NCBI GenBank assembly: GCA_009936995.1
Contig: JAACDH010000182.1
Coordinates: 1-42,320 of the forward strand
Reading direction: 5' to 3'
Source of the DNA: Rhodobacterales bacterium
Lineage (GTDB): Bacteria > Myxococcota_A > UBA796 > GCA-2862545
DNA length: 42,320 nt
How positions within the stretch are numbered: position 1 is the stretch's first letter; every line of letters starts with the position of its first letter. The position numbers and the translations under genes were made by a program. Shown piece after piece: positions 1-42,320 of the stretch. Below the pieces are notes generated by a model, which was given only the letters and a program-made list of their open reading frames with translations, did not search any database and was not told where the DNA came from.

Positions 1-78
1 CATCAGCCCACGTTGGTGGAGTCCGGTGTTGATGGAACCACGACGTCTACCCTGGTCTACGATTACAATTGCTCATAG
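1..78 (+). CDS. C-terminal end of an unidentified protein (5' cut by window)
   Basis: Frame 1 is open from the first base to a TAG at 76-78 and gives the last 25 residues of a protein ending in YDYNCS. The stretch is rich in Thr and Val with alternating hydrophobic residues, as in a beta strand of a secreted or cell-surface protein. The terminal Cys could fit an exported protein with a disulfide, but 25 residues are too few to assign a family. The next gene is a decayed one in the same orientation. An open frame this short can also arise by chance, so confidence is low. Confidence 0.3.
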   Translation, partial: HQPTLVESGVDGTTTSTLVYDYNCS

Positions 79-413
79 GTTTGGGCCGCAGCCGAGGTCG
101 AGATCCAGAGGACGCCAACCATTAAACCCACGCCTACCGGCTGGCCCCGCATCGCCTCCGACCTGTTTTACGACGACGCTCGGGCCGCCATCCAGTTCCT
201 CGTCGACGCCTTTGGGTTCGAGGTGCGGATCATTCTCGACGCCCCCGATGGCCGGGTGGCTCACTCGGAGCTCACCATGGGTGGGGATGGCTTGATCATG
301 GTCGCACAAGCGGGTGGACCCACCTCCTATCGTTGTGGATCGACCGGATCTACGGCGTCACCGATCCGCAGGGCCATCACTGGTGGTTCGTTCAGCGCCT
401 GAAGACGTACTAG
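79..413 (+). pseudogene. Decayed VOC / glyoxalase-fold (PhnB-like) gene
   Basis: Frame 1 from about 103 to 310 reads as the first half of a VOC-superfamily protein: it has the DLFYDDA strand, the AIQFLVDAFGFEVR helix-strand unit, and then HSELTMGGDGLIMV. The family's usual C-terminal end, RIYGVTDPQGHHWWF followed by QRLKTY and TAG (411-413), is present but in frame 3 (about 345-413). The middle of the domain, including the second beta-alpha-beta unit of roughly 45 residues, is missing, and the two halves join out of frame near 310-345. Frame 1 also has no ATG, GTG or TTG between the upstream TAG (76-78) and the conserved start of the domain. It therefore looks like a remnant with an internal deletion, a frameshift and a lost start. 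A sequencing error could explain the shift but not the missing middle. Confidence 0.7.
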
Positions 414-497
414 GTCCGCCCTCGTGGCCGCGTATCGCATCCTTCTCACATCCGTTCAAGTTGGAACTGGATATCATCGCTGTACCCCGGAGATGCC

Positions 498-2828
498 ATG
501 CGGTTTCACGCCTCAACCCTGTTCGCGATCGCCGCTGTTGCCGTCGGCTGTCGCGGACCCGTCGCCGCCGATGTGGTCGAGCCCGATTACACCGTGAGAC
601 CCGGCGTTGAGATCGCCACTATCCTCGACGCGACCTCCGGCGATTCGCTGACGCTGTACGGCCCCAATGGCGACCGACTGCTCACCTTGATCGCCGATGA
701 CTTTGGCCAGGCCCACTTCGCCTACGTGCCCGATGAGCACATCACCATCGACACTCGAAATGGCGCTCAGGTGCCTATCGTGGATGGACACGTGCTCAAA
801 CAGGGCGCGGGCTACGAGATCGTCAACGATGCGACCGGCGAGACGTCGGGCTTGTTCGAGGTGATGGGCGGCGAGTTCACCGGCGACCCTCGAATCTTCG
901 ACAATCAACCGCTAGAGGGAACTCAGGTTTCGTTGTTGGGCGACCTGCCGCCGGGCTCGGATGTGCAAGACGGCTTTCAGTACATCCGCACCCGCGATGG
1001 CCCCCTGTTGAGCGTGATGGTCCGCTTCCCAGACACCGCGGTGTACGGCGATGGCCCGTACCCTACCGTAATGGAGTACTCGGGATACTCGCCGTCTAAC
1101 CCAGAGCATGCGGATTCAGGCTCGCTGATCGCGAACGCGCTCGGCTTTGCGACGGTGGGCGTGAACATGCGCGGAACCGGCTGCTCGGGCGGCGTGGTCG
1201 ATGTGTTCAACCGCGCGCAGCACGCCGATGGCTACGATGCGGTCGAGGTGATTGCTCGCCAGGACTGGGCTCTCAACAACAAGATCGGCATGGTCGGGCT
1301 GTCGTATCCGGGGATCTCGCAGCTGTTTGTGGCCTCGACGGCACCTCCCTCGTTGGCCGCCGTGGTGCCGCTGTCCACCATCGCCGACCCCTGGCAGATG
1401 CAGTGGCCGGGCGGTGTGTACAACAAGGGTTTTACCGCTCAGTGGCTGGATCAACGGGAGTCTCAGGCCGAAGTGAACGGCATCAGCTGGGTGGTGGCAC
1501 AGATCGAGCTGGGTGACTCGCTCTGTGAGGGGAATGTACAGCTAAGTACTCAAAACGTAGATTTCGAGCCGTTCTTTCACGGTCTAGAGTTCCGTCCCCG
1601 CGACGCCGACGACCGCGACTTGAACCAGCTCGTCGAGCAGATTGACGCGCCGGTGTTCTTGGGCGGTGCCTTTCAGGATGAGCAGACTGGAGCCTTGTTC
1701 GGCAGCATGCTCGACCGATTCTACGGCAGTCCAAATAGCAAATTCATGCTGTACAATGGTCTGCACGCGGACGGGTACGGCCCCGAAGTGGTGTACCGCT
1801 GGTACGAGTTCCTGGAGTTTTACGTTGCCGGCCGAATCCCCAGGCTAAACGCTGCCATGCGGCTGTTTGGTGGTGATGAGTTTGGCGCGGCCTATGGCGT
1901 CGACGGCTTGGGCTTCGAGGAGGATCGCTTCACCCAGTTCGCAGACGATGAATATGCGTCGGCGCTTGCCTTGTACCAGGCCGAGTCACCGGTCCGCGTT
2001 CTCTTCGAGGTGGGCGCTGGACACGAGGTACCCAAGGCACCGGTGTCGGTGTTCCATGCCGAGTTTGATGTCTGGCCGCCCCTCGAATCCGACCCCGTCC
2101 AGTGGTCCCTCGACGCCAATGGCACCTTGGTCGAAGGCAGCGCCTCTGTTCTGGGTGTAGACCGTTGGCGCTTCGATGCCGAGGCTGGTGACCACACCTT
2201 CTTTGGCCCCACCGGCTACCAAACAATGGCGCTAAACTGGGACATCGACTGGACGAACTTCGCCGAGGGCGACCAAGTCTCCTACGTCACCGCGCCCTTC
2301 GAACAGATCGCGGTGCTGACCGGCCCAGGCATCGCCAATCTCTGGGTGCGCAGCCCAGTCGACGACGTCACCGTCCAGGTCACCCTCACCGAGATCCGAC
2401 CAGACGGTAACGAACTCCTGCTGCAATCGGGCTGGTTGCGCTTGGGTCATGGCGGCGCCGAAGACGCTGGCGCGCTTCGCTTGACTCGCTCGTTTGGCAA
2501 GGCCGACTATCACCCGCTGCCCCTGAACGAATGGGTGGAAGTGCAGGTGGAGATTCCGTCGCTGGCCCACGCCATGCGGCCAGGTTCATCCTTGCGAATG
2601 GCCGTCAGCACGCCGGGTCGGAATCACGGTACCTGGGAGTTTGAGTCGCCGGAGTACGACAGCGTTCCCACGTTCGAGGTCGGTCGCGGCGGCGCCCACG
2701 CTAGTACCTTGACGCTGGCGACGTTGCCGGGTCTGGATGTGCCGACGGAAGGACCGGATTGCGGGTCGTACCGCGGTCAGCCGTGTCGGGTTTATGTGCC
2801 GGTGACGAATGTGGTGGGCGCCGAATAG
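498..2828 (+). CDS. CocE/NonD-family (X-Pro dipeptidyl-peptidase-like, S15) secreted hydrolase
   Basis: The protein has 776 residues. It starts with a short signal segment ending in AVAVGC, so it may be a lipoprotein, although the lipobox is not ideal. After an unassigned N-terminal region of about 130 residues comes an alpha/beta-hydrolase domain. The nucleophile motif GLSYPG puts the catalytic Ser near residue 269, and the later segments AFQDEQ and GLHADGYG are plausible sites for the acid and His of the triad. The last 230 residues form the jelly-roll C-terminal domain of the family, seen as PLNEWVEVQVEIPS, MRPGSSLRMAVS and PGRNHGTW. Families with this layout cleave X-Pro dipeptides, acyl esters (cocaine esterase) or beta-lactam side chains, and the substrate cannot be read from the sequence. 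A GGAG ribosome site lies just before the ATG. It converges with the end of the arginine operon, 7 bases away. Confidence 0.9.
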   Translation: MRFHASTLFAIAAVAVGCRGPVAADVVEPDYTVRPGVEIATILDATSGDSLTLYGPNGDRLLTLIADDFGQAHFAYVPDEHITIDTRNGAQVPIVDGHVLKQGAGYEIVNDATGETSGLFEVMGGEFTGDPRIFDNQPLEGTQVSLLGDLPPGSDVQDGFQYIRTRDGPLLSVMVRFPDTAVYGDGPYPTVMEYSGYSPSNPEHADSGSLIANALGFATVGVNMRGTGCSGGVVDVFNRAQHADGYDAVEVIARQDWALNNKIGMVGLSYPGISQLFVASTAPPSLAAVVPLSTIADPWQMQWPGGVYNKGFTAQWLDQRESQAEVNGISWVVAQIELGDSLCEGNVQLSTQNVDFEPFFHGLEFRPRDADDRDLNQLVEQIDAPVFLGGAFQDEQTGALFGSMLDRFYGSPNSKFMLYNGLHADGYGPEVVYRWYEFLEFYVAGRIPRLNAAMRLFGGDEFGAAYGVDGLGFEEDRFTQFADDEYASALALYQAESPVRVLFEVGAGHEVPKAPVSVFHAEFDVWPPLESDPVQWSLDANGTLVEGSASVLGVDRWRFDAEAGDHTFFGPTGYQTMALNWDIDWTNFAEGDQVSYVTAPFEQIAVLTGPGIANLWVRSPVDDVTVQVTLTEIRPDGNELLLQSGWLRLGHGGAEDAGALRLTRSFGKADYHPLPLNEWVEVQVEIPSLAHAMRPGSSLRMAVSTPGRNHGTWEFESPEYDSVPTFEVGRGGAHASTLTLATLPGLDVPTEGPDCGSYRGQPCRVYVPVTNVVGAE

Positions 2829-2835
2829 CGCGGAC

Positions 2836-3900
2836 CTACTCGACCAGCGCCCCGCAGAACCCGTTTACCAGCGCACCGTAGAACGCCTCGCCTTCTTGCA
2901 CTTCGGTCTCCATCACGAACTCGTCGGGCCGGTGACTGCGCTCGCTTTTACCAGGACCGACCTTGATCCCAGGTAAACCGCGGAAGAAGACCAGGTCGGA
3001 CATCGTTGGAGAGCCGTACAGCTCGGACGCGGGTCGGGCAGCTTGGGCGGCCAGGACGACGCCGGCATCCTCTGGGCAGCTGAACGGATGCAACCGGTCG
3101 GAGCGAATACGCAGCTCGGTGCGGGTGGCTGCGGTGAGCTTGGTCACCAAGTCGGCGTGCGGCGACGTGGGCACGGTGCGAAGATCGACCACGGCATGCG
3201 CGTGATGAGGCGTCTGGTTCCTCACCCGTCCGCCGGTGAGGACCGTAGGTTGGAGCGTGGTTCCACCGAGATGTGCGTGGGCGGGTCCCAAGTCGACGTC
3301 GTGGATGGCGACCAGGTCGCGGGCGAGCTCGGTGATGGCGTTGGTGGCGCCCATGGCCGTGGCGTTGGCCGCGTGACAGGCGTCTCCGTGGCTGTGTAGC
3401 TCGAGCAGCAGCATGCCTTTTTGACTGGTGGCGATGTTCAGGCCGGTGGGCTCACCGACGACTACTCCGCGGGCATCCCAACCTTGTTCCTGGAGGATAG
3501 GCCATGCGAACTCCGTTCCCTTGCCGCCAGTCTCCTCTTCGCAGGCCAGCAGCAGACCCAGGTTAGCGCCGTTCTTCTTGGCGCGAATGAACGTGGCGAT
3601 CATGGCGGCGACGCTGGCCTTGGCGTCGTTTGCGCCCAAGCCGTATACCTTTCCGCCTTGAATCGTGACGTTCCACGGTTCGCGGGTCCAGGCCTCTGTG
3701 GGCGGCACGGTGTCGAGGTGAGAGTTGAGCACCAACATGGGGCCCTTGCCCGCGCGAGCAGCCACGTTGTCGCCGATTCGCTGTGTCTCTACGCCGTAAT
3801 CGCTCATGTAGGACTGGACGAAGTTGCAGATCTCTGCCTCGTGATGAGAGACGGACCGGATGGCGACGAGCCTGCGGTGGAGGTCGAGTACATCAATCAT
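2836..3900 (-). CDS. argE: M20 zinc deacylase, ArgE/LysK type (probable N-acylcitrulline or N-acylornithine deacylase)
   Basis: This is the last gene of the arginine operon, 354 residues, and its ATG overlaps the argB stop (ATGA). M20 metallopeptidase signatures are in order: NSHLDTVP (His61, Asp63), GANDAK (Asp92, bridging metal ligand), ACEEETGG (Glu121 catalytic, Glu122 ligand), VGEP (Glu150), and a C-terminal SERSHRPDEF with the last His ligand. A longer reading frame exists upstream, but it runs over argB. The ATG at 3900 gives the normal N-terminus. Because the operon encodes an acylornithine transcarbamylase, the natural substrate should be N-acyl-citrulline, giving citrulline for ArgG. 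The sequence does not show whether the acyl group is acetyl or succinyl. Distantly related M20 enzymes such as DapE cannot be excluded by motif alone, but the operon makes an arginine role very likely. Confidence 0.88.
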   Translation of the reverse strand: MIDVLDLHRRLVAIRSVSHHEAEICNFVQSYMSDYGVETQRIGDNVAARAGKGPMLVLNSHLDTVPPTEAWTREPWNVTIQGGKVYGLGANDAKASVAAMIATFIRAKKNGANLGLLLACEEETGGKGTEFAWPILQEQGWDARGVVVGEPTGLNIATSQKGMLLLELHSHGDACHAANATAMGATNAITELARDLVAIHDVDLGPAHAHLGGTTLQPTVLTGGRVRNQTPHHAHAVVDLRTVPTSPHADLVTKLTAATRTELRIRSDRLHPFSCPEDAGVVLAAQAARPASELYGSPTMSDLVFFRGLPGIKVGPGKSERSHRPDEFVMETEVQEGEAFYGALVNGFCGALVE

Positions 3901-4793
3901 GAGATTCCCTCGGTGCTGGGTAGTTTTGCCACCACAAGGGTGCCGGACCCCTCGTTGGTGAACACCTCTTGGAGGAGGGTGTCGGGCGCCTTGTGCGACA
4001 CCACATGAACCCGTTGAACGCCGCCGTTTAGGGCGTCTCGGAGGCAAGCTACCTTGGGCAGCATGCCATCTTTGAAGGCGCCTGCGGTCTGTAGTTCATC
4101 TAAGCCGTCGAGGTCTGTGAACACGACCAAGCTTTCGGGGTCGGAGGCATCGGCGAGCAGACCCGGCGCGCCGGTGATCAGCAGCAGCTTCTCGACCTTG
4201 AGGGCTCCTGCGATGCGGGCGGCGACCACGTCGGCGTTGACGTTGAGCACGTTGCCCATTTCGTCGGCGCAGACGGGACTAACAACCGGCAAATAGCCTT
4301 GGTCGAGCAGCGTCTTGAGGATGTCGACGTTGACGTCGGTGACGTCGCCGACCATGCCATAATCGACCGCATTACCTGCGGTGTCGGTGACCGGAGCGCG
4401 TCGTTCGGCCTGGATTAGGCCGCCGTCGACCCCAGACACACCGACTGCCTTCACGCCGGCTTTGCGGAACGCCGCGAGCAGACGGGTGCGGACCGAGCCA
4501 TTGAGCACCATGGCCGCCACTTCGAGGGTATCGGAGTCGGTCACCCGGCGGCCATCTACCTTCTGTACCTTGAGCCCGAGGGCCTGGCTGGTGCGGTTGA
4601 TCTGTGCACCACCCCCATGCACCAAGACCACCTTGATTCCCAGGCAATGGAGTAGGGCCACTTGGTCGATGAGGTCGGTGAGGTTCTCGTCGACGGCCTC
4701 ACCGCCCAGCTTGACCAGGAAGGTCTTGCCTTGGTAGAGTTGTAGCCAGGGAAGTGCGCCGCGAAGGGCGCGAACGAGGGGCGTTGTGGTCAT
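3897..4793 (-). CDS. argB: N-acetylglutamate (or N-succinylglutamate) kinase
   Basis: The protein has 298 residues and phosphorylates the gamma-carboxylate of N-acylglutamate with ATP, the second step of arginine synthesis. It has the amino-acid-kinase fold, with FLVKLGGEA (Lys28, Gly30-31), VLVHGGGAQI (Gly60-62), VGVSGVDGGLI, the NVNADVVAARIA substrate/nucleotide region and the LLLITGAPGLL strand. It starts at the ATG overlapping the argF' stop (ATGA at 4790-4793). An in-frame ATG 21 bases upstream would lengthen it but lies inside argF'. About 20 residues precede the first Gly-rich motif (VRALRGALPWLQLYQGK). Kinases inhibited by arginine carry such an extra N-terminal helix, while the insensitive E. 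coli type lacks it. Feedback control by arginine is therefore a reasonable inference. Confidence 0.95.
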   Translation of the reverse strand: MTTTPLVRALRGALPWLQLYQGKTFLVKLGGEAVDENLTDLIDQVALLHCLGIKVVLVHGGGAQINRTSQALGLKVQKVDGRRVTDSDTLEVAAMVLNGSVRTRLLAAFRKAGVKAVGVSGVDGGLIQAERRAPVTDTAGNAVDYGMVGDVTDVNVDILKTLLDQGYLPVVSPVCADEMGNVLNVNADVVAARIAGALKVEKLLLITGAPGLLADASDPESLVVFTDLDGLDELQTAGAFKDGMLPKVACLRDALNGGVQRVHVVSHKAPDTLLQEVFTNEGSGTLVVAKLPSTEGIS

Positions 4794-5794
4794 TTGGCCT
4801 CCAGCATGGACCACATAAGGGCCTTCTGGGCGTGTAGACGGTTTCCAGCTTGGAGCACTACTTTGCTCCGTTCGCTGTCAAGGACTGCGTCGGACACCAC
4901 GACATTGCGTCGGACCGGCAGGCAGTGGAGAAAGGAGGCCTCGGGACGGGTGGTTTCGAACCAGGAGGGTGTCACCGTCCAGTCGGGGTATTGGGCGCGA
5001 AGTTCCGCTTCGGCCTGGATATCTCCGTAGGCTTGGGCGGATCCCCAGGACTTTGCATAGAGGACATGGGCGCCTTCGAGATCGGCCCGGTCGTTGGATT
5101 CTTGCACGGAGCCTCCGCTGCGGACAGCCTCGCCTCGAATCTTGGTCATCATGGCGCTGGGAAGAGCGAAACCCTCGGGTCGGAGGATGGTCAGATCCAT
5201 GCCCCGTCGGGCCGCCATGCCGGCGACGGCGGCGGGCACGGCCATGGGCAGGGCCTTGGGATGATTCGCCCAGCTTAGAACGAACTTCCCGTTGGAGGGC
5301 ACCTTCAGGTCGTCGAGGGTCTTCCAGTCGGCGAGGGCCTGACAGGGGTGATTGGTGGCGCTCTCTAGGTTGATCAGCGGCTTGCTGGCGGCATCGGCGA
5401 AGGTGCCTAGGATAGGCTCGGACAGGTCGTGTTCGAGGTCCTTTCCCTGGGCAAAGCAGCGTACACCCAGCAGGTCGCAGTACTGTTCAAGCACCGGAAT
5501 CGCCTCGCGGACGTGCTCGGCGGTGTTGCCGTCCATCACCACGCCCGTCTGGGTTTCCAGGGCCCAGGTGCCGTTGCCTGGCTGAATGACGAAGCTGCTG
5601 CCGCCCAGCTGAGCGATGCCGGCCTGCATGCTGGCCAAGGTTCGCAGCGACGGATTGAGAAAGACCAGTCCGGCCACGCGACCTTGCAGTGTGGTGTGAC
5701 GCGGATTTTCCTGCAGGTAGCGAGCGCGGGAGAGGAGGCCCTGGATCTGGTCGTCCGAGAGGTCGGAGAGATCGAGGAAGCGGTTTAGGGTCAC
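4790..5794 (-). CDS. argF': N-acylornithine transcarbamylase, predicted succinylornithine type
   Basis: The protein has 334 residues and starts with GTG overlapping the argD stop (ATGTGA). It transfers carbamoyl from carbamoyl phosphate to an acylated ornithine. The carbamoyl-phosphate loop reads FLNPSLRT (residues 45-52) rather than the STRT of ordinary ornithine transcarbamylase, and the C-terminal active-site loop reads HCLPVRRN. Both are features of the AOTCase/SOTCase group (Xanthomonas, Bacteroides). The specificity loop reads MDGNTAEH with Ala at residue 92. X. campestris acetylornithine enzyme has Glu there and B. fragilis succinylornithine enzyme has Pro. Published swaps, as I recall them, show that Ala, Ser, Val or Pro at this place give succinylornithine activity. 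The flanking segment AIPVLEQYCDLLGVRCFA also looks more like the Bacteroides enzyme. The product, N-acylcitrulline, would be deacylated by the downstream argE. Confidence 0.93.
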   Translation of the reverse strand: MTLNRFLDLSDLSDDQIQGLLSRARYLQENPRHTTLQGRVAGLVFLNPSLRTLASMQAGIAQLGGSSFVIQPGNGTWALETQTGVVMDGNTAEHVREAIPVLEQYCDLLGVRCFAQGKDLEHDLSEPILGTFADAASKPLINLESATNHPCQALADWKTLDDLKVPSNGKFVLSWANHPKALPMAVPAAVAGMAARRGMDLTILRPEGFALPSAMMTKIRGEAVRSGGSVQESNDRADLEGAHVLYAKSWGSAQAYGDIQAEAELRAQYPDWTVTPSWFETTRPEASFLHCLPVRRNVVVSDAVLDSERSKVVLQAGNRLHAQKALMWSMLEAK

Positions 5795-6927
5795 ATCGAC
5801 TCCAGGGCGTGGGCGAGTTGGGCCACGTGGTCGGAGGTGAGGGTGAGGGGCGGCATCAGCCGAAAGACGTTCGGATCTGCGCTTCCGCCGACCAAAATAC
5901 CGTTCTCGCGCAGCGCGGTGATGACTTCGTTCGCGGGCACGTTGGTGCGCATGCCGACCAGCAGTCCTGCGCCTTGGATGTCGACGATGGGCCCCACCTT
6001 GCAGGTGTCTTGGATCTGCTGGTGCAGGTTGGCGGCGTGTTCGATGAGGTTGTTCTCCAAGACCTCTTCCAAGACGGCCGCCACCAGGGCCGTGGCCATG
6101 GGTCCACCGCCAAAGGTGGTTCCCAGGGTGCCTTTGGGGATGTCGGCGACCACGCGCGCGGACGTGACCACTGCTGCACAGGGGAAGCCGCCGGCGATGC
6201 CCTTGCCGAGGGTGACGATGTCGGGCATGCCACCGGCTGCGGCGCCAGAGATGGGGTATCCGCTGCGCCCCAGTCCGCACTGAACCTCGTCGGAGATCCA
6301 GACAGCGTCGGTGTTTTTACAGCGCTTCGCGAGGGTCTTCAGCATCTCGTTCGAGAGCGCTCGGGCGCCGGCCACACCTTGAACCGGCTCGGCGATGACC
6401 GCGGCCACGTCACTGTCGATGAGGTGGGCGAGCACATCGGGCTGGTCCCAAGGGGCCGTGACCACGTCGAATGGGGTGCGGGGGAGAGCGTACCAGCGCT
6501 TGTGGTTGGAGGTACAGGAAGCGGCGGCCGCGGTGCGCCCGTGAAAACCGCCTTCGAGCACCACAACCTTGGTCCGACCTGGGTTGAGTCGGAAGGCCAA
6601 GCGGAGGGCGTTTTCATTGGCTTCGGCGCCGCTGTTCACGAAAAACACCCGGTCGAGAGGCTGGCAGAGGGCACCCACCGCTTGCACGGCCTTGGCGCGG
6701 ACCGGGACGGTCACCAGGTTGGTCTGGAAGAACAGCTCGTTGGCCTGGTGGTTCAGGGTCTCGATGAGCTTGGGATGCCGATAGCCAAGGAGCGCCGTTG
6801 CATGTCCACCGTACAGGTCGAGGAAGGTTCGACCATCATCGGCGGTGACCGTGCAGCCCTCGCCAGAGACGATGGTGAGCCCCAAACGGTTGTAGACGGG
6901 GATCTCTTGGGCTTGGTTCAGATCCAT
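5791..6927 (-). CDS. argD: Acylornithine aminotransferase (PLP-dependent, class III)
   Basis: The protein has 378 residues and converts N-acylglutamate semialdehyde and glutamate to N-acylornithine and 2-oxoglutarate. The motifs fit the family: FLDLYGGHA near the start, VNSGAEANENALRLA (98-112), GGFHGRT (126-132), ISDEVQCGLGRSG (211-223) and TLGKGIAGG with the PLP lysine at Lys242. The chosen ATG gives the usual short N-terminus ahead of the IPVYNRLGLTIV strand and overlaps the end of argC by 10 bases. An ATG 60 bases further upstream (6987) is possible but would add 20 residues with no family counterpart. Coupled translation with argC is likely because there is no clear ribosome site in front of the chosen ATG. 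Confidence 0.95.
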   Translation of the reverse strand: MDLNQAQEIPVYNRLGLTIVSGEGCTVTADDGRTFLDLYGGHATALLGYRHPKLIETLNHQANELFFQTNLVTVPVRAKAVQAVGALCQPLDRVFFVNSGAEANENALRLAFRLNPGRTKVVVLEGGFHGRTAAAASCTSNHKRWYALPRTPFDVVTAPWDQPDVLAHLIDSDVAAVIAEPVQGVAGARALSNEMLKTLAKRCKNTDAVWISDEVQCGLGRSGYPISGAAAGGMPDIVTLGKGIAGGFPCAAVVTSARVVADIPKGTLGTTFGGGPMATALVAAVLEEVLENNLIEHAANLHQQIQDTCKVGPIVDIQGAGLLVGMRTNVPANEVITALRENGILVGGSADPNVFRLMPPLTLTSDHVAQLAHALESM

Positions 6928-7976
6928 GGGACGGCCGGGATGTGGAGTCCGAGAGAGGCGGGCCAGCCCGCTTTGCGGTTCAGCCATTGCAGGCCGCCGC
7001 CCACCGCGCCCTTGAGCAGATTGTCGATGACGCTGTGTACCACCACTTGGGTTCCTTGGACGGTCACCCCGATGCGTGCATGGTTGGTTCCCACGACATC
7101 CTTTAGTTTGGGCGGACCTTTGGTGATCTGCACCAGCTCTGTATGCGCATAAAAGTCGACGAAGCGTTGATGGAGCTCAGCGGCGTCGATCTCTGTGGTC
7201 AGGGTGGCGAAGATGGTGGCCGCCATGCCCCGAGAGAACGGTCCAGAGTGCGGTGCAAAGCTGACGTGCACGGGCGTGTCGCTCAGGTCGCTGAGCAGCC
7301 CCTCCATCTCGGGCGTGTGCCGATGGGTGAGTGGCTTGTAGCCCCAGAAGTTGCTCTGCCGATGGGGGTGGTGCGTGCCCGCCTTGGCGGCCTTTCCGCT
7401 CCCGGTCGAGCCGGTGACTGCCGAGACCTGAATTGCCGGCCGCACCAGGCCCATTAGGGGGGCCGCGCCTAGCACGGTGCAGGTGGTGAAGCAGCCCGGG
7501 TGGCCGATGTGTGGCGTTGTGGGCGTGGGACCGGGGAGGTCCGGTAGGCCGGTCGAGAACTGGGCCATCAGGGCTTGGGCGCCGTGCTTGCCGTACAGAG
7601 ACTCGAACATCTCTTGATTGTGTCGGAAGTCTGCCGATAAATCGATGGCGGTGACCGCGCGACCGGTGGCGCCGAGTCGTTCCAGGGCGTCTTGGATGAG
7701 CGCGGCTGAGTGTCCGTGTGGACCGCAGCTGATCAGCGCGATGGGCTTCGTTCCGGCGGCCACCAAGGGCGCGATGGCCTCCGCGGCGACCATCTGGACG
7801 CCCGGATAGACGTGCGTGAGGTGTGGAAAAACCTGGCCAATCGGGATGCCCGCGCTAGAGCGGCTGACCGCGGCGAGGAGGGTCAGGCGAGGGTGTTGGG
7901 CGATTAAGCGGAGGGCTTCAGCGCCGACGTAGCCGCTGGCAGACCACACCACGGCGTCCATGGTTTCACAGGTCAT
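6918..7976 (-). CDS. argC: N-acyl-gamma-glutamyl-phosphate reductase
   Basis: The protein has 352 residues and reduces N-acylglutamyl phosphate to the semialdehyde with NADPH. It has the N-terminal nucleotide motif ASGYVGAE (13-20), a LISCGPHGHSA segment, the IDLSADFR motif (111-118) and the active-site loop HPGCFTT with catalytic Cys162. The ATG at 7976 is preceded by GGAGAGG at a good distance and overlaps the end of the P-loop gene by 11 bases. An alternative ATG at 7961 would remove five residues and lacks a good ribosome site. The gene lies between the P-loop gene and argD in the operon. The sequence does not show whether the acyl group is acetyl or succinyl. Confidence 0.94.
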   Translation of the reverse strand: MTCETMDAVVWSASGYVGAEALRLIAQHPRLTLLAAVSRSSAGIPIGQVFPHLTHVYPGVQMVAAEAIAPLVAAGTKPIALISCGPHGHSAALIQDALERLGATGRAVTAIDLSADFRHNQEMFESLYGKHGAQALMAQFSTGLPDLPGPTPTTPHIGHPGCFTTCTVLGAAPLMGLVRPAIQVSAVTGSTGSGKAAKAGTHHPHRQSNFWGYKPLTHRHTPEMEGLLSDLSDTPVHVSFAPHSGPFSRGMAATIFATLTTEIDAAELHQRFVDFYAHTELVQITKGPPKLKDVVGTNHARIGVTVQGTQVVVHSVIDNLLKGAVGGGLQWLNRKAGWPASLGLHIPAVPWI

Positions 7977-9030
7977 GGAGCGCCTCTCCGGTGATGTGTT
8001 TCCAGATGTGGTTGGCCAGCACGTGGGGGTTCTGCATGGCGTTCGCCGAGAACACTGCCGTTTGCTCTGAGATAATATCGCAGCCCACCTTGTTGTCGGT
8101 GGCAGGCCCGGTGACGGCCGCGGGCTCGATGCCGAAGCGGTCACGGAGCAGGGTGACTGCACCCCAAGAGCCCACGGGATCGGCCGCACAGAGCAACACG
8201 GCGCTGAAGGCCTCGCGCAGATCGGCGCTGTCGAGGATGGCGTCGACGCCGTACGGTCCTAGGATGCCGTCGCCGAGCTCAAGAACGATGAGATCGGGCC
8301 GGTCTTTCGCCAGGTTGGTGAGGATGGCCCGCGAGACCGCAGCCGACTCCACGCGGGTGGTGGTGACTACACCAAAGTCGGTGAAAACAACGCTTCTGGT
8401 GGCACCGGAGTCCTCCATGGACAGCACGTCGCGGCTCAAGCTGACCCCCGTCGCCTTGCCCGACACCACCTTCAACCCCTTTCGGGCGTAGATCTGAATC
8501 AACGCCGCAGCGGCGGCCGTCTTTCCGGAGTTCATCGAGGTGCCGGCGATGGCCACGACGGGAACGTCGTTCAGGTTGAGCTGGCCGTCCATTGGCTGGG
8601 CATTTCGTTGAATATTCGCGGGCACACCTACCCGTTGACCGATGACCGGGAAGGTGAGCACTTGGCCGATGACCTCGCAGCGGAAGGGCTCGCCCACTTC
8701 GGGGGCCGCGTCGTCGCAGATACCGAGCACGCCGCCTAGGTTGAGCAAATTGACCACGTCTCCGACCTTGAGACTGGTGGGGCAGTGTCCGGCAAACCCA
8801 AGGAGCGCCGCCCGATGTCCGAGCGCACCGGCGATCACGTCGCCCGGCTTGAGGGTAGACATCCGACCCGACACCAGCTCGAGCTTGTTGTAGCGACTCT
8901 TGGAGGTGAGGATGCGGACGGCGACCACGTCTCCTTTATTGCAAGGCAGCTTATCGCTGACGTGAACCCGACGCTCCAAGTGGCAGTTGCGGGTGACGGA
9001 GGCGATCTTATCGAGGATGAGGGCCCTCAT
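7966..9030 (-). CDS. DUF1611-like P-loop protein inside the arginine operon (candidate glutamate N-acyltransferase)
   Basis: The protein has 354 residues. Residues 1-150 form a beta-rich domain with two similar turns, LKPGDVIAGALG and LKVGDVVNLLNLGG. Residues 155-354 form a P-loop domain with Walker A GTSMNSGKT (163-171), then SGKATGVSLSRD, MEDSGATRSVVFTDFGV and IVLELGDGILGPYG. The order GTSxNSGKT, K-x-TG, DxGA, DFxD/G, E-x-x-DG is that of the C-terminal domain of DUF1611 proteins. One DUF1611 member, DgcN, is reported to use acetyl-CoA to N-acetylate D-glutamate. The ATG overlaps the argG stop (ATGA) and its end overlaps argC, so it belongs to the operon. No argA, argJ or GNAT gene is present to make N-acylglutamate, so that first step is an attractive but unproven role. 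A GTPase/ATPase or regulatory role is the alternative. Confidence 0.7.
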   Translation of the reverse strand: MRALILDKIASVTRNCHLERRVHVSDKLPCNKGDVVAVRILTSKSRYNKLELVSGRMSTLKPGDVIAGALGHRAALLGFAGHCPTSLKVGDVVNLLNLGGVLGICDDAAPEVGEPFRCEVIGQVLTFPVIGQRVGVPANIQRNAQPMDGQLNLNDVPVVAIAGTSMNSGKTAAAAALIQIYARKGLKVVSGKATGVSLSRDVLSMEDSGATRSVVFTDFGVVTTTRVESAAVSRAILTNLAKDRPDLIVLELGDGILGPYGVDAILDSADLREAFSAVLLCAADPVGSWGAVTLLRDRFGIEPAAVTGPATDNKVGCDIISEQTAVFSANAMQNPHVLANHIWKHITGEALHDL

Positions 9031-10229
9031 TGTTGGCCAGCCCGTTGGTGCCACACCACGGGGAGGGCGAACAAGCGGGCGAAGCCCTTGGCGTCTTCGG
9101 GGGTCCACTCGCCGACGGCCTCGCCGTAGACGGCGCGGCTGGCGCTGCGCAGACTGTACGGCGATGACACGCCTTCGACGAAGACATTGCCGGTTCGAAG
9201 GGTGAACTTAACCTCGCCGGTGACGCGGTTCTGGGAGCTCAACATCAGCGCCTCGATGTCGCGGCAGGCGGGCTCGAAGTACAGACCCTGGTGGACCATG
9301 TCGCCGTATTTTGGGCCCAAGGTCTCTTTCAGAGAGATCTGACGACCCGTGAGGCACAGCTTCTCGAGCTCGCGGTGGGTCTGGATGAGCACGGTGGCGG
9401 CGGGTGCCTCGAAGGCCACCCGACCCTTGACGCCGAGAACGGTCTCGCCGAGGTGAATGCCACGACCAACGCCGAATTCTGACGCCATATCGTCGAGTCT
9501 CTCGATCAACGCGACGGGACCGAGGGCCTGGCCATCGAGGGCCACGGGGATGCCCGCCTGGAAGGCGAATGTGTGGGAAGTAGTCTTGTTGATTCGGTCG
9601 TAGGCGCCCGAGGTGCGCACCCACTGCGCTTCGGGGATGGAGTGCGTGGTATCGGTGGTCTCGACGCCGCCGATAGTGGTTCCCCAAAGGCCACTGTTTA
9701 CCGAGTAATTTGTGGTCTTCGGGTCTACTTGAAAGCCGCGATCCGTGAGGAACTTCGTCTCTTCCTCGCGAGACGGTGCCAGATCGCGGATGGGGGCGAT
9801 CATCTTCAGGTCGGGGGCCATGGTAGACAGGGCCACTTCGAAGCGGACTTGGTCATTACCGGCGGCGGTGCAGCCATGGGCCACGGCGATAGCACCTTTT
9901 TCACGGGCCATTCGGGCGACCTCCGCAGCTTGCAGCGAGCGCTCGGCGCCGACACACAGCGGGTACAGGTTGCCACGGAGCACGTTGCCCATCACCAGGT
10001 ACTTGAGCACGGTATCGAAGAACGTCTGGCGAGCGTCGATGAGGTGGTGTTCGGTTGCTCCGAGCTCTTTGGAGCGGTCGGCGAGGACCTTGCGCTCGTC
10101 GTCGTCGAGGCCACCCACGTCGACAGTGACGGTGATTACGTTCCAGCCTTGTTCCACGAGGTACGGCACGCACCAAGAGGTGTCGAGTCCGCCGGAGTAG
10201 GCCAGGGCAACGGTTCCGAGATTAGACAT
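9027..10229 (-). CDS. argG: Argininosuccinate synthase
   Basis: The protein has 400 residues, the usual family length, and joins citrulline and aspartate with ATP to form argininosuccinate. It has the PP-loop ATP motif LAYSGGLDTSW (9-19), the AHGCTAAGNDQVRFE segment that binds citrulline and aspartate, and the conserved NYSVNSGLWG stretch. The ATG overlaps the end of argR by 8 bases and has AGGAAG upstream. It is the first enzyme gene of the operon although it catalyses a late step, which is also the order I recall from Bacteroidetes arginine operons. The next enzyme of the pathway, argininosuccinate lyase (argH), is not in this window. Confidence 0.96.
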   Translation of the reverse strand: MSNLGTVALAYSGGLDTSWCVPYLVEQGWNVITVTVDVGGLDDDERKVLADRSKELGATEHHLIDARQTFFDTVLKYLVMGNVLRGNLYPLCVGAERSLQAAEVARMAREKGAIAVAHGCTAAGNDQVRFEVALSTMAPDLKMIAPIRDLAPSREEETKFLTDRGFQVDPKTTNYSVNSGLWGTTIGGVETTDTTHSIPEAQWVRTSGAYDRINKTTSHTFAFQAGIPVALDGQALGPVALIERLDDMASEFGVGRGIHLGETVLGVKGRVAFEAPAATVLIQTHRELEKLCLTGRQISLKETLGPKYGDMVHQGLYFEPACRDIEALMLSSQNRVTGEVKFTLRTGNVFVEGVSSPYSLRSASRAVYGEAVGEWTPEDAKGFARLFALPVVWHQRAGQQ

Positions 10230-10686
10230 GGGAGGCTTCCTGTTGAAGTGCGTCGAGGGTGTGGGCCACGCGGCGCTGTTGAGCGCGGCCGATCGTGGCG
10301 ATGAAGATGGTGTCGTCACCTGCGATGGTTCCGACGATGTCGGCCAACTTGCGGGCGTCGATGGCGAGGGCGACCAGGGATGCGGCGCCAGCCCGGGTAT
10401 GCACGACCAACATGTGATCGCCCGCTGGGGACGAGCGGATGATTCGCGCGAACGATGGATCGAGCTGGGGACGTTGAACTTCCGTGGGCGCGGGCAGCTG
10501 ATAGGTGCCCTCGCGCTTGAGGGCTCCGAGTGCGGATAAGTAACGACTAACGCTGGATTGCGTAACATCGTGTCCGCGCTCGCGGAGCAACTTGACCAGC
10601 GAAGACTGACTAGTGACCCGACGGCGGTTCAGCCATTGGCGGAGCAGTCGGAGGCGCGCATCTCGTTGGTGTTGTTCGGCTGGCAT
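10222..10686 (-). CDS. argR: Arginine repressor ArgR
   Basis: The protein has 154 residues, the normal ArgR length. The N-terminal winged helix-turn-helix includes TQSSVSRYL (42-50) as recognition helix. The C-terminal oligomerisation and arginine-binding domain has the signature GTIAGDDT (119-126), whose Asp pair contacts the guanidino group of arginine. It is the first gene of the operon and ends inside argG, so the repressor is probably made with the enzymes it controls. A perfect inverted repeat 20-49 bases before its ATG is the likely operator, which would give autoregulation. Confidence 0.94.
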   Translation of the reverse strand: MPAEQHQRDARLRLLRQWLNRRRVTSQSSLVKLLRERGHDVTQSSVSRYLSALGALKREGTYQLPAPTEVQRPQLDPSFARIIRSSPAGDHMLVVHTRAGAASLVALAIDARKLADIVGTIAGDDTIFIATIGRAQQRRVAHTLDALQQEASHV

Positions 10687-10705
10687 CGTGCATCCCGGCT
10701 TCGGT

Positions 10706-10735
10706 CATGCGCATAACGATTTACTTATGCGCATG
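10706..10735. promoter_or_regulatory. Probable ArgR operator: paired palindromes upstream of argR
   Basis: Two perfect 11-base arms, CATGCGCATAA (10706-10716) and TTATGCGCATG (10725-10735), are separated by 8 bases. Each arm also contains the self-palindrome ATGCGCAT, and the two palindromes are 20 bp apart centre to centre, about two helical turns. ArgR hexamers bind pairs of about 18-bp ARG boxes at a similar spacing. On the minus strand the arms coincide with a possible -35 (TTGCAT) and a weak -10 (TATGCG), so binding could block the operon promoter. The base sequence is not the E. coli ARG-box consensus; the assignment rests on position and symmetry. Confidence 0.6.
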
Positions 10736-10793
10736 CAAGGCGTTGCAGCCGGAAATGAGGGGCCGTTCAGTCAACTGGGAGCCGCAGGATTGG

Positions 10794-12287
10794 CTAAGCG
10801 AGGGTCTGGTGAATGGAGAGCAACAGGGCATTCGCCTCGAAGGGCTTGGCCAGAAAACCGGTCTGCGGGGCGTTGAGGATTTCGTCGTCGACCAGCTGCA
10901 CCGAGTATCCAGAGCAAAACAGGATGGGTAGACCAGGCTTGATCTTGCGGATCTGTTTGGCTGCGTCGACACCACCCAACACGGGCATAAGCGTATCAAA
11001 AACAGCGATATCGTACGCACCGTTTTTCCGTTCGAACTCCTCGACCGCCTCTTGTCCATTCAGCACCGCCTGCACCTGATAGCCTGCGCTCTGGAGAATT
11101 CGAGTGATGAGGTGCAGCAGGGTGGGGTCGTCTTCGGCTAGAAGTACCGACGCGGAGCCGGCCAGGGGGCTGTCGGTGACCTCCTGCTCATCTAAGTTCT
11201 GATGTAGGGCTGACAACTTTGGAAGGAACATCGAAAAGCGAGAGCCAACACCCAGGGTGGACGTCACACGTATGTCGCCGTGGTGCTGGCGGGTGATGCC
11301 GTGCGCGGTCGCCAGCCCGAAGCCTGTACCCTTGGCTTTGGTGGTGAAGAAGGACTGAAATGCGTCGGCGAGCAACTCGGGAGCCATACCCTCGCCGTTG
11401 TCCGAGACTTCGATGCGAACGTACGGACCCTCTACACAAGCCAGCTCGCCTTTCTCGATCCAAAGGGCTTTGGCGGTGATTCGCAAGACGCCACCGTCGG
11501 GCATGGCTTCGATGGCGTTGATGCATAGGTTGAGCAGGGCCTGCTGGATCTGGGTTTCGTCGACATGAACCCGTGCCTCGGCGTCGATGTCGACCTCGAG
11601 GGTGATGTGCGCTGGTACCAGGTCTTTTAAGAGTGTTTGCAGGCCGTCGATGACCAGACCCACGGTGCACTGTTTGGGGCTGAGCGGTTGTTTTTTCGCC
11701 AACGACAGCAGCTTACCCGCCAGCGCGGCGCCTCGTTTGGCCGCTTGCTGAATGAGGTCGAGGTCTTCGAAGATCTCGGTGTCTGACGCAAGGTCTTCGA
11801 GGGCCATGGAGGTGGTCATCAGGATGGCGCCCAGCAAGTTGTTGAAGTCGTGGGCCACTCCGCCAGCTAGGCCTTTGATGGCTTTGAGGTGACGTGCGTG
11901 GGCTTGATCGGCTTCGATGACGCGGTGCTCGGTGAGGTCGACGATGGCTCCGATGATTCGGATGGGGGAGCCATTTGCATCGAAAAGCACCTCAGCGTTC
12001 TGATATACTTGCCGCACTTCGCCGTCTGGAAGGATGATTCGATAATCGAGTTTGTAAGGGTTGCGGCCGAACATGGCCACCCGATCCGCTTGACGAACTC
12101 TGTCGCGGTCGTCGGGATGGACGGCGTTCAGGGACGTGTCGTACAAGTCTTCTATGTCGGGGGTGAGACCAAAGATTCGGTAGGTGTTGGCGGACCAGAC
12201 GAGCTGGTTGTTGGCCAAGTCTAACGTCCAGGTTCCGGAGAGGGTCTCGTATTGATTTTTGGGTACGGTTGCTTTTAGCGCCCGCAC
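10794..12287 (-). CDS. Hybrid sensor histidine kinase (PAS-HisKA-HATPase-REC)
   Basis: The GTG start gives 497 residues. Order of domains: a PAS domain (about 15-120, with NQLVWSANTYRIFG and the following HPDDRDRV and PDGEVR motifs), a HisKA helix with H-box GLAGGVAHDFNNLL (His146), an HATPase domain (N-box NLCINAIEA with Asn257, G1 VSDNGEGM, G2 GTGFGLATAHG), and a C-terminal receiver domain with phospho-acceptor Asp431 in VFDTLMP and Lys481 in FLAKPF. There are no membrane segments, so it should sense a cytoplasmic signal. The only canonical start (GTG, 12287) cuts off an open, helix-forming stretch of 25 codons. An ATT at 12362 with GGGAG upstream is a better-placed start (see findings). 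No DNA-binding response regulator lies next to it. Confidence 0.93.
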   Translation of the reverse strand: MRALKATVPKNQYETLSGTWTLDLANNQLVWSANTYRIFGLTPDIEDLYDTSLNAVHPDDRDRVRQADRVAMFGRNPYKLDYRIILPDGEVRQVYQNAEVLFDANGSPIRIIGAIVDLTEHRVIEADQAHARHLKAIKGLAGGVAHDFNNLLGAILMTTSMALEDLASDTEIFEDLDLIQQAAKRGAALAGKLLSLAKKQPLSPKQCTVGLVIDGLQTLLKDLVPAHITLEVDIDAEARVHVDETQIQQALLNLCINAIEAMPDGGVLRITAKALWIEKGELACVEGPYVRIEVSDNGEGMAPELLADAFQSFFTTKAKGTGFGLATAHGITRQHHGDIRVTSTLGVGSRFSMFLPKLSALHQNLDEQEVTDSPLAGSASVLLAEDDPTLLHLITRILQSAGYQVQAVLNGQEAVEEFERKNGAYDIAVFDTLMPVLGGVDAAKQIRKIKPGLPILFCSGYSVQLVDDEILNAPQTGFLAKPFEANALLLSIHQTLA

Positions 12288-12473
12288 TTCGCAGCTCAGC
12301 GCGAGTACATCAGCGCGCAGTCGCTCTGTTTCAGATAGATGAATGGTATCTTCAGAAGAAATGGTGGCTCCCAGACGGGTTCAATCTAGGTGAGTTTACG
12401 CTAAATCAAACGAAAAAAGCCACCGCAGACACCGTGAGGTCAGAAGTGGTTGTTGGTTGGGGGCAGAAAGTAT

Positions 12474-14270
12474 CTAGCGGCGAATACCGCGCATGTTCTG
12501 CTTGAGGATTTTCTTGCGAAGACGAATGCTGACGGGCGTGATCTCGACCCACTCGTCGTCGTCGATCCACTCAAGCGCGTTCTCGAGGGTGATTTTGCGA
12601 CAGGTGGTGAGGACCGTCTTCTCGTCGGCGCCCGACGACCGGATGTTGGTGAGCTGCTTGGCCTTGGCCGCGTTCACGTTGAGGTCGTTGCTCTTGGCGC
12701 TCTCGCCAATGATCATGCCCTCGTAGACCTCGACGCCAGCGCCGACGAACAGCGTGCCGCGTGGCTGGAGGTGGTACAGACCGTACGAAGAGGTCTTGCC
12801 GGTGCGGTCGGAGACTAGGCAGCCGTGCTTACGACGAGGGATGTCGGGGACCTTGGTGTCCCAGCCGTCGAAGAGTGCGTTCATGATGCCTTCGCCGCGG
12901 GTGTCAGTGAGCATCTGACCCCGGAAGCCAATGAGGCCGCGGGTGGGAATGCGGTAGACGAGGGCGGCGCGGCCCGATCCGTCTTGCTTGAGGTCGAGCA
13001 TGATGCCCTTACGTCCGGCCATGCGCTGGGTAATTGTGCCCACGGAGTCGTCGGGGACGTCGAGGTTGACTTCCTCGAAGGGCTCGAGGGTCTCGCCGTC
13101 GACTTCCTTGAAGACAACCTGGGGGCGAGACACGGACATCTCGAAACCCTCGCGGCGCATCTGCTCGAGGAGGATGGCGAGCTGCAGCTCGCCTCGACCG
13201 AACAGACGGAAGCTCTCGGAGGTTTCACCTGGCTCGAGTTTCAGCGACACATTGGAGAGCAGCTCTTTCTCGAGACGGTCGGCGATCTGACGCCCGGTGA
13301 GGAACTTGCCTTCGCGACCGGCCATGGGGCTGGTGTTGATGCTGATCGTCATGCCGATTGTGGGCTCGTCGACCGTGATCCGGGGCAGGGCAGCCGCGTC
13401 TTCGCCAGCGGAGATGGTATCGCCGACGGTGATGCCGTCGATGCCGGCTACGGCGACGATGTCGCCGGGAATGACCTCGACTTGCTCGTGGCGCTTGAGT
13501 CCACGCCAGTGGTACAGCATCTGCAATTTGACGCGCTTCTCGCCGTTCTCGCCGAACCACACGGCCTGTTGGCCCTTCTTGAGGGTGCCACCGCGAAGAC
13601 GACCGAGCGCCAGACGGCCCATGTAGGGGTCGCGGTCGAGGTTGGTGATCAAGAGCTGGGGCGGAGAGCCTTCGGGCGCGACGGGGGGCGGCGGCACGTA
13701 GGAGATGATGGTGTCGAGCAGGGGCTTGAGGTCGGTCATGGGGGCGTTGAGATCGAGGCCGCACAGGCCGTCGCGCGCGACGGCGTAGATGACCGGGAAC
13801 TCGAGAACGTCTTCGTCGGCGTCGAGGTCGATGAAGAGGTCGTAAATCTCTTGGAGGACCTCTTCGGCACGGGCGTCTTGGCGGTCGATCTTGTTGATGC
13901 ACACGAAGATCTTGAGGTCGTTCTCCATGGCCTTGCGGAGCACGAAGCGCGTCTGGGGAAGGGGGCCCTCGGCCGCGTCGACGATGAGCAGGGCGCCCTC
14001 GACCATGGAGAGCACGCGCTCGACCTCGCCACCGAAGTCGGCGTGTCCGGGGGTGTCCATGATGTTGATGCGCATGCCGCCGTAGTTGACAGCGGTGTTC
14101 TTCGAGGTGATCGTGATGCCGCGCTCGCGCTCGAGGTCGCCGGAGTCCATGACGCGTTCGACGGTCTCTTCGTGTTCTTGGAAGACATGGCACTGCTTGA
14201 GAAGACCATCCACTAGGGTAGTCTTACCGTGGTCAACGTGGGCGACGATGGCGATATTTCTGAAATACAC
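12474..14270 (-). CDS. typA: Ribosome-associated translational GTPase TypA/BipA
   Basis: The protein has 598 residues, the family length. It binds the 70S ribosome under stress or cold. GTPase motifs are AHVDHGKTT (10-18), [12 protein letters not shown] and NKIDRQDAR. The EF-G-like domains follow, and then the C-terminal domain specific to BipA ([28 protein letters not shown]). I chose the GTG at 14270 because AGGAG stands 5 bases before it and because it gives the usual start directly at the first strand (YFRNIAIV). An in-frame ATG at 14291 would add seven residues and has no ribosome site. It appears to be a single-gene unit. Confidence 0.95.
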
Positions 14271-14375
14271 GAGCGCTCCTGGGGCGGCCATCTGGGCCGC
14301 ACGGTGCGCTTGCTAACCCGGTAGGCTGGGGCTGTGCGATTTTCCTGTGGTCAGGAGGTTGTCCGTCTACGGGCG

Positions 14376-15794
14376 CTACTTCAGAACGAAGGGGTAGGTG
14401 ATGGCCTGTGGCGCGCCGGCATACGGCGGAAACGCGATGGCCCCGATGGCCGCGCCCAAGCAGGATTCTAAGTTGGAACCTTGGTATTCGGCTTGCCGGA
14501 CTGAGGCAGACGAGACGTTTCCGGTAGGCTGAAGTTCTATGCGGACGTCGATGCGCGGCGCGATGTTGCCGGACTTAAACATCGGCACGAAGCACTTCTT
14601 GACGCCCAGATTGTTGGACAACATCACGTGGAGCACGTCCATGGACACGCCAGAGGACGCAGGAGGGGCTACGGGTGCGGGGGCCGGTGCGGGTGCAGTC
14701 GCGGGGCGAGGTGCCGGAGCCGGCGCAGGTGCGCTGGAGGGGCTTGGGCTTGGCCGCGGACTGGGACTTGGACGTGGGCTTGGCCGCGGACTGGGAGCGG
14801 CCGCGGTTTCGACGTTTTCTTCGCCAGCGTCGGCGACACCATCTTCGCCGTCCGTGGGCTCTTCGCCATCTGTGGGCTCTTCGCCGTCTGTGGGCTCTTC
14901 GCCGTCTGTGGGCTCTTCGCCGTCTGTGGGCTCTTCGTCGGGTGCGTCGATCGCAGCGAGACTGGGACCGTCATCGCCTGTGGGGGCTGCCTCGGGGGCG
15001 TCGCCAAAGGAGATGGACTCTGCGTCTTGGAGCAGCGTGTAGGCCGCGTAGCGACCGCTGACCAGGATCAGCGCGAACGCCAAGGCCAACATGCCGGAGC
15101 CGACCACCGACGCGCCGGTGTAGGCGGCCTTCTGGCCTCGCCCGCCGCTGATCAGGATGAGCAGGGTGGTGAAACCGCCGCCGACCGACATCGCGATGCC
15201 TAGCCCCATCACGATGGTGGAGTAGAGGGGGTTGGGGATGTAGCTGGCCACGGCCAAGGTGACCGCACCGAACAGGCCTATGGCGCTGCCGAACATCGCC
15301 CAGGTGAGATCGCCGGAGGGATCGTACGCAGACACCGGGTTGGATGCGACGGGAGCCGGGGTAGGGGTGTGCATGGGCTTGGGCGCCGTCGAAGGCCTGT
15401 GCGCCATCATCGGCTTGGGGGCCTCGGGAGGCTTCGCCGTGACCGTGTCCATTGTGGACGGGCCGTCGGTGCGCCCCGTTGGGGGCATCGGTGTGCCGGG
15501 GAACACCTGAACGTCGTCTTTCGAGGACATCTCGGGCGGCCGGCCGGTCAGCGTTGCTTCGGGCTCGTCGTTTATGGGCGTGGTCGCAGGCCCCTCGGAA
15601 CGGGGCTTTGCCGGCGCCGGCGTCGGCGGAACGGCGGTGACCAGGGTGCGCTCTTCGGGATTGGCGCCCTCTTTAGGCTTGGGAATGAGCATGCGGTGGC
15701 CGCAGTTACGACAAGTGGCCCGATTCACTGGCTTGGTGAGCTTGTGGTCGGGGATCTTGTATACGGCTTGGCAATTGTCGCAGACGACTTTCAT
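14376..15794 (-). CDS. Zinc-ribbon / three-TM / AgmX-type C-terminal domain membrane protein
   Basis: The protein has 472 residues in four parts. Residues 1-35 are an MJ0042-type zinc ribbon with CxxC pairs at Cys5/Cys8 and Cys28/Cys31. A Pro/Thr-rich linker follows. Three membrane segments lie at about 164-186, 190-216 and 224-252. A low-complexity stretch has five repeats of the six-residue unit GEEPTD followed by a Pro-Ser and Pro-Ala tract (335-380). The last 90 residues are an AgmX/PglI TonB-like domain (LGVKKCFVPMFKSG, PRIDVRIEL, GNVSSASV, LESCLGAAI, YPFVLK). Three membrane passes place the ribbon in the cytoplasm and the AgmX domain in the periplasm. AgmX-type proteins of Myxococcus are linked to gliding motility and to Tol/Exb-like machines, but the role here is unknown. 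AGGTGG precedes the ATG. Confidence 0.85.
   Translation of the reverse strand: MKVVCDNCQAVYKIPDHKLTKPVNRATCRNCGHRMLIPKPKEGANPEERTLVTAVPPTPAPAKPRSEGPATTPINDEPEATLTGRPPEMSSKDDVQVFPGTPMPPTGRTDGPSTMDTVTAKPPEAPKPMMAHRPSTAPKPMHTPTPAPVASNPVSAYDPSGDLTWAMFGSAIGLFGAVTLAVASYIPNPLYSTIVMGLGIAMSVGGGFTTLLILISGGRGQKAAYTGASVVGSGMLALAFALILVSGRYAAYTLLQDAESISFGDAPEAAPTGDDGPSLAAIDAPDEEPTDGEEPTDGEEPTDGEEPTDGEEPTDGEDGVADAGEENVETAAAPSPRPSPRPSPSPRPSPSPSSAPAPAPAPRPATAPAPAPAPVAPPASSGVSMDVLHVMLSNNLGVKKCFVPMFKSGNIAPRIDVRIELQPTGNVSSASVRQAEYQGSNLESCLGAAIGAIAFPPYAGAPQAITYPFVLK
14842..14940. repeat. 18-bp tandem repeat (five full units plus half a unit)
   Basis: The unit TCTTCGCCGTCTGTGGGC begins at 14842 and is repeated at 14860, 14878, 14896 and 14914, followed by a partial copy. 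Three consecutive units are identical at every base, and the first two differ by one or two bases. It encodes the GEEPTD repeats of the zinc-ribbon/AgmX protein on the minus strand. The near identity points to recent expansion by slippage, so copy number may differ between strains. Confidence 0.95.
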
Positions 15795-15850
15795 CGCGGT
15801 TCCACCTAGAGAGATGCGCGGCGGAATTTAGTCCCTTAATCCACCATTCG

Positions 15851-16471
15851 TCAAGGCTCGCCGACAAAGGGCTTCATGGCTTTGTGGAACTCTAAACGGT
15901 CTACCATGTCGGAGAGGTAGTCCATCTTGTCGCTCTCCCAGACCAGAATGGGCGACGCGTCCCACCCGGACATCCAGTCTTCATAAAGACGGTTTAAACG
16001 GCGAAGATAGCTGACGGGAATGTTCTGCTCGCTCTCGCGGCCCCGTTGCTTGATGCGCTTGCGAATGGTGCGGACCGGGCAACGCAGGTAGATCATCAGG
16101 TCGGGTGGCCGCAGGGAATTCTTCATCGCTTGATATAGCTCTTGATAAGTTTCCCAGTCGCGTTTCGAGATTTGCCGGCCTTGATGCAAGGCTGTCGCAA
16201 AGATCTCTGCATCTTCGTAGATGGTTCGATCTTGTACGAGTACGCCGGGGCGCGCATCGAGGTCTTGGTGGAGGCGAAACTTCTTGGACAGAAACCACAT
16301 TTGACTGTGGAATGCCCACTCGTCCATGTCTTTGTAGAAGTCGTCCAGGTAAGGATTGTCGTCGTTGGGCTCGTAGACGGGCTGAAGGCCCCAGGTTTGT
16401 TCCATGTAGGACACCAGCGAGGTCTTACCGACGCCGATGTTGCCCGAGACAGCGATGAAGCGGTCGGCCAT
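15851..16471 (-). CDS. Deoxynucleoside kinase (dNK/dGK/dCK family)
   Basis: The protein has 206 residues and phosphorylates deoxynucleosides for salvage. It has the P-loop GNIGVGKTS (10-18), the YEPNDDNPYLDDFY substrate region, the catalytic/arginine motif QDRTIYEDAEIF (80-91; most family members have DRS), and a LID region rich in Arg near RTIRKRIKQRGRESE. It starts directly after the ceramidase gene (TAGATG), so the two are probably co-transcribed. This is an odd pairing with no known metabolic link. Which base it prefers cannot be told from the sequence. Confidence 0.92.
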   Translation of the reverse strand: MADRFIAVSGNIGVGKTSLVSYMEQTWGLQPVYEPNDDNPYLDDFYKDMDEWAFHSQMWFLSKKFRLHQDLDARPGVLVQDRTIYEDAEIFATALHQGRQISKRDWETYQELYQAMKNSLRPPDLMIYLRCPVRTIRKRIKQRGRESEQNIPVSYLRRLNRLYEDWMSGWDASPILVWESDKMDYLSDMVDRLEFHKAMKPFVGEP

Positions 16472-18985
16472 CTACAGGGACCACGTTCCGATGTTGCCTT
16501 GGGCGTCGACCACTTCGATGAAGGTGGCGTCGGAGGGAACGTCTCCGCTGAGCGTGCTGCGCAGGTTTTCACTGACGGGATCGAGGTTGAGGTTCACGTC
16601 TCCGCTGGGCGCGTTGATGTGGACCTCGACCGGCCCTTGGATGGGATTATCGCCGCGGTAATCACCGTCCATATGGATGAGCCGGTAGCCCCGGTTGGGC
16701 GCGTGCATGGCCGCCGTGAGGGTGATGCCGTCGAAGGCGACGTCGAGGTCGGCGGGCACGATCTCGAACGCGTCGGAGGTGACCTCGTACGACTCACCGG
16801 TCCACGGGTAGGTCTCGTTGCCGCCGATATACGTGGTTCCCGTGACGTGGAATCGGTAGGTTCCCAGGGGCAAACCCATGCGGTTCTTGCTGTTGTTGAC
16901 CGGCTGCCATCCAGCCCAGTAGGTGTGGGTTTGTGGCGCGGTCGCCGGCGAGAGCGGCAGGGGGGTGTGGCCCAAGACGATGTCGGGCTTGCCCTCGTCG
17001 ATCAGGCGGCCGGACGGCGTGGTGAGTGCAACCCAGGCGCCGCCATCTTGGCGTTCGATAGTCACTTGAGGGTTGTCGATTCCGGGGTCTCCGCCCATCC
17101 AGGCGAACTGGAGTACTTGCTGGCCACGGGGCACTTGGGCCGGCAACACCAGGTCGGGCTCGATGCTGAGGGGCGTCCACAGGTACTCGGGCACCTCGGT
17201 GAGCGCAGTTCCAGCCTCGGGGGTGATGTCCGGCTGTAGGGTGGGCATGGGCGCTTCTGGGTAGGCCGTGCGCGAGAACCTGCCGAGGGGATCGGGGTCT
17301 TCGTGCACATCGGTGGCCAGCACCTCACCGATCATGTTGAGCATGCCCTCTAGGACGTGCTCGCCGGCCAGTGGGCCCCAGAACGCGATGTCGGCCTCGT
17401 AATCGCCGAGGAGGAAATCTTCGGGGATCTGCAGGTAGCCGACGTGGTCTTGGCTGTACGAGATCATCAGCGCGTTGTCGTAGCCCTGCTCGGCCTTGGC
17501 CCGCCGGCGGAACTGCTCGTTGTACATGGAGGTGGCTTCGCCGGGAAGGAAGCCCAGCAGCAGCTCTTCGGTGGTGGTGGTGCCGTCTTCTTTCAGGACG
17601 GGAATGGGGCCCATGCGGGTGGCGGTGGTGCCGGCCTTGAGGGTGGACGGCAGGGGCAGCGGCATCTCTTCTTCGGTGAGTTCGAAGAACACGAGCAGCA
17701 GGCGGCTGATCAGCTCGACGTCCATGCAGTTGGAGTAGGGCCACACGTTGGAGTCCAGCTTGCCGATGGGGAAGTCGAGATCGCCGGTTCCACAGAAGGC
17801 GTGCCCAAACTGGGAGTTGAACTCGTCGAAGGGAGAGCTGAGGGTGCCGTCTTCGTTGTAGACGATGTCGTCGGCCTTGGCCTCGGCGTCGAAGGGCAGG
17901 TAGCTCCAGTCCACGGTTCCGCCGCGGGTGACGCGGATCTGCGTGGGGTGGGTGGGGATGGACCGGCTGGCGGTCTCGAGGCGGATGTCGTCGGCGCTGG
18001 TGGGCACCCGACTCCACAGGTCGAGGATGCGGGGTGCGGCCAGCTCGCCGACGCTCTCGAGGCGGGCGTAGTCGTCTTGGACGCCGCGGGGAGATTGATC
18101 GCCGCCCGAGCCCTGGGTGAACATGGCGATGACCGGCTCGTCGGAGATCTCGGCGAAGGCCTCGGTGACGGCCATCTCGACGTGCAGTCCGCTGTCGCCG
18201 CTGACCATGGGGCTGTCGGCGTCGAGGATGATGCCGTGCATGCCGTAGTTGAACAGCATGGCGATGGGCTTGTCTTCCATCGTGTCGAAGCGCATCACCC
18301 CTAAGTAGGGATCTTTTTTGCCGACCCAGTCGGGGCTGTCGTCGCCCCAGGGGCGCAGCTCGTTGTTGATGCCGCGACGATCGCTGTAGATTTGGTCGTT
18401 CGGATCCCAGTCCTTGTCCCAGCCTATGCCAATCTTGGCGGGCTGAAGCTTGTCGAATGCGTCGATGGCGACGTCGGTGATTTGCTGGCTGAAGCGCTCG
18501 CCGTTCTCGGCGTTGTACTTGTCGGAGCCCAGGTAGAACGGGATGGCCTGGCTGAAGGAGCCCCACGAGCTGTGGCTGTGGTTGGTGGTGTGAATCACCT
18601 TTCCTTCGAGGTCGAGTCCGGTGGCGGCGCCAATCTTCTCTTCGAGGTCGTCGACGAGACCGTCGAAGCTGTAGATGGAGTCGGTCTTGGTGAGAACCAA
18701 GTGGTCGTCGCCGTTCTCAATCCAGATGACCTTGATCTGCGGGAAGGTCTGGATGCCCGTGCTGGGCCCGAAATCTACGATGTAGTTGGAGTCGCGGTCA
18801 TCCTGGTTAGACCAGTGCCCGAGGCACTGACAGCGGGCGGTGAATCCACCTAATCCGGTGCCGAGCGGCAGCCGCAGGTAGCCTTCGGCGGCGCCCACAT
18901 TGGGCGAACCGGCGACGACAGGGGCGGGGACGGATTCTTGCCACTCGTCGGTGACGCAGGCGAAAAGAGAGAGCAGGAGCAGCAT
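16472..18985 (-). CDS. Neutral/alkaline ceramidase-like lipoprotein
   Basis: The protein has 837 residues with a lipoprotein signal (LLSLFAC, lipidated Cys10). Neutral-ceramidase landmarks are in order: the zinc-binding HTTNHSHSSWG (His136/His138), NYGMHG (second His ligand, His250), and QGSGGDQSPRG, which matches the nucleophile motif (SNAGDVSP in the Pseudomonas enzyme) with Ser293. The last 160 residues form the family's immunoglobulin-like C-terminal domain. Neutral ceramidases hydrolyse the amide of ceramide to sphingosine and a fatty acid. The lipid anchor suggests action at the cell envelope. The true substrate could be another N-acyl lipid. A GGAG ribosome site lies within a hairpin just before the ATG. 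dNK follows without a gap. Confidence 0.85.
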   Translation of the reverse strand: MLLLLSLFACVTDEWQESVPAPVVAGSPNVGAAEGYLRLPLGTGLGGFTARCQCLGHWSNQDDRDSNYIVDFGPSTGIQTFPQIKVIWIENGDDHLVLTKTDSIYSFDGLVDDLEEKIGAATGLDLEGKVIHTTNHSHSSWGSFSQAIPFYLGSDKYNAENGERFSQQITDVAIDAFDKLQPAKIGIGWDKDWDPNDQIYSDRRGINNELRPWGDDSPDWVGKKDPYLGVMRFDTMEDKPIAMLFNYGMHGIILDADSPMVSGDSGLHVEMAVTEAFAEISDEPVIAMFTQGSGGDQSPRGVQDDYARLESVGELAAPRILDLWSRVPTSADDIRLETASRSIPTHPTQIRVTRGGTVDWSYLPFDAEAKADDIVYNEDGTLSSPFDEFNSQFGHAFCGTGDLDFPIGKLDSNVWPYSNCMDVELISRLLLVFFELTEEEMPLPLPSTLKAGTTATRMGPIPVLKEDGTTTTEELLLGFLPGEATSMYNEQFRRRAKAEQGYDNALMISYSQDHVGYLQIPEDFLLGDYEADIAFWGPLAGEHVLEGMLNMIGEVLATDVHEDPDPLGRFSRTAYPEAPMPTLQPDITPEAGTALTEVPEYLWTPLSIEPDLVLPAQVPRGQQVLQFAWMGGDPGIDNPQVTIERQDGGAWVALTTPSGRLIDEGKPDIVLGHTPLPLSPATAPQTHTYWAGWQPVNNSKNRMGLPLGTYRFHVTGTTYIGGNETYPWTGESYEVTSDAFEIVPADLDVAFDGITLTAAMHAPNRGYRLIHMDGDYRGDNPIQGPVEVHINAPSGDVNLNLDPVSENLRSTLSGDVPSDATFIEVVDAQGNIGTWSL

Positions 18986-18990
18986 GGGGA

Positions 18991-19013
18991 ACTCCGGATG
19001 GCGCGGCCGGAGT
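18991..19013 (-). promoter_or_regulatory. Hairpin covering the ribosome-binding site of the ceramidase gene
   Basis: ACTCCGG (18991-18997) and CCGGAGT (19007-19013) form a perfect 7-bp stem with a 9-base loop. On the minus-strand transcript the proximal arm contains the GGAG that would serve as ribosome site for the ATG at 18985. Folding would hide that site, so translation could be controlled by RNA structure. This is inference from the sequence only. Confidence 0.45.
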
Positions 19014-19251
19014 GTACAGCCTGCGTGCGTCTACGCCCAGTGTTGGATCGGAGACGATGACTTCTAGCGCGTAGGAATGAGCGCAACCGCCGAGATTTGG
19101 TGCGGTCGGCAGGGATCCTCAACGGCGGTTGCACAACATCGGTTCGAGCGATGGATGCAATGAGGTGTGCAGAGCCGCAAGGGGCTCTTCGAGTGGGTGC
19201 GTTGGAATACGGCGAAAGGAGTGCCAGCACAGGTCGCTTGGTTGCGGTATC

Positions 19252-19280
19252 TTGACAGCGCGCGAGGCCGGACTCATATT
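19252..19280 (+). promoter_or_regulatory. Sigma70-like promoter for the lipoprotein-GMC operon
   Basis: A consensus -35 TTGACA (19252-19257) is followed after exactly 17 bases by CATATT (19275-19280), which matches TATAAT at four of six positions. Transcription would start near 19287, about 20 bases before the ATG at 19307. The ribosome site AGGAG lies in that short leader. Confidence 0.6.
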
Positions 19281-19306
19281 GGCCGCCGCATCCGCTAGGA
19301 GACTCC

Positions 19307-20335
19307 ATGTCCGCAATCCGATTCCTGCCCTTCGTCGCTCTTCTCTTCGCCTGTGGTGGCAACGACGGAGGCGACGACTCTGGTGGAATTAGCGCCATCG
19401 AAGACGGTCGTTTTAGCGAGTTCATCTTCGTCGACACAGAAGGGGTCAGCGTTACCGGCGACTTTACCGGTCTTCCCGACGGCGGAAACGTCTGGGCCGA
19501 CACCCCCTGGCTCACTCAAACGGTCATTGCGGCCGGCGACTTGTCCGTCGAAGCCACGGTCGAGGATTTTCAAGAAGACACCCTCGAGCCCGACCGCAGC
19601 GTCGACCTCTGGTTTGTCGACGCGGTCACCGCCACCCCCGACCAAAGCACGGTCAGCGACGTGAACGGTGCGGTGTCCATGGCGGCCAAGTCCTGTCAGA
19701 TGATGGTGTACCGGGTCGACGGTGACCCCTCCCGCGCCAAGCGCACCTACAAGGGCCACCACAGCTACTCCCCCGAGGCAGACGGCGTGATTGACGACGC
19801 GCTCTTTGTGTCGGTTTCCGACATCACCTACAAGCTGATTCCCTCGATGCTCGGCCTCACCGTTGACGTCGATAAGGCGATTATCGCAGGTACAGCCTAC
19901 GACATCATGCGCGACGCCGGCCTGCCCAGCGACGTTGACATCGGCAAGATCGAGGGCGCCCAGGTCATCGTCTACGACGAGAATGGCAAGGTTCCCGACA
20001 CCGTATCCATCCACTACTTCACCGAGTCCTTCCCCGACCGCGACCAGCGGTGGACCAGCGAAGATGGCCTGTGGATTGCCGCCAACGTGCCTCCGGGAGT
20101 CCTTCGGGTCGAGCTGTACGGCGTAGTGGGCGGTGAGCTCAAGCTTCTGGGCGCGACCCTCGTCGTAAGCGAAGCCGACAGCATCAACATCTCGAACGTG
20201 TACTCGGGCTACGGCGATGGCGTGAAGTACGGCAACGCCTGCGAAGTGGGCGCGGGTGCCACGGGAACCACCACCACGGGAACCACCACCACGGGTACGA
20301 CCACCACCCCTATGACCGGCATCATGCCGACCTAG
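19307..20335 (+). CDS. Lipoprotein of unknown function with a carboxypeptidase-regulatory-like domain
   Basis: The protein has 342 residues with lipoprotein signal LLFAC (Cys16) and a Gly/Asp-rich tether. The middle of the protein is not recognised. Residues of about 190-295 look like a CarboxypepD-regulatory/SdrD-B-like beta sandwich: IEGAQVIVYDENG, the SEDGLWIAANVPPG turn, and a closing strand. The C-terminus is a Thr/Gly low-complexity tail (GTTTT repeats) of a kind often seen in surface lipoproteins of large-genome deltaproteobacteria. It is the first gene of a five-gene operon and has its own promoter and an AGGAG site. It may be a structural or binding partner of the outer-membrane barrel that follows after 33 bases. 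No catalytic motif is visible. Confidence 0.8.
   Translation: MSAIRFLPFVALLFACGGNDGGDDSGGISAIEDGRFSEFIFVDTEGVSVTGDFTGLPDGGNVWADTPWLTQTVIAAGDLSVEATVEDFQEDTLEPDRSVDLWFVDAVTATPDQSTVSDVNGAVSMAAKSCQMMVYRVDGDPSRAKRTYKGHHSYSPEADGVIDDALFVSVSDITYKLIPSMLGLTVDVDKAIIAGTAYDIMRDAGLPSDVDIGKIEGAQVIVYDENGKVPDTVSIHYFTESFPDRDQRWTSEDGLWIAANVPPGVLRVELYGVVGGELKLLGATLVVSEADSINISNVYSGYGDGVKYGNACEVGAGATGTTTTGTTTTGTTTTPMTGIMPT
20261..20305. repeat. 15-bp tandem repeat, three units
   Basis: Three units of ACGGGAACCACCACC (20261, 20276, 20291; the last with two changes) encode the TGTTT tail of the lipoprotein at 19307-20335. Simple coding repeat. Confidence 0.9.
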
Positions 20336-20368
20336 TCTTGAGCGTCGACCATCGACCTAGGAGAACTC

Positions 20369-22270
20369 TTGAAGCGGTTTACAGCGATCGGATTGGTTTG
20401 TGCTTTGGCACTTCCCGCCTATGCTCAAGACAAGACGGTGACGCCTCCCAGCGATGGGCCCACGGTCACTCGGCCAGCGGATGCAGAAGACAACGTCACC
20501 GAGGCTGAAGAAGCGCCCGAAGCACACCCCTCGCACACGGTCTCTCCGCCCGAGCCAGGTCCAGATTTCGAGTCGCTCCAGGCGCAGATGGCCGCCCAGG
20601 CCGAAGTCCTCGCCGCTCAACAGGTCGCCCTCGAAGACCTCCAAGAGCAGCTCGCGCGCACCCAGCTCGAGCGCATCAAACCGACGAAGATCGAGTACGG
20701 CGTCGAGGGGCATTACCGTGTTCGCGGCTACATCTTCAACCACCTCTTCTCCTCGCAGACCGAAGGCAAGAGCTACCTGGGCGACGCCCGCTACATGCAG
20801 CAGCGCCTGTGGTTGCGGCCCACGTTCAACTACAACGACCTCGCCAAGGCCTTTGTTGAGGTTCGCGCGCTCGACGACGCCATTCTCGGCGACAATATGT
20901 CCCTCGGCAGCACCGCATTGTTCGCCGACACACCCAGCAACACCAACCTCACCGGCCAAGACTTCGGCAGCGTGAACATCAGCCGGGCCTGGATGGAGGT
21001 CACCCTTCCCGTCGGCATTTTGCGCGTGGGGCGGCAGCCGTCCCAATGGGGCATGGGCCTGCTCGCAAACGACGGCGAGGGATTCGACCAGACGTTCGGC
21101 GAGAAGCACTACGGCAGCACCAACGACCGCATTCTGTTCGCCACCCGACCCCTGGCGATCTACGAAAAGATCACCGGCAAGGAAGACTCAGGCATTCCGC
21201 TCATCGCCGCGGTGGCGGTCGACCGGCTGGTCGAAGACCCGCTCACCCAGTACTACGGATTCAAGTGCAGCCCCGGTCTGGTCCAGGGCGTCGATGACGA
21301 CTACAGTCGCACGTGCGACCCGGACGGCGACGGCACCACCGATCTGGACCACAGCTACACCGACGACGAGTTCCTGGCCTCCGACCGTGGCCAAGACTGG
21401 TGGGCCGACCAAAACGACGACGTCATGCAGATGGTGTACGTGCTCGCCTACAGAGGCGAAGACGTCAACTACCTGGGTGGCACCAACGATCTCACCATTG
21501 GCACGTGGGTGGTCGACCGCAAGCAGGCCGAGACCGACAGCTCGGTGCTCATCGTCGACGCATACATTAAGGCCAAGGCGCACAACGTGTTCCTCGAGTT
21601 CGAGGGCATCCGCATCACCGGCGACACCCGGGCCATCGCGCTGCAGGGCTCCATCGACCCCACCAACCCCGACCCCCTCGCCAAGAAGGCGAATATCTGG
21701 GGCTACGTGGGTCGGACAGGCTACGAAAAGCCTAGTTACAAGGTCTCGTTCGAGCACGGATATGCCAGCGGCGATGACAACGCTGCCGATGGCGACTTCA
21801 CCGGTCGTCCGCTGCACCCCGACCACAACGTCGGCCTGATCATGTACGAAGAAGTCCTGTCGCGGGTCACCTCGCAGCTGTGGACCTCCGAGGCCAGTGG
21901 TCTGTGGAGCAAGGGTGGCGTGTACAACAGCCGCTACATCTTCCCCACGGCCCACGTCTATCCCCTCGAAGACTGGGAGCTGGTGGCGGGCTTCCTCACC
22001 GCTTGGCCCGACCGTCCCGATGGCGCCATCATCCGCTGCCGCGACTCCGATAAGGGCGACTGCAACCTACCGAGTACGCTACAGGCAACCTCCGATACCC
22101 TCGGTTGGGAAGTGGACTTCGGCATTAAGCATCGCTTGCAAAAACACGTTTTACTCGCCCTAGAAGGGGGTGCCGCTAAGATCACCGACCGCGTGCCCCT
22201 CGAGGCCGCCGGCCTGAACCCCAAGGGCAAGTTCTTCACGTTGCAGACCCGCCTCGCCTACGAGTTCTAA
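20369..22270 (+). CDS. Outer-membrane beta-barrel (porin-like) protein with coiled-coil N-terminus
   Basis: The protein has 633 residues. The start is TTG, supported by TAGGAGAA a few bases upstream. A signal peptide ends at AYA-QD (residue 19/20). A heptad-rich segment at about 68-100 (LQAQMAAQAEVLAAQQVALEDLQEQL) is a coiled coil, as in trimeric porins with periplasmic stalks. The rest shows alternating strands with aromatic girdles, for example IEYGVEGHYRVRGYIF, YMQQRLWLRPTFNY and AFVEVRALDDAILG, and it ends in LAYEF with the terminal Phe expected for BAM-dependent insertion. The segment VGRQPSQWGMGLLAND is shared by alginate-export and DUF1302-type barrels. It is second in the operon and overlaps the next gene (TAATG). 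The transported substrate is unknown. Confidence 0.8.
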   Translation: MKRFTAIGLVCALALPAYAQDKTVTPPSDGPTVTRPADAEDNVTEAEEAPEAHPSHTVSPPEPGPDFESLQAQMAAQAEVLAAQQVALEDLQEQLARTQLERIKPTKIEYGVEGHYRVRGYIFNHLFSSQTEGKSYLGDARYMQQRLWLRPTFNYNDLAKAFVEVRALDDAILGDNMSLGSTALFADTPSNTNLTGQDFGSVNISRAWMEVTLPVGILRVGRQPSQWGMGLLANDGEGFDQTFGEKHYGSTNDRILFATRPLAIYEKITGKEDSGIPLIAAVAVDRLVEDPLTQYYGFKCSPGLVQGVDDDYSRTCDPDGDGTTDLDHSYTDDEFLASDRGQDWWADQNDDVMQMVYVLAYRGEDVNYLGGTNDLTIGTWVVDRKQAETDSSVLIVDAYIKAKAHNVFLEFEGIRITGDTRAIALQGSIDPTNPDPLAKKANIWGYVGRTGYEKPSYKVSFEHGYASGDDNAADGDFTGRPLHPDHNVGLIMYEEVLSRVTSQLWTSEASGLWSKGGVYNSRYIFPTAHVYPLEDWELVAGFLTAWPDRPDGAIIRCRDSDKGDCNLPSTLQATSDTLGWEVDFGIKHRLQKHVLLALEGGAAKITDRVPLEAAGLNPKGKFFTLQTRLAYEF

Positions 22271-23838
22271 TGTGTGGCGCGCCGCTGCTTTTCCTCGTTC
22301 TGGGCTGTGGCGGCCTGTCGGAATCCCTTTGGCCCACAGTCCCTGTTGACGACGGGTTCGACGGTGACGAGGTCATCTGGACGCAACCGGTCACCTCGGC
22401 GCCGCAGACGATGCCCGACTATGCGACCGACTTGCCGCCCGACCCGATGCAGCTGCCGGCCGATACCCGAGACATGCTGCAGCAACGATTGTGTTCGGGG
22501 CACGATAAAACGTACAATAATGCAGTCTTTACAGCGCTTCGTGCCAATCCGGAGAGCTGGTGGGTGAACCTGCTGCTCGACGGCTGTGCACCCCAGCCCG
22601 CGTTGTGTGACCACCTGTTCGAGCACTTGGCCGAGCACCCCGAGGCTGTCGAGGCCGATACGCTCTGGCATGTGGCAGGCAGCTGCGCGCTTCCCAGATA
22701 CGGGCCGTATTTTCTCGATGAAAATGCGACCGATATTGCCGTTTTAGACTGGTTTGCTGGTCAGGAACGGCAGATGCGACCCCAGGCGAACGACCGGGCT
22801 TTCCAGGCTGCGCTGCTCCGGTTGCACCAGTCGGATCTACACGGCCATCACGCCCGGTTGGTGGCCGGGGCCTTCCCTGATCCAAGAGCTGCCAAGTCGA
22901 TTAAGACCGCCCTCGCCAACGCCCCAGACGATCAACGAGCCGGCTTGGCCTTCGCGTTGTTCCGCCAAACGGACACCGACAGTCAGGCCCGACTGGCCAC
23001 GGCCTGCGTCGACGACCCCACGCACTACGCCTGCGTAGAAGGACAGTCGAAGCTAGTGAACCTCACCGAAGTAGTGCGGTCCGAAGACGTTGATCTCTCG
23101 GCCCTGTACGACCGGTTCGGCGCCTACCGATCCACCGTCGACGAGGCGCTCTCGGCCTGCCTCCTAGCGGCCGCGGTGGGCGATCTGAGCGACGAACGGG
23201 GCCTGGCCTGTGCCTCGACGCTGTCTGGTGCGGGCGCCGCAGTCGATGGCATCCTCGATGGTGCCGACCTCGACGAGCTGCCGCGCTGGAAGGCGGTCCG
23301 AGCCCAGTGGCAGGACGCCGGAACAGCAGGGTTACCACAGGCTTTGGTCGATCGCGGTCTGCTGGCCGAGCGTCCCCAAGCCGTAGACTCCAAGGCGCCA
23401 CCCGTCACCGCAGCCCAGTGGATGACCCAGTCCGAACAGGGCATCTGGCAGGTGTGGCGCCGGGACAGCCGCCAGATTGTTCACCAACTGGCGGCTCAAA
23501 TTCCCGCACTCCGCCCGTTGTGGGTGGGGGGGCGCTCAGCGGTCGTCTTGCAGGCCGACTCGCCCGGGCCCAGCCCCGAGGTGTTTGTGTGGCGGGATGG
23601 ACAGCGTCTGCGGGCGCTCACCAACGACGCCTATGGTGGGTCGCGTCAGGCCATTGGTATGGTCAACCAGCTGCTCGTCGACGCCAAAGCTTCCGAGCGC
23701 GTGTTGCTGACCGACGATGGTCACGCCATCTGGGGTTCAGAAAGCGCCCTTCGAAAGGCAATCGCTGACGGCTGGTTCGTGGCCGCTCAGCGGCAGCCCA
23801 CGCAGGTCGACGCGCAGGACACCGGAGTGATGCCGTGA
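22270..23838 (+). CDS. Lipoprotein of unknown function, probably helical-repeat
   Basis: The protein has 522 residues, with its ATG overlapping the upstream TAA. The N-terminus FLVLGCGG is a lipobox with Cys13. The body is rich in Ala, Leu, Asp and Arg with spaced helix-like blocks (ALLRLHQSDLHGHHARLVAG, AKSIKTALANAPDDQRAGLAFALF) that suggest a TPR/HEAT-like solenoid. The last 130 residues look more strand-rich (GIWQVWRRDSRQIV, SAVVLQAD). No CxxCH haem motif or enzyme signature is present, so it is not the cytochrome partner of the GMC enzyme downstream. I do not recognise the family. Overlap with the next gene (GTGA) places it firmly in the operon. Confidence 0.78.
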   Translation: MCGAPLLFLVLGCGGLSESLWPTVPVDDGFDGDEVIWTQPVTSAPQTMPDYATDLPPDPMQLPADTRDMLQQRLCSGHDKTYNNAVFTALRANPESWWVNLLLDGCAPQPALCDHLFEHLAEHPEAVEADTLWHVAGSCALPRYGPYFLDENATDIAVLDWFAGQERQMRPQANDRAFQAALLRLHQSDLHGHHARLVAGAFPDPRAAKSIKTALANAPDDQRAGLAFALFRQTDTDSQARLATACVDDPTHYACVEGQSKLVNLTEVVRSEDVDLSALYDRFGAYRSTVDEALSACLLAAAVGDLSDERGLACASTLSGAGAAVDGILDGADLDELPRWKAVRAQWQDAGTAGLPQALVDRGLLAERPQAVDSKAPPVTAAQWMTQSEQGIWQVWRRDSRQIVHQLAAQIPALRPLWVGGRSAVVLQADSPGPSPEVFVWRDGQRLRALTNDAYGGSRQAIGMVNQLLVDAKASERVLLTDDGHAIWGSESALRKAIADGWFVAAQRQPTQVDAQDTGVMP

Positions 23839-24344
23839 AGATCACCCGACGTCAGATCTTGGCCGCCGCCGCCGCCGTGCCCGTTGTCGGGGGCCTCGCA
23901 GCCGGCACAACGGCGTGGCGATGGTACGATCGTCCTGCAAAGCAGGGGTTAAAAGCACTGTCCGAAGAGGAGTATGGCTTTGTACAGTCCATGGCCGAGG
24001 CTTGGATGCCGCCGGGTGGTGTGCCGGCACTCTCGGGGTCCGACGCTGACTTGGGCGCGTTCTTCGACGACTGCGTCGACGCCATGACCGACCAAACTGG
24101 ACGCGAGCTCAAGCTGTTACTGCACGCGCTTGACGCCCTCACGGTTCTAACCCACCTGGGTCACTTTCAGACGCTGCCGCTGGCCACCCGCACCGCCGTG
24201 CTCACCGGCTGGATGGACTCGCCGGTGTACCTCATCCGCGATGCGGTCGCTGGCGTGATGGTGCTCATGGGCGTCGGCTGGACCACCCATCCCGATGTCG
24301 TGCACCTCTTCAAACCCCTTTACCGCTGTGGATACGGCCGATGA
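23835..24344 (+). CDS. Tat-signal small subunit of a GMC dehydrogenase (gluconate 2-dehydrogenase subunit 3-like)
   Basis: The protein has 169 residues with a GTG start overlapping the upstream stop. The N-terminus KITRRQILAAAAAVPVVGG is a twin-arginine signal. The body (LSEEEYGFVQSMAEAWMPP, then a helical region and WMDSP near the end) has the pattern of the gluconate_2-dh3 family. Such small subunits carry the Tat signal and co-export the FAD subunit, which has none. The next gene encodes exactly such an FAD subunit, overlapping by ATGA. It probably acts as export and assembly partner in the periplasm. Confidence 0.82.
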   Translation: MKITRRQILAAAAAVPVVGGLAAGTTAWRWYDRPAKQGLKALSEEEYGFVQSMAEAWMPPGGVPALSGSDADLGAFFDDCVDAMTDQTGRELKLLLHALDALTVLTHLGHFQTLPLATRTAVLTGWMDSPVYLIRDAVAGVMVLMGVGWTTHPDVVHLFKPLYRCGYGR

Positions 24345-25840
24345 CCTTACGCGACTATACGGCGGTATCGGGCGAACAAACCATAAAGACTGAAGTGGTG
24401 GTCGTTGGCTCGGGACCCGGTGGGGCGGCCATCTCGCGGGTGCTCGCCCAGGCGGGTAAGACGGTCTGGATCCTCGAAGAAGGCCCCGCACAGAGCAACT
24501 TTCGTCCAAACATGGCTCACACCAATCGGTACCATATGCAAGAGGGTGGTGCGATGGTGGCCCGTGGGCGCAAGATGATGCCCATCGCCGCCGGTCGCGG
24601 TGTGGGAGGTGGCAGCCTGGTGAACTCGGCCATTTGCTTCCGCACACCCGATCACGTCTTGTCAGGTTGGACCCACGTACTTGGCGGAGACGATCGATAT
24701 CGCCCCCAGAATCTGGCGCCGATCTTCGACGACCTCGAAGCGCTACTGGGCGTGGCTACAACCCCCGAATCCATTGCGGGCGAGAACAACAAGCTCATCG
24801 TTCGGGGTGTCAAGGCCATGGGTTGGCCCGGTGGTCTGGTCCGTCGGAACACGCCGTCTTGCGTGGGCTGTGGCATCTGTAACTACGGATGTCCATCGGG
24901 TGGAAAGGCCAGTGTTGATCGTAACTTAATACCGATGGCGAGAAAGGCAGGCGCCACCATCCAGGCCGACATCAAGGTCGATCGGATCGAGGTCACCAAC
25001 GGTCGGGCTACGGGCGTCTCGGGCGAAGTTCGCCACCCCGACACCGGCGAAGTGGTTGGGCGACTCAACATCGAGGCCGACCTGGTGGTGGTGTCGTGCG
25101 GTGGTATTGGCACCCCGCGCCTATTGCATCACGCGGGGCTGGCGAGCCAGCTGGGTCCCGCTACTGGTAAGGGGCTGCACGTTCACCCGGGCAGCGCGGT
25201 GCTGGGACGGTGCGACTATCCGATCAACATGTGGAAGGGTGCCACCCAGGGCGCTTGGTTCGAGCATCCAGATATGCCAGGTGTATTGCCGCATACCATG
25301 TCGGTGCCGCCGGCCGCGCTGATGATGTTGGTGGCGCGCGCCGGACTCGAAGCCAAGGCCTCCATCAAGACCTTGAGTGGGTATAGCGGCTGTCTGGTGA
25401 TGGTCAGCGACAAGGGAGAGGGCAGCGTTTCGGCCACGTCCGATGGGCAGGCCCTCATCCACTACGATCTGCTGCCCGACGATCTCCAGCGCATCAAGGA
25501 AGGCATGTTCGTGACCGCTCAAGTGCTGCTGGCGGGTGGCGCCATCGAGCTGTCGGCGCCGGTGCACGGCGTGGGTAAACACAAAACCGCTGAGTCCCTC
25601 GCCCAAGCGCTCCAACCCACCACCGTCACGGACTTCATCACGTACGCAAGTCACCCGATGGCCTCGTGTCGGATGGGGGTCGACCCCGCCACCTCGGTGA
25701 TTGGTCCAACCGGTGAGGCCCATGGCGTCAAGGGGCTATACTTGGCCGATTCGTCGATCTTCCCGACCAGCTTGGGCGTGAACCCGCAGCTGACTACTAT
25801 GGCGATGGGGACCGCGATCGGGCGCAACCTCGTGGGCTGA
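24341..25840 (+). CDS. GMC-family FAD oxidoreductase with a CxxCxxCxxxC cysteine cluster
   Basis: The protein has 499 residues. It has an ADP-binding motif VVVVGSGPGGAAISR (19-33), the GMC signature region around GRGVGGGSLVNSAICFR, and the C-terminal catalytic block SHPMASCRMG with ADSSIFPTSLGVNPQLT, which supplies the His and Asn of GMC active sites. Residues 174-184 read CVGCGICNYGC, a ferredoxin-like spacing found in a subset of bacterial GMC enzymes; a bound Fe-S cluster is possible but not shown. It has no signal peptide of its own, so export with the Tat subunit upstream is expected. The substrate is likely an alcohol, sugar or sterol-like compound, unresolved. It is the last gene of the operon. 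Confidence 0.9.
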   Translation: MTLRDYTAVSGEQTIKTEVVVVGSGPGGAAISRVLAQAGKTVWILEEGPAQSNFRPNMAHTNRYHMQEGGAMVARGRKMMPIAAGRGVGGGSLVNSAICFRTPDHVLSGWTHVLGGDDRYRPQNLAPIFDDLEALLGVATTPESIAGENNKLIVRGVKAMGWPGGLVRRNTPSCVGCGICNYGCPSGGKASVDRNLIPMARKAGATIQADIKVDRIEVTNGRATGVSGEVRHPDTGEVVGRLNIEADLVVVSCGGIGTPRLLHHAGLASQLGPATGKGLHVHPGSAVLGRCDYPINMWKGATQGAWFEHPDMPGVLPHTMSVPPAALMMLVARAGLEAKASIKTLSGYSGCLVMVSDKGEGSVSATSDGQALIHYDLLPDDLQRIKEGMFVTAQVLLAGGAIELSAPVHGVGKHKTAESLAQALQPTTVTDFITYASHPMASCRMGVDPATSVIGPTGEAHGVKGLYLADSSIFPTSLGVNPQLTTMAMGTAIGRNLVG

Positions 25841-25884
25841 TTGTCCGAAGGCAGCGCCGAACGATTTGGGACTGCAGGAGTCGC

Positions 25885-26829
25885 CTAGAAGCGGCCGCTG
25901 AACAGGAAGCCGTTGCCCGTGGTGCTGACCATTACGCCACCGATGCCCACGCCAATGGCGCCAGCGAAGGTGAGGCCGCTGATCATCACCATGCTGTTGG
26001 CCGTGGAGCGGGACTTGGTGAGCCCGGCGGAGGTGGTGGCGTCGACCAAGCTGGCATTGGCTCCGGATGCGAGCATGTAGGTAACGGCCGACGTTGCGCC
26101 TAATCCACCGCTGATGGCGATGGGGAGGATGGGGAATGGCTCGCGGTCCTTCTTGACCTTGGGCGGCTTCTCAGCCTTGAAAGGTTCGCGTTCGTCGCTG
26201 GCTGAGAGGGGCTTGGACTCGGCGTCGTACCATTTGGGTGGCGTGAGGTCATCGCCCTCGGGATCGATCAAGCGCTCGTTGAACGCCGCGCCGTCTTGCC
26301 AGAAGTTGTCGCCGGGGAAGCCATTCTTGTCGAAGATCTGCACCAAATAGGGCACCTCGGAGAGGCCCTCGGGGACCAATGAGAGCGTGCCGTTCATGAA
26401 CACGGCGCCTTTATCGGGGACGATGAGGCCGCCACTGGCACGACCCATCACGGGCTCTTCGGCTTCGGCGATGATGTCCATTAGCGGATGGCCTTCGGGG
26501 ACGGGCCATTCGCCTTCTGGATCGGTGACCATGGCCATGGTGCCCCAACGGGCGGCGCCGATCTCGTCTTGTTCAAAGAACGACATGAGTGCCATGGTGC
26601 GCCCGAACCGACCGAGCGTGGGTTTTTGGGCCAACTCTTCGAGGCAGGGGAAGCCCGAGGCGATGGCCCGCAGCAGCTTTTGCGTGGCGGGGATGTCGGC
26701 GTTGTCGAGGGATGCGTCGGCCTCGTCGAGGGTCTGGAGCACGCGGGCGTTGTTCCAATCGCCTTCGCATTGGGCGTAGGCACTACCCGCGATACTGCAC
26801 GCGCCCATCATAAAGAGAAGCTTCTTCAT
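25885..26829 (-). CDS. Secreted/membrane protein of unknown function with hydrophobic C-terminus
   Basis: The protein has 314 residues. The start is set by GGAGGAG seven bases upstream, with ATGA overlap to the MopE-like gene. A signal peptide ends at AYA-QC. Residues 20-110 look helical (TPR-like, ATQKLLRAIASGFPCLEEL). The middle contains KGAVFMNGTLSLVPEGLSEVP, reminiscent of PEGA-like segments (a strand with a 'something-NG' turn) found in myxobacterial proteins. A charged Lys/Glu/Pro linker (KAEKPPKVKKDREPFP) is followed by two hydrophobic segments at about 230-250 and 280-305. The family is unknown to me. It is the last gene of a four-gene unit with a prepilin peptidase and converges with the GMC operon. 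Confidence 0.75.
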   Translation of the reverse strand: MKKLLFMMGACSIAGSAYAQCEGDWNNARVLQTLDEADASLDNADIPATQKLLRAIASGFPCLEELAQKPTLGRFGRTMALMSFFEQDEIGAARWGTMAMVTDPEGEWPVPEGHPLMDIIAEAEEPVMGRASGGLIVPDKGAVFMNGTLSLVPEGLSEVPYLVQIFDKNGFPGDNFWQDGAAFNERLIDPEGDDLTPPKWYDAESKPLSASDEREPFKAEKPPKVKKDREPFPILPIAISGGLGATSAVTYMLASGANASLVDATTSAGLTKSRSTANSMVMISGLTFAGAIGVGIGGVMVSTTGNGFLFSGRF

Positions 26830-27233
26830 TTTGAGTCTCCTCCGCATTGAAGTGATGGCGCGTCGTCAAAATCGGGATCGGCGAGGGGGCAGGTATCGGG
26901 GCGTTTGGTATCGAACCCGTCGCAGTCCGAGTCGATGCCATCGCCCTCGAACTCGCTGGGGCTGCAGGGGTGGATGTCTGCGTCTCTGGGCCCACAGTCG
27001 GCCGCGTCGGGCCAGTCGTCGCCGTCGGAATCGGGCTCTTCGCCGCAGTCTGCATCGCAGCCATCCCCACGGAGATCCGGGGCAAATGGATAGATGTCGC
27101 TGTTGTTGTCATCGCAGTCTTCACCGATGGGCCAGCCGTCGCCGTCGGCGTCGTAGTATTCGTCGAACTCCGCCTTGGTTACGTAGGCGCAGCTACCTAA
27201 GAACAATAATGCGATGGCGAGCGCTCGTGTCAT
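26826..27233 (-). CDS. Small MopE-like lipoprotein with Asp/Cys metal-binding motifs
   Basis: The protein has 135 residues; the ATG at 27233 has GGAGG upstream. Lipobox FLGSC gives lipidated Cys15, followed by AYVTKAEFDEYYD. The mature part is built of short acidic repeats: DADGDGWPIGEDCDDNNSDIYP, DCGEEPDSDGDDWPDAADC, GDGIDSDCDG. This is the pattern of the 'putative metal-binding motif' proteins related to MopE of Methylococcus, with calcium-type DxDxDG loops and paired cysteines. The N-terminal motif after the lipidated Cys is shared with the two large lipoproteins at 33796-38180. It is third in the operon after the prepilin peptidase. Confidence 0.8.
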   Translation of the reverse strand: MTRALAIALLFLGSCAYVTKAEFDEYYDADGDGWPIGEDCDDNNSDIYPFAPDLRGDGCDADCGEEPDSDGDDWPDAADCGPRDADIHPCSPSEFEGDGIDSDCDGFDTKRPDTCPLADPDFDDAPSLQCGGDSK

Positions 27234-27253
27234 CGATCCTCCGAGGTACGAGT

Positions 27254-27760
27254 TTAGACGAAGTGGAACCAGTCTGTGAAGACCGCCATGATACCGGCCA
27301 GCGCGATGATGGGGCCGGTGCGCAACATGGTGAGTTCTGGCTTGTCCTGTTGGGGCACCACAATCCCCCGTGCTTGGCGCACTTGGTGGCGCGCAACCGA
27401 GGCCAGATTTCCGAGCCGACGCTTTGCGATCAGGAAGGCGAACCCCACGGGCAGGTAGATGCAGGCGTACCAGGCGGTGAGGTCGATGACTTCGTGCCAG
27501 CCGATGAGTGCCCCCGCGCCCATCACAAGCTTGGCGTCTCCGGCACGAACGACGTTGAGGGCGAACAGGGGAAAGTGGATCAGCAGCGCGAGCCCAACGC
27601 CGAGGAGCGCGAACGAGATTTGGCCCGACGATGCGTGTATGGCGATGCCCACCGCGGTCATCGAAAACGTGAGCCAGTTGGGCAGCCGTCCGTTGAAAGC
27701 GTCGATGGCGGCACCGGTGCACAATCCTGCGAGGGCGACGGCCAGGGGCGGTGTGATCAT
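27254..27760 (-). CDS. A24-type prepilin peptidase (CpaA-like, no methylase domain)
   Basis: The protein has 168 residues and is almost wholly hydrophobic, with about five or six membrane segments. The two catalytic Asp residues of A24 aspartic peptidases are at Asp20 (AAIDAFNGRLPNWLT) and Asp75 (RAGDAKL). The second motif, normally GxGD, has Arg in place of the first Gly. The cytosolic methyltransferase domain of PilD-type enzymes is missing, as in CpaA/TadV peptidases of Tad or type IVc systems. No pilin gene is present nearby. Its ATG overlaps the end of the small membrane protein upstream (ATGA). Confidence 0.85.
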   Translation of the reverse strand: MITPPLAVALAGLCTGAAIDAFNGRLPNWLTFSMTAVGIAIHASSGQISFALLGVGLALLIHFPLFALNVVRAGDAKLVMGAGALIGWHEVIDLTAWYACIYLPVGFAFLIAKRRLGNLASVARHQVRQARGIVVPQQDKPELTMLRTGPIIALAGIMAVFTDWFHFV

Positions 27761-27963
27761 TCGGGCTCCGAGATTGAAGAGGTGACGCCGTAACGGAGAT
27801 CTACGTCGTTAGCGATCTGAACTACCTTGGGCGCAATCCTGGAGGACGCGAGCGTTATGGCGATCCACAACAGCAGCCCCAGGGTGGTCACGACCCATGC
27901 CATACGGGAGGATCCGTGAGGCGGGGGTTCAGGCGGCGCGGCATTTGCGTTAGTGTGCGGCAT
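27757..27963 (-). CDS. Small single-pass membrane protein
   Basis: The protein has 68 residues. A Pro-rich N-terminus (NAAPPEPPPHGSS) leads to one membrane helix (MAWVVTTLGLLLWIAITLA) and a short tail with RIAPKVVQIANDVDL. The tail slightly resembles the 'PxxxxxFxDF' loop of GspF/PulF-like secretion proteins, but at this length that is only a hint. It overlaps the prepilin peptidase start, which suggests a role with that enzyme. It is divergent from the Ser/Thr kinase, with 64 bases between the two starts. Confidence 0.7.
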   Translation of the reverse strand: MPHTNANAAPPEPPPHGSSRMAWVVTTLGLLLWIAITLASSRIAPKVVQIANDVDLRYGVTSSISEPE

Positions 27964-27986
27964 AGACGAGACTCGACGGCGCTGAC

Positions 27987-28010
27987 GTGACGGGGCTGGT
28001 CCCTCGTCAC
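27987..28010. promoter_or_regulatory. Strong inverted repeat between divergent starts
   Basis: GTGACGGGG (27987-27995) and CCCTCGTCAC (28001-28010) pair as a 9-bp stem with one G-U and a six-base loop. It lies in the 64-base gap between the small membrane gene (-) and the kinase (+), 17 bases before the proposed ATT start and just upstream of its TAGGA ribosome site. It could be a dyad operator shared by both genes or a leader hairpin affecting kinase translation. Confidence 0.5.
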
Positions 28011-28027
28011 ACCTGTAGGAAACCACG

Positions 28028-29818
28028 ATTCAGACCTTCGGCAAGTACCAGATTTTGGAGCGCATCGCCACCGGCGATATGGCGGAAATCTATAAAGCCA
28101 AGCTGGAGGGCATTGGCGGTTTTCAGCGTACGTTCGCGATCAAACGAATTTTGCCCAACATGTCGCAGAATGCCGACTACATCGCCATGTTGGTGGATGA
28201 GGCCGAGGTTGCGGGGCTGCTCTCCCACGCGAATATTGTGCAGATTCTCGATCTCGGACAGGTGGATGGCATCTGGTATATCGCGATGGAATATGTGCCC
28301 GGGCGCGACTTGGGCGCCATGCTGCGGCGCGTCACCAAGAAAGGTCTGTGTCTGCCGGTGCCGCATTCGGTGTTTGTCACCATCGAGTTGCTGAAGGGGC
28401 TTGAGTACGCTCATCAGCGTCAGGTGATGCGAGGTGGACGTCCCGTGGCGCTGAACATCATCCACCGCGATGTGTCTCCGCCCAACATCCTGATCAGCTT
28501 TCAAGGCGAGGTCAAGCTCACCGACTTCGGTATCGCTCGGGCCAGCCTAAAGGCCGCGGAGACCATCGCCGGCGAGGTCAAGGGCCGGTTCGACTACATG
28601 AGCCCCGAGCAGGCCGAGGCTCGCCGCGATCTCGATCAGCGCTCCGACCTGTTTACGGTGGGCGTGGTGCTGTACGAGATGCTCACAGGGAAGCATCCCT
28701 TCCGCGTCGATAACGAAATTGGAACGGTCGAGAAGGTCCGCAGCGGAGACTATATCCCCATCAGTGAGATTAATCCCGAGGTACCGTTCACCCTCGAGAC
28801 GATCGTCGATCGCGCACTGCAGGTGAATCGCGATGACCGATATGCCACGGCCACGGCGTTCAAAGAGGCCCTCGACAAGTTCTTTCACGACGCGGGCTTC
28901 ATCTTCACGCACAGCACGCTGGCGCTGTACATAAAGCGCCTGTTTCCAGATGCCCAGGTACGGGGCTCTTCTCGTCCAGCGCCCGGCCGGATCGAGGGTC
29001 CTCCCGTCGCTTTGAGCACGGATCCCGTCACCGAAATCAACGAGCAGGATGTCGAGGCTGACGACCCAACCGGATTGGTACATCGCGTCGCTCTGGGCCC
29101 AGCTCCAACTCCGGTGGGACTGGGCATGGTGCCCAACGCTTTCCCCACCGACTGGGCAAACGACGAAGACGATGCACCCACGATCATTCGTAAGGTGTCG
29201 GGACTATTTGGCGCCGACGGCCCTACCGCGATCCGCCCTACTGAAGAGTCCGGCTTTGGGCTCGACGACTCGGTGGGCGCGCAGCAGGCGTTCAGTCGCA
29301 AGGCGCCCACGTTCGACACCACCGTCGAGAACCTCAACCTCGACGATAGCATGCGTGTCGAGGCCACGGGTACGGGCATCGTCGCCAGTGGCGGCACGAG
29401 TTCGGATAACGGGGCGTTTAGCGATAAAGAGGTGTCCAAAGCCCGATCGAGCACGTCCTCTACCGGTCGCCATCGCCGCAAACGGGGCGTCGGCTCGCTG
29501 GGCTGGATTCTCGCGCTGTCGATGTTGGTGCTTGGCGTCATGGCGGGCAGCGCGGCGACGGCCGCGATTGGCTGGCTCGCGGGGGTTCGACCTGGGGTTT
29601 CTAAAGAGGCGCCCAGTCGGGTCATTGTGGACGCCCCTCGAGGCACCGCGGTGATGCTCGACGGCGACGCAATCAGCGGTGATGTGCCCGTCAAATCTGG
29701 GCAACGGCACCGTATCGAGATTCAACTCGGCGGCCGTTCTCCCATTGTTCGCGAGTTCGATGCCCAGCCCGGAGAAGAGAGAATTTTCATCATCGAGCGG
29801 GTTGAAGACAAGGAGTAG
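28028..29818 (+). CDS. Membrane-anchored Ser/Thr protein kinase with PEGA-like tail (probable ATT start)
   Basis: From ATT the protein has 596 residues. The first canonical start, TTG at 28055, would remove the conserved beginning TFGKYQILERIATG of the N-lobe. A TAGGA ribosome site stands 7 bases before the ATT. Kinase landmarks: a Gly loop ATGDMAEIYKA with a weak Gly pattern, AIKRIL with Lys39, HRDVSPPNIL with catalytic Asp148, DFG at 166-168, and MSPEQAEARR. A disordered, acidic region of about 200 residues follows, then one membrane segment near 490-519, then a short external domain (TAVMLDGDAISGDVPVKSGQRH) of the PEGA type. This is the standard layout of myxobacterial Ser/Thr kinases. Its target is unknown. 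Confidence 0.9.
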   Translation: MQTFGKYQILERIATGDMAEIYKAKLEGIGGFQRTFAIKRILPNMSQNADYIAMLVDEAEVAGLLSHANIVQILDLGQVDGIWYIAMEYVPGRDLGAMLRRVTKKGLCLPVPHSVFVTIELLKGLEYAHQRQVMRGGRPVALNIIHRDVSPPNILISFQGEVKLTDFGIARASLKAAETIAGEVKGRFDYMSPEQAEARRDLDQRSDLFTVGVVLYEMLTGKHPFRVDNEIGTVEKVRSGDYIPISEINPEVPFTLETIVDRALQVNRDDRYATATAFKEALDKFFHDAGFIFTHSTLALYIKRLFPDAQVRGSSRPAPGRIEGPPVALSTDPVTEINEQDVEADDPTGLVHRVALGPAPTPVGLGMVPNAFPTDWANDEDDAPTIIRKVSGLFGADGPTAIRPTEESGFGLDDSVGAQQAFSRKAPTFDTTVENLNLDDSMRVEATGTGIVASGGTSSDNGAFSDKEVSKARSSTSSTGRHRRKRGVGSLGWILALSMLVLGVMAGSAATAAIGWLAGVRPGVSKEAPSRVIVDAPRGTAVMLDGDAISGDVPVKSGQRHRIEIQLGGRSPIVREFDAQPGEERIFIIERVEDKE

Positions 29819-29853
29819 TCGGCGGCGGCCTTGGTTTAGGCTAGAGTGCGCGG

Positions 29854-30792
29854 ATGAATTCTGTGACCCCCGATCAAACGGCCGCGCCCGAAGTGCGCCA
29901 CACGCCTGTGAGCGTAGCGATTGCCGCCTTCAAGCAGCTTCGCCCTAAGCAGTGGGCCAAGAACGTCTTTCTGCTCGCGGCCATCGTGTTCTCGAGAAAG
30001 TTCCTTGAGCTCGACGCTGTCATCAACGTGGCCGTCGGTATCTTCAGCTTCAGTATGTTGGCCAGCAGTGGCTACATTCTCAACGACTACCTCGATCGCA
30101 AGGCGGACCAGAAGCACCCCAAGAAGAAGTTCCGGCCCATCGCCAGCGGTGCGTTGCCCATTCCCGTCGCTTGGGGGCTGATGGCCTTCTGTCTGGTCGC
30201 CGGATTTGCCTCGGCGTACTCGTTGAATCTACCCTTCCTGGGTATCGCCACAGTCTATCTACTTACGACGCAGTCCTACAGCTACTACTTCAAGCACAAG
30301 GTCATCCTCGACGTGATGTTCTTGGCGAGCGGCTTTGTGTGGCGCGCCGTCGCTGGGGCACTGGCCATCGGGGTAGGGGTCAGCCCGTGGTTGTTCCTGT
30401 GCACGGCTTTTGTGGCATTGTTCTTGGGTTTCAACAAGCGCCGGGCTGAGCTGCTTCGACTGGGGGCCAAGGGCGGCACCCGCAAGAACCTAGAAGAATA
30501 TAGCGCCGGAATGCTCGAGCAGTTTCAGGCAATTGTTACCGGCTGTACCGTGCTCTGCTACTCGCTGTATACCGTTCAGGGCCCCACGCCGTGGCTCACG
30601 CTCACCATTCCCTTCGTGCTGTACGGCATCTTCCGGTACATCTACCTGGTCGAGAGTAAGGGCGAAGGCGACGCACCCGACGAGACGCTGCTTCAAGACT
30701 GGCCCATTCTGCTGCCTGTCGCGCTGCACGGCCTCACCGCGGTGTTCGTCTTACTGGCGTTCGATATGGGCTGGCTGCCCGAGCTCATGTAG
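29854..30792 (+). CDS. UbiA-family prenyltransferase, decaprenyl-phosphate phosphoribosyltransferase-like
   Basis: The protein has 312 residues with about eight or nine membrane helices. The first Asp motif reads NDYLDRKAD (77-85), followed by HPKKKFRPIASG. This combination, with the N-terminal LRPKQWAKNVFL, is typical of the branch that transfers phosphoribosyl from PRPP to polyprenyl phosphate (Rv3806c-like) rather than of quinone or haem prenyltransferases. The second region FNKRRAELLRLG fits the same branch. Epimerase partners (DprE1/DprE2) are not in the window, so the end product cannot be predicted. It lies 35 bases after the kinase gene and may be co-transcribed with it. Confidence 0.85.
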   Translation: MNSVTPDQTAAPEVRHTPVSVAIAAFKQLRPKQWAKNVFLLAAIVFSRKFLELDAVINVAVGIFSFSMLASSGYILNDYLDRKADQKHPKKKFRPIASGALPIPVAWGLMAFCLVAGFASAYSLNLPFLGIATVYLLTTQSYSYYFKHKVILDVMFLASGFVWRAVAGALAIGVGVSPWLFLCTAFVALFLGFNKRRAELLRLGAKGGTRKNLEEYSAGMLEQFQAIVTGCTVLCYSLYTVQGPTPWLTLTIPFVLYGIFRYIYLVESKGEGDAPDETLLQDWPILLPVALHGLTAVFVLLAFDMGWLPELM

Positions 30793-30812
30793 ACTCCTAT
30801 CTGGAGGCAAAA

Positions 30813-31208
30813 ATGGCCAGTAGACGCGATGCACATCACGCACATAAAGCCGCAGTGGCCGGCCTCGGTAAGGTCTTGTCTAAGCGAGCCCGTAACGTCT
30901 GCGAGCTCTGCACCGGTGGCTCACCGTTGGGGGTAGTCGAGGTAGAGCCTGTGTACGAGACGCCCGATCCCGAACGAGCGGCGCTGCTGTGCTTGACGTG
31001 TCGCGACGTGCTCGACACCAAACCCAAGTACAAGCTCGAAGCCACCGCCCTTCGCTTCCTCGAAGAGGTCGTGTGGTCCGATGTGCTGCCGGTGCAGCTA
31101 TCCGCGGTGCGACTGTTGCGTCGCTTATCCTCGGAAGACGTGGTTTGGGCCAGAGATTGCCTCGATGGACTGTACCTCGACGAGTCGGTTGAGGCGCTGT
31201 TGCAGTGA
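30813..31208 (+). CDS. PhnA-like zinc-binding domain protein
   Basis: The protein has 131 residues. Two CxxC pairs, Cys30/Cys33 (NVCELCTGG) and Cys60/Cys63 (LLCLTCRD), make a zinc ribbon. The later part (FLEEVVWSDVLPVQLSAVRLLRRL, then DCLDGLYLDES) follows the order of the longer PhnA/YjdM-related proteins, which have a WSEVPAVQ...RML...DLLDMMYLD pattern. The link of PhnA to phosphonate use is historical and doubtful. An HNH-nuclease reading was considered, but the catalytic His-Asn pattern is absent. It lies between the prenyltransferase and the S41 protease on the same strand. Confidence 0.75.
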   Translation: MASRRDAHHAHKAAVAGLGKVLSKRARNVCELCTGGSPLGVVEVEPVYETPDPERAALLCLTCRDVLDTKPKYKLEATALRFLEEVVWSDVLPVQLSAVRLLRRLSSEDVVWARDCLDGLYLDESVEALLQ

Positions 31209-31242
31209 CAGTCATCAGGTAGCGTGTCACACTGCGGGGCAG

Positions 31243-33786
31243 ATGCACTTGTTCGCGCTCCTTCCACTCCTGATCAGCTCGCTTTCCTGGGCTGAGCCAC
31301 CCGAGACGGCCTACGCCAATTCGGTGCGGCTGATCGACCGGCTGTATCTGGCGCCCGAAGAGTTCAACGAGGCTGCTCTGTCGAAGGCCGCTGCCGAGCG
31401 ATTGAGCGCCGAAGTGCACTGGCTCATGGTCGATTCTGACGGGAGTACCGTTCATCTGATCCATGGCAGTGGCAAGCCTATCGGCAGCATCAGCGTGGCC
31501 TCCATGGACGGTCTACCCCAGGCCCTCATCGACCTCGAGAAGATGGTCGAGGGCGCTGGCTACGAGCTTGGCGACGCCGAGCTGCGATTAGCCATCCTCA
31601 AGGGCCTTCCCGACGCCCTCGACCGGTACAGCCGGCTGCTGGCCGACTCTGTACGCGACCGCTTCGATGTGCGCCTCAAAGGCACCATGGTGGGTATTGG
31701 CGCCAATCTTCGGTGGAAAGAGAAGGGGCTGAGCGTCACCAGCGTGTCGATTGGCGGGCCGGCCGATCTTGGCGGCCTGCAGCGGGGGGATATTCTCCTG
31801 CGCATCGACGACAAACCAGTCACCAATATGCCTGTCCACCAGGCGATTCAACGTCTTCGCGGTGACAAGGGTACCGAAGTTTTTGTGCACGTCCAGGGGG
31901 CTGGAGACAAAGAGAAGAAGCTTACTTTTACTCGGACCGAGGTGATTGTCTCGAACGTGGACCATCGCGTACTCGAAGGGGTTGTCGGCTATGTTCACAT
32001 CGAAAACATTTCCCAAAAGACAGTGCACAACCTGGGTTTAGCGCTGTCAGATCTGAACGAAAAGGGCGCGATGAAGAGGGGCTTGGTCCTCGACCTTCGA
32101 GGGAATACCGGCGGCTCCATGAAAGAGGCCGGCCGAGCCGCCGACGCGTTCGTCGAAGAGGGATTGCTGCTGCGAACGGTGGGTCGAAATGGCGGTCGGG
32201 TGCAGAACCTCCAAGAGCGAATGGACGCGACCCCGGGCGGCTGGGCTCTCGATGTACCGCTCATCGTGTTGGTGAATGAACGTACGGCTTCGGGGGCCGA
32301 GATCCTCGCGGGGGCATTGCTCGAGCTGAACCGCGCGGCGTTGGTGGGCACCCGTACGTACGGCAAGGGGTCGGTGCAGAAGCTGTACCCCCTTGACGAC
32401 GCCACCGAACTCAAGCTCACGGTTGCCCACTACTTATTGGTAAACGATCGAGAGATTCACGATCTAGGACTGGTTCCGGACGCTGTGGTCGGCGCCATCG
32501 ACGTCGACGAAGACGGTCTGCATTACTCGGATTGGGACGAGGCCCGACAGCGCACTCCCTGGGAAGAAATCGTGCCCTGGGTGCGCGACCAAACCGTCAA
32601 TGATGCCGATGGCGCCCTCGACGATCTTCCCCTCGAGCTGGCTCGTCGCGCGCTTATGCAGACGGTCGGTCCCACCCGCGAGGCCGCCCTGGTGGCATTA
32701 GCCGAGGTTACGAGCGGTCTCCGGGTCGAGGAAGAGGGCCGATTGGTGGCCGCGATGGAGCACCAAGGCGTGAACTGGTCGCCGGCCGAAGAAGAAGTGG
32801 CAGCCATGCTGGAGGCGGACGTTCGCATCACCGTCGAGCCCTGGGAGGGTCGGCCCGACGTGCTGATGGTGAAGGCCAGCGTGCACAACCGCGGTGAAGA
32901 ACCGTTGGCGCGCGCGTTGGTCGAGCTGTCGTGCTGGTCGGCCAGTCAGTGGGATGGCATGGTCATTCCGGTGGGGTCCGTTCAGCCCGGCCAAACGCAA
33001 GTCGGCGTAACTGCGCTCAGCCTTGACGCAGGGGTCGGGCCACGAGAAGATGTCGTCGAAATTAGGCTTAGGGCCGACAAACGAGCCTCTCTTCGGGTGG
33101 GGAACGACGTGCTCGCGTCCAAGAGCACCCCCGTCCCAAACATTCAGCTCACCACTCGGCTGGTCGACGACCACGATGGCACCTGGCGGGCCGAGGTCAC
33201 CGTGATCAACGACAGCGATACCGACCTCCGTGATGTCGAAGTGCGCTTCGCGTGGCCGGCCGATGGCGTTCCGGTCGAGCTGGTCGATTCTTCTGTTTTG
33301 ATGCCCGTGGTGGGCGCAAACGATCGCATGCGCGGCGACCTCATTCTCAAGGTTGGCGAAAACCCACCCGCGGAAATTCCACTCAAGGTGCGGGTGTACG
33401 ACGAGCGCAATGGTCGCCTCGCAAACTGGCCGCTGTTGCTGCCCATCGACGGCTCGCTGGTCTCCAAGTCCGCTCCGCACATCACGCAGAGCAATATGCC
33501 GGTATCAGCGCCCATGGGGGCGTTACAGATTCCGATCATCGTCCACGACGACCGCGCTGTGGACTACATCGTGGTGTACGCCCATGGCCGAAAAGTGGCC
33601 TGGTCACCGGGCGGCAAAGGCAAGGCCACGCTCTTGGTGGAAAGCGAACTGTGGGAAGGCGCGAACAGCCTGTACGTGTGGACCGAAGACAGCGACGGCC
33701 TGGCCGCCGAGGCGCGCATTCCCATCCGTGGAGAAGCGCCCGCTGCTGCCGATACCTCTGAAGAAGAGGTCGAGACAGCGCCGTAA
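31243..33786 (+). CDS. S41 C-terminal-processing-type serine protease with long C-terminal beta-domains
   Basis: The protein has 847 residues with a signal peptide (LLPLLISSLSWA). An S41 N-terminal helical part precedes a PDZ domain at about 150-235 (GTMVGIGANL, GGPADLGGLQRGDILLRIDD). The protease core has GYVHIENIS, LDLRGNTGGS, the nucleophile NERTASGAE (Ser350) and the general base TYGKGSVQ (Lys375), the Ser-Lys pair of CtpA/Prc enzymes. The remaining 400 or so residues hold at least two beta-sandwich domains (VSVHNRGEEPLARALVEL; AEVTVINDSDTDLRDVEVRF) of the CARDB type and an Ala/Glu tail. Most S41 enzymes have 400-550 residues, so this belongs to a long myxobacterial-type subgroup. An open frame runs further upstream, but the signal peptide fixes this ATG. 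Confidence 0.9.
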   Translation: MHLFALLPLLISSLSWAEPPETAYANSVRLIDRLYLAPEEFNEAALSKAAAERLSAEVHWLMVDSDGSTVHLIHGSGKPIGSISVASMDGLPQALIDLEKMVEGAGYELGDAELRLAILKGLPDALDRYSRLLADSVRDRFDVRLKGTMVGIGANLRWKEKGLSVTSVSIGGPADLGGLQRGDILLRIDDKPVTNMPVHQAIQRLRGDKGTEVFVHVQGAGDKEKKLTFTRTEVIVSNVDHRVLEGVVGYVHIENISQKTVHNLGLALSDLNEKGAMKRGLVLDLRGNTGGSMKEAGRAADAFVEEGLLLRTVGRNGGRVQNLQERMDATPGGWALDVPLIVLVNERTASGAEILAGALLELNRAALVGTRTYGKGSVQKLYPLDDATELKLTVAHYLLVNDREIHDLGLVPDAVVGAIDVDEDGLHYSDWDEARQRTPWEEIVPWVRDQTVNDADGALDDLPLELARRALMQTVGPTREAALVALAEVTSGLRVEEEGRLVAAMEHQGVNWSPAEEEVAAMLEADVRITVEPWEGRPDVLMVKASVHNRGEEPLARALVELSCWSASQWDGMVIPVGSVQPGQTQVGVTALSLDAGVGPREDVVEIRLRADKRASLRVGNDVLASKSTPVPNIQLTTRLVDDHDGTWRAEVTVINDSDTDLRDVEVRFAWPADGVPVELVDSSVLMPVVGANDRMRGDLILKVGENPPAEIPLKVRVYDERNGRLANWPLLLPIDGSLVSKSAPHITQSNMPVSAPMGALQIPIIVHDDRAVDYIVVYAHGRKVAWSPGGKGKATLLVESELWEGANSLYVWTEDSDGLAAEARIPIRGEAPAAADTSEEEVETAP

Positions 33787-33795
33787 CGTCGGACG

Positions 33796-35886
33796 TTAGT
33801 GACCGAGGAACGCCCAGCCTACAGCGTCGTCGCCGGTGCCGTCTTCGGCGGAGATGGCCAGCATGATGCGATCGGCATCGGCGTGGATGGCAACCCCGGT
33901 GGGCGTCAGGGTACGGTCGGCGTTGATGGGGAAGATCGTCTGGGCGAAGGTTCCCGCGTTCGGGTCTCCGTGCAACATCATCACTTGGGAGGCGCCATCG
34001 TCGATCACGGCGGCGATGTACAACAGGCCGTCGTACAGGATGGCGTCGGCGTGGAGGATAGGGAAACTGGACAGCACGCGGTGGGTCTGACTACCGTCGA
34101 CGATGAGGAGACCGGTGGATGGGGCGAGCACCCAGATACCGTCGTGCGAGCTGGTGTGGGTGAACGAGTCTGTGCTCCAGTCTTGGTCTACTGTGGCGGT
34201 GATGGCGCCGCCGTCGGCGGCCAGGGTTTGGCAACCTGCCGAATCGCACGCCGTGGCGGTGCTGGTGCTGTTATTGGCGCTGTTGATGAAGATGTTCTCG
34301 GCGCCGATGAAGCTCTGTTCTGCGCCGTCGTACAACCCGGAGGTGCCGTCGCCGTGGAGCACATGCACCCGGTCGCCACCGGTGGCCCACGCCCAAGCGT
34401 TGTCGGCGTTGTCGAGGGGGAGGTCGACGTTGGTGGCCGTGTAGGACGAGTTAGCCGTCCTCACGTCGGTCGCGCCGTTGACGTATTCGCTGTCAGCGGT
34501 GCGATAATTGTAGCTCTTGGCGATAAGGAAGGTCTGATCGGTTGAGGTGCGCGTGTAGACCGTGCTGGCCCAGAACTTGTCGCCTGATGCGACCACATCG
34601 ACCGCTTCGCCGATGGGGTCTTCGCTGGTCTGGCCCTGCCAGATGATGGCTCTATCGAAGTAATCGGCGTCGGCGCCGGCCGTGCGTTCGAACGCGAGGG
34701 CCACACCAGCGTTGGTGTTGGGGATGCCGTTGCCCTCGAAGTTGTCTGCGGCGGAGACCAGTATGAAGTGACCGGTGGTTCCGGCGATGGCGGGCGGACG
34801 GGGGGCTGTCCAGAGGAGATCGGCGTAGCCGAACGGCGCCGTGTTTTCGTCGCCGTCGCAGTCGGTGTCGATGCCGTCGTCGATAGACTCGAGCATGTCG
34901 GGGTTGATGGTGGCGTCGGTGTCGATGCAGTCGCCGACCTGGGTGTCGCCGGTGTAGCCCCATTCGGCGACGAAGATGTCATAGCTAGCGGAGTCCGCTG
35001 CACGGATCCAGCCGTCGGCGTCTTGGTCGAAGTCGTTTTGGCCATCGCAGTCGCTGTCGGCGCCGTCGTACCAGGTGTCGCTGGCACCGGGGTTGGCGGT
35101 GCTGTCTTCGTCGCGGCAGTCGCCCCAGTCGGCGCTGCCGAAGCTGGCGGGTGCTACGCCGTCGTGGAAGGCGTTCAGGAAGTTATTGTAGTCGCTGCCG
35201 TAGGTGGATTCGTCCGGCATGTAGCCGTCGGCGTCTTGGTCGAAGTCGTTGTTGCCGGCGCAGTCGGTGTCGGTGCCGTCGTACCAGACGTCGTCGGGGG
35301 CGCCGCCATAAGTGGTGTGGTCGAAGTCGTCGCAGTCGGTGAAGGTGCCGGTTGCGGTGATGCCCCAGAGCTCGGTGTAAGCGGCATAGTCGGACTCGTA
35401 TCCGGGCGGCATATCGCCGTCGACGTCGACGTCGTAGTCGTTATCGCCCGCGCAGTCGGAGTCGAGCCCGTCGTAGGGTAGGTCACTGACTTTGTCGGGG
35501 AAGATGTTTTGTGCTTCCGCGATGATGTTGGGATCGTCTGCACAGTCGACCACGTCGGCCCTGACGCCGGTGGGCCACTCGACGCCGTCGTTGAGGGGCG
35601 TCCACTCGGACTTCAGCAGACCTGGGTAGCTGTCGCCATCGACGTCGACCAAGTCGGAACCGTCGCAGTTGTTGTCGATTCCGTCGTACGGAATTTCTTC
35701 GAGCAGCTGTGATCGGGTTGCGTCGTTATCGTCGCAATCCTTTTCGCCTTTGGTCACGCCGTCGTTGTCTTCGTCCAAGAGGTCGAAGTGCTCTTCGAGG
35801 TCGGCTTGGGTGACGTATGTGCAGCCCACACCGAGTGCGAGCAGCGCAGAGATAGAGAGGAGGCGTGCAGAGGTACCTGGATTCAT
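33796..35886 (-). CDS. Large MopE-like lipoprotein (downstream paralog)
   Basis: The protein has 696 residues. The ATG overlaps the stop of the upstream paralog (ATGA). Lipobox LGVGC gives Cys22, followed by TYVTQADLEEHFD. Residues of about 35-340 contain five or so units of the form 'YDG-D-[ST]-[DN]-C-x-G-x-ND-F-D-x-D-x-DG', each spaced by 50-75 residues with further DCxD motifs; these match MopE/'putative metal-binding motif' repeats and EF-hand-like calcium loops. Residues 340-696 form a strand-rich domain that looks like a beta-propeller or lectin fold (VLVSAADNFEG, VHVLHGDG, IWVLAPSTG) and ends in VGWAFLGH. The function is unknown. Surface metal binding or adhesion is plausible. Confidence 0.82.
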   Translation of the reverse strand: MNPGTSARLLSISALLALGVGCTYVTQADLEEHFDLLDEDNDGVTKGEKDCDDNDATRSQLLEEIPYDGIDNNCDGSDLVDVDGDSYPGLLKSEWTPLNDGVEWPTGVRADVVDCADDPNIIAEAQNIFPDKVSDLPYDGLDSDCAGDNDYDVDVDGDMPPGYESDYAAYTELWGITATGTFTDCDDFDHTTYGGAPDDVWYDGTDTDCAGNNDFDQDADGYMPDESTYGSDYNNFLNAFHDGVAPASFGSADWGDCRDEDSTANPGASDTWYDGADSDCDGQNDFDQDADGWIRAADSASYDIFVAEWGYTGDTQVGDCIDTDATINPDMLESIDDGIDTDCDGDENTAPFGYADLLWTAPRPPAIAGTTGHFILVSAADNFEGNGIPNTNAGVALAFERTAGADADYFDRAIIWQGQTSEDPIGEAVDVVASGDKFWASTVYTRTSTDQTFLIAKSYNYRTADSEYVNGATDVRTANSSYTATNVDLPLDNADNAWAWATGGDRVHVLHGDGTSGLYDGAEQSFIGAENIFINSANNSTSTATACDSAGCQTLAADGGAITATVDQDWSTDSFTHTSSHDGIWVLAPSTGLLIVDGSQTHRVLSSFPILHADAILYDGLLYIAAVIDDGASQVMMLHGDPNAGTFAQTIFPINADRTLTPTGVAIHADADRIMLAISAEDGTGDDAVGWAFLGH
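35010..35292. repeat. Coding repeats of the MopE-like units (downstream paralog)
   Basis: Stretches of about 65 bases at 35010-35077 and 35226-35292 are nearly identical, sharing GCCGTCGGCGTCTTGGTCGA and the following AGTCGTT. They encode the 'WYDGxDxDCxGxNDFDQDADG' unit. Similar stretches recur in the upstream paralog at about 37211-37276, 37463-37525 and 37686-37750, so recombination between the two genes is possible. Confidence 0.75.
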
Positions 35887-38180
35887 GGAGACCAACCGAA
35901 GAAAACCCAACCGACGGAGTCTTGGAACGCTGCAGATGCATCGGTCCCGCTCACGCCGATAAAGAGTCGACTTTCGTCTGTGTGGATACTGGCCGCGGTC
36001 GGCACCAAATTGGGTCGAAGCGGATCTTCGTAGGAGATAACTTTTTCGGTGAGGGCGCCCGAGGGGTCTCCGTAGGCCAAGATGACCCGCGGACCCAGAC
36101 CGTCGTCGATCAAAGGTTCGCCGACGCCAATGACGTAGATGAGATCGTCTGAGCCGTCGGCGTTGGTGTCGCGCCAGTCGGCGTCGATGGAGTCGAGCCG
36201 GTAGTCGGTGAGGACGTTGATCGTGGGCATGGGGCCCATAATAGTGGCGCCGGGTGCGGCGTCGAGGACGTGGTGGTAGCCCTCGCGGTGGGTTGCGTAG
36301 GTGAGCTGAGTGCCGGACCAGTTTTGCGTGGCGGACATCGTGAGGGTGTCGACGTTGACGTTGAAGTCGTACATGACGCAGTCGGCGACGTCGCAGAGCA
36401 CGAGCTGACCGATGCCGGTGTTGGTGTTGGGCACGCTATCCCAGAAGCACATGCCGCCCGGAACACCTTCGGGAAGCGCGGGGGTGGGCGATAAGGATGC
36501 GTCGTGGGTGGAGGTGGGGGCGGCGGCCGAGCCGTAGAGGGCCTGCACGGTGTCGAGGCCGCAGCTGACATTCCAGGGCCCTCCGTCGTCGTCGAGGACG
36601 AGGTCGACGGCGAGGCCGGTGTAGGCGGTGCCTACGATCGACCACTGGAACACGTCTTGGATGTAGCCCTGCAAGATGTTGTTGTACATCATCCGCTTGC
36701 TGGAGATGTACCCATTGGCGCCGTCGAAGACGTAGCTGGCGCTGCCCCAAAAGGATTCGCCATCGGCTGTGAGGTCGACCGCGTTGCCCAGGGGAAGAGC
36801 GTTGGAGAGGCCCAACCACATGATGCTGTCAATGGTCTGTGCATCGTAGCCAGCGGTGAGGTCGAAGGTGAGCGCCGCGGCGACGTGATCGGGCTGCGTC
36901 ACGCCTAGATCTACTTGATCGGCTGAGGTGACCAATACATAGTTGTAGTTGGTGACGTCGACCCGTGGTGGACGAGGATTTACCCAGACCAAATCATCGA
37001 ACCCGAACGGCGTGGCGTCGCCGTCGCCGTCGCAGTCGCTGTCGGCGCCGTCGTCGAACAACTCGAGGGCGCCAGGGAAGGTGGTGCTGTCGCCGTCGTC
37101 GCAGTCGTTGTACGCGGGAATGGTCCCGGTGCTCCAGATGGCCTCATAGGCGTCCCAGGTGGCGGATTGGTCGGGGTCGCCGTTGCCAGTGCCGTCGGTC
37201 AGGAACATCACCCCATCGCCGTCTTGGTCGAAGTCGTTGTCGCCTGCACAGTCGCTGTCGATGCCGTCGTACCAGACCTCGCCGGTGATGTTTTCCGGGT
37301 AGACATCGGCGCCGAGCACGGGGGCTCCGGTTTGGTCGGTGACCGTGGTGTCGTTGTCGAGGCAGTCGCCCCATAGGATGGGCCAAGGCGAGGTTCCGTT
37401 GTGGAACGCGCCGATGAAGTTGTCGAACATGTTTTCGTAGCTGGTTTGCTCGGGCATGAAGCCGTCGCCGTCTTGGTCGAAGTCGTTGAGGCCATCGCAG
37501 TTGGTGTCTTCGCCGTCGTAGGCGACGTCGTCGGACAGGGCGCGACCGGGGTGAATACTGTCGTCGAGATCCATGCAGTCGCCGTATTCTGGGGCGCCGT
37601 AGTCGTAGCCCCAAACTGCGATATAAGCGTCGTATGCGGCGGGAACGGCGATGGTGACTCCGTTGACGATCACGGTGTCCGGCATGTAGCCGTCGCCGTC
37701 TTCATCGAAGTCGTTCTCGCCGCCACAGTCGCTGTCGATGCCGTCGTAGGGCACGTCGTTGCTGTTGCTGGGGAAGATGTCGCGAGCGTTGGTGAACACG
37801 GCGGGATCGTCGGCGCAGTCGAGGGGGCCGGTGGCCACGGAAGCTGGCCAGGTGGCGTCGGGATTGTTCGCCTGGTACGCCTCTTGGGTGATGCCCGGGA
37901 AACCATCGCCGTCGGCGTCTAGAAGGTCGCCCTTATCGCAGTCGTTGTCGTAGCCATCGTAGGGAATCTCTTCAAAGTTAGGCGACACGTTCGGGTCAAA
38001 GTCGTCGCAGTCTTTGTTGGGGCCGTCGTAGGGGGCGCCATCGTTGTCGTGATCGAGGGAAGAACGCTTTTGTTCGAAAGCGTCCTGGCCGATATAGCTG
38101 CATCCCGTGAGTGCGAGTGCGACGGCGATGCCGACAGGCATTAATTTCGCGACCACGCTGACCTTCCTTCGCAGGTGCAT
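35883..38180 (-). CDS. Large MopE-like lipoprotein (upstream paralog)
   Basis: The protein has 765 residues; the ATG at 38180 has GGAGG five bases upstream. Lipobox ALTGC gives Cys27, followed by SYIGQDAFEQ. It has the same layout as the downstream paralog: acidic Cys-containing repeats in the first half (IPYDGYDNDCDKGD, VPYDGIDSDCGGENDFDEDGDGYMP, VAYDGEDTNCDGLNDFDQDGDGFMP, VWYDGIDSDCAGDNDFDQDGDG) and a strand-rich second half. The two proteins share the block 'PTxxxIHxDxxR' and the end VGWxFxG. They are clearly a tandem duplication, now well diverged except for the repeats. Both lie downstream of the tlyA-ispA-exb cluster but with their own ribosome site and a 54-base gap. Confidence 0.82.
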   Translation of the reverse strand: MHLRRKVSVVAKLMPVGIAVALALTGCSYIGQDAFEQKRSSLDHDNDGAPYDGPNKDCDDFDPNVSPNFEEIPYDGYDNDCDKGDLLDADGDGFPGITQEAYQANNPDATWPASVATGPLDCADDPAVFTNARDIFPSNSNDVPYDGIDSDCGGENDFDEDGDGYMPDTVIVNGVTIAVPAAYDAYIAVWGYDYGAPEYGDCMDLDDSIHPGRALSDDVAYDGEDTNCDGLNDFDQDGDGFMPEQTSYENMFDNFIGAFHNGTSPWPILWGDCLDNDTTVTDQTGAPVLGADVYPENITGEVWYDGIDSDCAGDNDFDQDGDGVMFLTDGTGNGDPDQSATWDAYEAIWSTGTIPAYNDCDDGDSTTFPGALELFDDGADSDCDGDGDATPFGFDDLVWVNPRPPRVDVTNYNYVLVTSADQVDLGVTQPDHVAAALTFDLTAGYDAQTIDSIMWLGLSNALPLGNAVDLTADGESFWGSASYVFDGANGYISSKRMMYNNILQGYIQDVFQWSIVGTAYTGLAVDLVLDDDGGPWNVSCGLDTVQALYGSAAAPTSTHDASLSPTPALPEGVPGGMCFWDSVPNTNTGIGQLVLCDVADCVMYDFNVNVDTLTMSATQNWSGTQLTYATHREGYHHVLDAAPGATIMGPMPTINVLTDYRLDSIDADWRDTNADGSDDLIYVIGVGEPLIDDGLGPRVILAYGDPSGALTEKVISYEDPLRPNLVPTAASIHTDESRLFIGVSGTDASAAFQDSVGWVFFGWSP

Positions 38181-38234
38181 TTGACCTCCATCGGGGTACT
38201 GTAGCATGCCAACACCCAGATGACTTTATTGTGT

Positions 38235-38984
38235 CTAGGACCCGCTAGGATTGGTCCTTTGTAGGTGTAGGAAGTGCTCGACGTTTCCAGCCTTGGCGCC
38301 CGGAACCTGGCAGTCCACACCGCCCAGTACCTGGAGTCCATGGGCCGTTGCCGCGTCTTGAACAGCCTGGATAGCCTGAAGACGGTCGGCGTCAGACCGT
38401 ACTTTTCCACCTTTTCCTAGGGCTCTGCGGCCCACCTCGAACTGGGGTTTTACCAGCACCACTGCGCGACCGCCTGGGCGCAGCAGCCTCACCACCGTGT
38501 CGACGATTTTTGTAAAGCTGATGAAGGACAAGTCGCCGACGAGGAGATCGATGGGCTCGGGGAGGGACTCGAGGTGGCGCGCGTTCACGCCCTCCATCAA
38601 CACGATGCGCTCGTGATCGCGCAGACGGTAGTGGAGCAGACCCTTGCCGACGTCGACGGCGTAGACGCGGGTTGCGCCTTTTTCGATGAGGACCTCGGTG
38701 AAGCCGCCGGTGCTGCTGCCCAAATCGGCACAGACGCAGTCGGCGGGATCGACTTGGAGGTCTTCGAGTGCGCCGAGCATCTTTAGGGCACCTCGCCCGA
38801 CCCATTGGTAGTCGGTATTGGCGAGGTCGATGGCCTTGTCGATGTCGACCTGGGCGCTGACTTTGGTGGCCGGAATACCGGCGATGAGCACGCTGCCCGC
38901 CTCGATGAGCTCGCGGGCTCTGAGTCGACTGGCGGCCAACCCACGGTCGACCAGTAGCTTGTCGAGCCGGACCTTCCGCGCCAC
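38235..38984 (-). CDS. tlyA: TlyA-family rRNA 2'-O-methyltransferase (S4-FtsJ domains)
   Basis: The protein has 249 residues. The GTG at 38984 is one base after the ispA stop and gives the normal N-terminus RKVRLDKLLVDRGLA. An S4 RNA-binding domain (3-65) is followed by an FtsJ-type Rossmann methyltransferase with the SAM motif ADLGSSTGGFTEVL (86-99). The K-D-K-E catalytic set is visible at about Lys68, Asp151, Lys179 and Glu183. TlyA proteins methylate 16S/23S rRNA cytidines (capreomycin sensitivity). The old 'haemolysin' name is misleading. It is often found next to a polyprenyl synthase gene, as here. Confidence 0.93.
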   Translation of the reverse strand: MARKVRLDKLLVDRGLAASRLRARELIEAGSVLIAGIPATKVSAQVDIDKAIDLANTDYQWVGRGALKMLGALEDLQVDPADCVCADLGSSTGGFTEVLIEKGATRVYAVDVGKGLLHYRLRDHERIVLMEGVNARHLESLPEPIDLLVGDLSFISFTKIVDTVVRLLRPGGRAVVLVKPQFEVGRRALGKGGKVRSDADRLQAIQAVQDAATAHGLQVLGGVDCQVPGAKAGNVEHFLHLQRTNPSGS

Positions 38985-38985
38985 G

Positions 38986-39843
38986 TCAGTAGGTGCGTTG
39001 GACGGTAAATTTGGCCAAGGCGAGCAGGGCCTCGGGGCGCTTGAAGTCGACGACCGCGGCCATGGCCTCTTCGGCGGCGTCGCGGGCGCGGCGGGTGGTT
39101 TCTTCGACGCCCAACAGCTTGACGTAGCTGGGCGCTCCGCCTTCACCGCTGTCTTCGTCGGCGTCGAGGACGTCGTCGGCCAGCTGGAAGGCGAGCCCCA
39201 CCGCGCGGCCGTATACGTCGAGGGCCTGGCGTTGGGATTCGTCGGCCCCGGCTGCGAGTCCGGCCATGGCGACCGATGCGCGCATGAGAGCGCCAGTCTT
39301 TAGGCTGTGCAGTCGGGTGAGGGGTGTCAGCTCGGTGACGGTGCCACCCAGGCCGACATCTGCGGCTTGTCCCCCGACCATGCCGAGTGCGCCAGCTTCG
39401 TGGGCCAGGATCTGGACTTGGGCGATGCGAACGGTCGCCGGCAGCGTGCTCTCGGCCAGCACCGAGAAGGCGAAGGTGAGCAAGGCGTCGCCGGTGAGCA
39501 CGGCGGTGGCTTCGTCGTAGGCGATGTGCACCGTAGGCCGACCCCGTCGCTCGTCGTCGTCGTCCATGCAGGGGAGGTCGTCGTGGACGAGGGAGTAGGT
39601 GTGCACTAATTCGACCGCGGCCGCGCCGGACATGGCGGGGAGTAGGTCGGAGGGGTTGGCCGCCAGGGCTTCGTATGCGGCCAAGCTGAGCATGGGTCGT
39701 ACTCGCTTTCCGCCCCCAAAGACCGGGTAGCGAAGCGGGGCATTGAACGCGGCGGGCCAGGCGTCGGGCATCTGGTCTTCGAGCCACAGGTCGAAGGCAG
39801 ACCGGTGGGTTTCGAGCCAGCCTGGGAGGTCGAAGAGAGACAT
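38986..39843 (-). CDS. ispA: Short-chain polyprenyl diphosphate synthase (farnesyl/geranylgeranyl type)
   Basis: The protein has 285 residues and condenses isopentenyl diphosphate with allylic diphosphates. The first Asp-rich motif reads DDLPCMDDDD (88-97) followed by RRGRPT. The second reads FQLADDVLD (219-227). GGGKRVRP (43-50) is the usual N-terminal substrate motif. The region after the second Asp motif lacks the common GK-x-x-GKD and is acidic instead. The ATG at 39843 shares its last base position with the stop of the ExbD fusion gene (TGATG). Chain length (C15 or C20) cannot be set with confidence. Confidence 0.9.
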   Translation of the reverse strand: MSLFDLPGWLETHRSAFDLWLEDQMPDAWPAAFNAPLRYPVFGGGKRVRPMLSLAAYEALAANPSDLLPAMSGAAAVELVHTYSLVHDDLPCMDDDDERRGRPTVHIAYDEATAVLTGDALLTFAFSVLAESTLPATVRIAQVQILAHEAGALGMVGGQAADVGLGGTVTELTPLTRLHSLKTGALMRASVAMAGLAAGADESQRQALDVYGRAVGLAFQLADDVLDADEDSGEGGAPSYVKLLGVEETTRRARDAAEEAMAAVVDFKRPEALLALAKFTVQRTY

Positions 39844-40658
39844 CAGCCTGCGGAGAACATGATGGGGAAGTTGGCGATAGCCGTCTTGTCCGCACCCAAT
39901 ACTGGGTACTTGATGTTCGGTAGTAGGCCGGTGACGCACTCGATCAGACTTTCGTCTTCGATGGTGCCGGCCTGGACGCTGGGGGGCTCCATGTGCTCGC
40001 CTTGGGGGCCTATAACGGTGCGAATGGTGATGCGGCCAGAGAGGCCGGGGGCCGCGGCCAAGCGCGCGTTGTAGCACTGGGTGATGCTGGGCATCAACGG
40101 CTTGATTGCGCCATCTGCGTCTTTCTCGGACAAACCACCGACCACCTTGGGCTGACCCAAGTACACACCCTTGGGCATCGCGCCGGGCGCGACGGAGGTA
40201 ATGTCGAGGGGACCGGAGTCTTTCATGCGAGCCAGACCGACCTTGCCGGCACCTGCTTCGCGAGCGAGGTCGACCATGTCGACGATGTGGCCGTACATGA
40301 CTTCGGCGTCGGCGTCGATGAACACGTTCTTATCGGTCATTGGGCGCAGGCGTCGGGTGATCTCGTTGAACAGGTACTCTTCGGTCATCCGCTTTCGGTT
40401 CAGGGCGAGCCTGACGGGTTCCTCTTCGGCGTTTTCACCCTCGGAGTTGTCGTAGATGGCGATGACCAATTGTTCTTGGGCCTCGGGGGGAGGCTTGCTC
40501 GTGCTCTGCTCGGAACTTGGCAGCTTGACGCCCATCTCTTCGATCTGGATGGGAATGTTCACCATCATAATGATCAAGATGACGAGCACAACGTCGATGA
40601 GGGGCGCGAAGTTCGGCTCGGAGTTGGGGCCGGCACCTGTACCTAGTGAACCACCCAT
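39843..40658 (-). CDS. ExbD/TolR protein fused to an AgmX/PglI-type C-terminal domain
   Basis: The protein has 271 residues. The N-terminal membrane helix NFAPLIDVVLVILIIMMVN carries the conserved Asp (Asp22) that takes part in proton flow through ExbB-ExbD/TolQ-TolR motors. The ExbD periplasmic domain follows (ITRRLRPMTDKNVFIDADAEV, YGHIVDMVDLAREAG). After a linker, residues of about 175-271 form an AgmX/TonB-like domain (ITQCYNARLAAAPGLSGRITIRTVI, IECVTGLLP, FPIMFS). The fusion puts the output domain directly on the motor's stator-like subunit. The gene abuts the ordinary exbD gene upstream (TAAATG). Confidence 0.88.
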   Translation of the reverse strand: MGGSLGTGAGPNSEPNFAPLIDVVLVILIIMMVNIPIQIEEMGVKLPSSEQSTSKPPPEAQEQLVIAIYDNSEGENAEEEPVRLALNRKRMTEEYLFNEITRRLRPMTDKNVFIDADAEVMYGHIVDMVDLAREAGAGKVGLARMKDSGPLDITSVAPGAMPKGVYLGQPKVVGGLSEKDADGAIKPLMPSITQCYNARLAAAPGLSGRITIRTVIGPQGEHMEPPSVQAGTIEDESLIECVTGLLPNIKYPVLGADKTAIANFPIMFSAG

Positions 40659-41072
40659 TTACTGTTCCTTACCTGCGGCGATAAACACCGAGGTGAGCCG
40701 ATTTTCGGCGAGGAGGTCCATGACTTCGCGGACTTGACCGTATTCTAAGCGGCGGTCGGCTTTGACCAACACGGAGCGCTCGGGGTTCTTGGCGTATTCG
40801 GCGTTGATTAAGTCGATGAGGTTTTCTTCGGTGACGATCTCTTGTTCCACGGCCCAGGTGCCTTCGTGGGTGATGGACACCACGATGTGCTGGCCAACGT
40901 CGTTCACCGTGACCGTGGTGGTGGCCAGGGGAAGGTCGACAGGCAGGCCGCTGGAGAGGAGCGGCGTGATGACCATAAACACCACCAGCAGCACCAACAC
41001 GACGTCGATGAGCGGGGTAACGTTGATATCGGCCATAGGGGAGCCGTCGCCGGATCCCATCTTTGCGCCCAT
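40659..41072 (-). CDS. ExbD/TolR biopolymer transport protein
   Basis: The protein has 137 residues, the standard length. MADINVTPLIDVVLVLLVVFMV is the single membrane helix with conserved Asp23. The periplasmic domain follows (SVLVKADRRLEYGQVREVMDLL). It pairs with the ExbB-like protein three bases upstream to form a proton-driven motor. Since the cluster also encodes AgmX/TonB-type proteins, it may serve TonB transport, Tol-Pal function or gliding-motility-type machinery, which cannot be decided here. Confidence 0.92.
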   Translation of the reverse strand: MGAKMGSGDGSPMADINVTPLIDVVLVLLVVFMVITPLLSSGLPVDLPLATTTVTVNDVGQHIVVSITHEGTWAVEQEIVTEENLIDLINAEYAKNPERSVLVKADRRLEYGQVREVMDLLAENRLTSVFIAAGKEQ

Positions 41073-41075
41073 AGC

Positions 41076-41795
41076 TTACTTCCCGGCGGTGGCGGACTGG
41101 AGAAGCTTCTCGGCCCAGTCGGTGAAGTCGGCTTCGGAGCTCTCAAGCTCGTCGCGGACCTTGTCGCTGCGGAAGTTGAAGTAGTTGAACGCCCAAACAC
41201 CGGCGATGGCCACACCAATACCGACACCGGTGGTGATGAGGGCCTCGGAGATACCGGCGGAGATGGACGCAAGACCGGAGCCTTCTTCGGCCATGCCCTG
41301 GAATGCGTTGATGACGCCAAAGGTGGTTCCCAGCAGACCCACGAACGGAGCCGTTGAGCCGGTGGTGGCCAGGACAGTCATGCCCTTCTTCATCTTGGCG
41401 AGCTCTTCGTAGTGTGCCTTCTCGACGGCGCGCTGGGCGTTGTCGAGACCGGTGCGGTCTTGGCGAGCGTGCATCTCGCGGAGTCCGGCCCGAAGCAGGC
41501 CCGCAAGGTACGAAGCCTTGAAAGTCTCGTCGTCGCACAACGTGAGCGCAGCGTCGAGATCTTGTTTCTGGAGGGGACCTACGATCGCGCTTGCGAAAGC
41601 AACCGACTGCTTACGAGCGCGGTTGAATGCCATCATGCGCTCGAACGACGTAAAGACGGTGCCGACGAGCATCAACACGAGGGTGATGATGACTGCACGG
41701 GCAATAAAGCCGGCGTGTTGCCACATCTCGCTGATGGTGAATCCGCCACCGGCTTCTTCGGCCATCGCCACAGTACTGATCAGAAAGACGAGCAT
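41076..41795 (-). CDS. ExbB/TolQ/MotA-family proton channel protein
   Basis: The protein has 239 residues with three membrane helices: one near residues 27-50 (IARAVIITLVLMLVGTVFTSF), one after the cytoplasmic helical part (TTGSTAPFVGLLGTTFGVINAF), and one at GISEALITTGVGIGVAIAGVWAFNYF. The TGSTAPFVGLLGT and ALITTGVGIGVAI motifs are the family signatures. A hydrophobic N-terminus (LVFLISTVAMA) could act as a signal or extra membrane segment. GGAGAA lies before the ATG. Confidence 0.93.
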   Translation of the reverse strand: MLVFLISTVAMAEEAGGGFTISEMWQHAGFIARAVIITLVLMLVGTVFTSFERMMAFNRARKQSVAFASAIVGPLQKQDLDAALTLCDDETFKASYLAGLLRAGLREMHARQDRTGLDNAQRAVEKAHYEELAKMKKGMTVLATTGSTAPFVGLLGTTFGVINAFQGMAEEGSGLASISAGISEALITTGVGIGVAIAGVWAFNYFNFRSDKVRDELESSEADFTDWAEKLLQSATAGK

Positions 41796-41855
41796 TTGCT
41801 GGGTTCTCCAGTGATATTTCGTTGAGGTGCCCGAGAGGGCGGCGTGTCGGGATGC

Positions 41856-42320
41856 TTATCGCGCCCTGTAGGTGACACCAATCGTGATTTGAGCTTTGAC
41901 TTTTTGTCGTCCGACCTTGGGCGGGTACCACCGCCACTTCATGATCGCAGACTGGGTCTCGGCGTGGAAGACTTGGGGGCAGTTTTCGACGACCACCTTG
42001 AAGGGAACGCCGTCGGCGCCGATGAAGACCTTGGCGAGGCAGCGTTGGTCCCCCAGGTTGGCCTCTTGGGCCGCTTTGGGGTATCGAGGTTGAATCTGCT
42101 TTTTGACTTCGATTTCGGAGTGATGCATGGCGACGACGCCGCCGAGCACGCCGCCGAGCTCGCCGCCAATCACGCCGCCGATGACACCGCCAACCACGCC
42201 GCCTTCTTCGCCGCCCTCGACGCCTCCGACTTGGCCACCGGTCGCGGCGGACTTGACCTTGTCTTCGGGCTCTTTATCGAGCTCTTCGATTTCTTCATCC
42301 ATCTCGTCGGGGTCGACCTC
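41856..42320 (-). CDS. TonB/AgmX-type energy transducer, N-terminus beyond the window
   Basis: The frame is open to the window edge, so this is a partial gene of which 154 residues are visible. It has an acidic stretch (DEMDEEIEELDKEPED), a Gly/Val repeat region (VGGVIGGVIGGELGGVLGG) and a C-terminal TonB-like domain (IQPRYPKAAQEANLGDQRCLAKVFIG, DGVPFKVVV, MKWRWYPPKVG). The Gly/Val tract before the domain is common in myxobacterial TonB proteins. Together with the exbB and exbD genes downstream it completes a TonB/Tol-type energy system. The membrane anchor would be in the missing part. Confidence 0.87.
   Translation of the reverse strand, partial: EVDPDEMDEEIEELDKEPEDKVKSAATGGQVGGVEGGEEGGVVGGVIGGVIGGELGGVLGGVVAMHHSEIEVKKQIQPRYPKAAQEANLGDQRCLAKVFIGADGVPFKVVVENCPQVFHAETQSAIMKWRWYPPKVGRQKVKAQITIGVTYRAR

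Follow-up and report, generated by a model that had tools for sequence, protein, structure and literature searches.

A gene within a bacterial arginine operon, here called X, probably encodes the enzyme that transfers an N-succinyl group to L-glutamate. X sits inside arginine operons, displaces the known first enzymes of arginine synthesis across genomes and accompanies a transcarbamylase of the N-succinylornithine type, and from these three observations we infer a role as N-succinylglutamate synthase; the reaction, the acyl group and the donor are each read from this context. Arginine synthesis is among the most conserved pathways of bacteria, and glutamate N-acylation opens it; no description of the X family was found in the literature searched. 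The window, the whole stretch of 42,320 nucleotides analysed, carries the following features, all on the minus strand.

2836..3900, minus strand: M20 deacylase, the argE' candidate for late acyl removal in the pathway (Pfam/NCBIfam)
3897..4814, minus strand: argB, stand-alone N-acylglutamate kinase of ~300 amino acids with no GNAT domain (NCBIfam)
4790..5794, minus strand: argF', knotted acylornithine transcarbamylase (NCBIfam), Ala/Pro/Val at the diagnostic positions, the N-succinylornithine type by the rule of PMC4581275
5791..6987, minus strand: argD, acylornithine transaminase (Pfam/NCBIfam)
6918..7976, minus strand: argC, N-acylglutamyl-phosphate reductase (Pfam/NCBIfam), overlapping X by 11 bases
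7966..9030, minus strand: X, proposed L-glutamate N-acyl (N-succinyl) synthase, ATG start, 354 amino acids
8266..8280, minus strand: E251-L-G-D-G255 of X (residues 251-255), a Walker-B-like segment
8428..8457, minus strand: K192-A-T-G195 ... D201 segment of X, K192 aligned with the beta-2 lysine of BioD and MobB
8518..8544, minus strand: P-loop GTSMNSGKT of X, residues 163-171
9027..10229, minus strand: argG, argininosuccinate synthase (Pfam/NCBIfam), overlapping X by 4 bases
10222..10686, minus strand: arginine repressor gene argR (Pfam/NCBIfam)

The genes run argR-argG-X-argC-argD-argF'-argB-M20(argE'), and their Pfam and NCBIfam identities agree with the sequence-only reading, which had listed argB, C, D, F', E and G and described X as locked into the operon: the argG stop codon and the ATG of X share the bases ATGA, and the last codons of X run across the argC start at 7976. 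The operon covers all other steps as far as argG, the deacylase included, and only argH and the first enzyme are absent. That reading had also seen no argA, argJ or GNAT gene for glutamate N-acylation, and in the window's own genome (77.8% complete) searches for ArgJ, the NAT domain of NAGS-kinase and ArgA found none; the sole TIGR01890 match there is ArgB itself. Elsewhere in the window, at 33796-38207 on the minus strand, lie two neighbouring large open reading frames with MopE-type copper-binding motifs.

Occurrence of X and displacement of the known first enzymes

Among 142 genomes from relatives of the window, X turned up in 53, or 51 after dropping two (G081 and G085) that hold only a remote paralogue, giving an X-positive set of 51 and an X-negative set of 91 among the 142 genomes of the window's phylum. 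Most X loci examined in this phylum place the gene between argG/argR and argC/argD, and one genus (G026, G043 and G056) has it near argG without argC. When a public genome collection was scanned with a single sequence, the peptide patterns were too specific and gave zero matches; an alignment query, a profile built from 48 X proteins of the window's relatives, gave at least 581 candidate stretches. The best 80 of these at least 581 loci were kept, all of them from metagenome bins, as are nearly all X carriers seen, and they are titled mainly Gammaproteobacteria (Woeseiaceae, Steroidobacteraceae, Chromatiales), Acidobacteriota and Armatimonadota. X lies inside an arginine operon in 80 of these best 80 loci, together with argC (79), argG (78), argR (76), argD (73), argF (70) and argB (66). 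Because all 80 loci come from other groups and show the same operon, chance is not an issue: the gene is real and conserved. Two gammaproteobacterial X operons examined also have argH after argB. X accompanies argC, argD and argB in G037 and G078 as well, although the best transcarbamylase of each genome is OTCase-like, and its association with arginine genes is independent of transcarbamylase type. One bin titled Klebsiella pneumoniae (L119; CAMCBU010000002.1) carries a Steroidobacteraceae-like X operon, and the title is almost certainly a mislabel.

Displacement was assessed by searching the same 142 genomes for three known types of first enzyme: ArgJ, ArgA and, through its NAT domain, the fused NAGS-kinase. 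A known first enzyme of these three types is present in 2 of 51 X-positive versus 63 of 91 X-negative genomes (Fisher p ~1e-15, a value that ignores genome relatedness and is descriptive only). The two exceptions (G014 and G068) are contaminated bins, large in size and with 6% contamination, in which a second argC lies beside ArgJ on other contigs. Most of the 28 X-negative genomes that have no known first enzyme are also without a convincing argC, as expected for auxotrophs or incomplete bins. Across the 40 X-positive genomes of other groups, the searches returned no ArgJ, no NAGS-kinase NAT domain and no ArgA over the cut-off, the only strong match in the ArgA search being to the ArgB kinase. 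Weak generic GNAT matches (E 1e-4 to 1e-11, to the C-terminal part of TIGR01890) do appear in some X-positive genomes, scattered and outside the operon.

X-negative genomes with an acylornithine-type transcarbamylase could pass for counterexamples, and we rejected them as such, since contig ends or a fused NAGS-kinase explain all but one. Five of their operons are broken by a contig end (G006, G032, G055, G059 and G070), and the genomes of family f16 and a few others have the fused NAGS-kinase instead, the ArgB contig being missing in G129. The remaining genome, G067 (90% complete), was searched and neither X nor a known first enzyme was found; an ATP-grasp LysX/ArgX-like gene (L194, 9613-10446) stands directly before its sole argC fragment at a contig end, which suggests a LysW-type route or a mis-binned contig. 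X excludes ArgA, ArgJ and NAGS-kinase, and the pattern is strong in two independent genome sets. The earlier proposal that X is arginine-specific and takes the place of the missing first enzyme is thereby supported, known first enzymes occurring in 2 of 51 and 0 of 40 X-positive genomes.

Fold, conserved residues and a possible catalytic route

An AlphaFold2 model of X built from 28 sequences (pLDDT 94.2, pTM 0.90) features an all-beta N-terminal domain (about residues 1-135) followed by a C-terminal P-loop alpha/beta domain. The best PDB fold matches are dethiobiotin synthetases (E ~1e-6, TM up to 0.59 on the target), FtsY/SRP54 and HypB; these matches are generic, and the C-terminal domain as modelled is a SIMIBI-class P-loop fold with a Walker A motif. 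The N-terminal domain folded alone (pLDDT 90) had no PDB match, and a comparison of X with the sequences of solved structures likewise gave none. Among profile libraries, the best Pfam models are CbiA, MobB and DUF1611, all under their curated cut-offs, and no NCBIfam model scores above its cut-off; the Pfam and NCBIfam scans of X contain no GNAT family, and ArgJ (PF01960) does not match it.

The sequence-only reading had assigned the C-terminal domain of X the layout of DUF1611, and this stands in part. The quoted motifs are present (D-S-G-A occupies residues 207-210) and the P-loop half is remotely related, as hhalign against six true DUF1611 proteins shows (88.8%, E 2.5e-6, ~92 columns), two of those reference proteins having been scanned, matched to the DgcN model and found to adjoin a DgcA-like racemase gene. 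Membership itself we rejected: X scores 17.8 bits against the DUF1611 (PF07755) cut-off of 25, over residues 148-190, the best relative scanned reaches 22.1, and the N-terminal domain has no homology to the family. The DgcN model (NF041892) matches neither X nor its relatives, whereas true DUF1611 proteins of the same phylum do match it. Only profile columns 152-256 of X, in the P-loop half, align with DUF1611, which upholds the earlier suggestion of a different N-terminal domain and a separate, arginine-specific branch. The corresponding hhalign values for Escherichia coli MobB (62%) and BioD (43%) are, like that for DUF1611, single comparisons and not calibrated searches, made with one sequence each against six for DUF1611. 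X is best described as a new family that is remotely akin to DUF1611/DgcN in one domain.

Over 76 alignment rows of X, 57 positions are at least 98% identical, and they are spread across both domains. Those of the P-loop domain are G163, M166, G169, K170, T171, K192, D201, D207, D218, E251, D254, D284, T311 and D312, and those of the N-terminal domain include Y47, E51, R56, R73, D91, N97 and R133. With this distribution, X looks like an enzyme whose active site would lie between the domains. We propose that it would catalyze the first committed step of arginine synthesis by placing an acyl group, most likely succinyl, on the alpha-amino group of L-glutamate, serving as an N-succinylglutamate synthase in place of GNAT-fold or ArgJ enzymes, and that ArgB, ArgC, ArgD, ArgF' and the M20 deacylase would then process the protected intermediates. 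The acyl donor may be bound through its phosphates at the P-loop/Mg2+ site, which is invariant in the C-terminal domain, and glutamate and the acyl carboxylate may be held with the help of invariant residues in the N-terminal beta domain. DgcN reportedly carries out acetyl-CoA-dependent N-acetylation of glutamate, which makes an acyl-CoA the first guess for the donor; by this analogy we lean toward succinyl-CoA, and succinate plus ATP via succinyl-phosphate, as in dethiobiotin synthetase, would be a distinctly less likely source.

In dethiobiotin synthetase and the CobB/CobQ enzymes, a carboxyl or carbamate group is activated so that an amine or ammonia can attack it. X could accordingly be an ATP-dependent succinate-glutamate ligase, a donor variant of the main proposal in which a dethiobiotin-synthetase-like P-loop domain joined to the unmatched beta domain would phosphorylate succinate (or another carboxylate) and transfer it onto glutamate in an acyl-CoA-free first step. 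Dethiobiotin synthetases head the fold matches, and X has invariant residues in its P-loop (GKT), at D201/D207/D218 and at E251. The equally invariant K192 is aligned to the beta-2 lysine found in BioD and MobB, where DgcN relatives have G-T-G-Q-T; this BioD-like lysine is what keeps an acyl-phosphate route in contention. By sequence profile, however, DgcN is closer to X than either BioD or MobB is, and the phosphates bound by the P-loop could just as well be those of CoA; we regard the ligase as a tentative option on the unlikely side. Were it correct, an acyl-CoA-free succinylated arginine pathway would span Gammaproteobacteria, Acidobacteriota, Armatimonadota and the window's phylum.

Relatives of X also occur outside arginine operons. 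One set, X2 (L045, L050 and L070), is ~30% identical to X over its full length (hhalign 100%), and we set it aside as a second copy of X because it is a paralogue found outside arginine operons. Two such relatives, X2 in G081 (L050) and a gene on a Priestia megaterium plasmid (L173), adjoin an M20 deacylase, and N-acyl addition followed by later removal may be a general theme of the X family, a suggestion from gene neighbourhoods.

The surroundings of these genes vary. In L050 (7808-12294; G081), X2, an M20 peptidase, a flavin reductase and an FAD amine oxidase stand side by side, and in L045 (7850-8884) X2 adjoins a membrane methyltransferase gene. The X-like P-loop gene of the Priestia megaterium plasmid (L173 3899-4960; NZ_CP085446.1, 88630-89691) belongs to a cluster with an ornithine carbamoyltransferase, two ATP-grasp proteins, a split TPP enzyme, an M20 metallopeptidase, an LLM oxidoreductase and a member of the PEP mutase family, which looks like a phosphonate natural-product cluster with a possible amino-group acylation/deacylation pair. 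On three Rhodobacterales plasmids (L171, L172 and L174), X-like genes annotated as DUF1611 lie directly before ABC transporter genes; that of L174 is annotated 'dethiobiotin synthase', and in two of the three an alpha/beta hydrolase gene precedes the X-like gene. True DUF1611 (DgcN-like) genes at L178 2124-3206 and L180 404-1468 adjoin a gene for a DgcA-like enolase-superfamily racemase, pairs that represent a D-glutamate pathway in the window's phylum.

Transcarbamylase type and the acyl group

Three residues separate N-acetylornithine (E92, N185, K302) from N-succinylornithine (A/S/P/V/Q, P, V/I/E) transcarbamylases, with positions 92, 185 and 302 in the numbering of the X. campestris AOTCase (PMC4581275), and S, P, A or V at the first position brings a preference for succinyl (PMC7311316). 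The window ArgF' has A, P and V at these positions, in keeping with the rule for N-succinylornithine transcarbamylases. We located the positions by the motifs MDGD-x-x-EH, HP-x-x-L-x and RRN-x-x, a placement that depends on the two reference sequences. Outside the NAGS-kinase group there are 103 loci, 98 with X on the same stretch and five broken off before X. The first position is Glu in 0 of 103 of these X-type loci (A 86, V 8, Q 5, P 3, S 1), the second is Pro in 102 of 103, and the third is variable (V 50, A 30, I 12, K 9, E 1). NAGS-kinase operons, by comparison, have E, N and K in eight of eight, mostly from one family, so that the contrast may reflect few evolutionary events. On the simplest reading, X operons would run on N-succinyl intermediates; with an ArgF' of the N-succinylornithine type, the product of X is probably N-succinyl- rather than N-acetyl-glutamate, which amends the analogy with the acetyltransferase DgcN drawn in the sequence-only reading.

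A synthase that instead makes N-acetylglutamate from acetyl-CoA, with the transcarbamylase residues a quirk of lineage, would fit operon position and displacement equally well, and the nearest named relative, DgcN (NF041892), is called an N-acetyltransferase in NCBIfam. The window ArgF' has an acetyl label in NCBIfam too, scoring 361.6 bits with the N-acetylornithine carbamoyltransferase model (cut-off 288). This label does not contradict the succinyl type, because the model is not known to tell acetyl from succinyl enzymes, and a Bacteroides succinyl transcarbamylase was misannotated as acetyl in Swiss-Prot (PMC7311316). Set against the acetyl product are the succinyl-type residues at all three positions of the window ArgF' and the uniformity of X-type loci at two, and we judge it rather improbable.

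In the gammaproteobacterial X-positive genomes (including those of L094 and L128), a search for a close relative of the M20 deacylase found none. DapE is a desuccinylase and could be a candidate for late deacylation there.

X might otherwise be an ATPase with an accessory or regulatory role in the operon, and an unrecognised GNAT elsewhere would make N-acylglutamate. The activity of X is a prediction, some X-positive genomes have the weak generic GNAT matches described above, and there are known GNAT-type synthases like BT3761 (PMC7311316). Such a clean exclusion of ArgJ, ArgA and NAGS-kinase is nevertheless not expected from an accessory protein, the 57 conserved residues over both domains are enzyme-like, and the GNAT matches are scattered rather than in the operon, all of which makes this a poor prospect. 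That X is an N-acylcitrulline deacylase, removing the acyl group, would suit the gammaproteobacterial X operons, which have no M20 deacylase, but we rejected this as scarcely credible given that X and an M20 deacylase occur together in the operons of the window and of Armatimonadota, that a P-loop domain is an odd amidase scaffold and that the enzymes displaced are first-step enzymes.

Comparison with known systems

According to a 2015 review, glutamate succinylation had no identified gene (PMC4490483), and the sole later candidate found in the literature searched is of the Bacteroidetes BT3761 type (PMC7311316). If X is an N-succinylglutamate synthase, it would be a second, unrelated family for glutamate succinylation, present in at least 581 candidate genome stretches; it would extend the succinylated arginine pathway well beyond Bacteroidetes, bring a new fold into the N-acylglutamate synthases and close a gap in annotation because of which many uncultured lineages seem dependent on arginine.

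DgcN and other DUF1611 proteins share with X a P-loop alpha/beta domain of the same broad class, and both occur in deacylase- or racemase-linked neighbourhoods. Their motifs differ, however (GTCMNAGKT, KATG and ELGDG in X against GTDSAVGKRTT, GTGQT and EGQGSL in DUF1611), and true DUF1611 genes of the same phylum adjoin DgcA-like racemase genes whereas X lies in arginine operons. The sequence-only reading called for a structural comparison with DgcN; the DgcN/DUF1611 structures 7xrj, 2g0t and 2obn are absent from the 50 best fold matches of X. The DgcN pathway is mentioned in PMC10845958 and PMC12363236.

BioD, MobB and CobQ/CobB share the fold, the P-loop, the beta-2 lysine and a Walker-B-like acid with the C-terminal domain of X, but they lack full-length homology to it, and X has an extra N-terminal beta domain that finds no match in the PDB. 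ArgA, ArgJ and the bifunctional NAGS-kinase (TIGR01890, PF01960 and PF04768) occupy the same place in the pathway and are mutually exclusive with X across genomes, yet they have no sequence or fold relation to X, which stands beside a stand-alone ArgB.

A functional parallel is BT3761, which we take to be a GNAT-type protein; X, with no GNAT match and another fold, would be its non-homologous replacement. BT3761, from Bacteroidetes, is an N-succinylglutamate synthase candidate more than 50% identical to Cabys_1732, and the same inferred reaction heads a succinylated arginine pathway that likewise includes a succinyl-type transcarbamylase (PMC7311316).
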